Positions 1 through 64,000 of a stretch of DNA of 64,000 bases are shown here, in pieces. A program made the translations under genes and the position numbers. Every line of letters begins with the position of its first letter. Position 1 is the stretch's first letter. The notes beneath the pieces were generated by a model. That model saw only the letters and a list, made by a program, of their open reading frames with translations. It had not been told where the DNA came from and did no database searches. This DNA is from Pseudooceanicola spongiae (GTDB lineage: Bacteria; Pseudomonadota; Alphaproteobacteria; Rhodobacterales; Rhodobacteraceae): contig NZ_CP045201.1 of NCBI RefSeq assembly GCF_014899185.1, forward strand, positions 356,501 to 420,500, read 5' to 3'.

Positions 1-2
1 AT

Positions 3-3000
3 GATCAGGGCTTCATCTGGCTTGGCACGCAACACGGTCTGAACCGCTTTGACGGCTATGAATTTCGCATGCTGGTCCATGACACGCGCCAGCCCGAGAG
101 CATTGGCGCGGTGTTCGTCACGGCGCTGTTCAAGGATCGCGACAACAAGATCTGGGTGGGCGGGGCGCAGACGCTGGACTGGCTGGACCCGGTCACCGAG
201 GCAGTGCGCCATGTCTCGCTGGTCGAGGGGATACCGGGGGCGGATATCCCCACGGTGGTGCATATCGCGCAGGACAGCAGCGGCGCGATGTGGTTTGCCA
301 CCGGATCGGGGCTGTTTCGCCGCGACCCGGTGAGCGAGGGCATCACCCGGTTTCAGCATGACCCGGCGGACCCCGGGAGCCTGCCGAGCAACGACGTGCG
401 CTTCAGCGGGCAGGACAGTCGCGGTGATTTCTGGGTGGGCACGACCAGGGGGCTGGACCGCTTTGATCCGCTCAGCGGGCGGGTGACGCTGCACGTGCCG
501 ATTGCCGATCCGGTGCAGATCACCTTTTTCGAGGACAGTCGGGGGCGGTTCTGGGTGCTGGGGGCCGCGGGCACCGGGCTGTCGCTGCTGGACCGCGACA
601 CTGGCACGCTGACCCGCTACAGTTTTTATGAGGAGGCGCCGGATCCGAACAGCCTGACCGGCGTCATGGGCATGGTCGAGGACGACGCAGGCGCGCTCTG
701 GATCGGGTCGCCCGGCCTCGGGCTGATGCGGATGGAGATGGCGGGGGGCGTGCCTCAGCTGGTGCATTATGCCAATTCGGCCTCGGATCCGGGCAGCATC
801 GCCGAGGACAAGGTGATCACCCTGTTCAAGGACCGAGAGGGCAATATCTGGAGCGGGCATCATTCCGCCCCGCCCAGCCACTTCAACCCCAGGCGGCCCC
901 TGTTCGAGACGTTTCGTCATGACGGCGGCAATCCCAACAGCCTCGTGACCGATTTCGTCAATGACATCTTCGAGGACAGCCGGGGCTATCTCTGGGTCGG
1001 GAACGACCTCGGCGCGAGCCGGATTGACCGGGCCAGCGGAGAGTACACGCGGTTCCGCGACGGGCTGAGCGGCAAGCCGATGGTGATCACCATCGCCGAG
1101 GACCGCAACGGTGCGATCTGGGTGGGCAGCTATGGCAATGGCATCGCGCGGCTGGACCAGAACAGCGGGCAGTTCACAACCTACACCCACGATCCCGCAG
1201 ACCCTGCGAGCCTTGCCAACAATCAGGTACATCGCCTGCTGGTGAGCCGCGATGGCACGCTCTGGGCCGGCACCGAAGACGGGCTGAGCCGCTTTGACGC
1301 CGCCACCGGCACCTTCACCACGTTCAAGGTGGACCCGCGCGATGCCCGCGCGCAGACCTATGTCTCGATGTCCGAGGCGGCGGATGGCACGCTGTGGCTG
1401 GGCACGCATTATTCCGGGCTGCACCACTTTGACCCCGCCACCGGCCAGATCGAGGTGTTTTCCGCCGATCCTTCGACGCCGGGGCGGCTGCGCGACAATA
1501 CGGTGCCAACGGTGCTGATCGGGCGCGACGGCATCGTCTGGGCGGGCACGCAGAGCGGTCTGGACCGCTTCGATCCGGCAACAGGGCAGTTCAGCGCCAT
1601 ACACGACAGTGCAGACGCGCCGGACCGCGCCATCGCCAAGATCCTTGAGGATCAGGACGGCACGCTCTGGGTCAGTACCAACAAGGGATTGCTCCACTAC
1701 GATCCGAGCGCCGGGACGGTGACCGAGTACCTCACCATCGTCGGGCTGAGCGGCAATGACTTTACCGGCTGGGGCAGCGGCTTTGCCAGCCCAAGCGGCG
1801 AGATGTTCTTTGGCGGCTATTCGGGCGGGGTTGCGTTTTTTCCGCAGCTTCTGGCCGACATGCAGCCAGCGATGCCGATCCAGCTGACCGAGGCCGACTT
1901 TCCCTTTCTGTCGGCGGGGGAGGTGGCCGCGCAGACGCAGGGCGTGCCGATCCGTGTCGCCAAAGCGCTGTCGCTGGATTACCGGGCCAACAGTCTGATC
2001 CTGAAGTTCGCCGCGCCCAGTTTCGTCAACCCAAGCTCCAGCCGCTATCGCTACAAGCTGGAGGGGCTGGAGGACAGCTGGCGCGAGGTCGACAGTTCGC
2101 AGCGTCTGGCCAGCTATACGACCCTGCCGGCGGGTGAGTATGTGTTTCGCGCCCAGGCGGCCTCGGCCCGGGTGGGCTGGAGCACGCCGGGCATCGTGCT
2201 GCCGATCGAGATCCGCGCGCCCTGGTGGGCGACGATCTGGTTCCGCGCAGCCTGTCTGGTGGTCTTCCTGATCAGCATTCTGGCCACGCTGAAACTGCGC
2301 ACCATTCAGGTCGAGCAGCGCGAGCGCGAGTTTCGCAAGCTGGCGGAAAATGCCCCCGATATGGTGATGCGCTTTGACGGCGATATGCGGCTGTTCTACG
2401 CCAACAGCCTGGCGCGGCGCTTTGTCGGCGCGGATGCGGTGCGGGTGCTGAGCAGCCCCAACGCGGATCTCGACGGGGTGGAGGCGCGCCTGCCGGTGCA
2501 GCTGTCGGCGATGCGTCTGGTGCGTGACAGCCGGGTCGCGCAAACCACCGAGCTGCAGCTTCGGATGGGCACGCGGCTGCTGGATCTGGAAACGCGCATC
2601 GTGCCGGAAAGGAACGATGCCCAGTCGTCGGGGACGCTGCTGGTGATCGCGCGCGACATCACGCAGCGCAAGGCGACAGAGGCGGCGCTGCGCCGGGCAG
2701 AGGGCGATCTGGCGCATGCGATGCGGGTCGCCACGGTGGGCGAGCTGACGGCCTCGATCGCGCATGAGGTCAACCAGCCGCTGACCGGCATCGTCACCAA
2801 TGGCGAGGCGGCGCGGCGCTGGCTGTCGGCGTCGCCGCCCAATCTGGACGAGGTGTCGCGCAGCCTGGAGCGGATCATCTTCGATGGCCGCCGCGCGGCC
2901 GATATCATCGCGCGTGTCGCGGCGCTCGTGCGCAAGACCGAGCCGGTGATGTCGCTGGTCGATGTCAATGCGGTGATCGGCGAGGCCTTGGCGCTGGCCG

Positions 3001-3413
3001 ATCCGGAAGTGCGCCGCTGGGAGGTTGATGCGCGCCTTGATCTGGCGCGCGACGCCCCGACCATTCGCGGCGATCGCGTGCAGATACAGCAGGTGATCCT
3101 GAACCTTGTCAGCAATGCACTGGAGGCGATGTCGGCGGTGCCTTCGGGCAATCGGGTTCTGAGTGTGGTGACCCGCAGGCAGAACGGCCTTGTCGTCATC
3201 ACGGTGTCAGATACCGGGCGGGGCCTGTCACGCGACCAGGAAGCGCGGGTGTTCGAGGCCTTTTATTCCACCCGCCCCAGCGGCATGGGCATGGGCCTGT
3301 CGATCACCCGCTCGATCATCCGCGCCCACAACGGCCAGATCCAGGTGCAGCGCAACACGCCGCGCGGCTGTCACTTCCGCATCGAAATCCCGGTGTCGCA
3401 GAAGCAGGGCTGA
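3..3413 (+). CDS. Beta-propeller two-component sensor histidine kinase (5' end cut by window)
   Basis: The reading frame is open from base 3, so the start lies left of the window. The N-terminal 600 or so residues are repeated blocks ending in IWVG or LWAG followed by L..F, typical of two-component-regulator beta-propeller (Reg_prop) sensors. A Y_Y_Y-like domain follows (about 1960-2200), then one membrane segment (about 2224-2300) and a PAS domain (RKLAENAPDMVMRF). The phosphoacceptor box is SIAHEVNQPL (His codon 2763-2765), followed by an HATPase with N box (LNLVSNALEAM), DTGRGLS and GMGMGLSI. The protein should sense a periplasmic ligand and autophosphorylate in the cytoplasm. The kinase core is FixL-like, and the two convergent response regulators just downstream are its likely partners, which is inferred from position. 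Kinase identity is clear; the ligand is unknown. Confidence 0.93.
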   Translation, partial: DQGFIWLGTQHGLNRFDGYEFRMLVHDTRQPESIGAVFVTALFKDRDNKIWVGGAQTLDWLDPVTEAVRHVSLVEGIPGADIPTVVHIAQDSSGAMWFATGSGLFRRDPVSEGITRFQHDPADPGSLPSNDVRFSGQDSRGDFWVGTTRGLDRFDPLSGRVTLHVPIADPVQITFFEDSRGRFWVLGAAGTGLSLLDRDTGTLTRYSFYEEAPDPNSLTGVMGMVEDDAGALWIGSPGLGLMRMEMAGGVPQLVHYANSASDPGSIAEDKVITLFKDREGNIWSGHHSAPPSHFNPRRPLFETFRHDGGNPNSLVTDFVNDIFEDSRGYLWVGNDLGASRIDRASGEYTRFRDGLSGKPMVITIAEDRNGAIWVGSYGNGIARLDQNSGQFTTYTHDPADPASLANNQVHRLLVSRDGTLWAGTEDGLSRFDAATGTFTTFKVDPRDARAQTYVSMSEAADGTLWLGTHYSGLHHFDPATGQIEVFSADPSTPGRLRDNTVPTVLIGRDGIVWAGTQSGLDRFDPATGQFSAIHDSADAPDRAIAKILEDQDGTLWVSTNKGLLHYDPSAGTVTEYLTIVGLSGNDFTGWGSGFASPSGEMFFGGYSGGVAFFPQLLADMQPAMPIQLTEADFPFLSAGEVAAQTQGVPIRVAKALSLDYRANSLILKFAAPSFVNPSSSRYRYKLEGLEDSWREVDSSQRLASYTTLPAGEYVFRAQAASARVGWSTPGIVLPIEIRAPWWATIWFRAACLVVFLISILATLKLRTIQVEQREREFRKLAENAPDMVMRFDGDMRLFYANSLARRFVGADAVRVLSSPNADLDGVEARLPVQLSAMRLVRDSRVAQTTELQLRMGTRLLDLETRIVPERNDAQSSGTLLVIARDITQRKATEAALRRAEGDLAHAMRVATVGELTASIAHEVNQPLTGIVTNGEAARRWLSASPPNLDEVSRSLERIIFDGRRAADIIARVAALVRKTEPVMSLVDVNAVIGEALALADPEVRRWEVDARLDLARDAPTIRGDRVQIQQVILNLVSNALEAMSAVPSGNRVLSVVTRRQNGLVVITVSDTGRGLSRDQEARVFEAFYSTRPSGMGMGLSITRSIIRAHNGQIQVQRNTPRGCHFRIEIPVSQKQG

Positions 3414-3465
3414 CGGCGCTCGGGTTTCTGTGCTTGGGGTTTAGGTGCGCACCCTGAGAGCAGCC

Positions 3466-3831
3466 CTAGTGCTTGGTCTTGACCTGCTCAAGAACCGCCG
3501 CGACGAGGCTGCCTCCGTCGAAGGGTTTGCGAAAGAACCGCACCCCGTCTGGCAGGGGGCGTGCGGTGAGGGGGTGCGCGAAGGCGCTGATCAGGATGGT
3601 CGGCATGGCGCGCCCGCTCTGCTGCAGGGTATCCAAGAGATCCCAGCCGCTCATCCCCGGCATGTCGATATCGCAGATCAGGCCATCAGGTGGGGCGGTT
3701 CCGGTGGCGAGCACGGTGGCCAGAAAATCCTCAGCCGATGCGAAGAGGCTGACGCCGACCCCCATGGAGCGCAGCAGGCTGTCCAGTGCGGTGCGCACCG
3801 AGGGGTCATCGTCAACGACCGCGATCAGCAA
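3466..3831 (-). CDS. Stand-alone receiver-domain response regulator
   Basis: This is a single REC domain with the acidic pocket VVDDDPS, phosphoacceptor Asp in LICDIDMPG (about residue 54) and the conserved Lys in FRKPF. There is no output domain. The frame is open upstream to an ATG at 4050, but that would overlap the preceding FixJ-type gene by about 140 bases and add sequence unlike any domain. I therefore chose the TTG at 3831, which gives a 121-residue receiver; the start is uncertain and no clear ribosome site is visible. The preceding gene ends at 3908, so the two are probably co-transcribed. It may act as a phosphate sink or as a CheY-like output for the sensor kinase, which is inference. 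Confidence 0.75.
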   Translation of the reverse strand: MLIAVVDDDPSVRTALDSLLRSMGVGVSLFASAEDFLATVLATGTAPPDGLICDIDMPGMSGWDLLDTLQQSGRAMPTILISAFAHPLTARPLPDGVRFFRKPFDGGSLVAAVLEQVKTKH

Positions 3832-3907
3832 AGGTGCAGCCGGGCTGCGCCGCAGTCTGCTCGAAAGTCGTGCCCGGCGGGGCTGGGTGGCGGAGGGGGC
3901 AGGGCGG

Positions 3908-4564
3908 TCAATCCTGTGCTGGGGGCCTGTCGAGGCCGAGTTCCCCGGCAAGGCGCACCAGATCCGCAAAGGTGCGCGCGTCCATCTTGCGCATGACCTT
4001 GCCACGGTGGATCTTGATGGTGATCTCGCTGAGGCCGAGTTCATAGGCAATCTGCTTGTTCATCATCCCTGCGGTGGCCAGCGCCATCACTTCGCGTTCG
4101 CGCGCGGTCAGCTGGGCATAGCGCCGCGCGGTTTCGGCGACGGCCGCACCGGAGTCGCGCCGCTGCAGATCCGATTTCACGGCTGCGGCAACCGCGTCCA
4201 GCATGTCCTGATCGCGGAACGGCTTGGGCAGGAAGTCGACCGCCCCGGCCTTCATCGCGCGCACGCTCATCGGGACATCACCATAACCGGTCATGAAGAC
4301 GATCGGGATCTCGATATTGGCCTTGGCCAGCTCGGCCTGCAGATCGAAGCCGCTGAGTTCGGGCATCCGCACATCCAGAATGAGACAATTGGCCGTCTGC
4401 GCATCGTCACTGTCGAGAAAGGCCCGGGGCGAGGCATAGACCTGCACGAGATACCCGATCGAGCGCAGCAGGTTGTCCAGAGAAAAGCGCACGGAGTCGT
4501 CATCGTCAACGACGGCAACCGTTGTCTTGCGTGTCGGGTTGTCATCTGCAGGACAAGGCGACAT
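3908..4564 (-). CDS. FixJ/NarL-type response regulator (REC + LuxR HTH)
   Basis: The 218-residue protein has an N-terminal receiver domain (VVDDDDSVR, phosphoacceptor Asp64 in LILDVRMPE, Lys114 in LPKPF). A C-terminal LuxR-type helix-turn-helix follows (LTAREREVMALATAGMMNKQ, then SEITIKIHRGKVMRKM). This architecture and the VRAMKAGAVDFLPKPF segment are typical of FixJ/TtrR-like regulators that pair with FixL-like kinases. The kinase at 3-3413 is convergent, so the partnership is inferred from proximity. It is expected to bind DNA after phosphorylation; the target is unknown. A single-domain receiver lies directly downstream on the same strand. Confidence 0.92.
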   Translation of the reverse strand: MSPCPADDNPTRKTTVAVVDDDDSVRFSLDNLLRSIGYLVQVYASPRAFLDSDDAQTANCLILDVRMPELSGFDLQAELAKANIEIPIVFMTGYGDVPMSVRAMKAGAVDFLPKPFRDQDMLDAVAAAVKSDLQRRDSGAAVAETARRYAQLTAREREVMALATAGMMNKQIAYELGLSEITIKIHRGKVMRKMDARTFADLVRLAGELGLDRPPAQD

Positions 4565-4947
4565 CAGTCGTGTCCTGAGACAGGCCGGAAGCGGATGCGC
4601 ATCTGTGGGGTCCGCCTTCCTTCGTGCAAATCAGACATGCTTAAATACTCCCTGAGGGCAGTGTTGAGCATACCCTGTTTGCGGGCGTCTCCGAAACCGA
4701 AATGACTGTTTAAAATGGCACCGCGTTAATCAATACACAGACAATTGCCTTGGGGGAGACGTTACGGCAGGCGCCCCGTGGAAATGCTACTGAAGTCTGA
4801 GGGCATCCTGCCATTATATTAAGGTTTATCGGCTCCTTTGCAGGTGTCGGCGCCAAATACGCTCTGGTCCCGTGGGTCGAGGGGCAGGGCAGGGCAGGCG
4901 TGGCCGCCGGGCGCTTGATTGCGGGCGTTATCGGCGGGGGCGGTAGG
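4565..4947. other. Intergenic, no gene recognised
   Basis: This 383-base stretch separates the FixJ-type regulator from the diguanylate cyclase gene. It contains AT-richer segments around 4640-4730 and 4810-4830 that could hold the promoter of the regulator pair. I see no convincing coding sequence, repeat or RNA in it. Confidence 0.5.
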
Positions 4948-6168
4948 CTACAGTGTGGGCTCGGGCTGCGCTGCGCTTTGCGCCAGATCCGAATAGACGC
5001 AGACCCGGTTGCGGCCCTGCCGTTTGGCCTCGTAAAGCGCGGCATCGGACGCGGAGAGCAGCGTTTCGCGCGTGAGCATCGGGCCGCCAAGCGATGTGAC
5101 CAGACCGATGCTGATGGTCTGGCTGCTCGGTGAGCCGGCCATGGCGCTGAGGGCCGACAGCTCGACCGCCGCACGCGCGCGCTCGGCGATGAGCAGGCTC
5201 GCCTCCGGGTCATAGCCCGGGAGCAGAACCACAAACTCCTCGCCACCATAGCGCGCCAGCAGGCAGTCCTTGTCAGGAATGGCAGCGCTGATCGCCTTGG
5301 AGAGCACCTTCAGACAATGGTCCCCGGCCTGATGGCCATAGGTGTCGTTGAAGGACTTGAAGTTGTCGACATCGATCATCAGGACCGAAATGAACGACTG
5401 CTCCTGCTGGGACATGGCCAGAGCCTCAGTGAGGGTGCGATCGAATTTGCGCCGGTTTGCCAGCCCGGTCAGGGGATCTTCGAAGGCGGTTGCCGCCAGC
5501 TTTTCGTTGGCAAAGCGCAGGAGTTCGTTCTTTTCGGTGATTTCCTGAATGAGCTGTTCGGTCCGGTGTTCTGCTTGCAACTGCGCCAGCCTGTTGCGCA
5601 CCATTTGCAAAATGAAGGACACCAGAAACGCGAAATACAAGGCAGCGCCAAGCGCGAACAGATAGCTGCCATTGGCAATGCCGGCGATGCTGATGGAGCC
5701 GAGGACGCAGCCAATGTTGATGAAGGCTGTGCCGGCCATCATGTAGGCGCGCCCTGCCGCCCCCTGAACAATCGCGCAGGCCACTGCAAAGGCGATGATC
5801 TGTGTCGAGGCGCTTTGGTCATAGATCAGCAAGGAGAGCGCCAGGCCCCAGCTGATCCCTGATATCGTGGCACCTGACACGAAAAGGTGGACCCATTTCG
5901 TCTCGATTGGCCCCGCAGGCCGGGACAGGAAGCGCTGCTCAATTATCACGCGGTAGATCAGGCAAAGCACGGAGATCAGCAAAGCTACTGCACTGCTCCA
6001 GATGCTGCCGTTCCAGAGTGCGTCCAGTGCGACCAGCGCAATGCCGAGCGCCGCCACAATATGGGGCCGCTTGCTGAACAGCTCGCGAAGGGTTTCCTCT
6101 GCCTGGGTTTCCGAGGTGATGTCGGAGCCAACAAGTTCGGAAAACTTCAACATCGCAGCAACACGCAT
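4948..6168 (-). CDS. Membrane-bound diguanylate cyclase (GGDEF domain)
   Basis: The C-terminal half is a GGDEF domain starting at FEDPLTGLANRRKFD, with the active-site loop GGEEF at about residues 308-312, so it should make cyclic di-GMP from two GTP. No RxxD inhibitory I-site is visible just upstream of the loop. The N-terminal half has five or six hydrophobic segments forming an uncharacterised membrane sensor, then a short coiled coil (AEHRTEQLIQEITEKNELL). The frame is open to an ATG at 6252, but the ATG at 6168 has AGGAAA placed correctly upstream and the added N-terminus looks non-structural, so I chose 6168 (406 residues). No effector gene is adjacent. Confidence 0.9.
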   Translation of the reverse strand: MRVAAMLKFSELVGSDITSETQAEETLRELFSKRPHIVAALGIALVALDALWNGSIWSSAVALLISVLCLIYRVIIEQRFLSRPAGPIETKWVHLFVSGATISGISWGLALSLLIYDQSASTQIIAFAVACAIVQGAAGRAYMMAGTAFINIGCVLGSISIAGIANGSYLFALGAALYFAFLVSFILQMVRNRLAQLQAEHRTEQLIQEITEKNELLRFANEKLAATAFEDPLTGLANRRKFDRTLTEALAMSQQEQSFISVLMIDVDNFKSFNDTYGHQAGDHCLKVLSKAISAAIPDKDCLLARYGGEEFVVLLPGYDPEASLLIAERARAAVELSALSAMAGSPSSQTISIGLVTSLGGPMLTRETLLSASDAALYEAKRQGRNRVCVYSDLAQSAAQPEPTL

Positions 6169-6421
6169 GGCAATTTCCTGTTTGGCGAGGCGTCTCTTTT
6201 GCTCGCTCTTTCGTCGATCTGGATACTCGAAATGAAATCCCGCCCTGTGCATGCGGGTGTGTAGCGTGAAATTTTATAGCCACCAAGCGGTCAGACTGCA
6301 CCGGAAATCCGGCGAAGTTCCGCGCTTCAATGAGTGGAAAGGTAAGGCCGGGTTGAAAATGATCAAATTAAATCTATCGCAATGTGTCGTGCCATTGATG
6401 ACGGAGGGGCTGCAGGTGGAC

Positions 6422-7606
6422 TTAGGCCTCTGAAGTCACGTCATGAAACGCACGTATCAGAAAGGGGATGTCAGCGGCCGAGAGACGGGCAACATTGACG
6501 CGCCCGCCTTTTGCGACATGGATGCCGTGGCTCTGCGTCAGGGCGGTTTCTTGCGCTGCTGTGAGCGGCAAAAGCGAGAACATCCCCGATTGATCGGCAA
6601 GATAGCCGAGGGCGCTGCGCCCAAAGGCCTGCCGTTCCGTTTCGGCGATGGATCTGCGCACCTGCATGACACGCTGGCGCATCTGTTCCAGCTCCTCCAG
6701 CCAGAGGGATTTGAGGGAGGCATCCTCAAGGATCGTGCGCACCACGGATGGGCCATGGTCGGGCGCATGAGAGGGGCCGGAGCGCACGATGGCAGAGACG
6801 GCGCGCTGGATCCTTGGCTGATCGGCGGGCTTGGTCTTGATGTAGAGCGCGCCTGCGCGGTCACGGTAGATCCCGAAAGACTTCGACAGGGTGATGCAGA
6901 TGACGCATTCGGGAAAGCGGGCGGCAATCTTGCGCGCCGTGTCGCAATCGGCGGTAAAACCCTGTGCAAATCCGAGATAGGCCAGATCGATCCAGGGGAC
7001 GATCCCGCGCGACTCCAACAGGTCGAGCAGAGCACCGACCTGTTCGGGTGTCATGTCGGCGCCGGTCGGGTTGTGACAGATGCCCTGCATCAGGAAAACA
7101 TCGCCACTGCGGGCGTCTTTCAATCCCTCCAGCATTTGATCAAACAGGATCGTGCAGGCAAGCGGGTCGTAGTAGGGCACCGTCCGGAAGGGGGCAGCGG
7201 CGGCTGTCAGGATCGGGACATAGTTGCCGTAGGTCGGGGCTTGCAGCCAGACGGTCGGGCGGTTCGGCATCTGCGACAGAAGGTCTGCCATGACACGCAA
7301 CGCCACAGCACCCCCGGAGGTCTGCGCCGCCACGAAGTCGTCGTACAGCGGCGCGCCCAGAATGGCTTCGCCCAAGGCGCGGCAATACTCCGCATCCCCG
7401 GTCAGGGCGAGGTAGGATTTGCTGGTCTGGCTGTCGATCAGGCGCTGTTCGGCCAGTTTGACTGCGTTCAGGACGGGCGTTTTGCCGTCGCCGTCCTGAT
7501 AGATCCCGACCGTCAGGTTCAGCTTGTCGACACGCGGATCCTGCGCAAAATACTCGGCTCCGATCATGATCGGGTCAACGGGATAGTCCTGCACTTTTTC
7601 AAACAT
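6422..7606 (-). CDS. Class I aromatic/aspartate aminotransferase
   Basis: This is a 394-residue fold-type I PLP enzyme of the AspC/TyrB group. HNPTG is at 178-182, the cofactor-binding Asp207 and Tyr210 are in WIDLAYLGF, and the Schiff-base Lys242 is in TLSKSFGIYRDRAG. The N-terminal VGIYQDGDGKTPVL is typical of the group. It should transaminate aspartate or aromatic amino acids with 2-oxoglutarate in the cytoplasm. It lies 38 bases downstream of the zinc alcohol dehydrogenase on the same strand, so the two are probably one transcript. That pairing suggests catabolism of an amino acid or amine to a keto acid or alcohol, but the substrate is not shown by the sequence. Confidence 0.92.
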   Translation of the reverse strand: MFEKVQDYPVDPIMIGAEYFAQDPRVDKLNLTVGIYQDGDGKTPVLNAVKLAEQRLIDSQTSKSYLALTGDAEYCRALGEAILGAPLYDDFVAAQTSGGAVALRVMADLLSQMPNRPTVWLQAPTYGNYVPILTAAAAPFRTVPYYDPLACTILFDQMLEGLKDARSGDVFLMQGICHNPTGADMTPEQVGALLDLLESRGIVPWIDLAYLGFAQGFTADCDTARKIAARFPECVICITLSKSFGIYRDRAGALYIKTKPADQPRIQRAVSAIVRSGPSHAPDHGPSVVRTILEDASLKSLWLEELEQMRQRVMQVRRSIAETERQAFGRSALGYLADQSGMFSLLPLTAAQETALTQSHGIHVAKGGRVNVARLSAADIPFLIRAFHDVTSEA

Positions 7607-7644
7607 GGCAGTTCCTTTTTGCGCGCCCGGAGCGGGGCGCTGCG

Positions 7645-8685
7645 TCAGAAGCTGGTGATGACTGTGGCCCCGACCGATTGGAAATTGTTCATGTTCATCA
7701 GGGCTTCGGGGGCGTCAGCGAGGGAAATCCGGGCACCGACGAGGCGGGCCGGATCAAGCTTGCCAGAGCTGATCATGTCCAGCATCGCGCCATAGCGATG
7801 CGCCTGCATGCCATGAGAGCCGAGGATTTCCAGCTCCTTGCCGATCACTCTGGCCATGGGGATCTGCGGCGTGGACTGGTCTCCCAGCATCAGGCCGACC
7901 TGGATATGTTTGCCGCGTGCGCGCAGGTTCTGGATCGAGTTGAAGCAGGTCGCAGGGTGGCCAAGCGCGTCGAGCGAGACATGCGCGCCGCCCCGTGTCA
8001 GCTCGATCACCGCGTCGGGCACATCGGCGATCGTGGTGCTGTTGAGCGTGGCGACAGCGCCCAGCTCTCTGGCCAGCGCCAGCTTGGCGTCGTCGATGTC
8101 GATGGCAATGACATTGGCGCCGACGGCCGTCGCGATCATCACGGCCGACAGCCCGACACCGCCACAGCCATGCACCGCGACCCATTGCCCGGCCGAGACC
8201 TTGCCCTGATCGACCACCGCGCGGAACGACGTTGCAAATCGGCAGCCAAGGCTGGCGGCGGTTGCATACTCCATCGTCTCGGGCAGGGCGACGAGGTTCA
8301 GGTCGGCCTTATGGATCGCGACATATTGCGCGAAGGAGCCCCAGTGCGTGAAGCCCGGCTGCTGCTGATTGTGGCAAACCTGCTGGTGCCCTGCATGGCA
8401 TTCCGAACAGGCGCCACAGCCGGAAATGAACGGCACCGTCACCCGGTCGCCGATTTTCCAGTTGGCGACAGAGGCGCCGACGGCCTCGATCACCCCGGCG
8501 AGTTCGTGTCCGGGCACATGCGGCAGGTCGATGTCGCTGTCATGGCCCATCCAGCCGTGCCAGTCGCTGCGGCAGACGCCCGTCGCCTCGACCCGGATGA
8601 CGACGCCATGGGGCTCGGGGGTGGGGTCCGGCACTGAGACGAGTTTGGGGGCCTGCTGGAATTTCTCGAACAAGACGGCTTTCAT
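7645..8685 (-). CDS. Zinc-dependent alcohol dehydrogenase (MDR family)
   Basis: The 346-residue medium-chain dehydrogenase has Cys38 and the GHE motif (His60, Glu61) for catalytic zinc. Four cysteines (C90, C93, C96, C104) in [16 protein letters not shown] bind structural zinc, and a Rossmann [10 protein letters not shown] motif binds NAD(P). It should oxidise alcohols or reduce aldehydes in the cytoplasm. The frame is open upstream to 8853, but the ATG at 8685 has an AAGGGAAG ribosome site and begins with the usual MKAVLFE. It is followed closely by the aminotransferase gene. The substrate is unknown. Confidence 0.93.
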
Positions 8686-8880
8686 GGCAGCGCTTCCCTT
8701 TTTTACTCGTCTGGTTTTCACCACTTTGCGTGGAGACACACAAACAGCTTCGGGGTACGTGTCGCAATGGGGAAGTGTTGGCCAGGAACGATGCCTCTGC
8801 GATGTCATCAGCTGTGCGTCCGGGCCGCGTGGTGACGGCATCTGCCAGCGCATGAAGGGCCTGACGCCAATCTGGCCCGA

Positions 8881-9655
8881 TCATACAGGTGCCGGGCCGA
8901 TTGTGCCTCTGTCGATCAGGGGCGTGGGGATCAGGAGGCGTTGCGGCTCTGTCGTGTCGCCTTTCAGCCGACGGATCAGACGCTCAGCTGCGCGTTGGCC
9001 AAAGAGATATGTGGGCTGGTCCACCACGGAAATTTGCGGAGAGGTCACGCGCGTCCAGTCGGCATCGAACCAGGACACGAGTGACATGTCGCGCGGCAGA
9101 GTCACGCCGCGATTGGTCAGGGCGCGGAACAGGCGCGCACCGACCAGACTGTCGGAGGCCAAAAGGGCCGTGATGCGCGGGCTTTCCGCCAGAACCTTGT
9201 CAACGATCCTGGCCGTTGCGGCGTCGTCGGTCGCATTGGTGAAGACCATCTGCCGGGGGGTGGGGACCCCGGCCTGGTCAGACGCGGCCAGAAAAACCCT
9301 CGATCCGTTCCCGCACCGCGGAAATTCCGACGTCTTCGGGGGCAGCAAGACGGCCCGAGCGAGAGGTCATCGCTGTGACATAGGCAACATGGCGATGTCC
9401 GGCCCCTTGCAGGTGCTGGAGCACCGAAATGGCACTGGCACGGTCGTCACCACAGACTGCATCGGCGGGCAGATCGGGGGACCAGCGGTCCAGCGTGACA
9501 ACCGGCACCCCGGAGGTGATCGCGCTTTTCAGGTGATCAAGCTGGCGTGCATCGGTCGGAGCCACGATCAGCCCCGCCACGCGCTGGCGCAGCAGAACCG
9601 AGACCATCTCGCGTTCCTCCGTGATTTGCACGAAGCAGTTAGCGCTGCGCGGCAC
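8881..9655 (-). pseudogene. LacI-family regulator remnant: N-terminus lost, frameshifted
   Basis: Two frames together encode most of the effector-binding domain of a LacI/PurR regulator. The first (9655 to about 9290) has [17 protein letters not shown] and [10 protein letters not shown]. The second (about 9300 to 8881) has [25 protein letters not shown] and [16 protein letters not shown] frameshift joins them near 9280-9340. The DNA-binding helix-turn-helix and roughly the first 80-90 residues are absent, because homology stops at about 9650, right before the divergent solute-binding protein gene. This is a deletion remnant and should not bind DNA. It was presumably the regulator of the neighbouring transporter locus. 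Confidence 0.8.
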
Positions 9656-9682
9656 CTACTGACCAACAGCGGAGAACGACCC

Positions 9683-10474
9683 ATGTCCCAGACCATTCGA
9701 AAGCAGACTTTCCTGTCCCGCCTCGCCACACCCCTTGCGGCGGTGGTGATGGCCATGACCCTGACCAGCCCGGCGCAAGCAGGGGACAACCCCTACAACC
9801 TGATTGATCCTGCGAGCGTCAGCGTCGGATCGCTGGGTGACGCAAAGCCCTATGCCCTCACCACAGCCGCCGGCGAATTAACCGGGTTCGATCCTGAGCA
9901 GATCCTGTTCACCGGTCAGGAATTCGCGGCCCTGCTGCCCTCGGTCGCCAATGGCCGTTTCGACATCGCCGCCGCGGCCATCGGCATCACCGAAAAGCGC
10001 GAGGAAGTCGTGGATTTCAGCGATGGTTATCTGGCAGGCTATCTGTCGGTGCTGTCAGGCGAGGATGCCGTGACGGACGATCCGGCAAGCCTGGCGGGCA
10101 AACGGCTTGGCGTGGTGCAGGGCACCTTGCAGGAAATGTACGCCCGCAAGACCTTCACCGATACGGATATCGTGCAGTTCCCTGACAACAACACCGGCGT
10201 TGCGGCGCTGAACAACGGTACGATCGACGCGCATTTCCTGGATTACGAAGCGGCCAAGACCTATGGCGAGCGCTACGATCTTGCCATCAGGGTCAACATT
10301 CCCTCCTTCGATGCGCCTGCAGGTTTTGCGGTCAAGCCGGGCAACGATGCCCTGCGCGAGGCGCTGAATACGGCGATGCATGAGGCGCTGGAGGATGGCA
10401 CCTGGCGCGACCTTTATCAGAAATGGTTCCCCGGTTCGCCCATGCCGAAGGAGTACCTGCCGACAACCAACTGA
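9683..10474 (+). CDS. ABC transporter solute-binding protein, amino-acid type (SBP_bac_3)
   Basis: A signal peptide ([10 protein letters not shown] through AQA) precedes a family 3 periplasmic binding domain ([57 protein letters not shown]). It should bind an amino acid or similar polar solute for an ABC importer. Between GFDPEQ and FTGQEF the protein looks about a dozen residues shorter than usual for the family, so a small in-frame deletion in the first lobe is possible. The region upstream of the gene is a deletion junction with the LacI remnant, so its native promoter may be gone. The following permease gene is broken. The protein may be made but without a working transporter. Confidence 0.85.
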
Positions 10475-10490
10475 TCCCGTCGCCAGATGT

Positions 10491-10519
10491 CGGCTGCCGG
10501 GCTCTGCGCCCGGCAGCCG
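10491..10519. promoter_or_regulatory. Intercistronic stem-loop
   Basis: A perfect 12-base inverted repeat (arms 10491-10502 and 10508-10519, loop TCTGC) lies between the binding-protein gene and the permease remnant. No T-tract follows. Stem-loops at this position in transporter operons often stabilise the binding-protein transcript and lower permease expression; that role is inferred. Confidence 0.6.
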
Positions 10520-10576
10520 CTCTGACCAGTTCAAACTCCGCAGTGCCCCTGAGGGACCGCAACGGGAGATCCCCTT

Positions 10577-10956
10577 ATGTGGTTGGAAAACCTGCAACGG
10601 ACGTTCCTTGAATGGGACGCCATGACTGGGGCGCCATGGCCGAAATTCTGCCGATCATGATCGCGACCGGCCTCAAGAACACGCTGATCCTCGCCTTCGC
10701 CTCGACCGTCCTCGGCATCTTCCTTGGGCTTGTCCTGGCGGTGATGGGCATTTCGCGCACCCTCTGGCTGCGTCTGCCTGCGCGCCTCTATACCGACATC
10801 TTTCGCGGCCTGCCGGGCTGCTTCGTGGCCTTTTCCCATAGCGGCGCCGCGCTTGGTCTGATCGCAGGTGAACTTCTGGCTGAGGAAATGGCGCTCGGGG
10901 TGCGCCACCCGTTGTTCGAGGACTTCCGCCCGGAGCGTTTCGCCCTCCCCGCATAA
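10577..10956 (+). pseudogene. Amino-acid ABC permease fragment fused to FAD-oxidoreductase C-terminus
   Basis: ATG 10577 opens a permease-like N-terminus (MWLENLQRTFLEWDAM). The frame then shifts at a 14-base insertion near 10622-10636, where GCCATG occurs twice, and continues as MAEILPIMIATGLKNTLILAF through DIFRGLP, a HisM/GlnP-type permease start. At about 10815 the sequence changes to GCFVAFSHSGAALG and ends FEDFRPERFALPA. That is the C-terminal tail of DadA-like FAD-dependent oxidoreductases. The rest of the permease and most of the oxidoreductase are missing. The result is an in-frame fusion created by deletion. A reading frame from ATG 10636 is open, but the product cannot be a working permease. 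Confidence 0.8.
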
Positions 10957-11177
10957 GTCAGAACAGGCTGCAGTGCGCGCCGTTGCAGCCTGCCGGTTTT
11001 TGGCGAAGGACCAACCATCTTCCATTTGCAGGCGCATCGCCGCAGGTGCCAGACCCGTCCTGAGGGCGGCAGGATGGGCTGGAATACTCCGTCCCATCCT
11101 CTGAAACGATTTCAAATTGTCGAAAGATGTGCCTGGTAAAGCCTGCTGGATGCAACGCTTGGAAACAGTGGATGCGC

Positions 11178-11567
11178 TCAGACCTCGTACAACTCCAGAG
11201 GCAAGCCATCCGGGTCGGGGAAAAATGTAAACCGACATCCTGTAAACGGGTCGGTACGTATCTGTTCGACCAAAATCCCTTCTGCCATCAGATGCTCTTT
11301 GGCAGCGTCGATATCATCAACTTCAAAAGCGACATGTCGGAGGCCGGTTGCTTCTGGAAAACTGGCGCGAGCAGGGGACGCGGGGAAGGAAAACAATTCA
11401 ATCTGTCCCCCCCCGGGCAGAGCAAGGTCCAGTTTGTAGGACGCACGATCCGCCCGGTAATTCTCGGCGACGATCTCAAGGCCCAGCACTTCGGTATAAA
11501 AGCGACGCGAGATGGCGTAATCGCTACAGATGATAGCCACGTGGTGCATTTTCTTGAGAAGCGGCAA
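11178..11567 (-). CDS. VOC family (glyoxalase I-like) metalloprotein
   Basis: This 129-residue single-domain protein of the vicinal oxygen chelate superfamily resembles the YaeR/SMU1112c group. HHVAIICSDYAISRRFYTEV is the first beta-alpha-beta half. LRHVAFEVDDIDAAKEHL and FPDPDGLPLELYEV form the second, with the usual metal-ligand His and Glu positions. Members are lyases, isomerases or resistance proteins; the substrate cannot be told from sequence. It stands alone, between the decayed transporter locus and an IS5 remnant. Confidence 0.88.
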   Translation of the reverse strand: MPLLKKMHHVAIICSDYAISRRFYTEVLGLEIVAENYRADRASYKLDLALPGGGQIELFSFPASPARASFPEATGLRHVAFEVDDIDAAKEHLMAEGILVEQIRTDPFTGCRFTFFPDPDGLPLELYEV

Positions 11568-11647
11568 AGGTCATTTCCTTGTGGTCGGATGTTACTATGT
11601 GTCTATCGCTCTGACAGGTCGAATTGGAGGTCAACGAACGTAGAGTA

Positions 11648-11850
11648 GCTTAGGGTCGGGTTCGAGACCAGAACATGACCACTGCGGTGAGGGTTTCTGC
11701 TGAGTGGAAGGCTTTAGGATATCTGTCGTCGTGCCTTGCGACCTCGCGCCGGTTTTCATGTGCCCGAATGTGATCTCGATCCTTTCGGCCTGCGTCAGAT
11801 CTGACGGGTTTGGCACGCGAGGTGCGGCATGGGGTGCAGCCTTCGGGACG
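11648..11850 (-). mobile_element. IS5-family transposase remnant (C-terminus)
   Basis: Read on the minus strand, about 65 codons match the end of an IS5/IS427-type transposase: GCTPCRTSRAKPV, then AHENRREVARHDDRYPKAF and LTAVVMFW. These align with TPCIPARKGRKV, RLKDWRRVATRYDRCPKVF and LPAVVMFW of the intact copy at 22176-22933. The catalytic Glu region is degraded and the rest of the element is missing. Confidence 0.7.
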
Positions 11851-12528
11851 GGCCAAGACCGCGAACGGCGTGGGCCGCGGGTATGGCACCTCAGTTGGTT
11901 GCGTCCTGTCCACAGCACGTCCGTCGCGGCGTGAGACAGGTTCGCGCCATTCTCGGTGTTCGAAAGGTGATCTGACAGAACTTGCTCGGACAGGAGATGT
12001 CACTGCGCCCGGACGTGTCGAGACTCGAAAAACGGGTTCGGCAGATGGCCAGAACGAGCCGGTCTGCATGCGCCTGTGGCGATGCCCGGGGGGCGCAGTT
12101 GTCGCTATGACTTATCGATCTGCCGCGGCCAACCCTGCGCGCTTCAGCTCATGGAAGAACGTTGGCCCCCGCAATCGAGCGTGAGCCCAGCGATGATGGC
12201 ATTCATTGTGCGGCGAACCAAAGGCGCTCAGATCGACTGTCAGACGGTCCATCTGAGCGCGGTTCATCTTCTTTTAGGTCCTGAGAGAATTGATAGCTTT
12301 GTGCGCCATTTGAGTGCCGAACTGGAAGATGCGCGGGCCATTTCCGAGGCAGCCATTTCGCTGGAGGAGAGGGGCCGCAGATGAACCAAAACCACCAGGC
12401 GGATAAGGTGCAGCGCGCAGGTTGCGGCAGCCGAGAGATGCAGAGCCTGTCGCTCTGCCCGCGCAGGTTCGTTCAGACGATAAGTGCTGCGCGAGATCTC
12501 GTCTCCGAACCTTTGCCCCGCCAAAGCC
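11851..12528. other. Intergenic, decayed sequence with no recognised gene
   Basis: Beyond the IS5 remnant this stretch has no gene I can support. Open frames exist on both strands (for example 12076-12384 plus and 12264-12524 minus), but neither carries a recognisable motif or good ribosome site. It is probably eroded mobile-element or island debris. Confidence 0.5.
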
Positions 12529-13611
12529 TTATCCGGCGGAGGGGCTGAAGAAGAATCGGATCATCTCGGCGCTCGCATCGGGACCTTGCGGATCGGTGTA
12601 GCTGCCTGCGGGCTGACCGCCGGACCATGCGTGCCCCATACCTTCCACGATCCAGTGTTCGACCGTTTCCGTACCATCGGCGTCGTAGGTCGTGCAGTGC
12701 CTGTAGGACCGCCCGTTCACCGTGCGCGCAGTCTCGGTTTGAACGTTCTGCCCCGTGTCGCCCTCAAGGGCTTGCCGGACGATCCGCGCGCCGTTCGACG
12801 GGTGAACCGTGGCATCCGCATCGCCGTGGAAAACGATGCTGCGCGTGACCGCCGTGCGTGGCGTGCTCGCGGCCTCGCGTCCGGCCATGGCCGCGAAGGC
12901 GGAGGGGATGTCCTTCGCCGCACCTGCGGGCAGACCTGAATGGGCACCCACAGCCTTGAAGACATCTGGATAGGCGCCGCCGAGGATGACGGCCATTGCC
13001 GCCCCGGCCGAGAGGCCCGCGACAAAGACACTGTCCTGGGGAATGGCATGGCGGGCGATGATTTCGCGCGTCAGGCCCGCAAGGATGGCAGGCTCGCCAC
13101 GGTCCCGCGTCTGGTCACCACGACTGAACCAGTTCCAGCAGGACTGTGCGTTGTCGCCCCGCGATTGGTGCGGATAGACCACGATGAAGCCATGTTGCTC
13201 AGCCAGGGCGTTCATGCCCGTTCCGGCGGCAAAGTCCTCCGGCGTCTGGGTGCAGCCGTGGAGCATCACCACAAGGCCGGTCGCCCCTTCCTGCGCCGAG
13301 GCTGGCACATAGGTGCGATAGCGGCGCGTCCCCGCGGCGCAGGTGAAGCTGCCCTCGGCAAAGCTTGCGCCATTCGGCAGGTCCGAGGGTTGAGCTGCCG
13401 GTTGGCCGGAAGGTTGGAGGCGGGCCATGAGGCCGGAAAGCGCGGTCGTCAGTCTGTCGCTCCCGCCAGCGGCGGGGACACCGGCCATGGGCCCGGCGGT
13501 CAGACCGTGCTGGGCAAGGGTCCGGGTCACGAGGTCGTTGGCGGAGGCAAGCTGCGCGGCGCGCGTTTGCCCGGTCGCCGGGCGCAGGACGCCGGCGTTG
13601 AAGGTGATCAT
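12529..13611 (-). CDS. PHB depolymerase-family esterase
   Basis: The 360-residue alpha/beta hydrolase belongs to the LpqC/poly(3-hydroxybutyrate) depolymerase family. It has the oxyanion segment VVMLHGCTQTPEDFAAGTGMN, nucleophile elbow GLSAGAAMA, catalytic Asp in FHGDADATVHP and His in GMGHAWSGG. No signal peptide is visible, so it may act inside the cell on storage polyester or on soluble esters. The ATG at 13611 was chosen because the longer frame runs through the upstream CopG-like gene. A ribbon-helix-helix regulator gene lies 26 bases upstream on the same strand, suggesting a two-gene operon. Confidence 0.9.
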   Translation of the reverse strand: MITFNAGVLRPATGQTRAAQLASANDLVTRTLAQHGLTAGPMAGVPAAGGSDRLTTALSGLMARLQPSGQPAAQPSDLPNGASFAEGSFTCAAGTRRYRTYVPASAQEGATGLVVMLHGCTQTPEDFAAGTGMNALAEQHGFIVVYPHQSRGDNAQSCWNWFSRGDQTRDRGEPAILAGLTREIIARHAIPQDSVFVAGLSAGAAMAVILGGAYPDVFKAVGAHSGLPAGAAKDIPSAFAAMAGREAASTPRTAVTRSIVFHGDADATVHPSNGARIVRQALEGDTGQNVQTETARTVNGRSYRHCTTYDADGTETVEHWIVEGMGHAWSGGQPAGSYTDPQGPDASAEMIRFFFSPSAG

Positions 13612-13637
13612 CTGTTTCGTCCTTGTGAGGGTCGCCG

Positions 13638-14054
13638 CTACAGGATGCGGTCGGCCAGTGCCTTCTTGATGTCCGCGGAGGCCTGAAGGCTGCCGAGAAC
13701 GGTGATCGAGCCAATGGTGGCCCGGGCAAGTTCGGGCGTGACGTCTGAGCCGATGCGGGCCAGTCCCACCACCTTGATATGCAGGACTTCGCCAGCCGCG
13801 CGACACTGCTCGAGCTCCGCCCGGCCGAAGTCGCGCAGACCGAGCTCCATGGTATGGCGCTCAATGGAGCGCTCGACCGCCTCGCCATGCGCGTCGAGGT
13901 GCTTGCGGATCGCGGTGCGGATGAAGTCGCTGCGGTTGGAGTAGAACCCCTCCTGCACCAGCAGGTCGATGCGGCCAAGATCGACGAAGCCGAGATTGAT
14001 GGTGATCTTCTCGTTGTCGGGCTGCTTGTCCCGGATCTGTCTTATGTCGGCCAT
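13638..14054 (-). CDS. CopG-like ribbon-helix-helix transcriptional regulator
   Basis: The 138-residue protein has an N-terminal ribbon-helix-helix: a beta strand (KITINLGFVDLGRIDLLV) followed by GFYSNRSDFIRTAIRKHLD. The larger C-terminal part (HIKVVGLARIGSDVTPELA, TIGSITVLGSLQASADIKKAL) could be a ligand-binding or oligomerisation domain. The ATG at 14054 has GGAG upstream. It is co-directional with and just upstream of the esterase gene, so it probably regulates that operon. It is longer than plasmid-type antitoxins and there is no toxin gene beside it, so an antitoxin role is unlikely. Confidence 0.82.
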   Translation of the reverse strand: MADIRQIRDKQPDNEKITINLGFVDLGRIDLLVQEGFYSNRSDFIRTAIRKHLDAHGEAVERSIERHTMELGLRDFGRAELEQCRAAGEVLHIKVVGLARIGSDVTPELARATIGSITVLGSLQASADIKKALADRIL

Positions 14055-14233
14055 TGTCGATTCTCCATCTGTATGGATGGTATATGGATGTCTATTGGAT
14101 GTGCGCAAGGGCGGCTCGCCGATCTTTTCCAGCTGAGTGGCAAAGGAATGCCAATTCCAAACGAGCCGTTACGCTGGGCAAGTCCCGGCGCACACCTACC
14201 TGTCTCTTCGCCTTGAACGGGAGAAAGCAACGA

Positions 14234-15181
14234 ATGAGCTCCAACCGCGACCACCAGACCCTCCGCGATGCCGTCCTGACCCATGGGGTCGTCAGTGCCC
14301 GCCCCGAAGTTCTGCTGACGGGCTCAGGCTGGCGTGTGGCCGTGGCCGTCGCCCAGGAAGCGGTCCTGCGGCTCTGGAACGACGATGCTTTCGGTCTTGC
14401 CGGCAACGTGGCCTTCCGGATGTTGATGGCGATCTTTCCGTTTCTGATCTTCACGAGTTCGCTGACCGCCTTCATCGGCGACCGCTCCATGGCCGACGAC
14501 CTGACCGCGTTCCTGATCGAGATCGTGCCGCCGGTCATCGCCGATCCGATTGTCTCGGAGGTGGAGAAGGTCATGACCGCGCAGCGCGGCGGCGTGCTCA
14601 GCATCGGTATCCTGCTGACCGTCTGGTTTGCTGTGGGCGGGGTCGACGGCGTGCGTGTCGGTCTGAACCGCGCCTATGGCATCCGGGAAACCCGGTCGGG
14701 CATAATGATCTACGCGATCCAGGCGGGCGTGGTTCTCATGTCCGGTTTTGCCCTTGTGATGGTTGGCTACCTGCTGGTGCTGGCGCCGAGAGCCGGGTCC
14801 TGGCTGCATCAGTTCCTGCCCGGGTTCGATCCGGCCTCTGTCACGGTGAGCCTTATCCGCTACCCGGCGGCGGGAATCATCCTCCTTTCCTTGCTGTTTG
14901 CGGCGCATGTCATTCTGCCCGCGCGCCGCACCAGGTTCTCCAGCCTTTGGCCGGGCGTGCTCTTTACCGTCTGCGCGTGGATCGTCCTGACCGCGGCCTT
15001 TTCGGTCTATCTGTCCAGGTTCGCGAGTTATGCGAGCTATTACGCGGGCCTCGCAGGGATCATCGCAGCCCTTTACTTCATGTATCTCGCGGCCCTGATC
15101 CTGATTTTCGGGGGTGAGCTCAACCGGGCCATCAGAATCCGGCGACTGGCGCAGTCCCTGCGACCCAAAAAGAGCACATGA
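14234..15181 (+). CDS. YihY/BrkB family inner-membrane protein
   Basis: This 315-residue membrane protein has about six hydrophobic segments and the family landmarks NVAFRMLMAIFPFLIF, VWFAVGGVDGVRVGLNRAYG, LFTVCAWIVLTAAFSVYL and SYYAGLAGIIAALYFMYLAALILIFGGELN. The last is the most conserved part of the UPF0761/BrkB family. Its biochemical role is not established; a transport or envelope function is usually assumed. ATG 14234 has GGGAG upstream. It is divergent from the CopG-like gene. Confidence 0.9.
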   Translation: MSSNRDHQTLRDAVLTHGVVSARPEVLLTGSGWRVAVAVAQEAVLRLWNDDAFGLAGNVAFRMLMAIFPFLIFTSSLTAFIGDRSMADDLTAFLIEIVPPVIADPIVSEVEKVMTAQRGGVLSIGILLTVWFAVGGVDGVRVGLNRAYGIRETRSGIMIYAIQAGVVLMSGFALVMVGYLLVLAPRAGSWLHQFLPGFDPASVTVSLIRYPAAGIILLSLLFAAHVILPARRTRFSSLWPGVLFTVCAWIVLTAAFSVYLSRFASYASYYAGLAGIIAALYFMYLAALILIFGGELNRAIRIRRLAQSLRPKKST

Positions 15182-15451
15182 ACGGGAGGTCTGAGCCCGT
15201 GTTCTGCTGTCTTTTCCGGACTCGCGCTGACGGGGGGAAGAGAGCCACCGTGGTCACTTTCTCAATTCCGGGTTTGCATATCAGAAGGAGTGAGCGCTCC
15301 TCGGGCTGTTCGCTCAGCGATACTTCTTCGCGGTCGATGTCCGCCTTTCATGCCCGACGCACCGGTCTGGGGTCCACCAGGCACGACCGTCGCATTTGGG
15401 CAGCTGCCTTGGGCTCCAGACATCGCTGAGGCCACAAAGGGGAAAGTAACG

Positions 15452-15676
15452 ATGAACATGACGATGGACGCAAACACCAAACATTGGCTTGTGTGGCGGA
15501 AGATTGCTCCTGTGGTCGAAATCACTCAAGGCAAGACAACTTCGGCGGAGGCGAGCTGGTCCTCAGATCTGACAGGCTCCGAAATCGAGGGCTGGGTCGA
15601 GGATTCCAAATGGGGCTTTGAGACTGTACCGCGTGCCAATCTGATCGACATCCATCCCAATACGACAAGCAGTTGA
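15452..15676 (+). CDS. Small hypothetical protein
   Basis: The 74-residue product starts MNMTMDANTKHWLVWRKIAP and has no motif I recognise. It has a good ribosome site (AAAGGGGAAAG) before ATG 15452. The frame is open further upstream to 15290, but that part looks noncoding. Its end abuts the IS3 remnant, so the reading frame may have been altered at the 3' end. Confidence 0.5.
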   Translation: MNMTMDANTKHWLVWRKIAPVVEITQGKTTSAEASWSSDLTGSEIEGWVEDSKWGFETVPRANLIDIHPNTTSS

Positions 15677-16260
15677 AGGATCTGCAGGAGGCCTGCCGCG
15701 AGGAGTTGCTTGAGTTGTGTGCCTGAAAAAGGCGGCAGGCTAGGGGCGTCTCGGTGTCGATCGGCAAGCTTTGCACCTTGTTTGGCGTGCTGCGACTGAA
15801 GGTCTCGTACAAGCCGACCGAGGCGATGGTCGAGGAAAAACCATCCTTTGTCTATCGGACAGTGCCCTGGCTTCCGGGCTTCCGTGCGACAACAGCGATG
15901 ACACGAACGCCATCGGTACGAATGGTCCAGCCGAATGATCGTACAACTATGCGGCCGCTCTTTCAGCTCAAGGACTGGTCGTGAGCAAGCAGGTTATGGG
16001 CATGTGGCCCCGGATCCCGCTCATTCCTTGCGTCGCCACAGCACCGAACGAACGCTTTCTGTCGGCAGATGTGCGCCTCAAATCGCTGGCCTGGAAACGG
16101 GTGCCCCACATTGGCCAAGGTCTTGAGCGGCAAAAGATCGCTGGACATCGCTGGCGCTGGTGATCGATTGCGAAATCATTGAGCGTCTAGGCTCTGACCT
16201 GTCGCGCACCGCCAAGGCAATCACCGGCATCATTTCGATAGCTTCTAAAACAACCATGCC
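15657..16260 (+). mobile_element. IS3-family transposase remnant, multiply broken
   Basis: Pieces of one IS3-type OrfB occur in order but in different frames and with stops. MSIGKLCTLFGV and VSYKPTEA are at about 15754, EEKPSFVYRTVPWL at about 15833, FQLKDW at about 15960 and ATAPNER at about 16030. LVIDCEIIERLGSDLSRTAKAITG is split across about 16156-16230. A possible OrfA end (QLKDLQEACREELLELC) precedes it at about 15667. The DDE catalytic core is not intact, so the element is dead. Confidence 0.72.
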
Positions 16261-16444
16261 GTCTTCGGGCACATGCCATGCGCATGCCTGCCGAGGCACT
16301 GAGGTGAGCGGCTCAATCAGAGTTGATTTAGCTGGATCACTGGACCTATTCCAAGGCTGTTGTCAGCATAGCTGCTGTTTGTCTCTCTCAAGCAAAACAG
16401 TAGATTGCTCACGGCATCGAACACAGGCGAGCCTATGCCGCCCA

Positions 16445-17374
16445 TCAGCCCAGGCTGCCTGCAAATCGCTCTGCCAGACGGCCCTGTTTAAACGCGTCGG
16501 CGATAAAGTCGACGAACGCGCGGGTTTTGCCGGGCAATAGTGTCCGAGAGGCGAAATAAATTGAGATCGGTCCCGCATCGGCATACCATTTCGGCACCAG
16601 TCGGATGAGCGCGCCGCTTTCCAGATCTTCGATGACATCGGCCACCACCAGCATCGCGACGCCCAGTCCCAGCAAAGCGGATCGTCGCATCGCCGCGGGA
16701 TCATTGAAGACAAAGGCCTCCTTGAGCGGCGCTGGCGTTTGCGCACCGGCGGCGTCGCGCATGGTCCAGTGCCGGATCCGCCCGGACTGCAGCGAGCGCA
16801 TGACAATGCCGTCCAACTTTGCCAGATCAGCCGGACTGGCGGGAAGCCTGCGGTCTGCCATATAGGCGGGTGAAGCCACCGCAATAATGTGGGCCGGGGC
16901 CAGATTGCGAGCGACAACGCCAGGCGACAAGTCGAACCCGCCGCCAATCGCCGCATCATAGCCTTCGGCGATGATATCGACCTGCCTGTTCTCGAAATGC
17001 CACTCGGGACGCACACCGGGATAGCGGGTGATGAAGTCGGGCAGAAGCGGCAGAATGTGCATCGCGCCAAACGTCGGCGCCATACTCACCCTGAGCACGC
17101 CCGACGGCGCGCCGCCCGCTGTCGCCACGCCTGCAATCGCCGCCTGTATGTCGCTCAGGTTCCCCGAGATCGCCTGGTGAAACGCCTCGCCCGCTTCCGT
17201 CAGGGTCAGCTTGCGGGTTGAGCGGTGGAACAGGCGGACGCCCAGATTGCGCTCCAGCATGGCGACATTGCGGCTGACGGCCGCCGGAGTGAGCGCGAGA
17301 CGGCGGGCCGCTTCGGAAAAGCTGCCATGGTCGGCACTGCGCACGAAGGATTCCAGATTGGCGAGCGTTTCCAT
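16445..17374 (-). CDS. LysR-family transcriptional regulator
   Basis: The 309-residue regulator has an N-terminal winged helix-turn-helix (LESFVRSADHGSFSEAARRL, LTPAAVSRNVAMLERNLGVRLF) and a LysR substrate-binding domain (GVLRVSMAPTFGAMHI onward). The annotated ATG is 17374; a TTG six codons upstream is possible. It is divergent from the SDR gene at 17482, with a palindrome overlapping the gene starts. It probably controls the four-gene SDR cluster and itself. The effector is unknown. Confidence 0.92.
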   Translation of the reverse strand: METLANLESFVRSADHGSFSEAARRLALTPAAVSRNVAMLERNLGVRLFHRSTRKLTLTEAGEAFHQAISGNLSDIQAAIAGVATAGGAPSGVLRVSMAPTFGAMHILPLLPDFITRYPGVRPEWHFENRQVDIIAEGYDAAIGGGFDLSPGVVARNLAPAHIIAVASPAYMADRRLPASPADLAKLDGIVMRSLQSGRIRHWTMRDAAGAQTPAPLKEAFVFNDPAAMRRSALLGLGVAMLVVADVIEDLESGALIRLVPKWYADAGPISIYFASRTLLPGKTRAFVDFIADAFKQGRLAERFAGSLG

Positions 17375-17382
17375 AGGCGCAT

Positions 17383-17401
17383 CTTCAATCAATCATTGAA
17401 G
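17383..17401. promoter_or_regulatory. Candidate LysR box
   Basis: The inverted repeat CTTCAA-N7-TTGAAG lies at the 5' end of the LysR gene, between it and the divergent SDR operon. It fits the T-N11-A pattern of LysR sites. Function is inferred from position and symmetry only. Confidence 0.45.
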
Positions 17402-17481
17402 ATAATGCAAGCCATATACGGCTAATCCTTGATGATCAGTTCCGTCATGTTCGCTTCAGGAACACAGATGGAGCGAAGACG

Positions 17482-18240
17482 ATGACAAGCAATTCCCAAC
17501 CCCTCCTCGGCAAGGTCGCCTTGGTCACTGGCGGCACCCGTGGCATTGGCGCAGCCATTGTACGCCGCCTTGCAAGCGATGGGGCAGACGTGGTTTTCAG
17601 CTATGCCGCCTCTATGGATCAGGCATCCGCCATCGCGCAGGAGGTCGAGGCGATGGGGCGTCGGGCTCTGGCTATCCGCGCGGATCAGGCGGACGCGGTC
17701 GAGGTCACAGCCCTCGTGCGGGAGGCCCATGCCGCATTCGGTCGGCTCGACATTCTTATCAATTCAGCCGGGGTTTTCGTGACCGGAAGCGTTGACGACG
17801 CTGACGCGGATCTCGCGGCGTTCGATCATCAGATCGCGGTCAATGTGAAGGGTGTTGCGACGGCGGTCCGGGCGGCGGTGCCACTGCTCAGCGACGGCGG
17901 ACGCATTGTCTCCATCGGGACGACCGGGGCGGTCCACGTGCCTTTCGCCGGCGCCGCGGACTATATCGCCAGCAAGGCAGCGGTCGCGGCCTATAGCCGT
18001 GGCTGGGCGCGCGATCTTGGGCCCCGTGGCATCACCGTCAACGTGGTGCAGCCCGGCGCGATCAATACCGACATGAACCCGGAAACCGGCGACTTTGCGG
18101 CGATGCTGAGCGGCCTTGCCGCACTGGGCCGCTATGGCCAGCCGCAGGATATCGCCAACGCCGTCGCCTTTTTGGCCGGACCGGACGCCAGCTATATCAC
18201 CGGCGCCACGCTTAACGTCGATGGCGGCCAGCTCGCCTGA
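17482..18240 (+). CDS. Short-chain dehydrogenase/reductase
   Basis: This is a 252-residue classical SDR: TGGTRGIGAAIVRRL (NAD(P) binding), ILINSAGVF (NAG-type motif) and YIASK (catalytic Tyr and Lys). The residue at the usual catalytic Ser position appears to be Thr (SIGTTGAVHVPFAG). It ends ITGATLNVDGGQLA as FabG-like SDRs do. It probably reduces a ketone or oxidises an alcohol. It is the first gene of a same-strand cluster with an F420-like reductase, an NTF2-like protein and a broken old-yellow enzyme, and is divergent from the LysR gene. Confidence 0.92.
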   Translation: MTSNSQPLLGKVALVTGGTRGIGAAIVRRLASDGADVVFSYAASMDQASAIAQEVEAMGRRALAIRADQADAVEVTALVREAHAAFGRLDILINSAGVFVTGSVDDADADLAAFDHQIAVNVKGVATAVRAAVPLLSDGGRIVSIGTTGAVHVPFAGAADYIASKAAVAAYSRGWARDLGPRGITVNVVQPGAINTDMNPETGDFAAMLSGLAALGRYGQPQDIANAVAFLAGPDASYITGATLNVDGGQLA

Positions 18241-18285
18241 TCGCGCGCTCCCCCATCCATTTTCGCACATCGAAGGAATGAAACC

Positions 18286-18888
18286 ATGACAACCATCGGA
18301 ATTATCGGCGCAGGGCAGATCGGCAGCGCCATTGCCCGGGCCCTCGCCAACAAGGGCATTGCAGCAACCCTCGCCAATAGCCGGGGGCCGGAAAGCCTGC
18401 GCGACCTGCTGTCTGAGGTCGGTCCGGCCATCACGGGAGGCACCGTCGCAGAGGCCGCCGCGAAGGATATCGTCTTTGTTGCGGTCAACTGGTCGCGGCT
18501 GGCGGGTCTGTTGTCCACCTTGCCCGATTTTGGCGGGCGGATCGTGGTGGATGCGAACAATCCCATCGAGGCGCCGCTGTTCAAGCCGGTCGATCTTGGT
18601 CGGGTCGCTTCATCGGAAGTTGTTGCCGGGATGGCGCGCGGGGCCAAGCTGGTAAAGGGCTTCAACCACCTCCGGCCGCAGCTTCTGTCGGGCGATCCGC
18701 AAAGCGAAGGCGGCAAGCGCGTCCTGTTCTATTCTGGCGACGACGCAGCCGCCAAGGGAGAGGTCTGCGCGCTCATCGACCGGCTTGGCTTTGCAGGAAT
18801 TGATCTCGGCTCGCTCGCTGACGGCGCGCGCCTCGTGCAATTTCCGGGCGGTCCGTTGCCTGCCCTGAACCTCGTTAAGTTTGACTGA
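18286..18888 (+). CDS. NADPH-dependent F420 reductase-like / NAD(P)-binding protein
   Basis: The 200-residue protein has an N-terminal Rossmann fold (IGIIGAGQIGSAIARAL, NSRGPESL) and VVDANNPIEAPLF and VKGFNHLRP segments. These are typical of the F420H2:NADP oxidoreductase-like group found in bacteria without F420. The substrate is unknown. ATG 18286 follows GAAGGAATG, 45 bases after the SDR gene. A paralogue is at 48554-49174 in the other redox cluster. Confidence 0.87.
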   Translation: MTTIGIIGAGQIGSAIARALANKGIAATLANSRGPESLRDLLSEVGPAITGGTVAEAAAKDIVFVAVNWSRLAGLLSTLPDFGGRIVVDANNPIEAPLFKPVDLGRVASSEVVAGMARGAKLVKGFNHLRPQLLSGDPQSEGGKRVLFYSGDDAAAKGEVCALIDRLGFAGIDLGSLADGARLVQFPGGPLPALNLVKFD

Positions 18889-18917
18889 TCTGCCCTCCAT
18901 ACCGAAAGGAATTTACC

Positions 18918-19319
18918 ATGACCGACACCACAATTCCCACCCCCGCCGCAGAGCCGGACTATGACGCTCTGCTGCACGCCAACCTACAGCGCGTTTTCAA
19001 CCAGCGTGACGCTGTCCTGCGCGACGCGGCCATCGCGGATCTTTATGTGGCCGATCCCATCATGTACGAGCCGGACGCCATCGTGAACGGGCGTCAGGCC
19101 ATCTCGGATATCGCAGGAAAGCTGCTTGAGAACTTTGGCCCCGACTTCACCTTTGTGCCCGACGGCAAGGGCCTCGGCCATCACGGCATGGGCACGCTGC
19201 GCTGGCACGCTGGAACCCCCGACAATCCCACAATGGTCTTGGGCGCTGATACAGCAGAGATCATTGGGGGTCGCATTGCCCGGCTCTGGGTCCTGCTGGA
19301 TTTGGAACCGAACAGTTGA
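18918..19319 (+). CDS. NTF2-like (SnoaL-type) protein
   Basis: This small alpha+beta-barrel protein of 133 residues has HANLQRVFNQRDAVLRDAAIADLYVADPIMYEPDAIVNGRQ features of the nuclear transport factor 2-like superfamily, followed by IAGKLLENFGPDFTFV. Members are isomerases, hydrolases or binding proteins; no specific activity can be assigned. It has a GAAAGGAAT ribosome site and is third in the LysR-linked cluster. Confidence 0.82.
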   Translation: MTDTTIPTPAAEPDYDALLHANLQRVFNQRDAVLRDAAIADLYVADPIMYEPDAIVNGRQAISDIAGKLLENFGPDFTFVPDGKGLGHHGMGTLRWHAGTPDNPTMVLGADTAEIIGGRIARLWVLLDLEPNS

Positions 19320-19345
19320 AACACGCTCTCATGAGGACGTTCTCC

Positions 19346-19513
19346 ATGACCGACCTCTTCTCTTCCCACCGCTTGGGCCAGTTTGAGCTTTCCAATCGCT
19401 TCGTCATGGCCCGCAGGCGGACGGCACCCCCGGCGCAAGCGCGGCGCTTTACTATGGCCAGCGCGGCAGCATCGGCCTGATCATCAGCGAGGGCACGCAG
19501 CCCTCCGACGATG
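19346..19513 (+). pseudogene. Old yellow enzyme (alkene reductase) fragment
   Basis: The gene begins MTDLFSSHRLGQFELSNRFVM, the standard start of an NADH:flavin oxidoreductase of the OYE family, with a ribosome site. After VMA a short deletion shifts the frame. Family sequence then continues in another frame (DGTPGASAALYYGQR, GLIISEGTQPSDDG) and stops abruptly at about 19513, where the end of a methyltransferase on the opposite strand begins. About 300 residues are missing. It was presumably the fourth gene of the SDR cluster before the rearrangement. Confidence 0.82.
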
Positions 19514-21040
19514 GTGAGGGGTGCCGTAATACTTGGCGAAGAAGGTCGCGACGGGCGTTTGCTGGCTTCCGCTGCCGGTGATCGTGGAGATTGGCTCTTT
19601 CAGGTCACGGCCTGTGCTCGCGCCAATGCGCGGCCCTCCATTCTGCTGGGCAAGGAACGCAGCAGCGACGGCGTGCTTGATGCCTCCGGCGACAACGGTG
19701 CCAAGCGGCTTTGTGATGTCGAGAGATCGTGTTGCCTGTCCCGGCCTTTCTCCGTATCCGGTCTGAATGAGCGTCGGCATGATGACAGCGTTCTGATCCT
19801 TACGGCTGGCGCAGATTGTTGAGTGGGGCAGCGTTGCCGGGCGGCAGTTTCCACCCTGCTGGGTGTAGGTCAGCACCGGCGCGATCAGCGCGCTGTGCCC
19901 GCCGCCGGCCAGCACGGTTGGATGCGGCGACGTGACCGCGCTGTCGCGGCGGGCTGTGCCTTTGAGCGACATGAGGCACGGTGCCAGCAGCCCCAGCGGG
20001 GCTGCGCCGCCGGGGCGCTTGATCCAGCTGTTGGCGGTGATCGTCGGCACGGGCGCGCGCAGGTCCGATCCGGTGGCACCGCCGTTGAACCGCGTCAGGC
20101 TCGGGGCGGCGAGATCTTCAACCCGACCGCCGTGGGTGAGGTTGACCAGGAAGGGGCGGTCGGCGTCCAGCACATAGCGTTTCATCCCGCGCGCGATGCG
20201 GGCGAGTGTATTTGCGGCCAGAGGGCGCTTGGCGCGCAGGCCGTGCTTCGCCATGATCTCGGCGGAGGTCTCGAAGATCGAGGGGCAGGGCAGCGACCAG
20301 TCGATGCACTCCGCCGCTGCGCGCCATGGCTGCAGCTGACCGGACATCACGTCGGCGCTGTCTAGGGCGCCGTGGGTTGGCGCGGGCCAGACGATGGGCT
20401 TGCCGTCAAAGCGGATGATGACGAAGCGACGCTTGCGGATGGTCGGGGCACCATAGTCGCAGCCGCGCAACTCGCGGGTCTGCATCTTGCCGCCGAGACG
20501 ACGGATCTGCTTTTGCCAAACCCGGAAGGTCTCGCCGCGCCGGTCCGGGCAGGGCATGAGGCCGCGCGCTGTCTGCACCAGCGGGCCCCAGTCCTTCCAC
20601 TCATCGACGTTCTCCATGATGACCACGTCAACCCGGCCACCCTTTCGCTGCAGGCGGTCGATCCAGCCCGGAATGATCCAGGCAAGATCGCGGATATTGC
20701 GCTCGACCGGCTTGCCGCCTTTGGCCTTGGAAAAGTGCTTACAGTCTGGGCTGAACCACATCAGGCCGATGTGGCGGCCCTGCAGGTGGTCGAGCGGATC
20801 GACCCGGAACACGTTCTCGGAGAGATGCAGTGTGTCCGGGTGGTTCGCGGCATGCAGCGCCAGCGCGGCGGCGTTGTGGTTGATGGCGATATCCGGACTG
20901 CGTCCGAGGGCGAGATCGATCCCGGTGCTGGCCCCGCCGCCGCCCGCGAAGCTGTCGACGATCAGCGGGCGGGCGTCGGGGTGCCGCACCGAAACAGGCG
21001 AGGGGTCCGCCAGAATGCCGAAGAGATCAGAGCCATCCAC
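19484..21040 (-). CDS. Phage-type DNA (cytosine-5) methyltransferase, C-terminus truncated
   Basis: C5 methyltransferase motifs are present: SFAGGGGAS (I), WFSPDCKHFS (IV, with the catalytic Cys after Pro-Asp rather than Pro), MENVDEW (VI) and RKRRFVII (VIII). Repeated TIT and GTVVAGG segments make up the target region. Proteins of this type occur in alphaproteobacterial prophages and continue past FFAKYYGT. Here the homology stops at that point (about 19514), and the last dozen residues (PHHRRRAACPR) are read from the antisense of the old-yellow-enzyme fragment. The start is GTG 21040. Activity is uncertain because C-terminal residues are lost. No cognate restriction enzyme is nearby. Confidence 0.8.
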   Translation of the reverse strand: MDGSDLFGILADPSPVSVRHPDARPLIVDSFAGGGGASTGIDLALGRSPDIAINHNAAALALHAANHPDTLHLSENVFRVDPLDHLQGRHIGLMWFSPDCKHFSKAKGGKPVERNIRDLAWIIPGWIDRLQRKGGRVDVVIMENVDEWKDWGPLVQTARGLMPCPDRRGETFRVWQKQIRRLGGKMQTRELRGCDYGAPTIRKRRFVIIRFDGKPIVWPAPTHGALDSADVMSGQLQPWRAAAECIDWSLPCPSIFETSAEIMAKHGLRAKRPLAANTLARIARGMKRYVLDADRPFLVNLTHGGRVEDLAAPSLTRFNGGATGSDLRAPVPTITANSWIKRPGGAAPLGLLAPCLMSLKGTARRDSAVTSPHPTVLAGGGHSALIAPVLTYTQQGGNCRPATLPHSTICASRKDQNAVIMPTLIQTGYGERPGQATRSLDITKPLGTVVAGGIKHAVAAAFLAQQNGGPRIGASTGRDLKEPISTITGSGSQQTPVATFFAKYYGTPHHRRRAACPR

Positions 21041-21303
21041 CAGGCCATCCCAAAGGCTTCTTTGTACATCTCCAGCACGGCTTGCGAATCTTGAGGCGGC
21101 GCGGTGGATCGTGCGAGCCGTCGGGCGCAGTCAGGGTCGGCAAAGCCGGTTCGGATTCCTGACGCGCGCCAAAATCGTCCAGCTGAAAGGGTTCAGATCC
21201 GCTCGGTTAAGGGGGGGCAGATCTGCACCACCCCTATAATAAGGATAAACCATATAAGAACCATAGGGGGCGCGAGGGTGCGCGCGAGCGCTCTCAGAAC
21301 CCG

Positions 21304-21453
21304 ATGGTTTGCAAGCGTGCCGAGGACGCTGTGCGCAGCTTTCGCGGCGGTCGGTCGGACGCCTTCGGGGAGCTGCCCGACTTCGTGAAAAATCACATCA
21401 TCGCCGCAGACTTGCTGACGCCGGATGAGCGTCAGACGTCGGGTATTTTCTGA
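21304..21453 (+). CDS. Small phage-like hypothetical protein
   Basis: This 49-residue frame reads MVCKRAEDAVRSFRGG to PDERQTSGIF, rich in charged and helical residues, with the stop overlapping the start region of the next gene. It is oriented away from the methyltransferase and lies directly upstream of a second phage-like hypothetical gene. I do not recognise the family. The ribosome site is weak, so the call is tentative. Confidence 0.42.
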   Translation: MVCKRAEDAVRSFRGGRSDAFGELPDFVKNHIIAADLLTPDERQTSGIF

Positions 21454-21470
21454 GAATGGAGGCGCTGGCC

Positions 21471-21914
21471 ATGACCGAGGATCTCAAGACCGAAACCAAG
21501 CGCGACCGGGTGCGTCGCCTGCTGCTGACACCGATGGCCGAGCTGGGCTTCCGCTTTCCCAAGGCGGTCAGCGCCGAAGACGGCCAGCGCAAGCTGGACC
21601 GCATCGGCGAGCTTGCAAGAGCAGGGCAGGCGCCGAGCTGGCACCTCCCCGAGAAGACCCGCGTCGTGTCTTGTGAGTGGCGCACCACCAAGCACGGCAC
21701 CTTTGCACAGACCGAGAGCGCCGGGATGCTCAGCTACGTGAGCCTGGGCAAACTCCGCGAGGTCGAGGTAAAATACTGCCCGATCACCAACCAGAACCGT
21801 CCCGGGGATGCTGCGGCTCTGAGGCGGGAAGATCTCGCCTGGTGGGGCGCACTGCTGGAGCTGCGCGATAGCTTTCGGATCTACGGCGGGCTGACCTCCT
21901 ACGTCGTGACTTAG
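21471..21914 (+). CDS. Hypothetical protein, probably phage-derived
   Basis: The 147-residue protein starts MTEDLKTETKRDRVRRLLL; ATG 21471 is preceded by GGAG. No catalytic motif is visible. The reading continues after the TAG stop with AMPPRTPWKDAV, which looks like a natural protein tail, so the stop may be a recent mutation. The centre (about 21610-21670) may also be altered. Its position next to a prophage-type methyltransferase and a small phage-like frame suggests prophage debris. Function is unknown. Confidence 0.5.
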   Translation: MTEDLKTETKRDRVRRLLLTPMAELGFRFPKAVSAEDGQRKLDRIGELARAGQAPSWHLPEKTRVVSCEWRTTKHGTFAQTESAGMLSYVSLGKLREVEVKYCPITNQNRPGDAAALRREDLAWWGALLELRDSFRIYGGLTSYVVT

Positions 21915-22105
21915 GCGATGCCGCCCCGCACGCCATGGAAGGACGCGGTGCGCTGATCGCGGGCGGGTGGCAACCAGCGTTTGGGGTTGCCAGTCCAGAG
22001 GGGGAGGCTAACCGAAAATCTGGGCGCAAGCACGTTGACCGGTTATATCACAGTTGTTTTCGTACAGTCGGAATTGGAGAAAAAAGCCCAAATGGAAAAG
22101 GTTAG

Positions 22106-22949
22106 AGCCTAGGGTCAGGATGCATTGATTTTAGCCTAGCGGTCTGTTTTATGGAGCCCCAAACGGAGGGGTCACATGAGCGATCTATACTGGCTGAACG
22201 ACGAACAGATGGCCAAGCTGGAGCCCTTCTTCCCGAAGTCCCACGGCAAACCGCGTGTTGACGACAGGCGTGTTCTGAGCGGTATAATATTCATAAATCG
22301 CAATGGATTACGGTGGCGGGATGCCCCTGAGGCCTACGGCCCTCACAAGACCCTCTACAGTCGATGGAAGCGGTGGAGCGAGAAGGGCATCTTCGCTCAG
22401 ATGCTGCTGGAACTGGCCGATCGGGGCGGTACGACCGATACGCTGATGATCGATGCAACCCATCTCAAGACGCACCGGACGGCCTCCAGTCTGGGGCTGA
22501 AAAAGGGGGGCGCGGCCGCCTGATTGGCCGCACCAAGGGTGGAATGAATTCCAAGCTGCACACCGTCACGGATGCCCAGGGTCGTCCCCTGCGGATGTTC
22601 CTGACGGCGGGCCAGCGTAGTGATTACATCGGCGCACGGGCGCTTCTGGACGGTCTGCCGCCTGCCAGACACATGCTGGCGGACCGGGGCTATGATGCAG
22701 ACTGGTATCGCGAAGCGCTTGAAAACATGGGTATCACGCCATGCATACCGGCAAGGAAGGGCCGCAAGGTTCAGATCCGACACGACGAAGTTCGCTATCG
22801 CAAACGCCACAAGATCGAGAACAGTTTTGCCAGGCTCAAGGACTGGCGCCGTGTTGCGACCCGCTACGACAGATGCCCGAAGGTCTTCCTCTCCGCATGC
22901 GCATTGCCCGCCGTCGTTATGTTCTGGTTATGAATCCTGACCCTAGGCT
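22106..22949 (+). mobile_element. IS5-family (IS427-like) insertion sequence, apparently intact
   Basis: The element is about 844 bases, bounded by 16-base inverted repeats reading AGCCTAGGGTCAGGAT inward from both ends (22106-22121 and 22934-22949). It holds two overlapping frames that make one transposase by frameshifting. No clear target duplication was confirmed. A related, truncated copy follows directly at 22950-23187, and an older remnant is at 11648-11850. Confidence 0.88.
22176..22933 (+). CDS. IS5-family transposase (two frames, programmed frameshift)
   Basis: Frame A (22176-22523, 115 residues) starts MSDLYWLNDEQMAKLEPFFP and carries the first catalytic Asp in MIDATHLKTHRTA. At the A5G6 run (22500-22510) the product shifts into frame B, which ends at 22933. 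Frame B carries LADRGYDADWY (second Asp) and KIENSFARLKDWRRV (Glu). With the shift the protein has a complete DDE set and normal length, as in IS427-group elements. Without it, frame A stops at 22523. It looks functional. Confidence 0.88.
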
Positions 22950-23187
22950 TCAGACCCATTAATCGGCTTGAGGCTGTCAGGTCTGCGTGTTTCAAGTTCC
23001 TCCGAACTGAGGCGGATTTATGAGCAATCTTTACAGGCTGAGCGAAGAGCAAATGGTACGGCTTCGTCCTTATTTTCCGAAGAGCCATGGCGTGCGACGC
23101 GTGGATGACAGACGTGTGCTCAGTGGGATTATATTCACTAATCGCAATGGGGGGCGGTGGTGCGATGCGCCCAAGGAATACGGGCGT
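22950..23187 (+). mobile_element. Truncated second IS5-family element (5' end only)
   Basis: ATG 23020 starts MSNLYRLSEEQMVRLRPYFP, continuing to RRVDDRRVLSGIIFTNRNGGRW and DAPKEYG. It is closely related to the first 55 residues of the neighbouring intact transposase but diverged in sequence. Homology ends at about 23187 and the remainder is gone. The 23188-23341 stretch that follows shows nothing recognisable. Confidence 0.8.
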
Positions 23188-23341
23188 CGATGCTGGACTG
23201 CGTCAAGTGGCCTTTCGGTGTGCCAGCAGGTTTGGAGATTGAGGTCGCTCTGAAGGACAATGAGCACTACTGCGTCGTCTGGCAGATCCTGAACGCTCTT
23301 AACGCCCACCCGCCGGAACGAAAACGGTGCAGGTCCAGTAT

Positions 23342-23647
23342 CTATTCAGAAGCCTCTAGAGAAATTGCCATATCAGCCTCATTAATTTCGTCGAAGAATT
23401 TCATGACAATTCTGTCCAGATGCGTTTCAGGGTAGGCGAAAGGTTCGGAGTAAGCGTGAGAAACCGCACTTATTGGGTCGCGGCCAATATCCAGTCCCCA
23501 GAAAGAAAGGTGGTTAGAGGTTATAGGGATTGCAGCTTCAGCGATCTGGCTGCCACCGCAAAACAGCCGGGCAGTCGCTGATCTGTCGCTCAAGACATGA
23601 AGAGCCAGGTCGCATTTGTCGCTGCCGTGGGTCATTGGACCGGTCAA
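23342..23647 (-). pseudogene. Probable arylsulfatase C-terminal fragment
   Basis: The open frame ends in GLDIGRDPISAVSHAYSEPF followed by DRIVMKF. This resembles the C-terminal beta-domain of type I sulfatases, in which a GRD...PVS..Y..PF pattern is common. The sulfatase catalytic domain is absent: upstream the sequence meets the left end of the IS3-family element at 23658. I therefore read it as the surviving tail of a gene interrupted there. The family call rests on this short pattern and is moderate at best. Confidence 0.42.
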
Positions 23648-23720
23648 GGTAATGGAATGCCCCCACTGAAGTGGTCCACCTTTTGGGATAGAGTTATCCC
23701 GTTTTCAGGAGGACGACGAG

Positions 23721-23999
23721 ATGGCTGGCAAGCGAGAGAAGCCCGAGGATATCGTGCTGAAGCTGCGACAAGTTGAAGTGCTGCAAGGGCAAGGCAAATC
23801 AGTTCAGGAGGCCGTGCGGCAAATCGGTGTCACGGTTCAGACCTACTATCGGTGGCGCAAGGAGTATGGCGGCATGAGCCGGGATCAGCTCAAGCGGCTG
23901 AAAGAGCTGGAGGCTGAGAATACCCGGCTCAGACGTGCCGTGTCGGATCTGACGTTGGACAAGATGATCCTGGCCGAAGCTGCACGGGGAAACTACTGA
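23721..23999 (+). CDS. IS3-family transposase OrfA
   Basis: The 92-residue helix-turn-helix protein (KPEDIVLKLRQVEVLQGQGK, IGVTVQTYYRWRKEYGG) has a C-terminal leucine-zipper-like segment (LKRLKELEAENTRLRRAVSDL). It binds the element ends. It has an AGGAGG ribosome site. Its last codons (MILAEAARGNY) overlap the point where the OrfB frame continues as SPSRRRRCIDHV, consistent with -1 frameshifting to give the OrfAB transposase. Confidence 0.92.
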   Translation: MAGKREKPEDIVLKLRQVEVLQGQGKSVQEAVRQIGVTVQTYYRWRKEYGGMSRDQLKRLKELEAENTRLRRAVSDLTLDKMILAEAARGNY

Positions 24000-24847
24000 G
24001 CCCTTCCCGCCGTAGGCGGTGCATCGACCATGTGCGGCAAACCCTCAGCGTATCGGAGCGCCGGGTTTGCCGCACATTGGGTCAGCATCGCTCTACGCAG
24101 CGCAAAGTGCCCTGCGGTCTGCCGGACGAAGCCCGGCTAACCGAGGACATCACCGCGCTGGCCGAAGAGTTCGGGCGCTATGGCTATCGCATGATCACCG
24201 GCATGCTGAACAACAGCGGCTGGCATGTAAACCACAAGCGCGTCGAGCGGATCTGGCGCCGGGAAGGGCTCAAAGTCCCGCAAAAACAGCCGAAGAAGGG
24301 CCGACTCTGGCTCAATGACGGGTCATGCGTGAGGCTGCGGCCGGAGCGCCCGAACCATGTCTGGTCCTATGACTTTGTTCAGGACCGGACCCACGACGGG
24401 CGGATCTTCCGCACGCTGAATATCATTGATGAGTTCACGAGGGAGGCGCTGGTGATCCGGGTCAAACGCAGGCTCAATTCAACGGATGTGGTCGATGCTT
24501 TGACGGATCTGTTCATCCTACGCGGCCCGCCGGAATACATAAGGTCGGACAATGGCGCAGAATTTATCGCCAAGAAGGTGCGTGCCTGGATCGGTGCCGT
24601 GGGCGCAAAAACCGCATTCATCACCCCAGGCTCACCGTGGGAGAACGGCTACTGCGAGAGCTTTAACGCCCGTTTCCGGGATGAGCTGCTCAACGGTGAA
24701 GTCTTCACCACGTTACGCGAGGCCCAGATCCTTATCGAACGCTGGCGGCGTCACTACAATACGGTCAGGCCTCACAGTGCTTTGGGATACCGGCCGCCAG
24801 CGCCCAAAAGCATCGTCCCGATAGACCAACGACCGACCATGCACTAA
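23999..24847 (+). CDS. IS3-family transposase OrfB (DDE integrase)
   Basis: The rve-type integrase core has the HTH_21 segment (LAEEFGRYGYRMITGML) and catalytic acidic residues in WSYDFVQD, IRSDNGAEF and PWENGYCESFNARFRDELLN, followed by the usual RPHSALGYRPPAP end. The frame is open from 23999, directly at the orfA stop, so it is made by frameshift. A GTG at 24032 is the first possible independent start. All catalytic residues are present. Confidence 0.92.
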   Translation, partial: SPSRRRRCIDHVRQTLSVSERRVCRTLGQHRSTQRKVPCGLPDEARLTEDITALAEEFGRYGYRMITGMLNNSGWHVNHKRVERIWRREGLKVPQKQPKKGRLWLNDGSCVRLRPERPNHVWSYDFVQDRTHDGRIFRTLNIIDEFTREALVIRVKRRLNSTDVVDALTDLFILRGPPEYIRSDNGAEFIAKKVRAWIGAVGAKTAFITPGSPWENGYCESFNARFRDELLNGEVFTTLREAQILIERWRRHYNTVRPHSALGYRPPAPKSIVPIDQRPTMH

Positions 24848-24895
24848 CATTCAAACTGGACCACTCGATGGGGGCACTCCAGTCTCCGGCCAGCA

Positions 24896-25321
24896 TCACG
24901 CGACGGGGTTCCGCATTCCGAGTTCCTGAAAGAACCGCAACAGATAGCCATCCGGGTCGGCGACGACGAATTGCCTGTTTCCGCCCTGGCAATCGCCTAT
25001 GCGATACCACTTTTCCTCCACAGGAAGGAAAAGTGGGTGCTTGATGTTGGCAAGAGCTTCAACAAGCGGGTCTACAGAGGGCACACGGATTTGAACATTC
25101 AGCCCCATACCAAAGGGATAGCCGGCAGGAAGAAACCCATCATCGAAGGTGCGGCCTTGTCCTATCTGATCAATCATCAGCTCCGCGTCGCCAAGTTGGA
25201 GATAGCAGAAGCCTTCTTCGGGACGCTCATAGGCGCACTCGAAACCAAGCACATCGCAATAGAACGCCTTTGAAAGTCGCCAATCAGAGACTGAAAACTC
25301 CGGAACTAGTGCGTTACCCAA
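24896..25321 (-). CDS. VOC family / bleomycin-resistance-like protein
   Basis: The 141-residue vicinal-oxygen-chelate protein has PEFSVSDWRLSKAFYCDVLGF at the start and NRQFVVADPDGYLLRFFQELG at the end. It resembles bleomycin-binding (Ble-like) proteins, which sequester glycopeptide drugs, but the fold is shared with unrelated lyases. The stop lies only 19 bases from the right end of the IS3-family element, and the C-terminus looks complete. No partner gene is evident. Confidence 0.85.
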   Translation of the reverse strand: MGNALVPEFSVSDWRLSKAFYCDVLGFECAYERPEEGFCYLQLGDAELMIDQIGQGRTFDDGFLPAGYPFGMGLNVQIRVPSVDPLVEALANIKHPLFLPVEEKWYRIGDCQGGNRQFVVADPDGYLLRFFQELGMRNPVA

Positions 25322-25377
25322 ATCATGCCCTCCAAAAGTATTGGTGCAGCTTTAGCTCGAGGTGGCCTATCCGGAAA

Positions 25378-25535
25378 GGGCTCCTTCCGGACCCTTGCTG
25401 CGCGTGAGGGTCAACCGCCTGGTCGCCCCACACGCGGCGTCGCTCGCGGGGCCCAGACCGGACATTGGCCCTGCGTGTCGGCGCCGCATTGCAGCTTCAC
25501 CAGACCAGTCATTCGTGCATGGCGCAGCATTTTGT
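25378..25535. repeat. Dispersed intergenic repeat, long form (copy 1)
   Basis: This noncoding unit begins GGGCTC..CCGGACC and ends GCAGCTTCACC..ACC..TCATTCGT..CGCAGCA. It matches the units at 27572, 31006, 31558 and 36591 in order of blocks with divergence. It fills the gap between the VOC gene and the LysR gene. Confidence 0.6.
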
Positions 25536-25631
25536 TGGCTCAATCGTCGGTCAGCGGACTTAGCAGACCTTCCATGTACACATGCAAAGACCCGCATTCA
25601 GTCGTGGTGAAATGATGGGACACTTGCATGC

Positions 25632-26537
25632 TCAGGCGCTTCGCCGCCTTCTGGACTTGAGGTAATCGACCAGCGCCGCGAGCGCAGCCGACTTCTGGTG
25701 CCTGCCGGGATAGTAGAGATGATACCCCGACCAGAGTGGACAAAACTCTTCAAGGCAAGTCTGAAGCCGACCCGCTGCCAGATGCTCCGAGACGAACGGC
25801 TCGAACAGGTAGCTCAGCCCCTGACCTGCCAACGCGGCCTCTATCAGCGTATGGGCATCGTCGGTGATAAGCGGGCCGTTTACCGCCATCTCGACCCGGC
25901 GTTCGCCCTCCCTGAACGACCATCGGAACAGGTCGCCGTGGCTCGCTTGTCGATAGTTTAAGCAGGCTTGGTCGGCCAGATCATCCAGCCGCCTCGGCAC
26001 GCCGCGTCGGGCGAAATAGTCCGGCGAACCGAAGACCACCGCGCGCAAATCGGGACCGAGGGGGACGGCCGACATGTCCTGCTCCAGGTGCGCGCCCATC
26101 CGGATGCCGGCGTCAAACCCGGATTCGACGATGTCGGTCAGCTTGTCACTGATGCGCAGATCCACGGTCACATTAGGGTATTGCTCCATGAAACCTGTCA
26201 GAGCAGGGATGATGATTGCCCTTGCCGGGTATTCAATGGACGTCAGCCGCAGAGTGCCGACGACGCCGCTGCGCGCCTCCTTGAGCTCGGTCAGCCCCTC
26301 CTCGATCAGTCGCAGGGCCGGGCTCAACGACTTCAAAAGGCGCTGCCCGGCCTCCGTAGGGCGAACATTGCGCGTCGTCCGCGCGAGCAACGGCACCCCG
26401 ATGCGCTGCTCCAGTGCGGCGATCGCCTGGCTGATCCCCGACTGCGCCCGTCCCAGCCGCAGAGCCGCCCGGGTAAAGCTACCCTCCTCGGCCACGACCT
26501 GAAACAGCTGCAAGTCGGGGAGATCGCGACGATCCAT
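25632..26537 (-). CDS. LysR-family transcriptional regulator
   Basis: The 301-residue regulator has an N-terminal helix-turn-helix (LFQVVAEEGSFTRAALRLGR, AQSGISQAIAALEQRIGVPL) and an effector domain with GTLRLTSIEYPARAII and FDAGIRMG. It is typical of the CrgA-like group. It is divergent from the secreted hydrolase at 26648, and a perfect LysR box lies between them, so it very probably controls that gene. The effector is unknown. Confidence 0.93.
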   Translation of the reverse strand: MDRRDLPDLQLFQVVAEEGSFTRAALRLGRAQSGISQAIAALEQRIGVPLLARTTRNVRPTEAGQRLLKSLSPALRLIEEGLTELKEARSGVVGTLRLTSIEYPARAIIIPALTGFMEQYPNVTVDLRISDKLTDIVESGFDAGIRMGAHLEQDMSAVPLGPDLRAVVFGSPDYFARRGVPRRLDDLADQACLNYRQASHGDLFRWSFREGERRVEMAVNGPLITDDAHTLIEAALAGQGLSYLFEPFVSEHLAAGRLQTCLEEFCPLWSGYHLYYPGRHQKSAALAALVDYLKSRRRRSA

Positions 26538-26561
26538 TCATGGGCCTCACTGATAAGGGCT

Positions 26562-26584
26562 ATCACTCGATCCAATATAGTGAT
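26562..26584. promoter_or_regulatory. LysR operator (ATCACT-N11-AGTGAT)
   Basis: A perfect dyad with 6-base arms and an 11-base spacer lies in the 110-base gap between the divergent LysR and hydrolase genes. This is the standard T-N11-A architecture for LysR binding sites. It likely serves both autoregulation and activation of the hydrolase gene. Confidence 0.65.
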
Positions 26585-26647
26585 CAATCACAGCCATAGC
26601 TACCTTGCCTCTAACACCGATTTCAACAATCTATAGAGGTACTGACA

Positions 26648-27412
26648 ATGACAAACCTTCGCACTCTGTTCCTGTCCGGAAGCGTGGTGCTCGGCACCAT
26701 GATGGCGCTGCCAGGCATGGCTGCCGCTGACGTTCACAACATCGTTCTGGTTCATGGGGCCAACGTCGATGGCACCACCTGGCGAGCGGTCTACGACCGC
26801 CTGACCGCCCGGGATTTTCACGTCACGATCGCTCAATTGCCGATGACATCCGTCGAAGATGACGTGGTGGCGGTCCAGCGCAACCTAGACACGCAGGATG
26901 GTCCGGTGCTACTCGTCGGCAATTCATATGGCGGCGTGGTCATCACGGAAGCCGGCAACGACCCGAACGTCAAAGGCCTTGTGTACGTCGCCGCGTTTCA
27001 GCCCGACACTGGGGAAAGCGCAAGCGACCTGCTGGCCTCGGTGTCCAGCGCGTTCAGCCCGGACAAGCTCACGATCTTTGATGATGGCTCTTACCTGATC
27101 AATGAGGACGCATTCGTTTCTCTGGTCGGCAACGGTCTTTTCGCCGAAGACGCCCTCTTTGCGGCAAGGGCTCAGGCAGGGGCCAACACGGCGAACATGG
27201 CGCACAAGATAGATGCGGCAGCCTGGAGGGCGAAACCGAGTTGGGCAGCCATTGCGACCGAGGACCACGTCATCGCGCCCGAGCTGCAGCGCCGTATGGC
27301 AAAGCGCGCCCGTGCGACGGTCGTCGAGATCGAGGGCGGCCACCTGCTGCCGATGGCGAACCCCGATGAGGTGGCGGAATTGATCGCGCAAGCCGCCGAG
27401 GAGATGAACTAA
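26648..27412 (+). CDS. Exported alpha/beta hydrolase
   Basis: A signal peptide (MTNLRTLFLSGSVVLG to AAA) is followed by a compact alpha/beta hydrolase: oxyanion VLVHGANVDGTTW, nucleophile elbow GNSYGG, and a C-terminal EGGHLLPMANPDEVA carrying the catalytic His. It resembles the periplasmic esterase-like group whose members are 240-260 residues. A paralogue with the same PMTSV.DDVAA segment is at 49345-50094, also next to a divergent LysR gene. The substrate is unknown. A strong stem-loop follows the gene. Confidence 0.9.
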   Translation: MTNLRTLFLSGSVVLGTMMALPGMAAADVHNIVLVHGANVDGTTWRAVYDRLTARDFHVTIAQLPMTSVEDDVVAVQRNLDTQDGPVLLVGNSYGGVVITEAGNDPNVKGLVYVAAFQPDTGESASDLLASVSSAFSPDKLTIFDDGSYLINEDAFVSLVGNGLFAEDALFAARAQAGANTANMAHKIDAAAWRAKPSWAAIATEDHVIAPELQRRMAKRARATVVEIEGGHLLPMANPDEVAELIAQAAEEMN

Positions 27413-27423
27413 CTCCGCACTCC

Positions 27424-27451
27424 CATGCGGACCGCAATAGCGGTCCGCATG
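27424..27451 (+). terminator. Probable terminator stem-loop
   Basis: A perfect 12-base inverted repeat with loop AATA (arms 27424-27435 and 27440-27451) starts 12 bases after the hydrolase stop. It is followed by TTATCCCCTT, a weak T-tract, so termination is likely but efficiency is uncertain. Confidence 0.6.
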
Positions 27452-27571
27452 TTATCCCCTTCACACAAGATCATTGCTTTCACGATCTGCTCGGTCGGGC
27501 AGACCATCGTATCAGACTATCCACCGCAATCTCGTCTGCCAGCCCGCCCCGGTCCGGAAAGTCGACAATCT

Positions 27572-27756
27572 GGGCTCGTGCCGGACCTTCGCTGCGCGGC
27601 AGGGCCAGGCGCCTGGTCACCCCTCGCGCGGCGTCGCTCCCGGCCCAATGCGGACATTCGAGAGGTTTGGCCTCGCTGCGGCGCAGCTTCCCCGAACCCG
27701 CCCTTCATGACATCATGCAGCGAAATCGGATGGTCGGAGGTCTGCTGAGCGGGACA
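27572..27756. repeat. Dispersed intergenic repeat, long form (copy 2)
   Basis: The unit begins GGGCTCGTGCCGGACC. The right part (27642-27755) matches 31626-31739 over 114 bases with a single difference that I can see. It overlaps an open frame that could be mistaken for the N-terminus of the following peptidase gene. Confidence 0.75.
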
Positions 27757-27813
27757 AACCGAACCTTCGTTTGTCGTCTGTTCAATGCTGGGAATCTGCG
27801 GCAAGTTGAAAAC

Positions 27814-28557
27814 ATGCTTAGGGTTCTATTTCACGTCTTCATCTTCGTTTCACTGACCATCATTTCGCAAGTTGGCGGGCTGGCTTGGTTGATGGCCCTG
27901 TGTTCCAAGCAGAGAACCGTTGTTTTCGCGGCCACCTACTTCACACTATCACTGACGGCCCTTTGGGTTGCGCCGATGATGGGACGTGAACCAATCCCCT
28001 GCACCTCGGGAGAGGTGATTCAGATGCAGTCCAAGCTGTATTGTGCTCTGAACAGGCAATACGTTACTCCAGAGCTTCATGAAGTTTTGATCGACTTTGC
28101 CTCCCGAATGGAGCGCCAATACCCAGGAACAGAGACGCGTGTCTTGGATGCCAACTTTCCATATTTTTCTGGCTTTCCTTTGCTTCCACATCTTTCACAT
28201 GATGATGGGAGAAAAGCCGATCTTGCTTTTTACTATGAGAGCGACGAGGGCTATTTGCCCGGTGTATCTAAAACGCCTGTTGGCTATTTCGCGTTCGAGG
28301 ACGGGCCAACCGATTGTCCCGATAATACGATCACGTTGCGGTGGAATTTGACCTGGCTACAAGGCCTTTGGCCTGACTACAGACTTGACCCCCTAAGGAT
28401 GAGAGAGGCCCTGCAGTTGCTTGGCGCAGACGATCGCGTGGGAAAAATCTTTATCGAACCGCATCTGAGAGAAAGGTTCGGCGCTAAAAACCCAAAGGTC
28501 AGATTTCAGGGGTGTCGCGCAGCACGCCACGATGATCATATACACGTCCAATTGTAG
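27814..28557 (+). CDS. Membrane-anchored LAS-type (MepA/VanY-like) peptidase
   Basis: Two hydrophobic segments (FHVFIFVSLTIISQVGGLAW and VFAATYFTLSLTALWVAP) precede an extracytoplasmic domain. That domain has HLSHDDGRKADLAF and ends HDDHIHVQL. The spaced His and Asp pair plus a terminal D-H-I-H match the zinc sites of LAS murein endopeptidases and D-Ala-D-Ala carboxypeptidases, so I infer peptidoglycan hydrolysis. The frame is open to 27667, but that part is the dispersed repeat, so I chose ATG 27814 (247 residues). The ribosome site is weak. It has lower GC than its neighbours. Confidence 0.68.
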   Translation: MLRVLFHVFIFVSLTIISQVGGLAWLMALCSKQRTVVFAATYFTLSLTALWVAPMMGREPIPCTSGEVIQMQSKLYCALNRQYVTPELHEVLIDFASRMERQYPGTETRVLDANFPYFSGFPLLPHLSHDDGRKADLAFYYESDEGYLPGVSKTPVGYFAFEDGPTDCPDNTITLRWNLTWLQGLWPDYRLDPLRMREALQLLGADDRVGKIFIEPHLRERFGAKNPKVRFQGCRAARHDDHIHVQL

Positions 28558-28577
28558 CATCGCTTACAAGTAACTCT

Positions 28578-28661
28578 GGGCTCACTGCCGACCTTCGCTG
28601 CACTTGCAAACGAAATCAGCGTCAAACCCGAGGGCGAGCGGCGGCACTGCGGGACGAACCG
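28578..28661. repeat. Dispersed intergenic repeat, short form (copy 1)
   Basis: This unit of about 85 bases starts GGGCTCACTGCCGACC and includes TTGCAAACGAAATCAGCGTC and AGCGGCGGCACTGCGG. It is nearly identical to 29764-29850 and similar to 34738-34824. Confidence 0.75.
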
Positions 28662-28801
28662 GACCATCGAGACGAATTACATGAGGTTCGCGACTTTGGC
28701 GGGATCGATCAAAGCCGTGAAGCACTGCAAACTGATACTTCGCGTGCTCATTGTCGACGCGCCATGTAGTACAAGTTCCAAAGCAGATACGGAGTAGATC
28801 A

Positions 28802-29674
28802 ATGAATGACACCAAAACCCTGCGGCTGATGTTTCCGCAATGGCAAGGCGGCGGAAACCCGGACTACGTTCTCGGGGCGAGGCTTCTGGCCTGGCTCGCT
28901 CCACCGGCGGCCCATCATCTGGAAGTCGAGGTTCCTGTCAGTTTGCCGAATATGGAAGAGCTTGAGATCGAAAATGGCATTCTGGCCCGTGCGGCCCTTT
29001 TGCGCCAACTCGATGCAGCAAGGGACATCATCGACCAGCACCGCCCAGACAAGATGATCGTGTTCGGCGGGGACTGCCTTATGGATCAAGCCCCCTTTTC
29101 CTATCTAAGTGAACTCTATGGTGACCAACTTGGCGTTCTGTGGATTGATGCCCATCCGGACGTCGCAACGCCCGATGATCGCGATCGCGGACACACGATG
29201 GTGCTGGGAAACCTCCTCGGCTACGGCGACGCCGAATTTGCGGCCCGAGTACCATCTCCCTTGGCACCCGAGCGCGTCATGTTTGTAGGGTTGGGTCGGC
29301 TTTCGCCGCAGGAGGCTGCGTTCATCGCTCGGCACGGTATAAGGACGGCAGCGCCTGACGTGCTTCGCGCCGGTGCCGAGCCTGTAACTGAATGGATTCA
29401 GGAGACAGGCATTCGCCACCTTGCCATTCATCTCGATCTCGATGTTTTTGATCCAGAGCTGTTCGGTGGCGTGAGCTTTGCAAAGCCGGGACTGGATGGC
29501 GACACCCGCGCCTCAATGCGATCTGGATCAATGAGCTTCGAGCAGATTGCGAATATTCTCTCGGACGTGTCGAAGGAAACCGATGTCGTTGGGCTTGGCT
29601 TCGCAGAACATATCCCATGGGATGCGATCAACCTGCAGAACCTGATGGCAGGCATCCCAATATTTCGGGCATAA
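28802..29674 (+). CDS. Arginase/agmatinase-family protein
   Basis: The 290-residue ureohydrolase-fold protein has DAHPD and HLDLDVFDP, two of the three metal-binding motifs, and EHIPW near the end. The first motif reads GGDC instead of the usual GGDHS, so one manganese ligand His is Cys. Activity as a hydrolase of guanidino compounds is therefore uncertain. ATG 28802 with GGAG upstream was chosen over an open frame from 28751. It is flanked on both sides by the short-form repeat and has no catabolic partner gene. Confidence 0.82.
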   Translation: MNDTKTLRLMFPQWQGGGNPDYVLGARLLAWLAPPAAHHLEVEVPVSLPNMEELEIENGILARAALLRQLDAARDIIDQHRPDKMIVFGGDCLMDQAPFSYLSELYGDQLGVLWIDAHPDVATPDDRDRGHTMVLGNLLGYGDAEFAARVPSPLAPERVMFVGLGRLSPQEAAFIARHGIRTAAPDVLRAGAEPVTEWIQETGIRHLAIHLDLDVFDPELFGGVSFAKPGLDGDTRASMRSGSMSFEQIANILSDVSKETDVVGLGFAEHIPWDAINLQNLMAGIPIFRA

Positions 29675-29763
29675 AATCGGTGTGTCACAAAGCCTCCGTG
29701 TCTGAAGTTAAAGGCTGAATTTTCCGATAAAGCCAAATGCTGAAGGATGGCTTTTGCTTAAGA

Positions 29764-29850
29764 GGGCTCACTGCCGACCTTCGCTGCACTTGCAAACGAA
29801 ATCAGCGTCAAACCGGAGGGCTAGCGGCGGCACTGCGGACGAACCGGTCA
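29764..29850. repeat. Dispersed intergenic repeat, short form (copy 2)
   Basis: Nearly identical to 28578-28661, in the same orientation. Together they bracket the arginase-family gene as direct repeats about 1.1 kb apart. Confidence 0.75.
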
Positions 29851-29912
29851 TTGGCTTCAATGGATTTTTGGACCGCTGATCTTGTGCTCAAGCTAAAATT
29901 CGGCGAAGTTTT

Positions 29913-30956
29913 TTGGCAACTCGTTTGCCGGGCAATACCAGAAAAAATACGGATCACCCATTGATTTCAAACATCCTGACTTTTGCCGTCATTTCCTTGA
30001 CAATTTATTTTCTGATTGCATTTGGGATGATCATTTCTCAGCGTCCAAAACCACTGGAGGCCTGCGAAGGGCTGGATTTCAAAAAGTTATTGGCGTCCGG
30101 CACCATCAACCCGCCGGAGACGCCTGCTTTCTCACGCGAGAGTTTCACTGCGCGCGATGGTGCGGAAATCATGTACACCCATGTGAAATCCGACGGGCCT
30201 GAGGCTATGCCACTCGTGATCATGGTTCACGGATCAGGATGGTATGGTGGTCAGTTTGACCGCCTCGCCTGGGCGCTCAAGGATGTAGCTGAGGTCAAGG
30301 CGATCACACTGAGAGGCCATAGGGACAGGCCAGCCCGGCGCGGCGATGTAGATTACACAGGCCAGTTCGAAGACGACATCGCTGACCTCATCGCAGCGGA
30401 CCCGCGAAGGCCAATTCTGTTGGGCCATTCCTCCGGCGGCGGTCTTGCGGTGCGCTTTGCAGGTGGCCCGCATGGAGACAAAATCGCCGGTGCAATCCTT
30501 CTTGCGCCCTTTCTGCAGTACAATGCCCCGACGACAAGACCCAATTCAGGTGGCTGGGCGCATGTTTTGATACGACGCATTATCGGGCTGGCGATGCTCA
30601 ATAACCTTGGGATTCACTGGCTCGATCATCTGACCACAATTCAGTTCAATATGCCTAGCGCTGTTCTTGATGGTCCCCTTGGTGATTTTGCGACCACCTC
30701 GTATAGCTGGCGTCTTAACACGTCCTTCGCTCCACGCAGAGCCTATCACGATGATATTGCGAAACTGCCGCGATTTCTCTTGGTGGCGGGAGCTCAGGAC
30801 GAAGCAATGGCAGCAGATCAATATGCGCCACTCATGGAGAATATTACAGATAAGGGGCGTTATGAGATTGTCGACGGCGCCGCGCATCTTGACATAGTGG
30901 ACGCCCCTGAAACCGAAGCGCTGATACGAGATTATCTGGGCCGTATCGATAACTGA
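29913..30956 (+). CDS. Membrane-anchored alpha/beta hydrolase
   Basis: An N-terminal hydrophobic helix (ILTFAVISLTIYFLIAFGMII) anchors a soluble alpha/beta hydrolase. It has the oxyanion MVHGSGWYGGQF, nucleophile elbow GHSSGGG, Asp in VAGAQDEAM and catalytic His in VDGAAHLDIVD. It is probably a lysophospholipase- or monoacylglycerol-lipase-like serine hydrolase. No ATG is well placed: the frame starts at TTG 29913, and another TTG at 29961 leaves the membrane helix intact, so the start is uncertain (331-347 residues). It stands alone between repeats. Confidence 0.83.
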   Translation: MATRLPGNTRKNTDHPLISNILTFAVISLTIYFLIAFGMIISQRPKPLEACEGLDFKKLLASGTINPPETPAFSRESFTARDGAEIMYTHVKSDGPEAMPLVIMVHGSGWYGGQFDRLAWALKDVAEVKAITLRGHRDRPARRGDVDYTGQFEDDIADLIAADPRRPILLGHSSGGGLAVRFAGGPHGDKIAGAILLAPFLQYNAPTTRPNSGGWAHVLIRRIIGLAMLNNLGIHWLDHLTTIQFNMPSAVLDGPLGDFATTSYSWRLNTSFAPRRAYHDDIAKLPRFLLVAGAQDEAMAADQYAPLMENITDKGRYEIVDGAAHLDIVDAPETEALIRDYLGRIDN

Positions 30957-31005
30957 GAGCTTTTACCGAGTGGCGCTTCTGGTGTGATGCGACATCTGAG
31001 GGTTT

Positions 31006-31162
31006 GGGCTCGAAGCGGATCTGCGGCGGCGCAGCAGGAGGCACACGCGTGGTTGCCCCGGGTGCGCCGCAGCTCTCGGCCCGAAGCTGACCTTGACTGG
31101 GTCCGGTTACGCCGCGACGCAGCTTCACCGAACCTGCCATTCGTCTATCACGCAGCACTTGA
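31006..31162. repeat. Dispersed intergenic repeat, long form (copy 3)
   Basis: The unit runs from GGGCTCGAAGCGGATCTGCG to GCAGCTTCACCGAACCTGCC and ends ATTCGT..CACGCAGCA. It fills the gap between the hydrolase and DUF6434 genes. It is more divergent than copies 2 and 4. Confidence 0.6.
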
Positions 31163-31232
31163 AATGCTTGGATTACCGCCGTGTGGGATGATGCCGACGC
31201 TGCTGCGGCTCGCCATTATCATTAATCGCCCA

Positions 31233-31445
31233 TCAGGAATGTCGGTTGACCCACTCGTCAGCCACATGACCCATAGTCTTGGGATTGCCGTCCTTGATCC
31301 AGAGCATGAAAGGTCGGTCAAACTTGAAATGCTCACCGCATTGGGACTTCATAAAACGCCGAACATTCTGCGTTGACATATAATTTTCAGTGACCGGTGT
31401 TTCGCGGTCGATATCGTCAGAATGCCAGTCAAACTTGGCCATCAT
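31233..31445 (-). CDS. DUF6434 domain protein
   Basis: The 70-residue protein reads MAKFDWHSDDIDRETPVTEN, then STQNVRRFMKSQCG, FKFDRPFMLWIKDG and TMGHVADEW. I recognise it as the small DUF6434 family, which often occurs alone or fused to SAP-like domains. Its function is unknown. Two adjacent ATGs (31445, 31442) follow GGAG, and the longer upstream frame is the repeat. It is monocistronic. Confidence 0.82.
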   Translation of the reverse strand: MMAKFDWHSDDIDRETPVTENYMSTQNVRRFMKSQCGEHFKFDRPFMLWIKDGNPKTMGHVADEWVNRHS

Positions 31446-31557
31446 CGATCTCCGCACAGATATTAATGTTAGCATACCAACCAAAGAAATTCTGGCAATC
31501 TTACCGAAGGCTGCGCGCCGGAAAATGCCAAGTGGGTAGAGCGGAAAGTGTCGGTTT

Positions 31558-31740
31558 GGGCTCACAGCCGACTTGCGGCGGCACGGCGGCGTTTCGCACG
31601 AATGGCAGAACTGATCGACGTGGACGGCCCAATGCGGACATTCGAGAGGTTTGGCCTCGCTGCGGCGCAGCTTCCCCGAACCCGCCCTTCATGACATCGT
31701 GCAGCGAAATCGGATGGTCGGAGGTCTGCTGAGCGGGACC
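31558..31740. repeat. Dispersed intergenic repeat, long form (copy 4)
   Basis: It starts GGGCTCACAGCCGACTTGCG. The right-hand 114 bases (31626-31739) match 27642-27755 with one visible difference, while the left part is different. It lies between the DUF6434 and DUF983 genes. Confidence 0.75.
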
Positions 31741-31805
31741 TTGCTGCCGTTCGCTGCGCCTGCCTATGCTGCGGATTGGCACTCAACGGCTGAGAATTCC
31801 AATCG

Positions 31806-32196
31806 TTATCCACGTGGCCTGCCAAAGCCGTTCATTTCCTTGGCCCACTGGTAGCCGACGATCATCCCTTTCATCCTGGGCAGCATCAGAAGCGAGAGCG
31901 CTGTCGCGACTGTGCAGAGCAAAAGCGCAAGAATCAGGGGGTCCTCTCGCAGATATCCGAACGTCGCGTGCAGCATGAGGCCCATGATGTGCCCTACGAT
32001 CAGGATCGTGAGGTAGGCAGGTCCATCATCCGCGCGGTGGTGGTATAGTTGAACCGCATTCAGGGCACCGATCGTTCACCTTGAGGTATCTTGAGAAGAG
32101 CTTTCCCTCTCCGCAGTTCGGGCACCGCTCCTTCAGCCCCTTCAGGACAGCGGGCTTCACGTCGCGCTCAGGTTCAGCTTGGGTGGTCGTCGTCAT
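31806..32196 (-). pseudogene. DUF983 family membrane protein, frameshifted
   Basis: The N-terminal part (ATG 32196) has the paired zinc-ribbon motifs CPNCGEGKLFSRYLKV and CPECGS of DUF983. Near 32041-32053 the frame shifts. The family sequence continues in the next frame as HHRADDGPAYLTILIVGHIM, LMLHATFGYL, two membrane helices, and GYQWAKEMNGF, ending at 31806. Both parts are well conserved, so the break is recent or a sequencing error. DUF983 proteins are two-helix membrane proteins of unknown role, often near cytochrome oxidase genes, which is not the case here. Confidence 0.85.
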
Positions 32197-32291
32197 CGTG
32201 GACACTCCGCCAGAAAGGTCTTGGGGGTTCATATCGGGAAGTCTCATGGAGAGCGGTGCCGCCGCGCCCGCGCCGGCACCAGCCAATCGGG

Positions 32292-32900
32292 TCAGTAGCC
32301 GACTGTGAACCGCGCTCGGCTGTGCTTGGGCTCCTCCAGCTCGTCCACCATGGCGACTACGAAATCCTCGTAGGAGATTCGGCTGCCCTCAGGCCCGGCG
32401 ATCAGCTGGTCCGTGCCCAGTCGGAAGGTGCCGGTGCGCTCGCCTGCCTCGAAGACGGCGGAGGGCGAAAGGAAGGTCCAGTCGAGCCCGTCGGTCCGCT
32501 TCAGCCGGTCGAGATAGGCACCTCCGGCTTCGGCTTCGGCGCGGTAGGCGTCGGGGAAATCGGGGGAGTCGATCAGCTTGACCCCGGGTGCCACCTCGAG
32601 GCTGCCGGCCCCGCCCACGACCAGATAGCGCGGCACGTCGGACGACTGGACCGCATGCAGCAGCTTCTCGGGATCGAAGGCGACGAACATGACCGAGCTG
32701 ATGACGGCGTCGTGGCCTGAAAGGATCTCGGCCAGCGCCTCGGGTGCATCGATGTCGCCAGCCATGGCCCGGGTCCGGTCGAGCGGCTGCACCTTTTCCT
32801 GATTGCGCGCGATGGCGGTCACGGCGTGGTTACGCGAGACGAGTTCGGCGTGAAGGCGTTGCCCGGCATTGCCAGACGCGCCGATAAGAGCGACTTTCAT
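32292..32900 (-). CDS. NAD(P)-binding atypical SDR (NmrA/YwnB-like)
   Basis: The 202-residue Rossmann protein has MKVALIGASGNAGQRLHAEL, GDIDAPEALAEILSGHDAVI, PRYLVVGGAGSLEVAPG and LDWTFLSPSAVFEAG. These match the NAD(P)H-binding group related to NmrA and YwnB. Members act as redox sensors or reductases; no substrate can be named. ATG 32900 has GGAG upstream. It lies 24 bases downstream of the DsbA-family gene on the same strand, so they probably share a transcript controlled by the divergent LysR. Confidence 0.9.
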   Translation of the reverse strand: MKVALIGASGNAGQRLHAELVSRNHAVTAIARNQEKVQPLDRTRAMAGDIDAPEALAEILSGHDAVISSVMFVAFDPEKLLHAVQSSDVPRYLVVGGAGSLEVAPGVKLIDSPDFPDAYRAEAEAGGAYLDRLKRTDGLDWTFLSPSAVFEAGERTGTFRLGTDQLIAGPEGSRISYEDFVVAMVDELEEPKHSRARFTVGY

Positions 32901-32924
32901 GGTATTTCTCCGTTCTTTCATGGA

Positions 32925-33584
32925 TCAGGCGGGTTCGCCGATTGCTGCAAGGACGGCGTCGCCGCCTGCGTAAAGGATCTGGCTGTCGAGAACGCGCGCG
33001 CCGCGCTCATCGGTCACGATCAGCTGCGGGATGCCTTGGACGCCGTGCCTCGACATCGTTGCGCGGCCCTCGGCAATGCGGCGGTCGGTTTCGACCTCGC
33101 GCGCCGGGTCGTCGGCGACCTTGGCCCGAAACGCGAAGGGATCGATCTCGACGCCCGCATCGCCCGCCACCCGCACGGCGATGTCTGCGACGACCGCCGC
33201 GCGGGACGTATCCTGCCCATCGACATAGCGGGCCGTCTGGGCAGCGTGCAGGAAGCGCGGTTCGAGCGCCGGGTCGATCTGTCCGAGCGCCACGAGCGCC
33301 CTGGTCAGCGCTTGCGAGCTGAAGACACCGCCGGGCGCGCGCATCACCCCCTGGTGATAGGCCTCGGTGAAACGCTGGCCGGTCAGCTCCTGGATGCGTC
33401 CGTCGTTCCTGCGGGCATGGTCCGCGATCGCGGCAACGGGGCGGGGTTCGACAAAAAGACCGGTGGGCATCATCCGCAGGTGGTCTGCGTGGGTCTCCGC
33501 GACCCGTTTCAGCGCCGGAGCAGATGCATAGCACCAGCCGCAGAGCGGGTCGAAGAGGTAGGTGAACTGAAGGGGCTGGGTCAT
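32925..33584 (-). CDS. DsbA-family thioredoxin-fold protein
   Basis: The 219-residue protein has the active site CGWC in FDPLCGWCYASAP near the N-terminus and the cis-Pro segment GVQGIPQLIV. There is no signal peptide, so it is a cytoplasmic DsbA/FrnE-like oxidoreductase or isomerase, possibly dealing with thiol stress. ATG 33584 begins MTQPLQFTYLFDP; longer frames enter the promoter of the LysR gene. It is probably an operon with the NmrA-like gene, and divergent from the LysR gene at 33680. Confidence 0.9.
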   Translation of the reverse strand: MTQPLQFTYLFDPLCGWCYASAPALKRVAETHADHLRMMPTGLFVEPRPVAAIADHARRNDGRIQELTGQRFTEAYHQGVMRAPGGVFSSQALTRALVALGQIDPALEPRFLHAAQTARYVDGQDTSRAAVVADIAVRVAGDAGVEIDPFAFRAKVADDPAREVETDRRIAEGRATMSRHGVQGIPQLIVTDERGARVLDSQILYAGGDAVLAAIGEPA

Positions 33585-33645
33585 GATGTATCCTTTCCGT
33601 GTCACCCCCATTTGGTGTTTCCTGTTTCGAAGAAAAACACTAAAG

Positions 33646-33666
33646 CATGCATGTCTGTGTTGCATG
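33646..33666. promoter_or_regulatory. Candidate operator between DsbA operon and LysR gene
   Basis: The inverted repeat CATGCA-N9-TGCATG lies just upstream of the LysR start in the 95-base divergent gap. It is a plausible LysR-type binding site; the evidence is symmetry and position only. Confidence 0.45.
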
Positions 33667-33679
33667 AAACGAGCGAATA

Positions 33680-34576
33680 ATGTTGGACAGGATCACCGCC
33701 GCGCGGGTCTTCATCGAGACGGTCGAACGCGGCAGCGCCACGGCCGCCGCAGAGGCGCTCGGCATGTCGCGAGCAATGGCATCGCGCTATCTCACCGCCA
33801 TGGAGGACTGGGTGGGCGCGCGGCTTTTGCATCGCTCGACCCGCCACATGTCGCTGTCGCCCGCGGGCGAGGGGGCGCTGGCATGCAGTCGGGAATTGGT
33901 CGAGATCGCCGAGGGCATCTCGGGCCGAAATGCTGATACCGCCATGCCGCAGGGCGAGATCCGCGTCGCCATGCCGGGGGTTCTGGCTGATGCGGTGGTT
34001 CTGCCGATGCTCGCCGATTTTGCGGCGCGCTACCCCAAGGTGTCGATCGACCTTCAGGTTACCGACCGCCTCGTGGACCTCGTCCAGGACCGGGTCGACG
34101 TTTCCTTGCGCATCACCGGATCGCTCGACCGCGCCGTTATTGCCCGACGCCTCGGCGGCGTCGGGTCGGTTCTCTGCGCCGCGCCCGCGCTCCTGTCTCG
34201 GATCGGCACTCCGGAGACCCCGGACGCGCTCGCAGACCGGCCCTGTATTACCTACGCACAGTTCGGCGCGCGGACCTGGACACTCATTGCGCATGACCGG
34301 ACCGAAAAGATCCATGTCACCGGACCGCTTCAGACGAATGAAGCCTATCTGCTACTGCGCGCCGCCCTCGAGGGAATAGGGATTGCCATGCTGCCGACCT
34401 TCGCCGCCGCCCCGCATCTTGCCAGGGGGCAACTTGTGCAGGTCCTGCCGGGCTGGACACCGGCGGAGCTTTCCCTTTATGCCCTCTATGCGTCGCGCCG
34501 GAACCTGCCAGCCGCCACCCGATCCTTCATCGATTTCTCCGTGGAAAAAATTGGAGGAAACCCGGTGTTCCGATGA
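33680..34576 (+). CDS. LysR-family transcriptional regulator
   Basis: The 298-residue protein has helix-turn-helix VFIETVERGSATAAAEALGM, MSRAMASRYLTAMEDWVGAR and a substrate-binding domain (GEIRVAMPGVLADAVVLPML, VDVSLRITGSL). It is typical of the single-target regulators adjacent to redox genes. Divergence from the DsbA/NmrA pair with a dyad between them suggests that it controls them, possibly in response to oxidised or electrophilic compounds. Confidence 0.93.
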   Translation: MLDRITAARVFIETVERGSATAAAEALGMSRAMASRYLTAMEDWVGARLLHRSTRHMSLSPAGEGALACSRELVEIAEGISGRNADTAMPQGEIRVAMPGVLADAVVLPMLADFAARYPKVSIDLQVTDRLVDLVQDRVDVSLRITGSLDRAVIARRLGGVGSVLCAAPALLSRIGTPETPDALADRPCITYAQFGARTWTLIAHDRTEKIHVTGPLQTNEAYLLLRAALEGIGIAMLPTFAAAPHLARGQLVQVLPGWTPAELSLYALYASRRNLPAATRSFIDFSVEKIGGNPVFR

Positions 34577-34737
34577 GGGGGAACTGCTGTTTCTCGAGAG
34601 GCATGCCGACGTTCGCACGACCCACTCTGCGACGAGACTGACCTTCTCGACCCCTGCCAGAAAGGGCCTTGGGCCGTTCAGAACAGAGCGCGTGTGGCTG
34701 CACGTGCAAAAAGCGAGCCGACGCGCAAGGTCAGTTA

Positions 34738-34824
34738 GGGCTCACAACCGACTTTCGCTGCAGCTGCAAACGAAATCAACGTAAAATCCAAGGGTGAGCG
34801 GCGGCAATGCGGACAGAGCGGACC
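34738..34824. repeat. Dispersed intergenic repeat, short form (copy 3)
   Basis: It reads GGGCTCACAACCGACTTTCG, then TGCAAACGAAATCAACGT and GAGCGGCGGCAATGCGGAC. It is related to 28578-28661 and 29764-29850 with several substitutions. It lies just upstream of the TetR operator. Confidence 0.7.
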
Positions 34825-34842
34825 TCTGGTCCTGCCGGCTTG

Positions 34843-34870
34843 CAAATGTAAAACGTTCGTTTTACATTTG
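34843..34870. promoter_or_regulatory. TetR operator palindrome
   Basis: A perfect 28-base palindrome (13-base arms 34843-34855 and 34858-34870, spacer TT; each arm reads CAAATGTAAAACG inward) lies 27 bases before the TetR start. Its length and symmetry suit a TetR dimer pair, and its AT-rich core probably overlaps the promoter. It implies autorepression of the tetR-MFS operon. Confidence 0.75.
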
Positions 34871-34897
34871 TGTCCAAGGACGCCAAAGGAGGTTCCC

Positions 34898-35422
34898 ATG
34901 GATATGACCCGCAAACTCACCGCAGCCGCCGAGCGGCTCTTCGACCGTCACGGCTACATGGCCACCGGCATGGACCGGCTGACGGATGCTGCAGGGATGT
35001 CGAGCCGCACGCTCTACAAGCACGCCGGCAGCAAGGCCGCGCTCATGGCGCGCGTCCTGACCGAGAGGGACCGGCGCTTCATGGCCCGGCTTGAGGTGCG
35101 GACCGTCGACGCCTTGTTTGCTGCACTTGAGGACTGGGTGCGGGTCGAGGGGTGTCGGGGCTGCCTGTTCCTTCGCTCTCGCGCGGAAACGGGTGGCGAC
35201 ACGCCGGGGATCGCCGAAGCCGTCGCGGCGCACAAGGAGGCTTTCCATCGGCGGGTCGGCGAGGTCGTCGCAACGGATCTGGGACGCGAGGACCCGGCGC
35301 TCGCAGAGCAGGTGCTGGTCCTCTTCGAGGGCGCGACCCACGCGGCTGTCTATCGTGGAGCACAAACCGTCTCCGCAGCAAAGGCGGCGGCGGCCATCTT
35401 GCTGGAGAGGGCGCGCTCATGA
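34898..35422 (+). CDS. TetR-family transcriptional repressor
   Basis: The 174-residue regulator has the TetR helix-turn-helix near the N-terminus (AAERLFDRHGYMATGMDRLT, AAGMSSRTLYKHAGSKAALM) and a diverse all-helical ligand domain. ATG 34898 follows a full AAAGGAGG ribosome site. The stop overlaps the ATG of the MFS gene (ATGA), so the two are translationally coupled. The upstream palindrome is its likely operator. It should derepress the exporter when a small-molecule ligand binds. Confidence 0.93.
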   Translation: MDMTRKLTAAAERLFDRHGYMATGMDRLTDAAGMSSRTLYKHAGSKAALMARVLTERDRRFMARLEVRTVDALFAALEDWVRVEGCRGCLFLRSRAETGGDTPGIAEAVAAHKEAFHRRVGEVVATDLGREDPALAEQVLVLFEGATHAAVYRGAQTVSAAKAAAAILLERARS

Positions 35423-36552
35423 GCCCGGCCCTTCGCATCGGCGCGACAGGCTTCGCCCTCATCGCGGTCTGCTACGGTTTTGCCCGCTTCGCCTTCGGCC
35501 TGTTCCTGCCGCAGATTGACAACGAACTGGGCATTGGCACGTCCCTCAGTGGGGTGATCTCGGGTGGATCTTTCGCCGGCTACTGCATCGCTATTGTCGC
35601 CTCGGCCATCCTGACCGAACGGCTCGGCGCGCGCGCCGTCGCGGTCGGGGCGGCCCTCGTTGCGGCAATCGGCATGGCGGGCATCGCGCTCGCGCCGTCG
35701 CCCCTGATCCTGGCCATTGCCGTGGTGGTCGCCGGATCGAGCACGGGCCTTGCCTCGCCGCCTATGGCCGCCGCGGTTGCAGCGGCGGTCAGTAAAGGCC
35801 ACCAGGACCTGACGAACACGGTGATCAATGCCGGCGTGAGCGCGGGCGTTGCGCTGTCGGGGCCAATCGCGCTTGGCCGCGCGGGACAATGGAGATTGGC
35901 CTTCGGAGCTTTCGCGGCCGTCGCACTGGTGTTGGCCATCACGGCCGCGACCTCGCTTCCTGCCGTCTCGGACAGCGGTCGCGCAGCTGGCCTTCCCACG
36001 ATGACGGGGCCGGTCCTGCGGCTGATTTCGGCATCCTTCCTGATGGGAGCCGCGAGCACCGCGCTCTGGTCCTTCGGCGGCCAGATCGTTTCGAACCAGA
36101 TGGGCTGGGGGCCGGGCGGAACCGGCCTTCTCTGGACCTGCATCGGCACCGGGGGGCTGGCTGGAGCCTTGGCCGGAACGCTCGTCTGCCGGTTCGGTCT
36201 CGACCGCGTTCACGGGGCCTTTCTCGGCCTGTTGGGGGCCAGCATCCTTTTGGTCGGGCTCGGCCTTGGTCCCGTCCCCACGCTGGTCGGAGGGGCCATC
36301 TTCGGCGCGGCCTATGTGATGCTCACGGGGGTCTACCTCATCTGGGGCACTCACGCCTTTCCGGACCGGCCTGCAACCGGGCTCATGGTCGGCTTCCTGA
36401 CCATCGCCGTGGGCCAGACTGTCGGTGCCCCTCTCTTCGGATTTCTCTTGGCGGGGCCGGGCGTCGCGTCTGCCGTCATATGTTTCGCCGCCGTCGCGCT
36501 GATCGCCGGGACCTTCCGCTCAAGGTCCGCGGTGGATGGCGCAATTGAGTAG
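35419..36552 (+). CDS. MFS transporter (YbfB/YjiJ-like)
   Basis: The 377-residue protein has about twelve hydrophobic segments. The start ATGFALIAVCYGFARFAFGL, FLPQIDNELGIG, ISGGSFAGYCIAI and later LVCRFGLDRVHG match YbfB/YjiJ-type major facilitator proteins. It probably exports a small molecule out of the cytoplasm. The ATG overlaps the tetR stop by four bases, so it is regulated by that repressor. The substrate is unknown. Confidence 0.9.
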   Translation: MSPALRIGATGFALIAVCYGFARFAFGLFLPQIDNELGIGTSLSGVISGGSFAGYCIAIVASAILTERLGARAVAVGAALVAAIGMAGIALAPSPLILAIAVVVAGSSTGLASPPMAAAVAAAVSKGHQDLTNTVINAGVSAGVALSGPIALGRAGQWRLAFGAFAAVALVLAITAATSLPAVSDSGRAAGLPTMTGPVLRLISASFLMGAASTALWSFGGQIVSNQMGWGPGGTGLLWTCIGTGGLAGALAGTLVCRFGLDRVHGAFLGLLGASILLVGLGLGPVPTLVGGAIFGAAYVMLTGVYLIWGTHAFPDRPATGLMVGFLTIAVGQTVGAPLFGFLLAGPGVASAVICFAAVALIAGTFRSRSAVDGAIE

Positions 36553-36590
36553 CCTGGACGCTAGCGGAACTTCCGCGGAGCGCCTTGGCA

Positions 36591-36770
36591 GGGCTCGAAG
36601 CAGACCTGCGGCAGCGTGGCGTGCTAGACACGCAGGTGAGTGGTCTGCCCGGCAGAGACGGCCCAGACCTGTCGTTGGCCAGATGTCCGAGCGCTGCGTT
36701 GCAGCTTCCCCGAAGCAGACGTTCGACAGATCGTGTAGCATTTTTTCGCCAAAGGTCTGCTGAGCGGACA
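36591..36770. repeat. Dispersed intergenic repeat, long form (copy 5)
   Basis: It runs from GGGCTCGAAGCAGACCTGCG to TTGCAGCTTCCCCGAAGCAG and ends GATCGTGTAGCATTTTTTCG, then AGGTCTGCTGAGCGGACA. The last block also ends copies 2 and 4. It separates the MFS gene from the low-GC genes. Confidence 0.65.
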
Positions 36771-36867
36771 ATCCTGCCGTTGTTTGAAAGCGCTCCACAC
36801 CAAATTGTTCTTTATTAGTTCGCCGCCGAACCCTAGGGTTACCATTAAAGGCAAAAAGGACAGATAA

Positions 36868-37467
36868 ATGAAAATTAGGGTTAGTCAGTTCATCGACTTT
36901 GCGTACGGCGACAAGCGCCAAGACAAGGCCAAAGTAAAAAGCATAATTAGCGACCTCGATTTGCCGTATGATCCTATTAAGGATCGTTACAAGCAGTTCC
37001 GAGAAGCACTTATTTCTTTTGAAAATAAAAAAATTTCAACTGAGAAATTTCGCTCGCTGCATTCTAGCGTTTCCGCAAACAAGTCCACTGGATACCAAGT
37101 TCTGTGTCAAAACTATCTGGACTTGAAAGAGGATCATGCACTCATTTGGCAGGGGCATAGTCCGGTTGAAGCTGATATTTCTGGCTTAAGCATAACAACA
37201 GCTTGGTACTTGCGCACAGAGGCAAACAACCAGAGGAGGATTATTTTCCTACATTTCGGAAAAGAACAACTACCTCGGAAGAAGGAGCGAGGCCTGTTAA
37301 CTATTCTTCGCTTGGCTCGACCAGAGTCGGCGGGAGTTGGCATTCTCAATATTCAGCCAGGAACACTAATAACTGCGACGCGAATGGATCAACGCGAGGC
37401 CGAATACCTACAGGGACGCGCTAAAAAATTTCTAGCTTGCGCTAAAAGTCTCCAGGCCGACGTTTAA
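36868..37467 (+). CDS. Hypothetical protein, low-GC
   Basis: The 199-residue protein (MKIRVSQFIDFAYGDKRQDK) is rich in Lys, Ile and Asn and its GC is clearly below the surroundings, a sign of recent transfer. The N-terminal half looks helical. The C-terminal half (HALIWQGHSPVEADISGLSI, RIIFLHFGKEQLPRKKERG, LLTILRLARPES) looks like an alpha/beta domain. There are no membrane segments or catalytic motifs I recognise. It is convergent with the low-GC gene at 37724-38761. Function is unknown. Confidence 0.75.
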   Translation: MKIRVSQFIDFAYGDKRQDKAKVKSIISDLDLPYDPIKDRYKQFREALISFENKKISTEKFRSLHSSVSANKSTGYQVLCQNYLDLKEDHALIWQGHSPVEADISGLSITTAWYLRTEANNQRRIIFLHFGKEQLPRKKERGLLTILRLARPESAGVGILNIQPGTLITATRMDQREAEYLQGRAKKFLACAKSLQADV

Positions 37468-37723
37468 AGGCTTTGAGCGCTACTAATTGGCTTCAACACA
37501 GAGGGCTTAAACCGGACTTGCGACGATGCGGCGCGCAAATCTTGACCCTTCAGGCTTCGGCGTGACCAACCGGATGACCGATCCCGGCTCGAAGCGAAAA
37601 CAGAAAAATAAAAATTAAAAAAGAGTTTGCTCTCCAAATGCTTGAAAGTTCCGTCATAGCGCAACTTATGCCATTTTTAAAAAAGACAATATCCCCAAGC
37701 GATTTTAAAATTTTATATTAAAT

Positions 37724-38761
37724 TCACATCCAAAACACATAATCTTGAACATGATACTCAGCCATATGCGCAAGCCGTTTATCTTCTACATCAATTGCTC
37801 TCAGTCCCGTCTTGATACTTTCTGGGACCTCCCTACCGTTTGGATTTTGAATGAAGACGTTAGGCAGAGCAGTAGCGGATCCAAAATCAAAAAGTCCATG
37901 TCTGTCAATCAAATCATCTTCTGCCAGGGCCCTTTGAAAGTATGTCATATGCCTTATCAATATAATTCCATCTATACTGGGATATGTGACCGGATCACCT
38001 GAAGAATCGATGTTCCACGTGTCTAAAGTCAACAACCCTCCTCTAATTCCAAGTAAAGACCCAATGGGCTCGTAGATGTAGTCATCCCAAACTATCACAG
38101 ATATATTTGCTCCTGGGACTGTAGGGAAACCCGAGAATTTCTTTTCGCAACTAACCAAAAAATCTTTGACTGGGGTGTCCCGTGGGAGAGTGACGCTTTG
38201 ATCCGAAACTAGCTCATCGATTTGCTCTAGTGGAACCAAACCTCTATGAGGCAATTGAATTCCATTGCTCGCCCTTTTCGCTTGATGATCAAGCAATGAT
38301 GGGGATTTTACTTCAAATAGAAACTGGTGATCTGGTGTGCTGACCATTAATTCAGGTCGCTTCCCCGTGCGGCCAGCCGGCTCAAGAAAAAACGAAGTAT
38401 TTTCTGGCCAAGACAACCCAAGAACCCTCTCAATAACAAGGATCTCAGCAAGTACTTGCAAAATCTGCTGGTAGTGCATCCGATCACTTTGGCGATTTGA
38501 GAGAGAGGCAATTCGAGAAACAAATGACACCCCCTCATTAGGCATCTTCGCCTCAATCTTGGCGCATCTACTAGCCAGCGCCAAGCCAACAGAATGTGGT
38601 CGGTATTGAGAAAAATGATACTTCAGCCAGTGCCAATCATTGGCAGTAATTAAATCAACAGCAAATAAATACATACAACAAATGTCCCTGCGAACACGTT
38701 GCCCCATGACGGAAACAACAAATTTCCGACGGGGGTCCGAAGCATAATCCTTTAAGTCCAT
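37724..38761 (-). CDS. Hypothetical protein with PD-(D/E)XK nuclease-like motif, low-GC
   Basis: The 345-residue protein is AT-rich like its convergent neighbour. In the middle, GKRPELMVSTPDHQFLFEVKSP fits the PD-(D/E)XK pattern: an acidic residue after Pro, about ten residues, then E-V-K on a hydrophobic strand. That suggests a restriction-endonuclease-like fold. The N-terminal part is helical. The C-terminal part (SIDGIILIRHMTYFQRALAE, ALPNVFIQNPNGREVP) is unassigned. Such folds occur in defence and repair proteins, but no known system is recognised here. The nuclease call is an inference from one motif. Confidence 0.75.
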   Translation of the reverse strand: MDLKDYASDPRRKFVVSVMGQRVRRDICCMYLFAVDLITANDWHWLKYHFSQYRPHSVGLALASRCAKIEAKMPNEGVSFVSRIASLSNRQSDRMHYQQILQVLAEILVIERVLGLSWPENTSFFLEPAGRTGKRPELMVSTPDHQFLFEVKSPSLLDHQAKRASNGIQLPHRGLVPLEQIDELVSDQSVTLPRDTPVKDFLVSCEKKFSGFPTVPGANISVIVWDDYIYEPIGSLLGIRGGLLTLDTWNIDSSGDPVTYPSIDGIILIRHMTYFQRALAEDDLIDRHGLFDFGSATALPNVFIQNPNGREVPESIKTGLRAIDVEDKRLAHMAEYHVQDYVFWM

Positions 38762-39152
38762 TTTACTATCAAATTTTGTGCTTTCTGAGTTTTCTCCGGC
38801 CGATATTTATATTATCCCGGATTGAGCCTTCAACATGTCCAAATTTGTACTTTGTTTGCCAAGCGTTGCAAAGCCTGCTCTTGCGCACGGCCGACCTTGG
38901 TGCGCAGCGCAGCATCGGGGCTTCGGTCTGCTACGGTTTGAATGGCCACTTTTGCAATTCTGACACAGAACCTTCACGTTTGCAGCGAAGGTCCGGAATC
39001 CGCCCTTCATGTCAGATGCTGCACCTGCGAAACCGAAGCGCGCGACCGGCAAGTTTGGGCCGTCTCCGGCCCTCCGCTGCGCTTGGCACGAAGGTCGGCT
39101 CTTGGCCGCCCTTGCTTATAGGTGGCCCCGAAAGTTTGGCCTCCGCCTTTTC
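38762..39152. other. Intergenic with repeat-like segments
   Basis: It probably contains the promoter of the low-GC minus-strand gene at its left end. From about 38880 it holds pieces of the dispersed repeat family: GCAGCGAAGGTCCGGAATCC and GCCCTTCATGTCAGATGCTGC at about 38980-39023, and further CCGACCTT blocks. I see no gene. Confidence 0.5.
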
Positions 39153-40566
39153 CTATTCCTCGTAATAGAACTTCAAATCGCGCCGCCCTCTCAGTTGCGC
39201 AGGCCGGTAGGGTTTGACCTCGCCGCACTGGGCAACGGCTTTCGCTCGCACGCGCTCTTGGACCGAAGGGTGGAGAGGAAAGTCGTCGCCAACTTCTCGG
39301 ATACCTTTCTTCCAGCCTATGCGATACGGACCAAACGCAACCATCGCGTCTTCGCGGTGCTGCAGGCCGAATGGGTCAGGTGCACGATTGAGGAAATTCT
39401 CATTGATAAGGATCGACGGAACACATTCCTTTAGCTCGTCCACCATCCAGTCAAGGGCAATGTCGCTGAGGCGGGATTCGGCCTCGGGATAGCTTCCGCC
39501 GATGTCGCTGTGGCAGCCCGGAAACCAGACTTGCTTGAGCCACTTCGGCTCGCGGTCTTTGGTCTCAATCGCCGCCGCCTTGGATGCCCATCCAACTCTA
39601 GGAAAGTCGGCACGGTCTTCGTCGATTGCCATGGCGTGGCGCGCGTATTTGACGTCTGGATCAAGCCACTTGTCGTAGTTGCGCTTGTTCCAGGCGGCAA
39701 AATGCCCGGTCTTGATGATTTGAGCCCAATCGCTTGGCCGCCAGAGCCTGAGACTGCGATCGGGATCATCCGAGAAGTACTTGAAATTATCAAGCAACAG
39801 TTCACTGAGCTGCCAGATCAGAGCGATGAGGAGTACTCCAAGTGGGATGATCAAGAGCCATGACCATGCGAGCATCAAGCTGGCGGCAAAGGCAGCGCCG
39901 ACAGCGAAGGTGCCCCCCCAGACCAGCGTGCGCACGATGGCGGTCCGCAATGAAGCCACCGTGTCAAAAACCCCGATAAAAGTTGGCTGGACGTTGCCTT
40001 GATTGTCTACACCTTCCAGAGGAAAGCTAGAATACTTCTTGCGAAACCGACGGCCAAGCTCTTCGCGGTTCACAAAATACGGGTTCTCTGTCCGCGGTTT
40101 TCCCGCACCGTGGTTGTAGACAAACTTCACCGCGTCTGTAGCTATCTTGCGCAAACCGGGCCCATAACGCGGAACCGCCGAACTATCAGGCATCTGTGTT
40201 GGGATGCCGCAGAGGTTCATGACATTGGCAAGCGCTCTGACTGTATAGGCACCTCGCGAGAACCCGAACAGCAGCACACGGTCCCCTGGCTCATAATGCG
40301 CGATGATCTGTTCATAGCAATCGATGATGTTGTGATCGATGCCTGTGCCGACTGCGCTTTCCAGAATTGGCTTGATACGACCGAAGAGTCCGCCGCTTTC
40401 GCCGGTTCCCAGACCTGGGTCGTAGAATGCTACTTGGTCCTTTGGGGGAATCCGGCCCAGGCCGCATCGCCCGATACATCTTGTAGACGTTCGAAAGCCG
40501 CTGGTCAGGCCTGGCGCCGCCCATCTGGCCGGTTCCATCCGAGAAGATGCAGATATTCTTGACCAT
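39153..40566 (-). pseudogene. DUF2235 (Tle1-like) alpha/beta hydrolase, single frameshift near start
   Basis: ATG 40566 opens MVKNICIFSDGTGQMGG and RLSNVYKMYRAM, the classic start of DUF2235 proteins. At the CCCCC run near 40444-40448 the frame shifts by one, and the rest of the protein follows as DQVAFYDPGLGTG, with the nucleophile elbow GFSRGAYTVRA, two membrane-like helices and DIGGSYPEAESRLSDIALDWM, ending at 39153 (about 460 residues). DUF2235 includes type VI secreted phospholipases (Tle1), but no VgrG, PAAR or immunity gene is seen nearby. All conserved motifs persist, so the break may be recent, phase-variable or a sequencing error. Confidence 0.8.
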
Positions 40567-41426
40567 TTGTCACCCTATCGGTGAATACCAAGGATCGGCT
40601 GCAATCCTTAAAGTTCGGCGATCGCCTCTGATGGAGTGGAGTGGGTTGCAGTGAGTGTAGTTCGCCCGATTCGTGACAAATTAGAACATAGCAGAAATGC
40701 ATGAGTCCACCTGATATTGTAGTTGATAGACAGAGTGTGCTCGATATCTTCCATACAACACATTAAATGTAATTCTTTCCGACGACGGTTGATCTCAACC
40801 GGATCGATCTGTCTGACCTTCAGACCAATCTTGAAAAGAGTTGCCGATGGCCGCTGAAGCAGAGGTCCGTTTGTCCCGCAATGTGGTCGCCCATTACCCG
40901 GAAATGCTACGCATTGGAGCGAATGGCAGCGTCGCAGATTGGACGCTGGTGGCGAGTGACCGGTAAGGGCAGGTAGCAAAAGGCAAGATTTTCTGCTCCT
41001 GCGATATGATGCAGCGTAGCATTTGGTAAAGAGGGCTTGGACCGGACGTGTGGCTGCGCAGCGTGAACACAGCGGGCCCAAACCGCCTCGGCGATCATAG
41101 CAACGGTTCGCAGCCAGGCCAAAATGGACTCATATCTTGTTATCCGCCCGCCGAGGAAGCAAGCGCAGGCCGGCGGTCTTCGGTCAAGTTAACCGCGTGA
41201 CAAGGGCAATGGATGTGGAGCATCTTTCAAGACGCTTTCTTAGTAAGTGCGATCAGGTCGCTGGGTCGTTTGCCGCCTTTGACTTTTGAGGGGGGGGGGT
41301 ATTGCCAGCTGGCCATTTCATCGCAGAATTCGCCCGGCCCTAAGTTACGGGCTGCGCGGTATTATCGGCGCCACGTCCCGAGACGTGCCGCCGAAGTTGT
41401 TCTCTCGAAATCTCGAATCCAAGCGG
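40567..41426. other. Long intergenic region without recognised gene
   Basis: These 860 bases hold the DUF2235 promoter side and a piece of the dispersed repeat family at about 41027-41085 (GAGGGCTTGGACCGGACGTG). A run of ten G lies at about 41290. Open frames on both strands lack motifs and ribosome sites. Nothing else is recognised. Confidence 0.5.
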
Positions 41427-43118
41427 TTACAATTCGGCAAAGACTGCGAACGGGCGGGATGCCGTCGGCAATCTCGTGCCAGAAAGCAGAGCGCCAAGAC
41501 GTTCACCTATCACCACACAGGGGGCCATGGTGTTACCTGTAGTGACCCTGGGCATTATGGACGCGTCAGCGATCCGCAAGTTAGCGATACCGTAGACACG
41601 CAGCTCGGAATCAACCACGGACATCTCGTCTGTGCCCATCTTGGCGGTCCCGGACTGATGCCAGACGGTTGACGCCGTAAGTCGCACAAAGGCGCGCAGT
41701 GCCTCACCGCTCAGATTTCCCGGCATGACCTCGCGTTTGGCAAACGGCATCAATGCCGCGCTGTTGCCAATATCACGGCATAGCTCGACACTGCGGGCGA
41801 GGGCGGTCAGATCGTCGGGATGCGAAAGGACATTTGCATCGATGGCCACTGGGTCATTCGGATTGGGACCTGTCAAGTGTACGACACCCCTACTTTTGGG
41901 GCGAACCAAGCCAGGGAGCAAGGACCACGACGCGGCAGGCGGCGGTCCGTAATTGCCAATCGCTTCCTGTGTAGCGATCGGAACTTCGATCAGGAAGGCC
42001 TGGATGTCCGGAGTTTCAAGCGCCTCGTTGCTTTTCCAGAAAAAGGTGGCCTCACCGAGATTGTTGCGCGGCTCGATCACCTCGGGACTTTCCCAGACAC
42101 AACCCGCGACCATGACATGATCCTGAAAGTTGCGCCCGACCCCTGGCAGATGCGCGACGGGTTTTATGCTGTGGCGGGACAGCATCTCGCTATCCCCGAT
42201 ACCGGACTGCATAAGCAGCTTCGGCGTCCCGATCGCCCCGAGCGACAGGACGGTTTCGCGGCCTGCCCGGATGGCGATCTGCCGACCCTCATGCGTGATC
42301 TGCACACCCACGGCCTTACCATTCTCGATGGTGATCCGGTTGACTGTGGTATGGGTCAGGATCGTGAGGTTGGATTGCGCCATCAGAGGTCGGATGTAGC
42401 GTTGGAACACGGATGAACGCGCGCCGTCGCGGATCGCCACGTTGCAGAGCGCCGCGCCGCCTGCTCCTTCCATCATCGCACCGTTGTGATCTGCGAAGGT
42501 CGGCAGTCCTGACGCCGCAGCGCCCCGAAGCATAGCATCCGCAATCGGATGAGGGTTCTGCGCCGGCTCGACGGGCAGAATGCCGCCATGTCCACGGCGG
42601 AGCGGATCGGGGGCGCCGCTCCAGTCCTCTATCGCCCGATAGATCTTGAGAATTGCCTCATAGTTCCATGCGGGGTCCTGGGTCTCAGCCGCAAAGAAGT
42701 CCCAGTCACTGGCATGGCCCCGGGCCCAGACCATGGCATTGACCGATGACCCGCCGCCTAAACCTTTGCCCATGGATAGCGGCATCGCTCGACCATCCAA
42801 ATATGGGCTGGGCTCGGCAACAAATCCCCAGTCGCGCTCAGAGCCGAGATTGGTAGGCCAGAGGGAAGGATCTGAGACGCTGAGTGCCTCGTCGTCACCG
42901 CCTGCCTCAATCAGCAGGACAGTAACATCGCGGTTTTCGGCAAGCCTTCGCGCCACAACAGAGCCGGACGACCCTGCTCCGCACACGATAAAATCGTACA
43001 GAGGCCTCAGATTGGCGCGAAGCTCTGCCTGATTGGCGATGGCGCTTTTTTGCAGTGCAGCCCTATCGCCCGCTAATTTGTTGCCTGCCCCGGGGTTTTG
43101 CGGCGTTTCATTGGTCAT
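41427..43118 (-). CDS. GMC-family FAD-dependent oxidoreductase (choline dehydrogenase-like)
   Basis: The 563-residue flavoprotein has the FAD dinucleotide-binding DFIVCGAGSSGSVVARRLAE (about 42-61), GMC signature 1 (GKGLGGGSSVNAMVWARG), signature 2 (GAIGTPKLLMQSGIG), the catalytic His in WHQSGTAKMG and the Asn in GNTMAPCVVIGERL. It should oxidise an alcohol such as choline or a polyol. The N-terminal 40 residues and C-terminal 20 residues are extra compared with choline dehydrogenases. It is divergent from a LysR gene that has lost part of its coding sequence. Its first five codons are duplicated at 51567-51581. Confidence 0.93.
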   Translation of the reverse strand: MTNETPQNPGAGNKLAGDRAALQKSAIANQAELRANLRPLYDFIVCGAGSSGSVVARRLAENRDVTVLLIEAGGDDEALSVSDPSLWPTNLGSERDWGFVAEPSPYLDGRAMPLSMGKGLGGGSSVNAMVWARGHASDWDFFAAETQDPAWNYEAILKIYRAIEDWSGAPDPLRRGHGGILPVEPAQNPHPIADAMLRGAAASGLPTFADHNGAMMEGAGGAALCNVAIRDGARSSVFQRYIRPLMAQSNLTILTHTTVNRITIENGKAVGVQITHEGRQIAIRAGRETVLSLGAIGTPKLLMQSGIGDSEMLSRHSIKPVAHLPGVGRNFQDHVMVAGCVWESPEVIEPRNNLGEATFFWKSNEALETPDIQAFLIEVPIATQEAIGNYGPPPAASWSLLPGLVRPKSRGVVHLTGPNPNDPVAIDANVLSHPDDLTALARSVELCRDIGNSAALMPFAKREVMPGNLSGEALRAFVRLTASTVWHQSGTAKMGTDEMSVVDSELRVYGIANLRIADASIMPRVTTGNTMAPCVVIGERLGALLSGTRLPTASRPFAVFAEL

Positions 43119-44200
43119 GACAGATCCTTCATTGTGCTGTTCCCGTCAGACATGACCGCAGGAGTGCTTTCCTTGAGGCCTCTGGCGAGGCTCATAAGGG
43201 GGGCGCAAACGCAATCAGTTTATAAGCTATGCGGGACGATGCGGGTTGAAAGGCGTTCGAAGGGTCGGCACGGCGATCCGATACGGGTATCGCTTTGCGT
43301 CGCACTCCTGAGCCTAGCGTCAACAACTGATGGCAGATCCGCATCATGAATGAAAACGATGGATATGCAGTGTGAAGATGCACGGCGTTCATTATGGGGT
43401 GATGGACGTGAACCTCTCCCCAGGACATTCACAAAAACCTGGCGACCTGGCTCTGGCATCAACTAGGAACGCCTTTTGGCATCAGTTCCACAGCACGCTG
43501 CACGATTTTACGAAACCATAGATGTGCCGGATCATGATCGTTGCGGTTGTGCCAAATTCCGCGGAAGGTTGAGTGGCTGACCGGATAGGGTGGCAAAACC
43601 ATCAGTAAATCGTCGGTTGCGACAAACAGGCGTGCCAATGAACAGGGCAGAATACTGAGCATCTCCGTCCTTTCCATCACTGAAGCGATAACCATCGAAT
43701 GGGCGATCGTGATGCGGTATCGTGGAACTGCGCCGATCGTCGCCAGTGCCTCCTGCAATGCATTCCGGTCGAACATCTCGGATTGACGCGCAAGCCCTCG
43801 TTCGAGAATGAAACCGTCCACCGCGCCCTCCTCCTTTCCGCCGACTGAGATCGTCAGCAGAGGATAGGTGACCATGTCCTGTAGGGTCAGTTTGGGTCCC
43901 GCGGCTGGGTGCGAAGAGTGCATGATGACCAGATCGCCCTCAGTCATGAGAGCAAATGATCTGAAATGCTCAGGGATTTTCTGGAATACACCCATGGCAA
44001 GGTCGATGCGACCGACATCGATCTGCTCTGCCAAGTTGAGGCGCTTTCCCGCACGCAGCAGGTTCCTGTCCTCATAGACGGCATTGAAGATCTTGATCAG
44101 GTTCAGATCGATAGGGCCAAGAGCCGGTGCAGCCATTAGTTGAATTTCGTGCAGTTTCAACATGAAGAGCCATCGTTTCCGCTGCAGCAGGTAGTGTGAC
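43104..44200 (-). repeat. Inverted duplication, arm A (LysR/GMC intergenic segment)
   Basis: This segment is the reverse complement of 50171-51581, with high identity, except that 315 bases are missing inside the LysR gene. It covers the start of the GMC gene, the intergenic region and the LysR gene. The two arms lie about 6 kb apart in opposite orientation. Confidence 0.9.
43459..44136 (-). pseudogene. LysR-family regulator with 315-base internal deletion
   Basis: The first 28 residues or so (ALGPIDLNLIKIFNAVYEDR, NLLRAGKRLNL) run directly into AEQIDVGRIDLAMGVFQKIP. Compared with the intact copy at 50244-51227, 105 codons are missing. These include the recognition helix (SASAVSHALTRLRHVVGDEL) and the start of the effector domain. 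The deletion lies between two near-identical 12-base stretches (CGGCTCAACCTG and CGGCTCGACCTG), so it is a short-repeat deletion that kept the frame. It cannot bind DNA normally. The GMC gene beside it may now be controlled by the intact paralogue. Confidence 0.88.
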
Positions 44201-44360
44201 AGGTTTTGGATCACGGACCTAAGCCCCATCCGCGCGATCATCCGATCACCGAAAGAGCGCCAATCCTAACGCCACGCAATATGCGGGCTGCGGGTGCAAT
44301 CCCCACGGCACTTCACCCGGCGGAGCGCGCGGGCACAATCAACCTCCAATGGAGACTGCT

Positions 44361-45152
44361 ATGAAATCCCTGAACAACATCAAAAAAACTTTCCTTGCCT
44401 TCACCGCAGGCGCGTCGATGCTCTTGCAGCCAGTCATCGTGCCATCCGCCGCATATGCCCAAGAAGCGACCTCGACATTGCACCTTGACGGTCTGTCAAG
44501 AACGCCGACGGAGGCCGCAAAGAACGCGCTGTTTGATCCAAACGATGCGGTTTTGCTTTTGCTCGACCACCAGACAGGCCTGTTCCAGAGCGTGAACGAC
44601 ATCAGTATCGAAGAACTGCGCCGAAACACAGTTGCGCTTGCCAAGATCGCAGAGCAGGCGAACATCCCGATCTTCTACACCGCATCCGAGCCTGATGGTT
44701 CCAACGGTCCGATCATGGATGAGCTACCCGAAGCGATGCCAAACGCACAATATGTTGCGCGCAAGGGTGAAATCAGCGCATGGGATAACGCTGACTTTGT
44801 TGCCGCTGTCGAGGCAACGGGCCGAAAGACTCTGCTCATCGCGGGTGTCTGGACGAGCGTTTGTGTCGCCTTCCCCGCACTGCAAGCCAAAGCCGAAGGC
44901 TATGACGTGTTCGTTGTGATGGATGCTTCCGGCGACGTGAGCAAAATGGCGTCGAATGCGGCGATGATGCGCATGGCAAACGAAGGTATCGTGCCTGTCA
45001 CCACCAACTCGATCCTCAGCGAAACACAGCGCACATGGAACCGTCCCGACGCTGCCGACTGGGGCGTTCTTTACGGTGAGGTGTCTCCCGGCTACCATGC
45101 TGTGTCAGAAAGCTTCAACCGCGCTCAGGAAGCTGCCCAAGCCGCTGAATGA
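44361..45152 (+). CDS. Exported isochorismatase-family hydrolase
   Basis: A signal peptide (MKSLNNIKKTFLAFTAGASM to AYA) precedes a cysteine hydrolase of the isochorismatase family, 263 residues in all. The triad is visible: Asp in LLLLDHQTGL, Lys in YVARKGEISAW and Cys in GVWTSVCVAFPAL. It probably hydrolyses an amide or nicotinamide-like compound in the periplasm. ATG 44361 has GGAG at good spacing (an ATG at 44349 is less likely). It lies between a deleted LysR gene and IS3 debris, with no operon partner. Confidence 0.88.
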   Translation: MKSLNNIKKTFLAFTAGASMLLQPVIVPSAAYAQEATSTLHLDGLSRTPTEAAKNALFDPNDAVLLLLDHQTGLFQSVNDISIEELRRNTVALAKIAEQANIPIFYTASEPDGSNGPIMDELPEAMPNAQYVARKGEISAWDNADFVAAVEATGRKTLLIAGVWTSVCVAFPALQAKAEGYDVFVVMDASGDVSKMASNAAMMRMANEGIVPVTTNSILSETQRTWNRPDAADWGVLYGEVSPGYHAVSESFNRAQEAAQAAE

Positions 45153-45297
45153 GATAAAGCTTCTCAGAAGAACAGAGGCTGACACCAGTGGTCGCGCGTA
45201 CTGTGCGGCCACTTCACGAGTGAGGTACTCCCCGATCGCTGGCTAGGATCTGGCGTAATTTCCGCTACTCGTTGCACCTGTCGATTGGGTTAGTTGT

Positions 45298-46004
45298 TAT
45301 CATCTCTCTGCCAATAGACCAGCGCCGGTGGTGTGCCGCCCAAAGCTGAATGAGGGCGCTGGTGGGTGTAGAAGGTTATCCATTTCCGGAAAGCCATCTT
45401 CGTCTCGCAGCCGGTCTCCCAACCAAGCAGCTAGACGCACTCGTACTTCAGTTTCCACCAAATACTCGCGATGAAGATGTTATCGAGGAAGCGCATGTTT
45501 CCGTTCATCACGAGGCGCACAGAATCCGGCGCAGCCTGTCGGTTTAGGCGAAGGACGTGAACCGAGATCCTTGATCGGTATTTATGATCTTGCGCGGCCC
45601 GAACTCGCGGATGTCCCCGGTCAGCGCCTCAACACAGAAGTTTGCCTCCATGGTGTTCGAGATACGCCAGGTCAGGACCTTGCCAGTGTACCAATCCATG
45701 ATAGCGACCAGATAAAGGCAGTCGCGCCGTATGGGGAGGTAGGGTGTATACGAGCACCCGCTGCCCGGTGGGGACATGCGCAGCATTATCCCGTGAGGGG
45801 GGGCTAGTTGGAGCGCTCTACACGCAGACCGCTGAGCAGATAGTGATAGATCTCGTGTACCTTCGATGGCCTGCTGGTTTTGTGATTTTGGTAAATCGCC
45901 ATGGGCCTCATGAGGCGCACCGTCCGCCGGATACGCTTCTCGCTCACGAGGTGCCCGTCACTGCGCATGTACCAGATCACCCACTGCGCGGCAGTTTTCT
46001 GCAA
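45298..46004 (-). mobile_element. IS3-family transposase remnant (OrfB), frameshifted
   Basis: Read on the minus strand, IS3 OrfB landmarks occur in order but with stops and frame changes. RIRRTVRLMRPMAIYQNHKT is at about 45930-45870 and YLVAIMDWYTGKVLTWRISN at about 45720-45640. INTDQGSRFTSF is at about 45580-45545, then LDNIFIA and QRPHSALGG..P at about 45480-45320. The element is non-functional. Confidence 0.8.
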
Positions 46005-46039
46005 TGAATTCAGGTATGGTGTGGACGCGTGCTGATGAG

Positions 46040-46217
46040 CCGCTTAACGGGTGGGTATTCGATACCCTGCTGGACGCCAGACGCAAAATGGCGCTACGAA
46101 AGCAAAACTGTCACACCGTACTCATCGCTTGGAAACCAAACGCCGCAGGAAGCGCGACGGACGCTCGAGTATCTTGAGGGCTCTCCGCCCGGAACGATTG
46201 CCCAAAAGCACCCCTAG
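46040..46217 (+). mobile_element. Second IS3-type remnant (C-terminus)
   Basis: The plus-strand frame contains TPYSSLGNQTPQEARRTLEY, matching the RPHSSLGNQTP end of another IS3-group OrfB. It is oriented opposite to the remnant next to it, so two elements have decayed here. Confidence 0.6.
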
Positions 46218-46523
46218 AGACGACCAAACGACGGACCAATGGGGGCAAGTCATACTAGGTTTCTCTGGGGATGATTTGAGCTTCCGACAAAACAAAAGCC
46301 GGTTCTAGGCTCGAAGTTTGTTAATATCGACGGAATCCAGTTTCAAGGAAGGAGTTCGTGGATCTGATTGTTGCGTTGCTCCGCCGCGACGACTTTGAGG
46401 AAAATGTCTCATGAGTGTAGACTTGTCCTGATCTGTTTGCAGTCCTTGCATTATGCTGTCGTCCGGGACGGTGATGCGTGGAGCCGACTAAAGTCCAAGG
46501 AGCGCGCCTGGGGCTGGCGATCT
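46218..46523. other. Intergenic, nothing recognised
   Basis: These 306 bases follow the IS remnants. They contain no gene, repeat or dyad I can support. Confidence 0.45.
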
Positions 46524-47273
46524 TCAGAGTTGCGTTATGCCGCCATCGGCGACCAGATCGATGCCCGTGGAATAGCTGCTTTCGTCGGATGCAAGAAACA
46601 GAATTGCCGAGGCCATTTCTTCCGCGCGACCTATACGGCCTAATGGGGTAAGCCTTTCAACGTGGCCGAGCGCCTCATCAGCCTCGTCTTGTGTCTCAAA
46701 GCGGTCTTTCGTGATGGGGGTGTCGATGGACCCTGGACTGAGCGTATTGACCCGGATGTTGCGATCAAGCAGTTCGTTCGCCCAGCTTCGCGCAAAAGAG
46801 CGGACCGCCGCCTTGCTTGCTGCATAGGTGCTGTGCGCTGCATATCCCTTGAGGTGCAGGTTCGAAGCGATCAGCACCACGGCACCGCCGCGCGACATCA
46901 GGGGCAACGCCTTTTGCACCGTGAAGAAGACGCCCCTCGCATTCACACCAAAGGTCATATCGAAATGATCTGGTGTTGCATCTTCAAGTGGCTGCGGTTC
47001 CACATAGCCCGCATTGGCCACGAGAATGTCGATGACGCCTTTTTCGGCGGAGACTTGAGCGTAGAGGCGATCCAGATCAGCCAAGCTCGCGACATCGCCA
47101 TTCACCGTTGAAACATTCCGGCCAATCGCCAAGCGCGCGGCTTCCAGCGTCTCCGCCCTTCGCCCGGTGATGAACACATGTGCGCCTTCGGCAACAAAGC
47201 GATGCGCCGTGGCCAAACCTATTCCGCTGCTGCCGCCCGTGATGACGGCAACTTTTCCTTGTAGTCTGGCCAC
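46524..47273 (-). CDS. Short-chain dehydrogenase/reductase
   Basis: This 249-residue classical SDR has TGGSSGIGLATAHRF (cofactor), LVANAGYVEPQPL, a catalytic Ser in LIASNLHLKG and Tyr and Lys in YAASK. It ends IDLVADGGITQL. The frame is open to 47408, but GTG 47273 has a GGAGGT ribosome site at the right distance and begins VARLQGKVAVITGG, so I chose it. It is co-directional with the hydrolase upstream and the F420-like gene further on, forming a redox cluster similar in content to the one at 17.4-19.5 kb. Confidence 0.9.
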   Translation of the reverse strand: MARLQGKVAVITGGSSGIGLATAHRFVAEGAHVFITGRRAETLEAARLAIGRNVSTVNGDVASLADLDRLYAQVSAEKGVIDILVANAGYVEPQPLEDATPDHFDMTFGVNARGVFFTVQKALPLMSRGGAVVLIASNLHLKGYAAHSTYAASKAAVRSFARSWANELLDRNIRVNTLSPGSIDTPITKDRFETQDEADEALGHVERLTPLGRIGRAEEMASAILFLASDESSYSTGIDLVADGGITQL

Positions 47274-47388
47274 TGATTGACCTCCTTGTTGAAGTTGAAT
47301 GTCTGCATCTCCGTAAGATGCCGTCTCCCGCTGTTCGGTTTGCGCCGCATCGAGCGCAGCCTGGAGCTGTTCATGGGAGTTTGCGCCT

Positions 47389-48378
47389 TCAGGCCTTGAT
47401 GAAGGCAAGCAGGTCCGCGTTGATCAGGTCGGCGTGCGTCGTCGCCATGCCGTGGGGCAGTCCGTCGTAAACCTTTAGAGCGCCCTGGCTGAGCAGTTTC
47501 ACGGTAGGCATCGCAGTGTTGCTGATGGGAACAACCTGATCGTCATCGCCATGCATGACCAATGTTGGCACATCGATGCTTTTCAGGTCGGCGGTGAAGT
47601 TCGTTTCCGACCAGGCCTTGATGCCGTCATAGTGCGCCTTTGCCGACCCCATCATGCCTTGACGCCACCAGTTGCGGATCGCGCCATCGCTGACCGTCGC
47701 GTCTGGCCGGTTGAAGCCGTAGAAGGGGCCGCTCGCCACGTCGAGGTAGAATTGTGCCCGATTGGCCGCCAGTCCGGAGCGGAACCCGTCGAACACTTCC
47801 ATGCTCAGACCGCCCGGGTTGTCCGCGGATGCCAGCATGATCGGCGTGACCGCCCCGATTAGAACGGCCTTCGCTATCCGACCTTCCGGTTGACCATGCC
47901 GCGCCACATAGCGCGCCACTTCGCCACCACCTGTCGAGTGCCCGATATGGACCGCATCTCTCAGGTCAAGGTGCTGGGCCAGGGCCGCGACATCGGCCGC
48001 GTAGTGATCCATGTCATGGCCGTCAGAGACTTGGGCTGAGCGACCGTGACCGCGCCTGTCGTGGGCAATGACACGATAGCCATGATTAAGGAAAAACAGC
48101 ATCTGGGTGTCCCAGTCGTCCGCGCTCAGCGGCCAGCCGTGGTGAAAGACGATCGGTTGAGCGTCCTTGGGACCCCAATCCTTGAAAAAAATCACTGCGC
48201 CATCTGTGGCTGTAATAGAGTTCATAATCATATTCCTTGTGTCTGAAAGAGCATCGGGAAGGTGGGTTTGTGCTGCGGCAGGAAGAACAGCGAGCGCCGC
48301 CGCACCAAGGCCCAGACTAAGGACGGCGCGGCGATCGGTTTCATAGGCGGCGTGCACGTAAAAGTCGGGTTTGGGCAT
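47389..48378 (-). CDS. Exported alpha/beta hydrolase (non-haem haloperoxidase-like)
   Basis: The 329-residue protein has an N-terminal export signal with twin arginines ([20 protein letters not shown]). The hydrolase domain has [16 protein letters not shown], nucleophile elbow [13 protein letters not shown], Asp in HGDDDQVVP and His in PHGMATTH. It belongs to the perhydrolase/chloroperoxidase-like esterase group. ATG 48378 follows AAGGAGG. The twin-arginine motif suggests folding before export, unusual for this cofactor-free group. The substrate is unknown. Confidence 0.9.
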
Positions 48379-48553
48379 GACTGCCTCCTTGAATGATTCA
48401 AAGCTCTGATCTTGCGTCCTTCGATGGTGTGCGGCATCTCCAAGGGCGGTGAGGACGTGTGCCGCATTTTTCGCGACCTCGGGCAATGATTGGCTCCCGC
48501 ACTTGGATTAGAGGCGCGCAGGTTGCGTGTCCGGGCACCTGAAACCCCGCGTC

Positions 48554-49174
48554 TTACGCGGCGGCGAGGGCAGCCTGCATGCCGGCCCGGTCAAGCGGGA
48601 TGCAATAACCCGGTGTGTCTGGCTGAAAGCGACGGCCTTCGGCCAACGGTCCGGCGTCAACAACATCAAAGCCAAACTGATCAAACAATTCGGTCACTAT
48701 TTCTTTGGCCGCGGCGTTTTCACCGGCGATTGGCAATGCCCGACGCTTAGCTGCGCCAGCTGGTCGACCGTCCTTTTCAATATCAGCGGCCGCTATGGCG
48801 TTGAAGGCCTTCACAATCTGCGACTCTGGCAGATGGCGGGCAATCAGCTCGCTGCTGGTCAGCTCGCCACGATCGAGATCCTCGAGCTGTCCATCCCGAG
48901 CGGCGTAGTAGTTGTTTGCGTCCACAACGATTTTGCCTTTCAGTTCGGCAATCGGTATCGTCTGATAGGCTTTCAATGGAATGGCGATCACCACAAAATC
49001 GCCAAAGGCAGCGGCTTCGGCCGTCGTCCCTGCCTTGCAGCCTGTCGAGCCAACAAGGCTGAACAGTGTTTCCGGGCCGCGGCTGTTGGAAATCATGACA
49101 TCATGCCCTGCCTTCATTGCAACGGCGGCGACGGCGCGGCCGATGAAACCCGCGCCAATAATTCCGATTTTCAT
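48554..49174 (-). CDS. NADPH-dependent F420 reductase-like / NAD(P)-binding protein
   Basis: The 206-residue Rossmann protein has MKIGIIGAGFIGRAVAAVA, MISNSRGPETL, GKIVVDANNYYAARDG and VKAFNAIAAADIEKDG. It belongs to the same family as 18286-18888 and is a diverged paralogue. It is probably a quinone- or ketone-directed reductase, not proven. It is upstream of the haloperoxidase-like gene on the same strand. Confidence 0.88.
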   Translation of the reverse strand: MKIGIIGAGFIGRAVAAVAMKAGHDVMISNSRGPETLFSLVGSTGCKAGTTAEAAAFGDFVVIAIPLKAYQTIPIAELKGKIVVDANNYYAARDGQLEDLDRGELTSSELIARHLPESQIVKAFNAIAAADIEKDGRPAGAAKRRALPIAGENAAAKEIVTELFDQFGFDVVDAGPLAEGRRFQPDTPGYCIPLDRAGMQAALAAA

Positions 49175-49344
49175 GTGGATGTTCCTTAGATGAGAATTGC
49201 AGACAGGGGGGGGCGGGCTATAAGTTGAACCAGACCCTTCGTCGTGTAGCTCGCAATCGGGCGGTCGGCCGCCCGTGGGTGGGCGACGCGTCAGTGCGCA
49301 TCACCCTGCGATATTTGCTGCGGCCAGAGCCGCTCCGAGGTGGC

Positions 49345-50094
49345 TCAGAGCCCGGCGGCAACTGCGGCGGCCTCGATCACGTCGGCCACATCTTGGGGGT
49401 GCGACAGAAACACCGAATGGCTTGCGTCGATCTCGGTTACGTCAGACCCGGCCCGGGCATACATCGAGCGCTGCAGGTCGGGATTGATCATCCGGTCCGA
49501 TGTGGTGAGGACGGCAAAGCTGGGCTTGTACTGCCAGGCCGGCGCACCGATCGGAGTGCCCCAGATCTGACCATTCATCGGGATCTGCGAGATTGCCATG
49601 AACTCCGCCGTCGCTGCGGGCACATCGGCCGCGAAATCAGCCGGGAACTGTGCGGGATCGACCAGAAGGAAACCGTCCGAGGTCGCCGTGATGCTGTGCG
49701 AGGCGGGCGGCGTGCCTTCGGACATGGCCCCCAGGACGTCGCCCTCGGCGGGTGCGAAGGCGGCGACGTAGACCAGGCTGGCCACATTGGCGTGATTTCC
49801 TGCCTCGGTGATGACCGCGCCGCCGTAGCTGTGACCGACCAGAACGGCCGGGCCTGACTGGCCATCCAGAATGCGGTTGGTCGCCGCCACGTCATCGGCG
49901 ACCGAGGTCATCGGCTGCTGGACGACGCTGACGGTATAGCCATCGGCCTGAAGGATTTCGGCGACCGGCTTCCAGCCCGAACCGTCGGCAAAGGCGCCGT
50001 GGACCAGGACGACATTGCGGACCGGTTCGGCAGATGCGGCTCCGGCAAGACTGGCGACAGAGACGGCGGCGAGAAGGGTTTTCGACAGGGTCAT
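49345..50094 (-). CDS. Exported alpha/beta hydrolase (paralogue of 26648-27412)
   Basis: A signal peptide (MTLSKTLLAAVSVASLAG to ASA) is followed by VVLVHGAFADGSGW, nucleophile elbow GHSYGG and a C-terminal EIDASHSVFLSHPQDVADV with the catalytic His. It shares the PMTSV.DDVAA segment and general layout with the hydrolase at 26648. ATG 50094 has AGGAGA upstream. It is divergent from an intact LysR gene, repeating the LysR/hydrolase arrangement at 25.6-27.4 kb. Confidence 0.9.
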   Translation of the reverse strand: MTLSKTLLAAVSVASLAGAASAEPVRNVVLVHGAFADGSGWKPVAEILQADGYTVSVVQQPMTSVADDVAATNRILDGQSGPAVLVGHSYGGAVITEAGNHANVASLVYVAAFAPAEGDVLGAMSEGTPPASHSITATSDGFLLVDPAQFPADFAADVPAATAEFMAISQIPMNGQIWGTPIGAPAWQYKPSFAVLTTSDRMINPDLQRSMYARAGSDVTEIDASHSVFLSHPQDVADVIEAAAVAAGL

Positions 50095-50170
50095 GCTATT
50101 CTCCTGCATCTTGCGGACGATGCCTGCAGACGCGTTTGCTAAAGGGGGGTAAGGTCGTGACACAAGCGAT

Positions 50171-51581
50171 GTCACAGTTCCAACGACAGCGGAAACGATG
50201 GCTCTTCATCTTCAAGCTGCACGAAATTCAACAAGGAGCTGTCATGGCTATTGGCCCTATCGATCTGAACCTGATCAAGATCTTCAATGCCGTCTATGAG
50301 GACAGGAACCTGCTGCGTGCGGGAAAGCGGCTCAACCTGAGCGCGTCGGCTGTCAGTCATGCGCTGACCCGGCTTCGCCATGTGGTCGGCGACGAGCTGT
50401 TCGTGCGAACTCCTAGCGGCATGATGCCGACCGCCCGCGCGGACGCAATGGCACAGGATCTGACGGATTCATTGAACAGGATTGTCGCGACCCTCGGTGT
50501 GGACCCATTTAGCCCAGCCACATCGACGCGTCAGTTCGTGCTTGCCGCCAACGATCATCTCGCCTCTGTTATCATGCCCCACTTGACCCGGCTGATGAGC
50601 GCCGAAGCGCCGAGGATACAGTTGGTTGTGCGCCCGGCGACGCGGCTCGACCTGGCAGAGCAGATCGACGTCGGTCGCATCGACCTTGCCATGGGTGTAT
50701 TCCAGAAAATCCCTGAGCATTTCAGATCATTTGCTCTCATGACTGAGGGCGATCTGGTCATCATGCACTCTTCGCACCCAGCCGCGGGACGCAAACTGAC
50801 CCTACAGGACATGGTCACCTATCCTCTGCTGACGATCTCAGTCGGCGGAAAGGAGGAGGGCGCGGTGGACGGTTTCATTCTCGAACGAGGGCTTGCGCGT
50901 CAATCCGAGATGTTCGACCGGAATGCATTGCAGGAGGCACTGGCGACGATCGGCGCAGTTCCACGATACCACATCACGATCGCCCATTCGATGGTTATCG
51001 CTTCAGTGATGGAAAGGACGGAGATGCTCAGTATTCTGCCCTGTTCATTGGCACGCCTGTTTGTCGCAACCGACGATTTACTGATGGTTTTGCCACCCTA
51101 TCCGGTCAGCCACTCAACCTTCCGCGGAATTTGGCACAACCGCAACGATCATGATCCGGCACATCTATGGTTTCGTAAAATCGTGCAGCGTGCTGTGGAG
51201 CTGATGCCAAAAGGCGTTCCTAGTTGATGCCAGAGCCAGGTCGCCAGGTTTTTGTGAATGTCCTGGGGGAGAGGTTCACTTCCATCACCCCATAATGAAC
51301 GCCGTGCATCTTCACACTGCATATCCATCGTTTTCATTCATGATGCGGATCTGCCATCAGTTTTTGACGCTAGGCTCAGGAGTGCGACGCAAAGCGATAC
51401 CGTATCGGATCGCCGTGCCGACCCTTCGAACGCCTTTCAACCCGCATTGTCCCGCATACCTTATAAACTGATTGCGCTTGCGCCCCCTTATGAGCCTCGC
51501 CAGAGGCCTCAAGGAAAGCACACCTGCGGTCATGTCTGACGGGATCAGCACAATGAAGGATCTGTCATGACCAATGAAACG
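50171..51581 (+). repeat. Inverted duplication, arm B
   Basis: Matches the reverse complement of 43104-44200, with 315 additional bases inside the LysR gene. It ends at the fifth codon of a lost GMC oxidoreductase gene (ATGACCAATGAAACG at 51567-51581), after which the sequence is unrelated. Confidence 0.9.
50244..51227 (+). CDS. LysR-family transcriptional regulator (intact copy)
   Basis: The 327-residue protein has helix-turn-helix LIKIFNAVYEDRNLLRAGKR, NLSASAVSHALTRLRHVVGD, and a NodD/SyrM-like effector domain (RQFVLAANDHLASVIMPHL, GRIDLAMGVFQKIPEHF, YPVSHSTFRGIWHNRNDHDP). ATG 50244 follows AAGGAG. It is divergent from the hydrolase at 49345. On its other side the duplicated promoter of the GMC gene remains but the GMC gene is gone. 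Being intact, it may act on the GMC promoter at 43.1 kb in trans. Confidence 0.92.
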   Translation: MAIGPIDLNLIKIFNAVYEDRNLLRAGKRLNLSASAVSHALTRLRHVVGDELFVRTPSGMMPTARADAMAQDLTDSLNRIVATLGVDPFSPATSTRQFVLAANDHLASVIMPHLTRLMSAEAPRIQLVVRPATRLDLAEQIDVGRIDLAMGVFQKIPEHFRSFALMTEGDLVIMHSSHPAAGRKLTLQDMVTYPLLTISVGGKEEGAVDGFILERGLARQSEMFDRNALQEALATIGAVPRYHITIAHSMVIASVMERTEMLSILPCSLARLFVATDDLLMVLPPYPVSHSTFRGIWHNRNDHDPAHLWFRKIVQRAVELMPKGVPS

Positions 51582-51808
51582 TGCCAATTACTACTCCGCA
51601 TAGACGAAACAATTGCGAGGTAGGGGTTAATATAACGGGGAGCGACTATTTTTAGGCTGAGCCCGGTTTCACCCCCTGTTCTTGGTATGTGTGCGGGCTC
51701 AGAGAAGTGATAAGTAATTGAAATCATTCGAAGTCTAAGCTATTCAAAATCCCTCGCCGCAACATTTCGTGCTTCAAGATGGTTCCCATTTACCTCGGTC
51801 TTTACTCC
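51582..51808. other. Junction region between duplication and integrase, no gene
   Basis: After the duplication breakpoint, an AT-rich stretch follows up to the integrase stop codon. No gene, tRNA or clear attachment repeat is visible in it. Confidence 0.45.
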
Positions 51809-52903
51809 TTAATCGGACGCACTTTCGCCTTTGGCGAGCGCGAGAAGCCAAGGCCATTCGTCATACTTGTCACCCCTTTCGTGTAGATGAGTGTAGCGCT
51901 GGAGTGATTGCCAGGATCTGTGCCCTGAGACTGCAGCAGCTTGAGGAATATGTAGTCCCATTTCGAAAAGCCGGGATACTCCTTCGTGCCGGAGGTCGTG
52001 AAAACGCAAATCGTCGATGGCGAGTACTTTGCAAGCTCTCGTGAATGCCGCACTGATTGCATCGGTTGAAAATGGAAAAATGAACGCGCTGTTGCGAGGC
52101 ATGCTGAGGGCTATGGAGCAAGCGGCGTCTGGCAGGTCACATAGGACATCGTTGCCAGCCTTGTCGCCCGGATGTTTCATGTCCTTGACCATGATCCTTT
52201 TGGCGTCGGCATCCAAGTCAGCCCATTTGATACGTGTGATCTCCTCCTGACGCCGCGTCGAAAAAAGAGCAAAGGCAGTGATCATGTGCATGGGGGCACT
52301 GGAGGGCCGCGCAGCGTGTTTTTTCGCAAAGTGTTCCATCAGGGAGTTCAGTTCAACCAAGGTGGGGCGGCGTGCGCGTGCGCGGGATTTTCCCGTGATT
52401 CCGAGTCGGTTACAGACCGCGAATGCATCCTTCATCTGTTGGTGCTCGAGCGGCATGTTCCAAGCAGGTTTGGCGATGGCGAAGACTGAGGATAGATGGG
52501 AAAGGTAGTTGCTGACCGTAGCAGCGGAGCGCTTTATGCCGAGTTCTCGTGCGAAAGCTACAATGTCCGAGCTTCGAATTTCTGCACAAAGCATGTCAGA
52601 AATGTCGAACTCCAAGATCGTCGAAAGGACTTGGGCCTTTGTTCTACCAATCTGCTTTTCGCTTTGATCGGTGTAGGTTCTGATAGCATCCGCCAGAGTT
52701 TTCTGCCGTGTCTTCAAAGCAAACAGGTTTTCGCCTGCTTTGTTCAGCTCATCGGTCCTCTTCTTGGCCCAGACTGTGGCAGCACTTTGGCGGTCGAAGG
52801 TTCGAGCTTCCCTGTAAGTGGGTCTACCCTTTTGTGTAAAGATGATCTGTACCATATAGGCGACTGAACCGTCTTTCCGGACCCGCTTTCGTATCGTAGC
52901 CAT
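51809..52903 (-). CDS. Tyrosine recombinase / integrase (dusA-associated)
   Basis: The 364-residue site-specific recombinase has an N-terminal arm-binding region (MATIRKRVRKDGSVAYMVQI), a SAM-like core-binding domain and a catalytic domain. Catalytic residues are Arg in FSTRRQEEI, HxxR in HDLRHEGVSRLFEMG, and HRSWQSLQRYTH with the nucleophile Tyr. It looks complete. It is divergent from dusA, whose 5' end is a known integration target for this type of element. It probably inserted, and could excise, the island to its left. Confidence 0.92.
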   Translation of the reverse strand: MATIRKRVRKDGSVAYMVQIIFTQKGRPTYREARTFDRQSAATVWAKKRTDELNKAGENLFALKTRQKTLADAIRTYTDQSEKQIGRTKAQVLSTILEFDISDMLCAEIRSSDIVAFARELGIKRSAATVSNYLSHLSSVFAIAKPAWNMPLEHQQMKDAFAVCNRLGITGKSRARARRPTLVELNSLMEHFAKKHAARPSSAPMHMITAFALFSTRRQEEITRIKWADLDADAKRIMVKDMKHPGDKAGNDVLCDLPDAACSIALSMPRNSAFIFPFSTDAISAAFTRACKVLAIDDLRFHDLRHEGVSRLFEMGLHIPQAAAVSGHRSWQSLQRYTHLHERGDKYDEWPWLLALAKGESASD

Positions 52904-53012
52904 GGGTTATGACATCCTGATCTTAGTTATGACATTTGTCATGACTATAATCATAAACGGGCAAAGATGGGCAATATTCTTGTTGTGTTCTGCGTCGAGA
53001 AAGGCAGCTGAT

Positions 53013-54047
53013 GTGGTGAAAAGTTATACAAAATCAGAGCTTTGGCGTGCGTCACGCCTATCTGTGGCGCCTATGATGGACTGGACGGATCGTCATTGCC
53101 GCTATCTGCACCGCCTGCTCAGCCGGCACACGTTGCTCTACACCGAGATGGTGACAGCGCCGGCTTTGGTGCGCGGTGGGGCACTGCATCTGCTGGACTT
53201 CAATGCCGAGGAACATCCCGTCGCACTACAACTTGGTGGATCGGATCCGGCAGAGCTGGCAAAGGCGGCAAAGCTGGGGCAGGCGGCGGGTTACGACGAG
53301 ATCAATCTCAATTGTGGCTGCCCGTCTGACCGGGTGCAATCTGGCACCTTCGGGGCCATCCTGATGCAAGATCCGGGGCTTGTCGCGGAGTGCGTGCGTG
53401 CCATGCGTGAAGCGGTTGATATCGAAGTGACGGTGAAATGCCGCATTGGCGTTGATGACCAGATTGCAGAAGACGTCCTGCCCGAGTTTCTGTCGCGTGT
53501 TGGTGCAGCCGGGTGTGGGCGTTTTACGATCCACGCGCGCAAGGCTTGGCTTCAGGGTCTCAGCCCCAAGGAAAACCGTGATATTCCGCCACTTGATTAC
53601 GGTTTGGTGCAGCAGATGCGCGGACTGTTTTCCGGGCTGCATCTGTCGGTGAACGGCGGCGTGACGACACTGGATCAGGCCGAGGCGTTTCTGGCAGCCG
53701 GGCTGGACGGCGTGATGATCGGCCGGTCTGCCTATCACGATCCGGCCAGCGTGCTGATAGATGCCGATCGGCGTATCTTTGGCGATACCGCTCCGGGTCA
53801 TACTGCGGAAGGCGCTGTGCTGGCCATGCTGCCTTATATCGAGGCGCATCTGGCATCAGGTGGTAAGCTGGCACAAGTGACGCGGCATATGCTGGGGTTG
53901 TTTCAGGGGCGTCCCGGTGCGCGCGTCTGGCGGCGGATGCTGTCTGAGGGGGCGCATCGCAAGGGCGCTGGCACGGCGCTGGTGGAACAGGCTCTGGCTG
54001 CATTTGAACAGGCGCAGGCCGAGGCTGCGGACAGCGACGCGGCCTGA
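53013..54047 (+). CDS. dusA: tRNA-dihydrouridine(20/20a) synthase DusA
   Basis: This flavin enzyme reduces uridine 20/20a in the tRNA D-loop. The DusA signature RLSVAPMMDWTDRHCRYLHR lies near the N-terminus, followed by LYTEMVTAPALVRGG, NLNCGCPSDRVQSGTFGAIL with the catalytic Cys, and FTIHARKAWLQGLSPKENR. The native start has probably been replaced: codons before the signature read into island sequence. I chose GTG 53013 (344 residues, weak AAGG site); an ATG at 52902 is in frame but gives an odd hydrophobic extension. Expression may now depend on a promoter in the island end. Confidence 0.9.
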   Translation: MVKSYTKSELWRASRLSVAPMMDWTDRHCRYLHRLLSRHTLLYTEMVTAPALVRGGALHLLDFNAEEHPVALQLGGSDPAELAKAAKLGQAAGYDEINLNCGCPSDRVQSGTFGAILMQDPGLVAECVRAMREAVDIEVTVKCRIGVDDQIAEDVLPEFLSRVGAAGCGRFTIHARKAWLQGLSPKENRDIPPLDYGLVQQMRGLFSGLHLSVNGGVTTLDQAEAFLAAGLDGVMIGRSAYHDPASVLIDADRRIFGDTAPGHTAEGAVLAMLPYIEAHLASGGKLAQVTRHMLGLFQGRPGARVWRRMLSEGAHRKGAGTALVEQALAAFEQAQAEAADSDAA

Positions 54048-54059
54048 AAGCGCCATTGA

Positions 54060-54087
54060 AAAACGCGGACCAGAAGGCCCGCGTTTT
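54060..54087. terminator. Bidirectional terminator between dusA and Bcr/CflA gene
   Basis: The stem AAAACGCGG / CCGCGTTTT (54060-54068 and 54079-54087) lies 12 bases after the dusA stop. It has A and T tracts on its two sides, so it can end both convergent transcripts. Confidence 0.75.
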
Positions 54088-54111
54088 GCAGTTGTTTCAG
54101 TCCTGTAAGTA

Positions 54112-55290
54112 TCAGGCGACGGCTGGGCGGCGATTCAGAACCAGCGTCGTCAGCAGGAAGGCCATCAGGCCACAAACCGCAATTGCAGTGGCCATCGGCA
54201 GGGCTGTGCCATCGAAGAACGGCCCTGTCAGTGCGATCATCACCCCGCCCGCGACCATCTGCATCGTGCCCCCGATTGAGGACGCGAGGCCTGCAATATC
54301 GCCGTGTTCATCCAGCGCCAGCACCATCGAGGTCGGAATGACCAGCCCGAGGCAGGCGTTTGCCAGGATCAGGCAGCCCCCCATCACGAAAACTGAACCG
54401 AAACCGGCCAGCACCAGCAGGAACAGCAGCAGTGTGAACAGGAAGAACCCGGTCACGGCCAGTCGGACCATGCGCGACATGCCGACCTTTTGCGCGACCA
54501 TGCCGGCGACCTGACTGGCGCCGAAAAAGCCGATGGCATTGACGGCAAAGGCCAACGAAAATTGTGTCTGGGTCAGCCCGAAGCTGCCCATGTAAACGAA
54601 AGAAGCAGAGGCGATGAAGACGAAAAAGCTCGCCATGCCGAAACCGCCAACCAGGGTCAGGCCCATGAAGGTCGGATCGGTGAACAGCACCTTGGCGCCC
54701 TTTGCCATATGGCTGAAGGAAATCGGTCGGCGGTTTTCTTTCGCCATCGTTTCAGGAAGCACGAACAAGGTCAGAGCGATTCCGACGGCCGCGAGCACCG
54801 CCAGCACGGCAAAGATCGCGCGCCAGTTGCCAAAGCTGAGTACGATGGTGCCGAACAACGGCGCGAGCATGGGCGAGATCGAGATGACCAGCATCACCAT
54901 CGCCATCAGTTTGGTCGCGTCCGGGCCGGTATAGCGGTCCCGCACAACAGCGCGCGGGATCACCATCAGAGAGGCGCCGCCGAGACCCTGAAGAGCGCGC
55001 CAGCCGACGAGGCCGGGCAGGGTGGTGCTGAACAGCGCGCCGAGGGAGCCGATGAGGAAGATCCCAAGGCCCAGCAGCAGCGGCAGTTTGCGACCGCGGG
55101 AATCGGCGAGTGGGCCGTAGAACAGCTGCGCAAGGCCGAAGGGAATGAAATAGCCGATCAGGGTGGCCTGAACCGCGGCCTCGGTTGCGCCAAAGTCGCG
55201 GGCAAGCTGGGGTAGGGCGGGCAGGTACATATCAATCGCAAGCGGGCTGGTGAGAGCGAGAACTCCCAGCACTAGGGCAAATCTAAGCAT
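54112..55290 (-). CDS. Bcr/CflA-family drug:H+ antiporter
   Basis: The 392-residue, twelve-helix major facilitator starts with LTSPLAIDMYLPALPQLARD, FGATEAAVQATL, and FGLAQLFYGPLADSRGRK, the Bcr/CflA (DHA1) signature. PRAVVRDRYTG lies in the central loop. It should export drugs or metabolites at the inner membrane using the proton gradient. It has no adjacent regulator and is convergent with dusA. Confidence 0.93.
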   Translation of the reverse strand: MLRFALVLGVLALTSPLAIDMYLPALPQLARDFGATEAAVQATLIGYFIPFGLAQLFYGPLADSRGRKLPLLLGLGIFLIGSLGALFSTTLPGLVGWRALQGLGGASLMVIPRAVVRDRYTGPDATKLMAMVMLVISISPMLAPLFGTIVLSFGNWRAIFAVLAVLAAVGIALTLFVLPETMAKENRRPISFSHMAKGAKVLFTDPTFMGLTLVGGFGMASFFVFIASASFVYMGSFGLTQTQFSLAFAVNAIGFFGASQVAGMVAQKVGMSRMVRLAVTGFFLFTLLLFLLVLAGFGSVFVMGGCLILANACLGLVIPTSMVLALDEHGDIAGLASSIGGTMQMVAGGVMIALTGPFFDGTALPMATAIAVCGLMAFLLTTLVLNRRPAVA

Positions 55291-55505
55291 TTGGAAAACC
55301 GGTTCTGTTTTGCGCAGTCAAGCTCTCAGGCTATCGCTGCAATGCGGCAAAGCCAAGAACGGTTACACAATTCCCTCGGTGCCTGAATGCACAGGCGGCT
55401 GTGCAGCAGCGTATTTCGACGTGCGCGCCCGAGGCAACTTCTTGCAAGTCAGCGCGAAACTTGCTTGAGGTCAGGCGCGGCGACAGGTTCACGAAAGGAA
55501 CGACA

Positions 55506-56330
55506 ATGGATGATATGGGTCTGGTGATGGCGATGTTCGCCCTGCTGGTGGTGATCGGCGGGATCGCCGGTGTGCTGGCGGGGTTGTTGGGTGTCGGGGG
55601 TGGTATCGTTCTGGTGCCGTCTTTCTTTTATGCGTTTCAGACGCTTGGATATGGCGGCCCGTCGCTGATGCAGGTCTGTCTGGGCACATCGCTGGCGACG
55701 ATCATTGTCACCTCGCTGCGCTCTCTTCAAAGTCACAACAAGAAGGGCGCGGTTGACTGGTTCATCCTCAAGACCTGGGCACCCGGGATCGCCATCGGTG
55801 CGCTGATCGGTGTCTTTATCGCCTCCAAGCTGGCGTCGCGTGAATTGCAGGCGCTGTTTGGCTGTCTGGCGCTGATCATCAGCCTGTATCTGGCGTTTGG
55901 CAAAAGCGAATGGCGTATCGGAACAGAGATGCCCGGTGGGCTGACCCGCGCGATCCTGTCGCCGCTGATGGGCTTCCTGTCGGTGCTGATGGGGATCGGC
56001 GGCGGCAGCTTTGGCGTGCCGACGATGACGCTGTTTGGCCGACCGATCCACCGCGCCGTGGCGACGGCTGCGGGTTTTGGCCTGCTGATCGCGGTCCCCT
56101 CGGTGCTGGCATTCCTGCTTGTCAAGATCCCGGACGGATCGCGCCCGCCCTACAGCATCGGTGCCGTGAACCTGCCCGCGTTCTTCGTGGTGATCTGCAT
56201 GACGACGCTGACCGCCCCGCTGGGGGCCAAGCTGGCCCATGCAACCGACCCCAAGCCGCTGCGCCGGATTTTTGCGGGGTTCCTCTTCCTCGTGGCACTG
56301 AACATGCTGCGCAAAACCTTCTACGGTTAA
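55506..56330 (+). CDS. TauE/SafE-family sulfite or organosulfonate exporter
   Basis: The 274-residue protein has about eight membrane segments and the two TauE/SafE repeats: GIAGVLAGLLGVGGGIVLVP near the start and PLMGFLSVLMGIGGGSFGVP in the second half. Family members move sulfite, sulfoacetate or similar anions. ATG 55506 follows AAAGGA. The longer upstream frame has no support. It is followed by a strong terminator. Confidence 0.92.
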   Translation: MDDMGLVMAMFALLVVIGGIAGVLAGLLGVGGGIVLVPSFFYAFQTLGYGGPSLMQVCLGTSLATIIVTSLRSLQSHNKKGAVDWFILKTWAPGIAIGALIGVFIASKLASRELQALFGCLALIISLYLAFGKSEWRIGTEMPGGLTRAILSPLMGFLSVLMGIGGGSFGVPTMTLFGRPIHRAVATAAGFGLLIAVPSVLAFLLVKIPDGSRPPYSIGAVNLPAFFVVICMTTLTAPLGAKLAHATDPKPLRRIFAGFLFLVALNMLRKTFYG

Positions 56331-56332
56331 GC

Positions 56333-56357
56333 AAAAAGGGGGGCCTTGGCCCCCTTT
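56333..56357. terminator. Rho-independent terminator (bidirectional)
   Basis: The GGGGGCC TT GGCCCCC stem flanked by AAAA and TTTT lies between the stop of the TauE gene (56330) and that of the convergent DUF1289 gene (56366). Confidence 0.8.
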
Positions 56358-56365
56358 TCAAATGC

Positions 56366-56617
56366 TCAGTCGAGGTCGCTCTGACGCCTCAGACGTCCGC
56401 TGCGTCCGCCCTTGCGTGTCGCTTTCAGCGGACCACGGGCAGGCAGCTCTGACATCACGGCGCGCCGCTCCTCCTGCGACATCTGTGACCAGCGCGTGAT
56501 TTCGTCTATCGAGCGCAGGCAGCCGGTGCAGAGCCGCGCTTGCGGGTGGATGACGCAAATATTGATGCAGGGAGAGGCGACGTCCTCCCGCTGCCAGATG
56601 TCCTTGCCAGCACTCAT
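56366..56617 (-). CDS. DUF1289 small cysteine-rich protein
   Basis: The 83-residue protein has [20 protein letters not shown], the four-cysteine DUF1289 motif likely binding zinc or iron, then [20 protein letters not shown]. Function is unknown. Its ATG overlaps the ruvX stop (ATGA at 56614-56617), so it is translationally coupled and belongs to a ccmI-ruvX-DUF1289 operon, an order known from Rhodobacterales. Confidence 0.92.
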
Positions 56618-57093
56618 ACAGCACCCCCGCGCAGATGGCGCAGCCGGTCGAGAGCGCCTTGCAGGATATAGGACGCCGCAACATGGTCGATCACCTCGGC
56701 TCGGCGCCTGCGCGAAGTGTCGGCCTCCAGCAAGGCGCGTTCGGCGGCGACGGTGGACAGACGTTCATCCCAGTAGGAGATCGGGATCTCGGTCAGGCGC
56801 GCGAGGTTGCGCGCAAAGGCGCGGGTCGACTGACAGCGCGGCCCTTCCGAGCCGTCCATGTTGCGGGGCAGTCCCATGACGATGCCACCGATATTGCGCT
56901 TGGCCAGGATCTCCAGCAGCGCCTCTGCATCAAGGGTGAACTTGCGCCGCCGGATTGTCTCCAGCGGCGTCGCGATGCCGAGGAAGGTGTCGCTGACCGC
57001 CACACCGATGGTTTTTTCGCCAAGGTCCAGCCCGGCAATCGCGCGCATCGTGGGCAGGGCGGCGGCGAGGTCTTCAATGGTTTCGGCGATCAT
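56614..57093 (-). CDS. ruvX: Putative pre-16S rRNA nuclease / Holliday junction resolvase RuvX (YqgF)
   Basis: The 159-residue RNase H-fold protein has [16 protein letters not shown] with the catalytic Asp, [42 protein letters not shown] and [14 protein letters not shown], all conserved in YqgF. It is thought to process the 5' end of 16S rRNA. ATG 57093 overlaps the ccmI stop by four bases. It is cytoplasmic and essential in many bacteria. Confidence 0.93.
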
Positions 57094-58343
57094 TCGGATA
57101 TCCCAGCTTGGTTGGCGGCCCCGGCAAGCGTTGCAAGTGCCGCGTCTTTTCCGGCAAACACCTGTACCGCCTCTTTGTAAATCGCACTCGCGCGATCTTT
57201 TTGCCCCAGAACGCCAAGCGCGTTGATCAGGCGGGCCCATTCCTCGACGCTGCCACCCTGTGTGGCAAGGCGCGAGGAAAGGCCATCGACCATGCCCTGA
57301 ACCATCTCCTGACGGGCCTCGGGCGTCATTTCGCCCGCCGCATCGATATCGGCGGCAGAGGGGCCTGACAGGGTTTCCTGCGGTGTGGGTTGCTGGTAGC
57401 GCGGCTGACCGGCGCGTTGCGCCACCTGATCGATCTGGCTGCGGATCGGCGGCATCCAGGGGGCATCCTCGGCACTGCGGCGCAACAGGCCATCCCAGAG
57501 ACGGAAGGCGATGTCGGGCCGTCCGGTCTGTGCCATGAGCAGCCCGGTGTAATAGGTCGCCGCACCATTCGTGGGGTCGCGCTTGAGCGCATTTTGCAGC
57601 GCATCCGATGCCTCCGCCGAGATCAGGCCCCCTGCCGAGAGGATCATCATGTCGGCGTAATCGGCGTAGTCCTGCCCGGTGGCCGCCGCGCCTGCCAGCG
57701 CGATGACGCGGCTCTGCGCCTCGTACCCAGCCTTGAAGTTGCCCAGAGTGGCCTCATTCTGTGCCAGCAGGCGAAAGCCACGAATGTCGTCGGGACGGGT
57801 GGCGACGGTGGCGCGCAGCTTGTCCATCAGCTCGACGTATTCCGGCGCGGGGTTCATGTCCGGCACGCTCACGGGGCCATCCATGCGCGCCTCGGCCTGG
57901 GGTTGCGAGGGGCGGCTGTCGAGCGCGGATTTCGCAGCCAGAATGCGCGAACTGCGCGGCATGTCGGGATAGCCCGGCGCGCCCAGCCAGACGTACATGC
58001 AGAGCGCGGCGATAAACACTGTCCCCGCCAGAACCATTGCCATAGGACGGCCTGCACCGGGCGCGCGCTGCGCCGGTGCGATTTCTGTGTCGTCGGCATG
58101 ACGGATCGCGGAGTCCGCGCTCAGAACCCGTCGTGAGATTTCGGTGCGCAGACGCTCTGCCTCGGGGGCGGAAATAACGCCGCGCGCCAGATCGCGGTCA
58201 ACCTCGGCCAGCTGATCCCGGTAAACCCGCATGTCGAATTGCGCCGCCGGACCGGTTGCGCGGGCGCCACCATGCAGCGCCGCGCGACAGAGTAGCACCG
58301 CAACGGCGAAGGCGAGGGCAATCGAGACGAACCAGAAGACCAT
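57090..58343 (-). CDS. ccmI: Cytochrome c-type biogenesis protein CcmI
   Basis: The 417-residue protein has an N-terminal membrane helix ([20 protein letters not shown]), a cytoplasmic loop ([34 protein letters not shown]) and a second helix ([20 protein letters not shown]). A periplasmic TPR domain follows, with [15 protein letters not shown] and [20 protein letters not shown]. CcmI holds apocytochrome c for haem attachment by CcmFH. It is the first gene of the ccmI-ruvX-DUF1289 operon and is divergent from soxB. Confidence 0.92.
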
Positions 58344-58636
58344 GCAGAGGCGACCTTTTTTTCAGCGACTTTCGTGTTGCTCCTGATCTACCCTGTGCCC
58401 GGGGTGCAAAAAAGGGGCAAATCCGCGCAACGACTGGCCATGTCGCAAGCGCACGGTATTGTGACGGTTTGCGGCGTGGCAAAGATGGGCAAAAGGCTAG
58501 GGTCTGCGAAACGGCAGGCCTTCGGTCCGCCGCTGAGTCTCATGCCCCGAAAACCATGCCGGATCACGCCCCCGGCCTTGACGCCCCCGCTGACACGATC
58601 CCAATTCCCTGCTTTCTCTGTCCCAGTGAGATGCCG

Positions 58637-59887
58637 ATGAAACGATATTCTGCCTTTGCCATCGCCCGTGAAGCGGTTCGCCACCATACCGGGTGGGAGC
58701 GCGCATGGCGTTCGCCCAAGCCGAAGGACCGCTATGACGTGGTTATCGTCGGCGCCGGCGGGCATGGTCTGGCGACGGCCTATTACCTGGGCAAGAACTA
58801 CGGCATCACCAATGTCGCGATCATCGAAAAGGGCTGGCTGGGCGGCGGCAACACTGGGCGCAATACCACCATCATCCGCTCGAACTACCTGCAGGACGAC
58901 TCGGCGGCGATCTATGAAAAGGCCCGCTCGCTCTATGAGGGGCTCAGCCAGGATCTGAACTACAACGTCATGTTCAGCCCGCGCGGTGTCATCATGCTGG
59001 CGCAGACCGAGCATGAGGTGCGCGGCTACAAGCGCACCGCCCATGCCAATGCGCATCAGGGCGTCACGACGGAATACATCACCCGCGAACGCGTCAAGGA
59101 ACTGGTGCCGATCATCAATATCGACGGACCGCGCTATCCGGTTCTGGGCGGGCTCTATCAGGCGCGTGGCGGCACGGCGCGTCACGATGCGGTGGCGTGG
59201 GGCTATGCAAGGGCCTGCTCCGGCATGGGCATGGACATCATTCAGCAGTGCGAAGTGACTGGCGTCGAGACGGGCGCGGATGGCAATGTCTCCGGCGTTC
59301 AAACCACCAAGGGCCGCATCGCCTGCGGCAAGCTGGGCATCGTCGTCGCCGGGCACTCCGGCGTTCTGGCGGAGATGGCCGGGTTCCGCCTGCCCATCGA
59401 GTCCGTTGCCCTGCAGGCGCTAGTCTCCGAGCCAATCAAGCCCTGTATGGATGTGGTCGTCATGGCCAACACGGTGCATGGCTATATGAGCCAGTCCGAC
59501 AAAGGCGAAATGGTCATTGGCGGCGGCGCGGATGGCTACAACAATTACACGCAGCGCGGATCTTTCCACCATATCGAGGAGACTGTGCGCTCTCTGGTGG
59601 AAACCTTCCCGATGGTGTCACGGCTGAAGATGCTGCGGCAATGGGGTGGGATTGTCGACATGACGGGCGACCGTTCTCCGATCATCTCGCGCACGCCATT
59701 GGGCAATTGCTTCATCAACTGCGGCTGGGGCACCGGCGGCTTCAAGGCGATCCCGGGGTCCGGCTGGGCCATGGCCGAGATGATGTCGAAGGGTACACCC
59801 GGGCCGCTGGCCAAGGGGTTCGGGTTGGATCGGTTCCGCGAGGGGCGCTTTATCGACGAAAGCGTCGCTGCAGGCGTGGCACACTAG
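58637..59887 (+). CDS. soxB: Sarcosine oxidase beta subunit
   Basis: The 416-residue FAD subunit of heterotetrameric sarcosine oxidase has MKRYSAFAIAREAVRHHTGW, the FAD-binding DVVIVGAGGHGLATAYYL, WLGGGNTGRNTTIIRSNYL, and ends CGWGTGGFKAIPGSGWAMAE and GRFIDESVAAGVAH. It demethylates sarcosine to glycine with transfer of the methyl group to tetrahydrofolate and release of peroxide. An ATG two codons upstream (58631) is also possible. soxD, normally next, is about 1.1 kb away because other sequence intervenes. Confidence 0.95.
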   Translation: MKRYSAFAIAREAVRHHTGWERAWRSPKPKDRYDVVIVGAGGHGLATAYYLGKNYGITNVAIIEKGWLGGGNTGRNTTIIRSNYLQDDSAAIYEKARSLYEGLSQDLNYNVMFSPRGVIMLAQTEHEVRGYKRTAHANAHQGVTTEYITRERVKELVPIINIDGPRYPVLGGLYQARGGTARHDAVAWGYARACSGMGMDIIQQCEVTGVETGADGNVSGVQTTKGRIACGKLGIVVAGHSGVLAEMAGFRLPIESVALQALVSEPIKPCMDVVVMANTVHGYMSQSDKGEMVIGGGADGYNNYTQRGSFHHIEETVRSLVETFPMVSRLKMLRQWGGIVDMTGDRSPIISRTPLGNCFINCGWGTGGFKAIPGSGWAMAEMMSKGTPGPLAKGFGLDRFREGRFIDESVAAGVAH

Positions 59888-60047
59888 GGGGGAAGACCAT
59901 GGCACTGGGTCATGAAACGAAGTCTTTCAGGATCCGGCCGGTCGATCGGAGATGACAATGTACGGTGGTCTTTGCTTTCCCCATCACATCCCCGCGCGCG
60001 CCAGCCGGAGGGCTGGTCGCGCAACGGTTTTTGACGGTGCTGTGTCG

Positions 60048-60470
60048 TTACTCCGCAGCCAGCGGAGCGATCGTCAGCTGCGACGCACTTCTGTGTGCCG
60101 CATCGATGTCGCGCACGGCGCGGCGCAGCGTATTGATCGGCGCGTTATGCACACGGCCCAATCGCTCTGCCAGACGGGCACTGTCACGTCCGGGCACCTC
60201 TTCCGCGATGGCGGCAAAGGTGAATCCCTGACGCAGCGCGGCCGCGAATTCGGGTTGAAACTTGAGGTGTCTCGACAGGCTGCCCGCGACATGGCCGAAC
60301 GCCAAGGGACGCGGGGCTGCGTCCGGTTGCGCGCCCATCAGAACGTAAATCCCGGCCTCATCGGGCAAGGCGTCGAGGCTGTCGAGCACCGTGAAACGGA
60401 TCGCTTTGTGAAGTGTGCCATCCAACGCACCGGTGTCAAACTCAAGGGGGAAGTCGATCGTGTCAGTCAT
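60048..60470 (-). CDS. Hypothetical protein between soxB and soxD
   Basis: The 140-residue protein starts MTDTIDFPLEFDTGALDGTL and includes LPDEAGIYVLMGAQPDAAPR, then LKFQPEFAAALRQGFTFAAI. The AGIYVLMG segment vaguely recalls a GIY-type strand, but the rest of a GIY-YIG nuclease is not evident, so I give no function. It is on the strand opposite to the sox genes and interrupts their usual order. The frame could start at 60530, but MTDTIDF is the natural start. Confidence 0.72.
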   Translation of the reverse strand: MTDTIDFPLEFDTGALDGTLHKAIRFTVLDSLDALPDEAGIYVLMGAQPDAAPRPLAFGHVAGSLSRHLKFQPEFAAALRQGFTFAAIAEEVPGRDSARLAERLGRVHNAPINTLRRAVRDIDAAHRSASQLTIAPLAAE

Positions 60471-60742
60471 GCTGCTCAATCTCCATCGCAGTTTCAGAAA
60501 TGTCCGCGTGACGGGATCAGGGTACAGCAAATAGCTGTTTTTCCGTTAACGCGAACATATCCGAGGGGGTGGGCGCCTGCATGGTCGCCCAAATATCAAG
60601 CACAACGCGACGATCTCTACATTGGTTCCCCTGCCGCTGATCAGGCGTTGAGCGGGGCAACGGGGGCTGGCACTTTGTTCCGGAACCGAGTGACAGCATA
60701 CGGCGTTCTTCTTTCGACACATGGTAGAAGAAAGAGATTAAA

Positions 60743-60895
60743 ATGGCTGAAAGATCTGGCAACAGTGGTATCGCGTTTGTGCTTGGCGCGGTTGTCGTCG
60801 TGCTGGCGGGCCTCATCTGGTATCTCTATTCCGGCGGCGATTTGCCCGGCGCGGATGAGCCTGAAATCCAGATCAATCTGCCTGACGGCAACTGA
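60743..60895 (+). CDS. Small single-pass membrane protein
   Basis: The 50-residue frame reads MAERSGNSGIAFVLGAVVVV, a transmembrane helix to LIWYLYSGG, then an acidic tail (DLPGADEPEIQINLPDGN). It has an AAAGAG-like ribosome site and is followed by a clear terminator, so it is its own transcription unit inside the sox locus. Function is unknown. Confidence 0.72.
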   Translation: MAERSGNSGIAFVLGAVVVVLAGLIWYLYSGGDLPGADEPEIQINLPDGN

Positions 60896-60924
60896 CACCA
60901 CCCTTTTCCCAAATCTGTCCTATC

Positions 60925-60955
60925 GGCCGGTCGCGTCATGCGTCCGGCCTTTTTT
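60925..60955 (+). terminator. Rho-independent terminator
   Basis: The stem GGCCGG / CCGGCC (60925-60930, 60944-60949) is followed by a run of T to 60955. It ends the small membrane protein transcript and lies about 50 bases before soxD, so soxD and soxA need a promoter after it or read-through. Confidence 0.75.
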
Positions 60956-61006
60956 CGTCCGCAAGCCAGATGTTTGCGGGTCGTTCTTCAACTACGGAGT
61001 TGCGTG

Positions 61007-61336
61007 ATGCTGCTGCTGAATTGCCCCTGCTGCGGTGTCACCGCCGAGGAAACCGAATTCCATGGCGGCGGTGAGGCCCATGTCAAACGCGCCGGACCCG
61101 CGTCCGAGGATGCCGCGTTCGAGACCTACCTGTTTCACCGCGAAAACCCCAAGGGCGTGCATTTTGAGCGCTGGCGCCATGTCACGGGCTGCGGCAAGTG
61201 GTTTCTGGCGGCGCGCGACACCGCCACGCTTGAGGTTTTCGGCACCTACTCCGCCCAAACACTGGCCCCGCCAGAAGTTCTGCTGGCCCGGATCCGCGCC
61301 AAGCGGCCGGGCTTTACATGGCGGGATGTCCAATGA
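61007..61336 (+). CDS. soxD: Sarcosine oxidase delta subunit
   Basis: The 109-residue subunit has the zinc-binding cluster LNCPCCGVTAEETEFHGGGE, followed by FERWRHVTGCGKWFLAARDT and ends RAKRPGFTWRDVQ. These are standard for SoxD of the heterotetrameric enzyme. ATG 61007 was chosen; the frame is open to 60938 through the terminator. It precedes soxA by 55 bases. Confidence 0.93.
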   Translation: MLLLNCPCCGVTAEETEFHGGGEAHVKRAGPASEDAAFETYLFHRENPKGVHFERWRHVTGCGKWFLAARDTATLEVFGTYSAQTLAPPEVLLARIRAKRPGFTWRDVQ

Positions 61337-61391
61337 TCGCCTTCTCTCAAGCAATCAAGTCACACGTATTTAACAAGGGAGCGCAGGCGCG

Positions 61392-64000
61392 ATGAGCAGC
61401 AGGCTTGCGAAAGGCGGACGTAAGATCGACCGCAACACAAAGGTCACCTTCACCTTCAACGGACGGCAGATGCGCGGCTTTGCAGGCGACACGCTCGCCT
61501 CGGCGCTGCTGGCCAATGACCAGATGCTGGTGGGGCGGTCGTTCAAGTATCACCGCCCGCGCGGCATCGTCGCCTCGGGCGCGGAAGAACCCAACGCCCT
61601 CGTCGGTCTGGGGGAAGGTGCCCGGTTCGAGCCGAACCAGCGCGCCACCACGACCGAGCTGTTTGACGGTCTGGTCGCCACAAGCCAGAACCACTGGCCC
61701 AGCCTGGAATTCGACGTCGGTGCGATCAACAGCAAGCTGTCGCGGTTCTTTCCCGCCGGGTTCTACTACAAGACCTTCATGGGCCCGCGCGCCTTCTGGA
61801 AACATGTGTATGAGCCGATCATCCGCATGTCCGCCGGCCTCGGCAAGGCCCCCACGGAGAAGGACGCCGACACCTACGAACACCTATATGCTTTCGCTGA
61901 TGTGCTGGTGATCGGCGGCGGCGTTGCGGGCCTGACGGCGGCGGCTGAGGCCGGTCGCGCCGGGGCGCGGGTGCTGCTGATGGAACAGACCGCCCATTGG
62001 GGTGGTCGCGCGCCGGTCGACGGTGGTCAGGTCAACGGCGCGCCAGTGGCCGATCATATCGACGCGCTGGTGGCCGAGCTTGCAGCCATGGAAAACGTCA
62101 CGATGCGGCTGCGCTGCATGGGGGCGGGTGTCTACGATCACGGCTACGTGCTGGGCTATGAACGCCTGACTGACCACGCGCCACAATCGGGCGTGCCGCG
62201 TCATCGCCTCTGGCGGATCCGGGCGGCGCAGGTCGTGACGGCAACGGGTGCGATTGAGCGGCCTTTGTCTTTCGCGGGCAACGACATTCCCGGGGTCATG
62301 CTTGCCTCGGCTGTGCGCGACTATATCGTCGACCTCGGCGTTTCGCCCGGCGATCGGGTGGCGATTGTCACCAACAACGACGACGCTTATCGCACCGCCT
62401 TCGCGGTGAAAGACGCCGGGCTTGAGGTCGCGGTGATCCTTGACGCGCGTCCCGCTGGCGGCGGCGATCTGGCGATCCGTGCCCGCGAACTGGGGATCCG
62501 GGTCGAGGTGAACCGCGCCATCGCCCATGTCTCGGGTACTAAGCGCGTCACCGGCATTGCGATCTGCGCTCAGGCGGGCAGCGGCAGTGTGATCGAGGAG
62601 ATTGCCTGCGATGCGGTCGCCATGTCGGGTGGCTGGTCGCCGGTGGTTCATCTGTGGTCGCATTGCGGCGGCAAGCTCATCTGGGATGAGGCCGGTGCCA
62701 TGTTCCGACCGGATGCGGAGCGCGCGCCGACAAGCCACGACGGCAAGCCCTTCGTCATCTGCGCCGGTGCTGCCAATGGCGCCTTCAGCCTGTCCGATGT
62801 GCTGGTGGATGCGCGTGCGGCAGGCGGGTCAGCTGTTTCGGCGACCGGATATTCGGCCGGTGAGGAAGTGGCCACAACTGTCGAGGATGTCGCGGAGATT
62901 CCGCTTGCGCCCGTCTGGATCATGCCGGCAGGGGCAACTGGAAAACTGCGCTCAAAATCATGGCTGGACTATCAGAACGACGTCAAGGTTTCCGATATCC
63001 AGCTGGCCGCTCAGGAAGGTTTCGAGAGCGTCGAACATGCCAAGCGCTATACCACTTTGGGCATGGCGACGGATCAGGGTAAATTGAGCAATATCAATGG
63101 ACTCGCGGTGCTTTCTAATGCGTTGAATGAAGCGATTCCGCAGGTCGGTACGACCACTTTCCGCCCGCCATATACACCGATCTCTCTCGGCTCGATTGCC
63201 GGGGCGGCGCGCGATGCGGCCTTTCAGCCGCTGCGCCGGACACCTATGCATTCCTGGCACGAGGCCAATGGCGTGAAGTGGGAACCGGTCGGTCACTGGC
63301 GTCGCCCCTTCTGCTACACACGCGACGGCGAGACTGCGCACGAGGCAGTCACCCGAGAGGTCAATGGCACGCGCAATCGCGTCGGTCTGCTGGATGCCTC
63401 GACCCTCGGCAAGCTGGTGGTCAAGGGGCCGGATGCGGGCAAGTTCCTCGACCTGCTCTACACCAACATGATGAGCACGCTGAAGCCGGGGCGCTGCCGT
63501 TACGGCCTGATGTGCGACGAAAACGGCTTTCTGATGGACGACGGAGTCGTGGCGCGGATCGACGAGAATACCTTTCTGTGTCACACCACCACCGGCGGTG
63601 CGGACCGTATCCAGGCCCATATGGAGGAATGGCTGCAAACCGAATGGTGGGACCTCAAGGTCCATGTCGTCAACGCGACCGAGCAATACGCGCAGATCGG
63701 CGTTGTCGGTCCGCAGGCGCGCCAGCTGCTTGAGGTGCTGGGCACCGCAAGCATCGATGCCGAGACGCTGCCGTTCATGGCTTGGGCCGACCGCGTCGTC
63801 GCGGGCATTCCGGTGCGGCTCTACCGCATCAGTTTCTCGGGTGAGCTGAGCTATGAGCTGGCGGTGCCCGCGGGGCAGGGTCTGGCGCTTTGGCAGTCGC
63901 TGATCGAGGCGGGGCGCGCCTTTGACGCCGTGACCTATGGCACCGAGGCGCTGCACGTCATGCGGGCTGAAAAGGGCTTCATCATGATCGGTGACGAAAC
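61392..64000 (+). CDS. soxA: Sarcosine oxidase alpha subunit (3' end beyond window)
   Basis: ATG 61392 opens MSSRLAKGGRKIDRNTKVTF and the frame stays open to the right edge. The protein has the N-terminal 2Fe-2S-like fold (FTFNGRQMRGFAGDTLASAL, VGRSFKYHRPRGI), the NAD-binding Rossmann DVLVIGGGVAGLTAAAEAGR and the ATGAIERPLSFAGNDIPGVM segment. From about 63240 it has the C-terminal folate-binding aminomethyltransferase domain (GLLDASTLGKLVVKGPDAG, SFSGELSYELAVPAG). soxG would be expected next, outside the window. About 870 of roughly 1000 residues are visible. Confidence 0.95.
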   Translation, partial: MSSRLAKGGRKIDRNTKVTFTFNGRQMRGFAGDTLASALLANDQMLVGRSFKYHRPRGIVASGAEEPNALVGLGEGARFEPNQRATTTELFDGLVATSQNHWPSLEFDVGAINSKLSRFFPAGFYYKTFMGPRAFWKHVYEPIIRMSAGLGKAPTEKDADTYEHLYAFADVLVIGGGVAGLTAAAEAGRAGARVLLMEQTAHWGGRAPVDGGQVNGAPVADHIDALVAELAAMENVTMRLRCMGAGVYDHGYVLGYERLTDHAPQSGVPRHRLWRIRAAQVVTATGAIERPLSFAGNDIPGVMLASAVRDYIVDLGVSPGDRVAIVTNNDDAYRTAFAVKDAGLEVAVILDARPAGGGDLAIRARELGIRVEVNRAIAHVSGTKRVTGIAICAQAGSGSVIEEIACDAVAMSGGWSPVVHLWSHCGGKLIWDEAGAMFRPDAERAPTSHDGKPFVICAGAANGAFSLSDVLVDARAAGGSAVSATGYSAGEEVATTVEDVAEIPLAPVWIMPAGATGKLRSKSWLDYQNDVKVSDIQLAAQEGFESVEHAKRYTTLGMATDQGKLSNINGLAVLSNALNEAIPQVGTTTFRPPYTPISLGSIAGAARDAAFQPLRRTPMHSWHEANGVKWEPVGHWRRPFCYTRDGETAHEAVTREVNGTRNRVGLLDASTLGKLVVKGPDAGKFLDLLYTNMMSTLKPGRCRYGLMCDENGFLMDDGVVARIDENTFLCHTTTGGADRIQAHMEEWLQTEWWDLKVHVVNATEQYAQIGVVGPQARQLLEVLGTASIDAETLPFMAWADRVVAGIPVRLYRISFSGELSYELAVPAGQGLALWQSLIEAGRAFDAVTYGTEALHVMRAEKGFIMIGDE

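Follow-up and report, generated by a model that had tools for sequence, protein, structure and literature searches.

Two genes of low GC content lie next to each other, in convergent orientation, in a 64,000-nucleotide stretch of Pseudooceanicola spongiae DNA (the window; positions 356501-420500 of a 4.37-Mb contig). Their arrangement raises the question of whether genes A and B constitute a two-gene defence or conflict system, as proposed in a first-pass annotation, and, if they do not, what the larger gene, B, might do.

A low-GC gene pair in mosaic surroundings

The description of the locus as two AT-rich convergent ORFs was confirmed. Both frames are intact and separated by a gap of 256 bp, with GC contents of 0.448 for A and 0.443 for B as compared to 0.603 for the window, and GC3 values of 0.445 and 0.408, respectively, against 0.64-0.81 in the four adjoining genes measured. 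The locus comprises the following features:

34809-36518, plus strand: genes for a TetR-like regulator and an MFS transporter, forming a module that also occurs on other plasmids
36692-36781: weak dispersed repeat on the left flank, three further genome copies at 71-72% identity
36796-37431, plus strand: most of gene A and 72 bp upstream, 78% DNA identity to plasmid pP13_h
36868-37467, plus strand: gene A, 199-aa protein
37724-38761, minus strand: gene B, 345-aa protein with a predicted PD-(D/E)XK nuclease fold
38982-39072: weak dispersed repeat on the right flank, one further 91-bp copy at 78%
39153-40538, minus strand: DUF2235/Tle1-like gene (PF09994, E 6.4e-55)

Dispersed repeats had been reported to surround the pair. 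Weak copies do occur on both flanks, but they are few and match loosely (71-78%). The right flank shows an additional 35-bp genome match at 86%, and an inverted match of 25 nt (80%) connects the two flanks. The neighbour on the right is indeed a DUF2235 gene; it is frame-disrupted in the assembly (39153-40566, minus strand), its N-terminal part lying outside the frame of the 461-aa main ORF. The segment between 39152 and 40814, containing this gene, matches plasmids of Sulfitobacter, Ruegeria and Roseovarius, and the TetR/MFS block matches plasmids of Thioclava and Palleronia (in both cases among the best 15 of 41 records). Each plasmid listed carries one block, be it TetR/MFS, the DUF2235 region or A, suggesting that these modules probably arrived separately or were shuffled. 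Gene B was absent from the Roseobacter plasmids carrying the DUF2235 module. Overall, the surroundings of A and B look like a plasmid-like mosaic.

Two further observations concern the right part of the window. One gene, which we take to be of the LysR type, is present twice and in opposite directions (43459-44241, minus strand, and 50034-51227, plus strand). At the DNA level, the copies are 98% identical across 758 bp and 85% identical across another 196 bp, and the first is devoid of an internal stretch of approximately 100 residues. In addition, a presumptive tyrosine integrase-like ORF (51809-52903, minus strand) adjoins a gene assumed to be tRNA-dihydrouridine synthase-like, marking a possible island edge.

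Genes A and B occur separately

The product of gene A is 86% identical to that of a gene of the conjugative MOBQ/MPF_T plasmid pP13_h from Phaeobacter piscinae. On this plasmid, an HTH gene and then a MobQ relaxase gene follow the A-like gene; since the DNA match ends at position 37431, these two genes do not follow A in the window. A Sagittula plasmid harbors an A-like gene split around an IS5-family transposase gene, and relatives of A are also found in a contig from the same genus (G297:C264), next to genes that we take to be VirB6-like and relaxase-like. In a sample of 385 genomes of the class, A was present in one, the window's own. Among 200 genomes of the Lysinibacillus family, 27 contained more distant relatives, in one case as a weak partial match. 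A 235-aa protein adjoins the A-like gene in eight of the 20 loci fetched from this family (L060-L079), an arrangement that might simply reflect synteny between related species. Profile searches of A against Pfam, NCBIfam, PADLOC and PHROGs returned nothing usable, the viral scans yielded no relatives of A, and the single-sequence structural model was unusable (pLDDT 36.5).

Adjacency, convergent orientation and equally low GC are the features that speak for a joint A and B system. The distribution of the two genes, however, makes such a system very improbable. Within a sample of 295 genomes of the bacterial family, A and B came together only in the window's own genome, and in a sample of 20 genomes of the genus the A-like DNA match and the B-like match fell in different genomes (G297 and G295, respectively). 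Among 24 other B-bearing genomes searched, 23 had no A; the exception, a Lysinibacillus genome, encodes a distant relative of A (E 1.5e-9) whose contig position, 195901, places it outside the contig of B, which is 134186 bases long. Conversely, B was missing from the loci fetched around A genes, whether from the Lysinibacillus family (20 loci of about 3.6 kb each), from the plasmid or from the same genus. Finally, A resides on Phaeobacter and Sagittula plasmids, while the sole plasmid with a relative of B, out of all plasmids searched, is one of Peribacillus. In the samples searched, no locus other than the window's own had A adjoining B, and the proposal of a two-gene system is largely refuted. 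Most likely, the two genes are neighbours by coincidence, A probably being an unrelated gene that arrived separately from a plasmid. Recognizing this prevents the two from being catalogued, wrongly, as a defence gene pair.

Gene B carries the signature of PD-(D/E)XK nucleases

Searches for relatives of B identified 25 loci in genome contigs, six in viral contigs and one on a plasmid; a second viral scan with a wider alignment returned the same six viral loci. An alignment of 31 rows was built from P0002 and 30 of the 32 loci from the genome, viral and plasmid scans, leaving out L034 (whose score equals that of L032) and the partial L027; L002, which duplicates the Tateyamaria locus L026, was also left out. 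The conserved elements in B are listed below:

38444-38446, minus strand: E106, acidic residue in the first core helix (94-114 in the model), conserved in 31/31 homologs
38306-38356, minus strand: catalytic motif PE-x12-E-V-K, residues 136-152 (31-row alignment)
38135-38185, minus strand: family motif PRD(N/T)PVKDFL-x5-KF, residues 193-209 (31-row alignment)
38081-38092, minus strand: family motif VWDD, residues 224-227, at the end of the fourth core strand (alignment and model)

The sequence PELMV...FLFEVKSP, at residues 136-154, had been read as the catalytic strand of restriction endonuclease-like folds, and the alignment bears this out. P136, E150 and K152, like E106, are found in all 31 homologs, and residue 137 is E in 30 of them and D in one, the type of swap that the motif permits. 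The family consensus is thus P-(D/E)-x12-E-(V/I)-K. Seventeen columns are invariant, including H44, E106, P136, E150, K152, Q169, R173, D200, K208, W225, D226, D227 and E231. In the PRD(N/T)PVKDFL-x5-KF motif, D200, K208 and F209 are present in all rows, P193 in 28, and R194 and D195 in 29 each; in the VWDD motif, W225, D226 and D227 are present in all 31.

As the annotation had suggested, the structure of B was predicted. The AlphaFold2 model, made from 30 sequences, is confident (pLDDT 90.9, pTM 0.92) and contains the helix-strand-strand-strand-helix-strand topology of the PD-(D/E)XK core. Its elements are, in order, a helix (94-114), three strands (123-126, 138-141 and 146-152), two helices (156-165 and 198-210) and a strand (217-225) that leads into the VWDD motif. 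E106 is part of the first helix of the core; of its strands, the second has residue 137 at its margin and the third contains E150 and K152.

Fold comparisons with VIA-align placed the fdxN excision factor/XisH in the top rows (Z 6.7 and 6.6), with further rows for McrBC (6.2), CdiA-CT (6.0), NucC (5.8), Cdn1 (5.5) and Can2 (5.1), a Hachiman chain and several type II restriction enzymes, of which PfoI and BbvCI align over most of B (Z 4.9 and 4.8). We take XisH, McrBC, CdiA-CT, NucC, Cdn1, Can2 and the type II enzymes to have the PD-(D/E)XK fold; nucleases of this kind make up the larger part of the structural neighbours. Z values up to 6.7 are in the range that the tool calls common, and the 50 rows include 11 for unrelated acetyl-CoA carboxylases, which reach Z values of 6.2. 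Foldseek comparison of the model to the PDB gave no match at E <=0.001, nor did a fold search against BFVD. With modest Z values, no Foldseek match and carboxylases among the rows, the fold assignment rests mostly on topology and motif. Taken together, the invariant catalytic residues, the confident model and the fold neighbours at modest Z support the nuclease reading.

Sequence databases gave B no established family. Queried alone against Pfam, NCBIfam, PADLOC and PHROGs, it produced nothing usable (best, phrog_7326, E 0.26); PADLOC models failed to match it at E values up to 10, and phmmer and hmmsearch against PDB chain sequences gave nothing with E below 0.8. When the 31 homologs were scanned against profile databases, the SEC-C motif alone reached E <0.001 (0.00099), in three homologs that the alignment identifies as the three Bacilli members. 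Other Pfam matches were weak (E 0.016 or worse), as were those to NCBIfam (E 0.0018 or worse) and PADLOC (PDC-M15A, E 0.0013, in one member; E2 models, four matches, best E 0.018). The family core is therefore without a significant match in Pfam, NCBIfam or PADLOC. In the Bacilli homologs (L006, L029 and L031), a C-terminal extension ends in the SEC-C-like zinc motif. A literature search limited to SEC-C or SIR2-HerA in connection with nucleases found no paper. Values of dN/dS between close copies of B ranged from 0.05 to 0.19 in five of eight pairs, two of which have a common member, the other three pairs being saturated; in the pairs measured, the sequences thus point to purifying selection. 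From sequence and model, B is predicted to represent a new family within the known PD-(D/E)XK nucleases.

Gene B travels as AT-rich cargo

The B family spans nine phyla. It is patchily distributed: B was detected in two of 295 genomes of the bacterial family, and one homolog lies on a contig of Pseudooceanicola sp. HF7. With the window's own copy left out, the GC content of B is lower than that of the flanks in 24 of 29 loci (in 26 of 31 when two near-copies are included), the mean difference being -6.2 GC points (Wilcoxon p 9e-6). In comparison, a control set of 95 similarly sized ORFs taken from these loci, chosen mechanically so that some will not be genes, deviated by a mean of +0.8 points (B versus control, Mann-Whitney p 1e-7). 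This bias identifies B as mobile cargo. The B tree follows the phyla, with 8 changes for 9 groups, the minimum possible; hence, spread seems to have occurred mainly within phyla.

The contexts of B vary from locus to locus, and many of them look, on our reading, like ordinary chromosomal genes. At L007, the homolog sits alone between two conserved genes, presumably cmk and rpsA. At L033, it lies between genes matching phage head and tail families on a prophage-like contig; the homologs at L032 and L037 are its close relatives. A gene for a phage DNA-transposition protein is found near the homolog at L030. An all-against-all comparison of neighbours, from which near-copies L032, L034 and L037 were omitted, revealed no dedicated partner. 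Tyrosine integrases recur in four loci (L010, L013, L027 and L036) and ABC ATPases in four others (L008, L009, L021 and L022), the only other family recurring in at least three loci being antisense shadows of B itself. Read by eye, the recurring neighbours included no methyltransferase-like family. An unannotated protein of 265 or 283 aa (38% identity) adjoins the B homologs of a gammaproteobacterium (L017:7127-7921) and of a viral contig (L036:8081-8929), in opposite gene order. It is a possible partner of B at these two loci, and was not found in the window or in the other B loci compared.

Defence genes in the vicinity of gene B

Recognized defence genes were found near B in at least four of 27 loci. 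Upstream of the L030 homolog, and on the same strand, lie genes for a type III restriction enzyme-like protein (E 6e-99), SIR2 (E 1e-169) and HerA (E 2e-263), the last ending 45 bp before the homolog. LmuB (E 2e-161) is encoded 1.3 kb from the homolog of L025, an effector endonuclease (E 9e-25) adjoins that of L020, and AbiTii lies 1.6 kb from that of L010, a locus from the window's genus. Outside these 27 loci, plasmid locus L006 encodes a ThsA-like SIR2 protein (E 1e-25). SspA/DndA and mad2 were also among the matches listed for B loci, with no locus assigned; L009 matches to PADLOC were weak (E 6e-10 or worse) and left out of the count. As a control, we analyzed 23 arbitrary places, set by fixed coordinates, across 16 of the 24 genomes with B; at least two held recognized defence genes: AbiU in L085, and PtuA with PtuB, PtuA in L094. 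AriA and RtcR were also among the control matches listed, with no locus assigned. The scans covered 138 of 156 selected neighbour ORFs from the 27 B loci, nine of them scanned singly, and 137 of 162 ORFs from 23 of 27 control regions. Since the matches were taken from the best 25 of 80 families for B loci and the best 25 of 111 for the control, each count is a minimum.

With at least 4/27 loci against at least 2/23 control places, enrichment of defence genes near B is not established, the test being too small, and the defence context is suggestive. The mobile, AT-rich and patchy character of B is what a defence gene would show, and a defence role is plausible.

What gene B may do

We lean towards the view that B is a solitary restriction-like nuclease, self-gated or modification-dependent, probably directed against phages or plasmids, with A as a chance neighbour. 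The protein would consist of an N-terminal helical part (approximately residues 1-93) with the invariant His, the catalytic core with E106, E137, E150 and K152, and a family-specific C-terminal part; its gene would spread as single-gene cargo of chromosomes, prophage-like contigs and plasmids. Since neither a methyltransferase nor an antitoxin was seen as a dedicated partner, B probably cannot constantly cut unmodified host DNA. We infer that B acts as a nuclease, that its activity is gated and that defence is the benefit: most likely, B would either stay inactive until an infection cue, in the manner of abortive-infection nucleases, or cut modified or foreign DNA only, as type IV restriction enzymes do. 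A more elaborate proposal, which we offer tentatively, is that B represents a new single-gene family of defence nucleases, occurring in no fewer than nine phyla of bacteria and serving the prophages that carry it in superinfection exclusion. In this scheme, the helical domain at the N-terminus, with the invariant His at its centre, would respond to infection or to modified DNA by setting the PD-(D/E)XK core free to act; a SEC-C zinc motif would have been acquired in the Bacilli branch, and one member would have become associated with SIR2-HerA.

Other roles would fit parts of the data. A selfish free-standing endonuclease, homing-like or acting as a transposition helper, would spread by cutting empty sites; the lone homolog between two conserved genes in L007, the location amid phage structural genes in L033, the phage transposition protein in L030 and the integrases of four loci are what one might expect of it. 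Yet the contexts of B differ between loci and, to our knowledge, homing enzymes of the PD-(D/E)XK type are rare, so we hold this explanation to be unlikely. Still less likely is that B is what remains of a restriction-modification system, or that it is a nuclease of the toxin type, with its partner elsewhere in the genome. An ORF assumed to belong to the cytosine methyltransferase family does lie about 16.7 kb from B (19484-21040), and the alignment with PfoI and BbvCI goes in the same direction, but no methyltransferase-like family recurs beside B in the neighbour families read by eye, and a remnant is at variance with the purifying selection in the pairs measured. Less likely again is a housekeeping role as a DNA-repair or structure-specific nuclease. 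It is suggested by the Hjc resolvases and the repair endonuclease among the weak fold matches, and is difficult to reconcile with the presence of B in so few genomes of the family, with its AT-rich cargo signature and with the copies on viral contigs. Returning to the solitary restriction-like nuclease, a widespread nuclease-type family with no significant match in Pfam, NCBIfam or PADLOC constitutes a testable one-gene defence candidate.

Relationship to known systems

Gene A finds its closest counterpart on plasmid pP13_h, with which it shares 86% identity as well as the conserved 72 bp upstream, but from which it differs by the absence of the HTH and MobQ genes after it. For B, one homolog is associated with a SIR2-HerA operon, its start lying 45 bp past the end of HerA on the same strand; this arrangement was seen in one of the 27 loci scanned. 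Type IV restriction systems of the McrBC/Mrr kind offer a broader parallel. Like them, B appears to be solitary, with no methyltransferase partner seen, and McrBC chains rank among its better, though weak, fold neighbours; unlike them, B has no dedicated ATPase partner among its recurring neighbours. The widest resemblance is to the PD-(D/E)XK superfamily as a whole, represented by McrC, XisH, NucC, Cdn1/Can2 and type II restriction enzymes, whose core topology and catalytic signature B is predicted to share. It stands apart from these proteins in having no significant sequence match in Pfam, NCBIfam, PADLOC or PDB chains, and in displaying motifs of its own around WHW, PRDNPVKDFL..KF and VWDD..EP.
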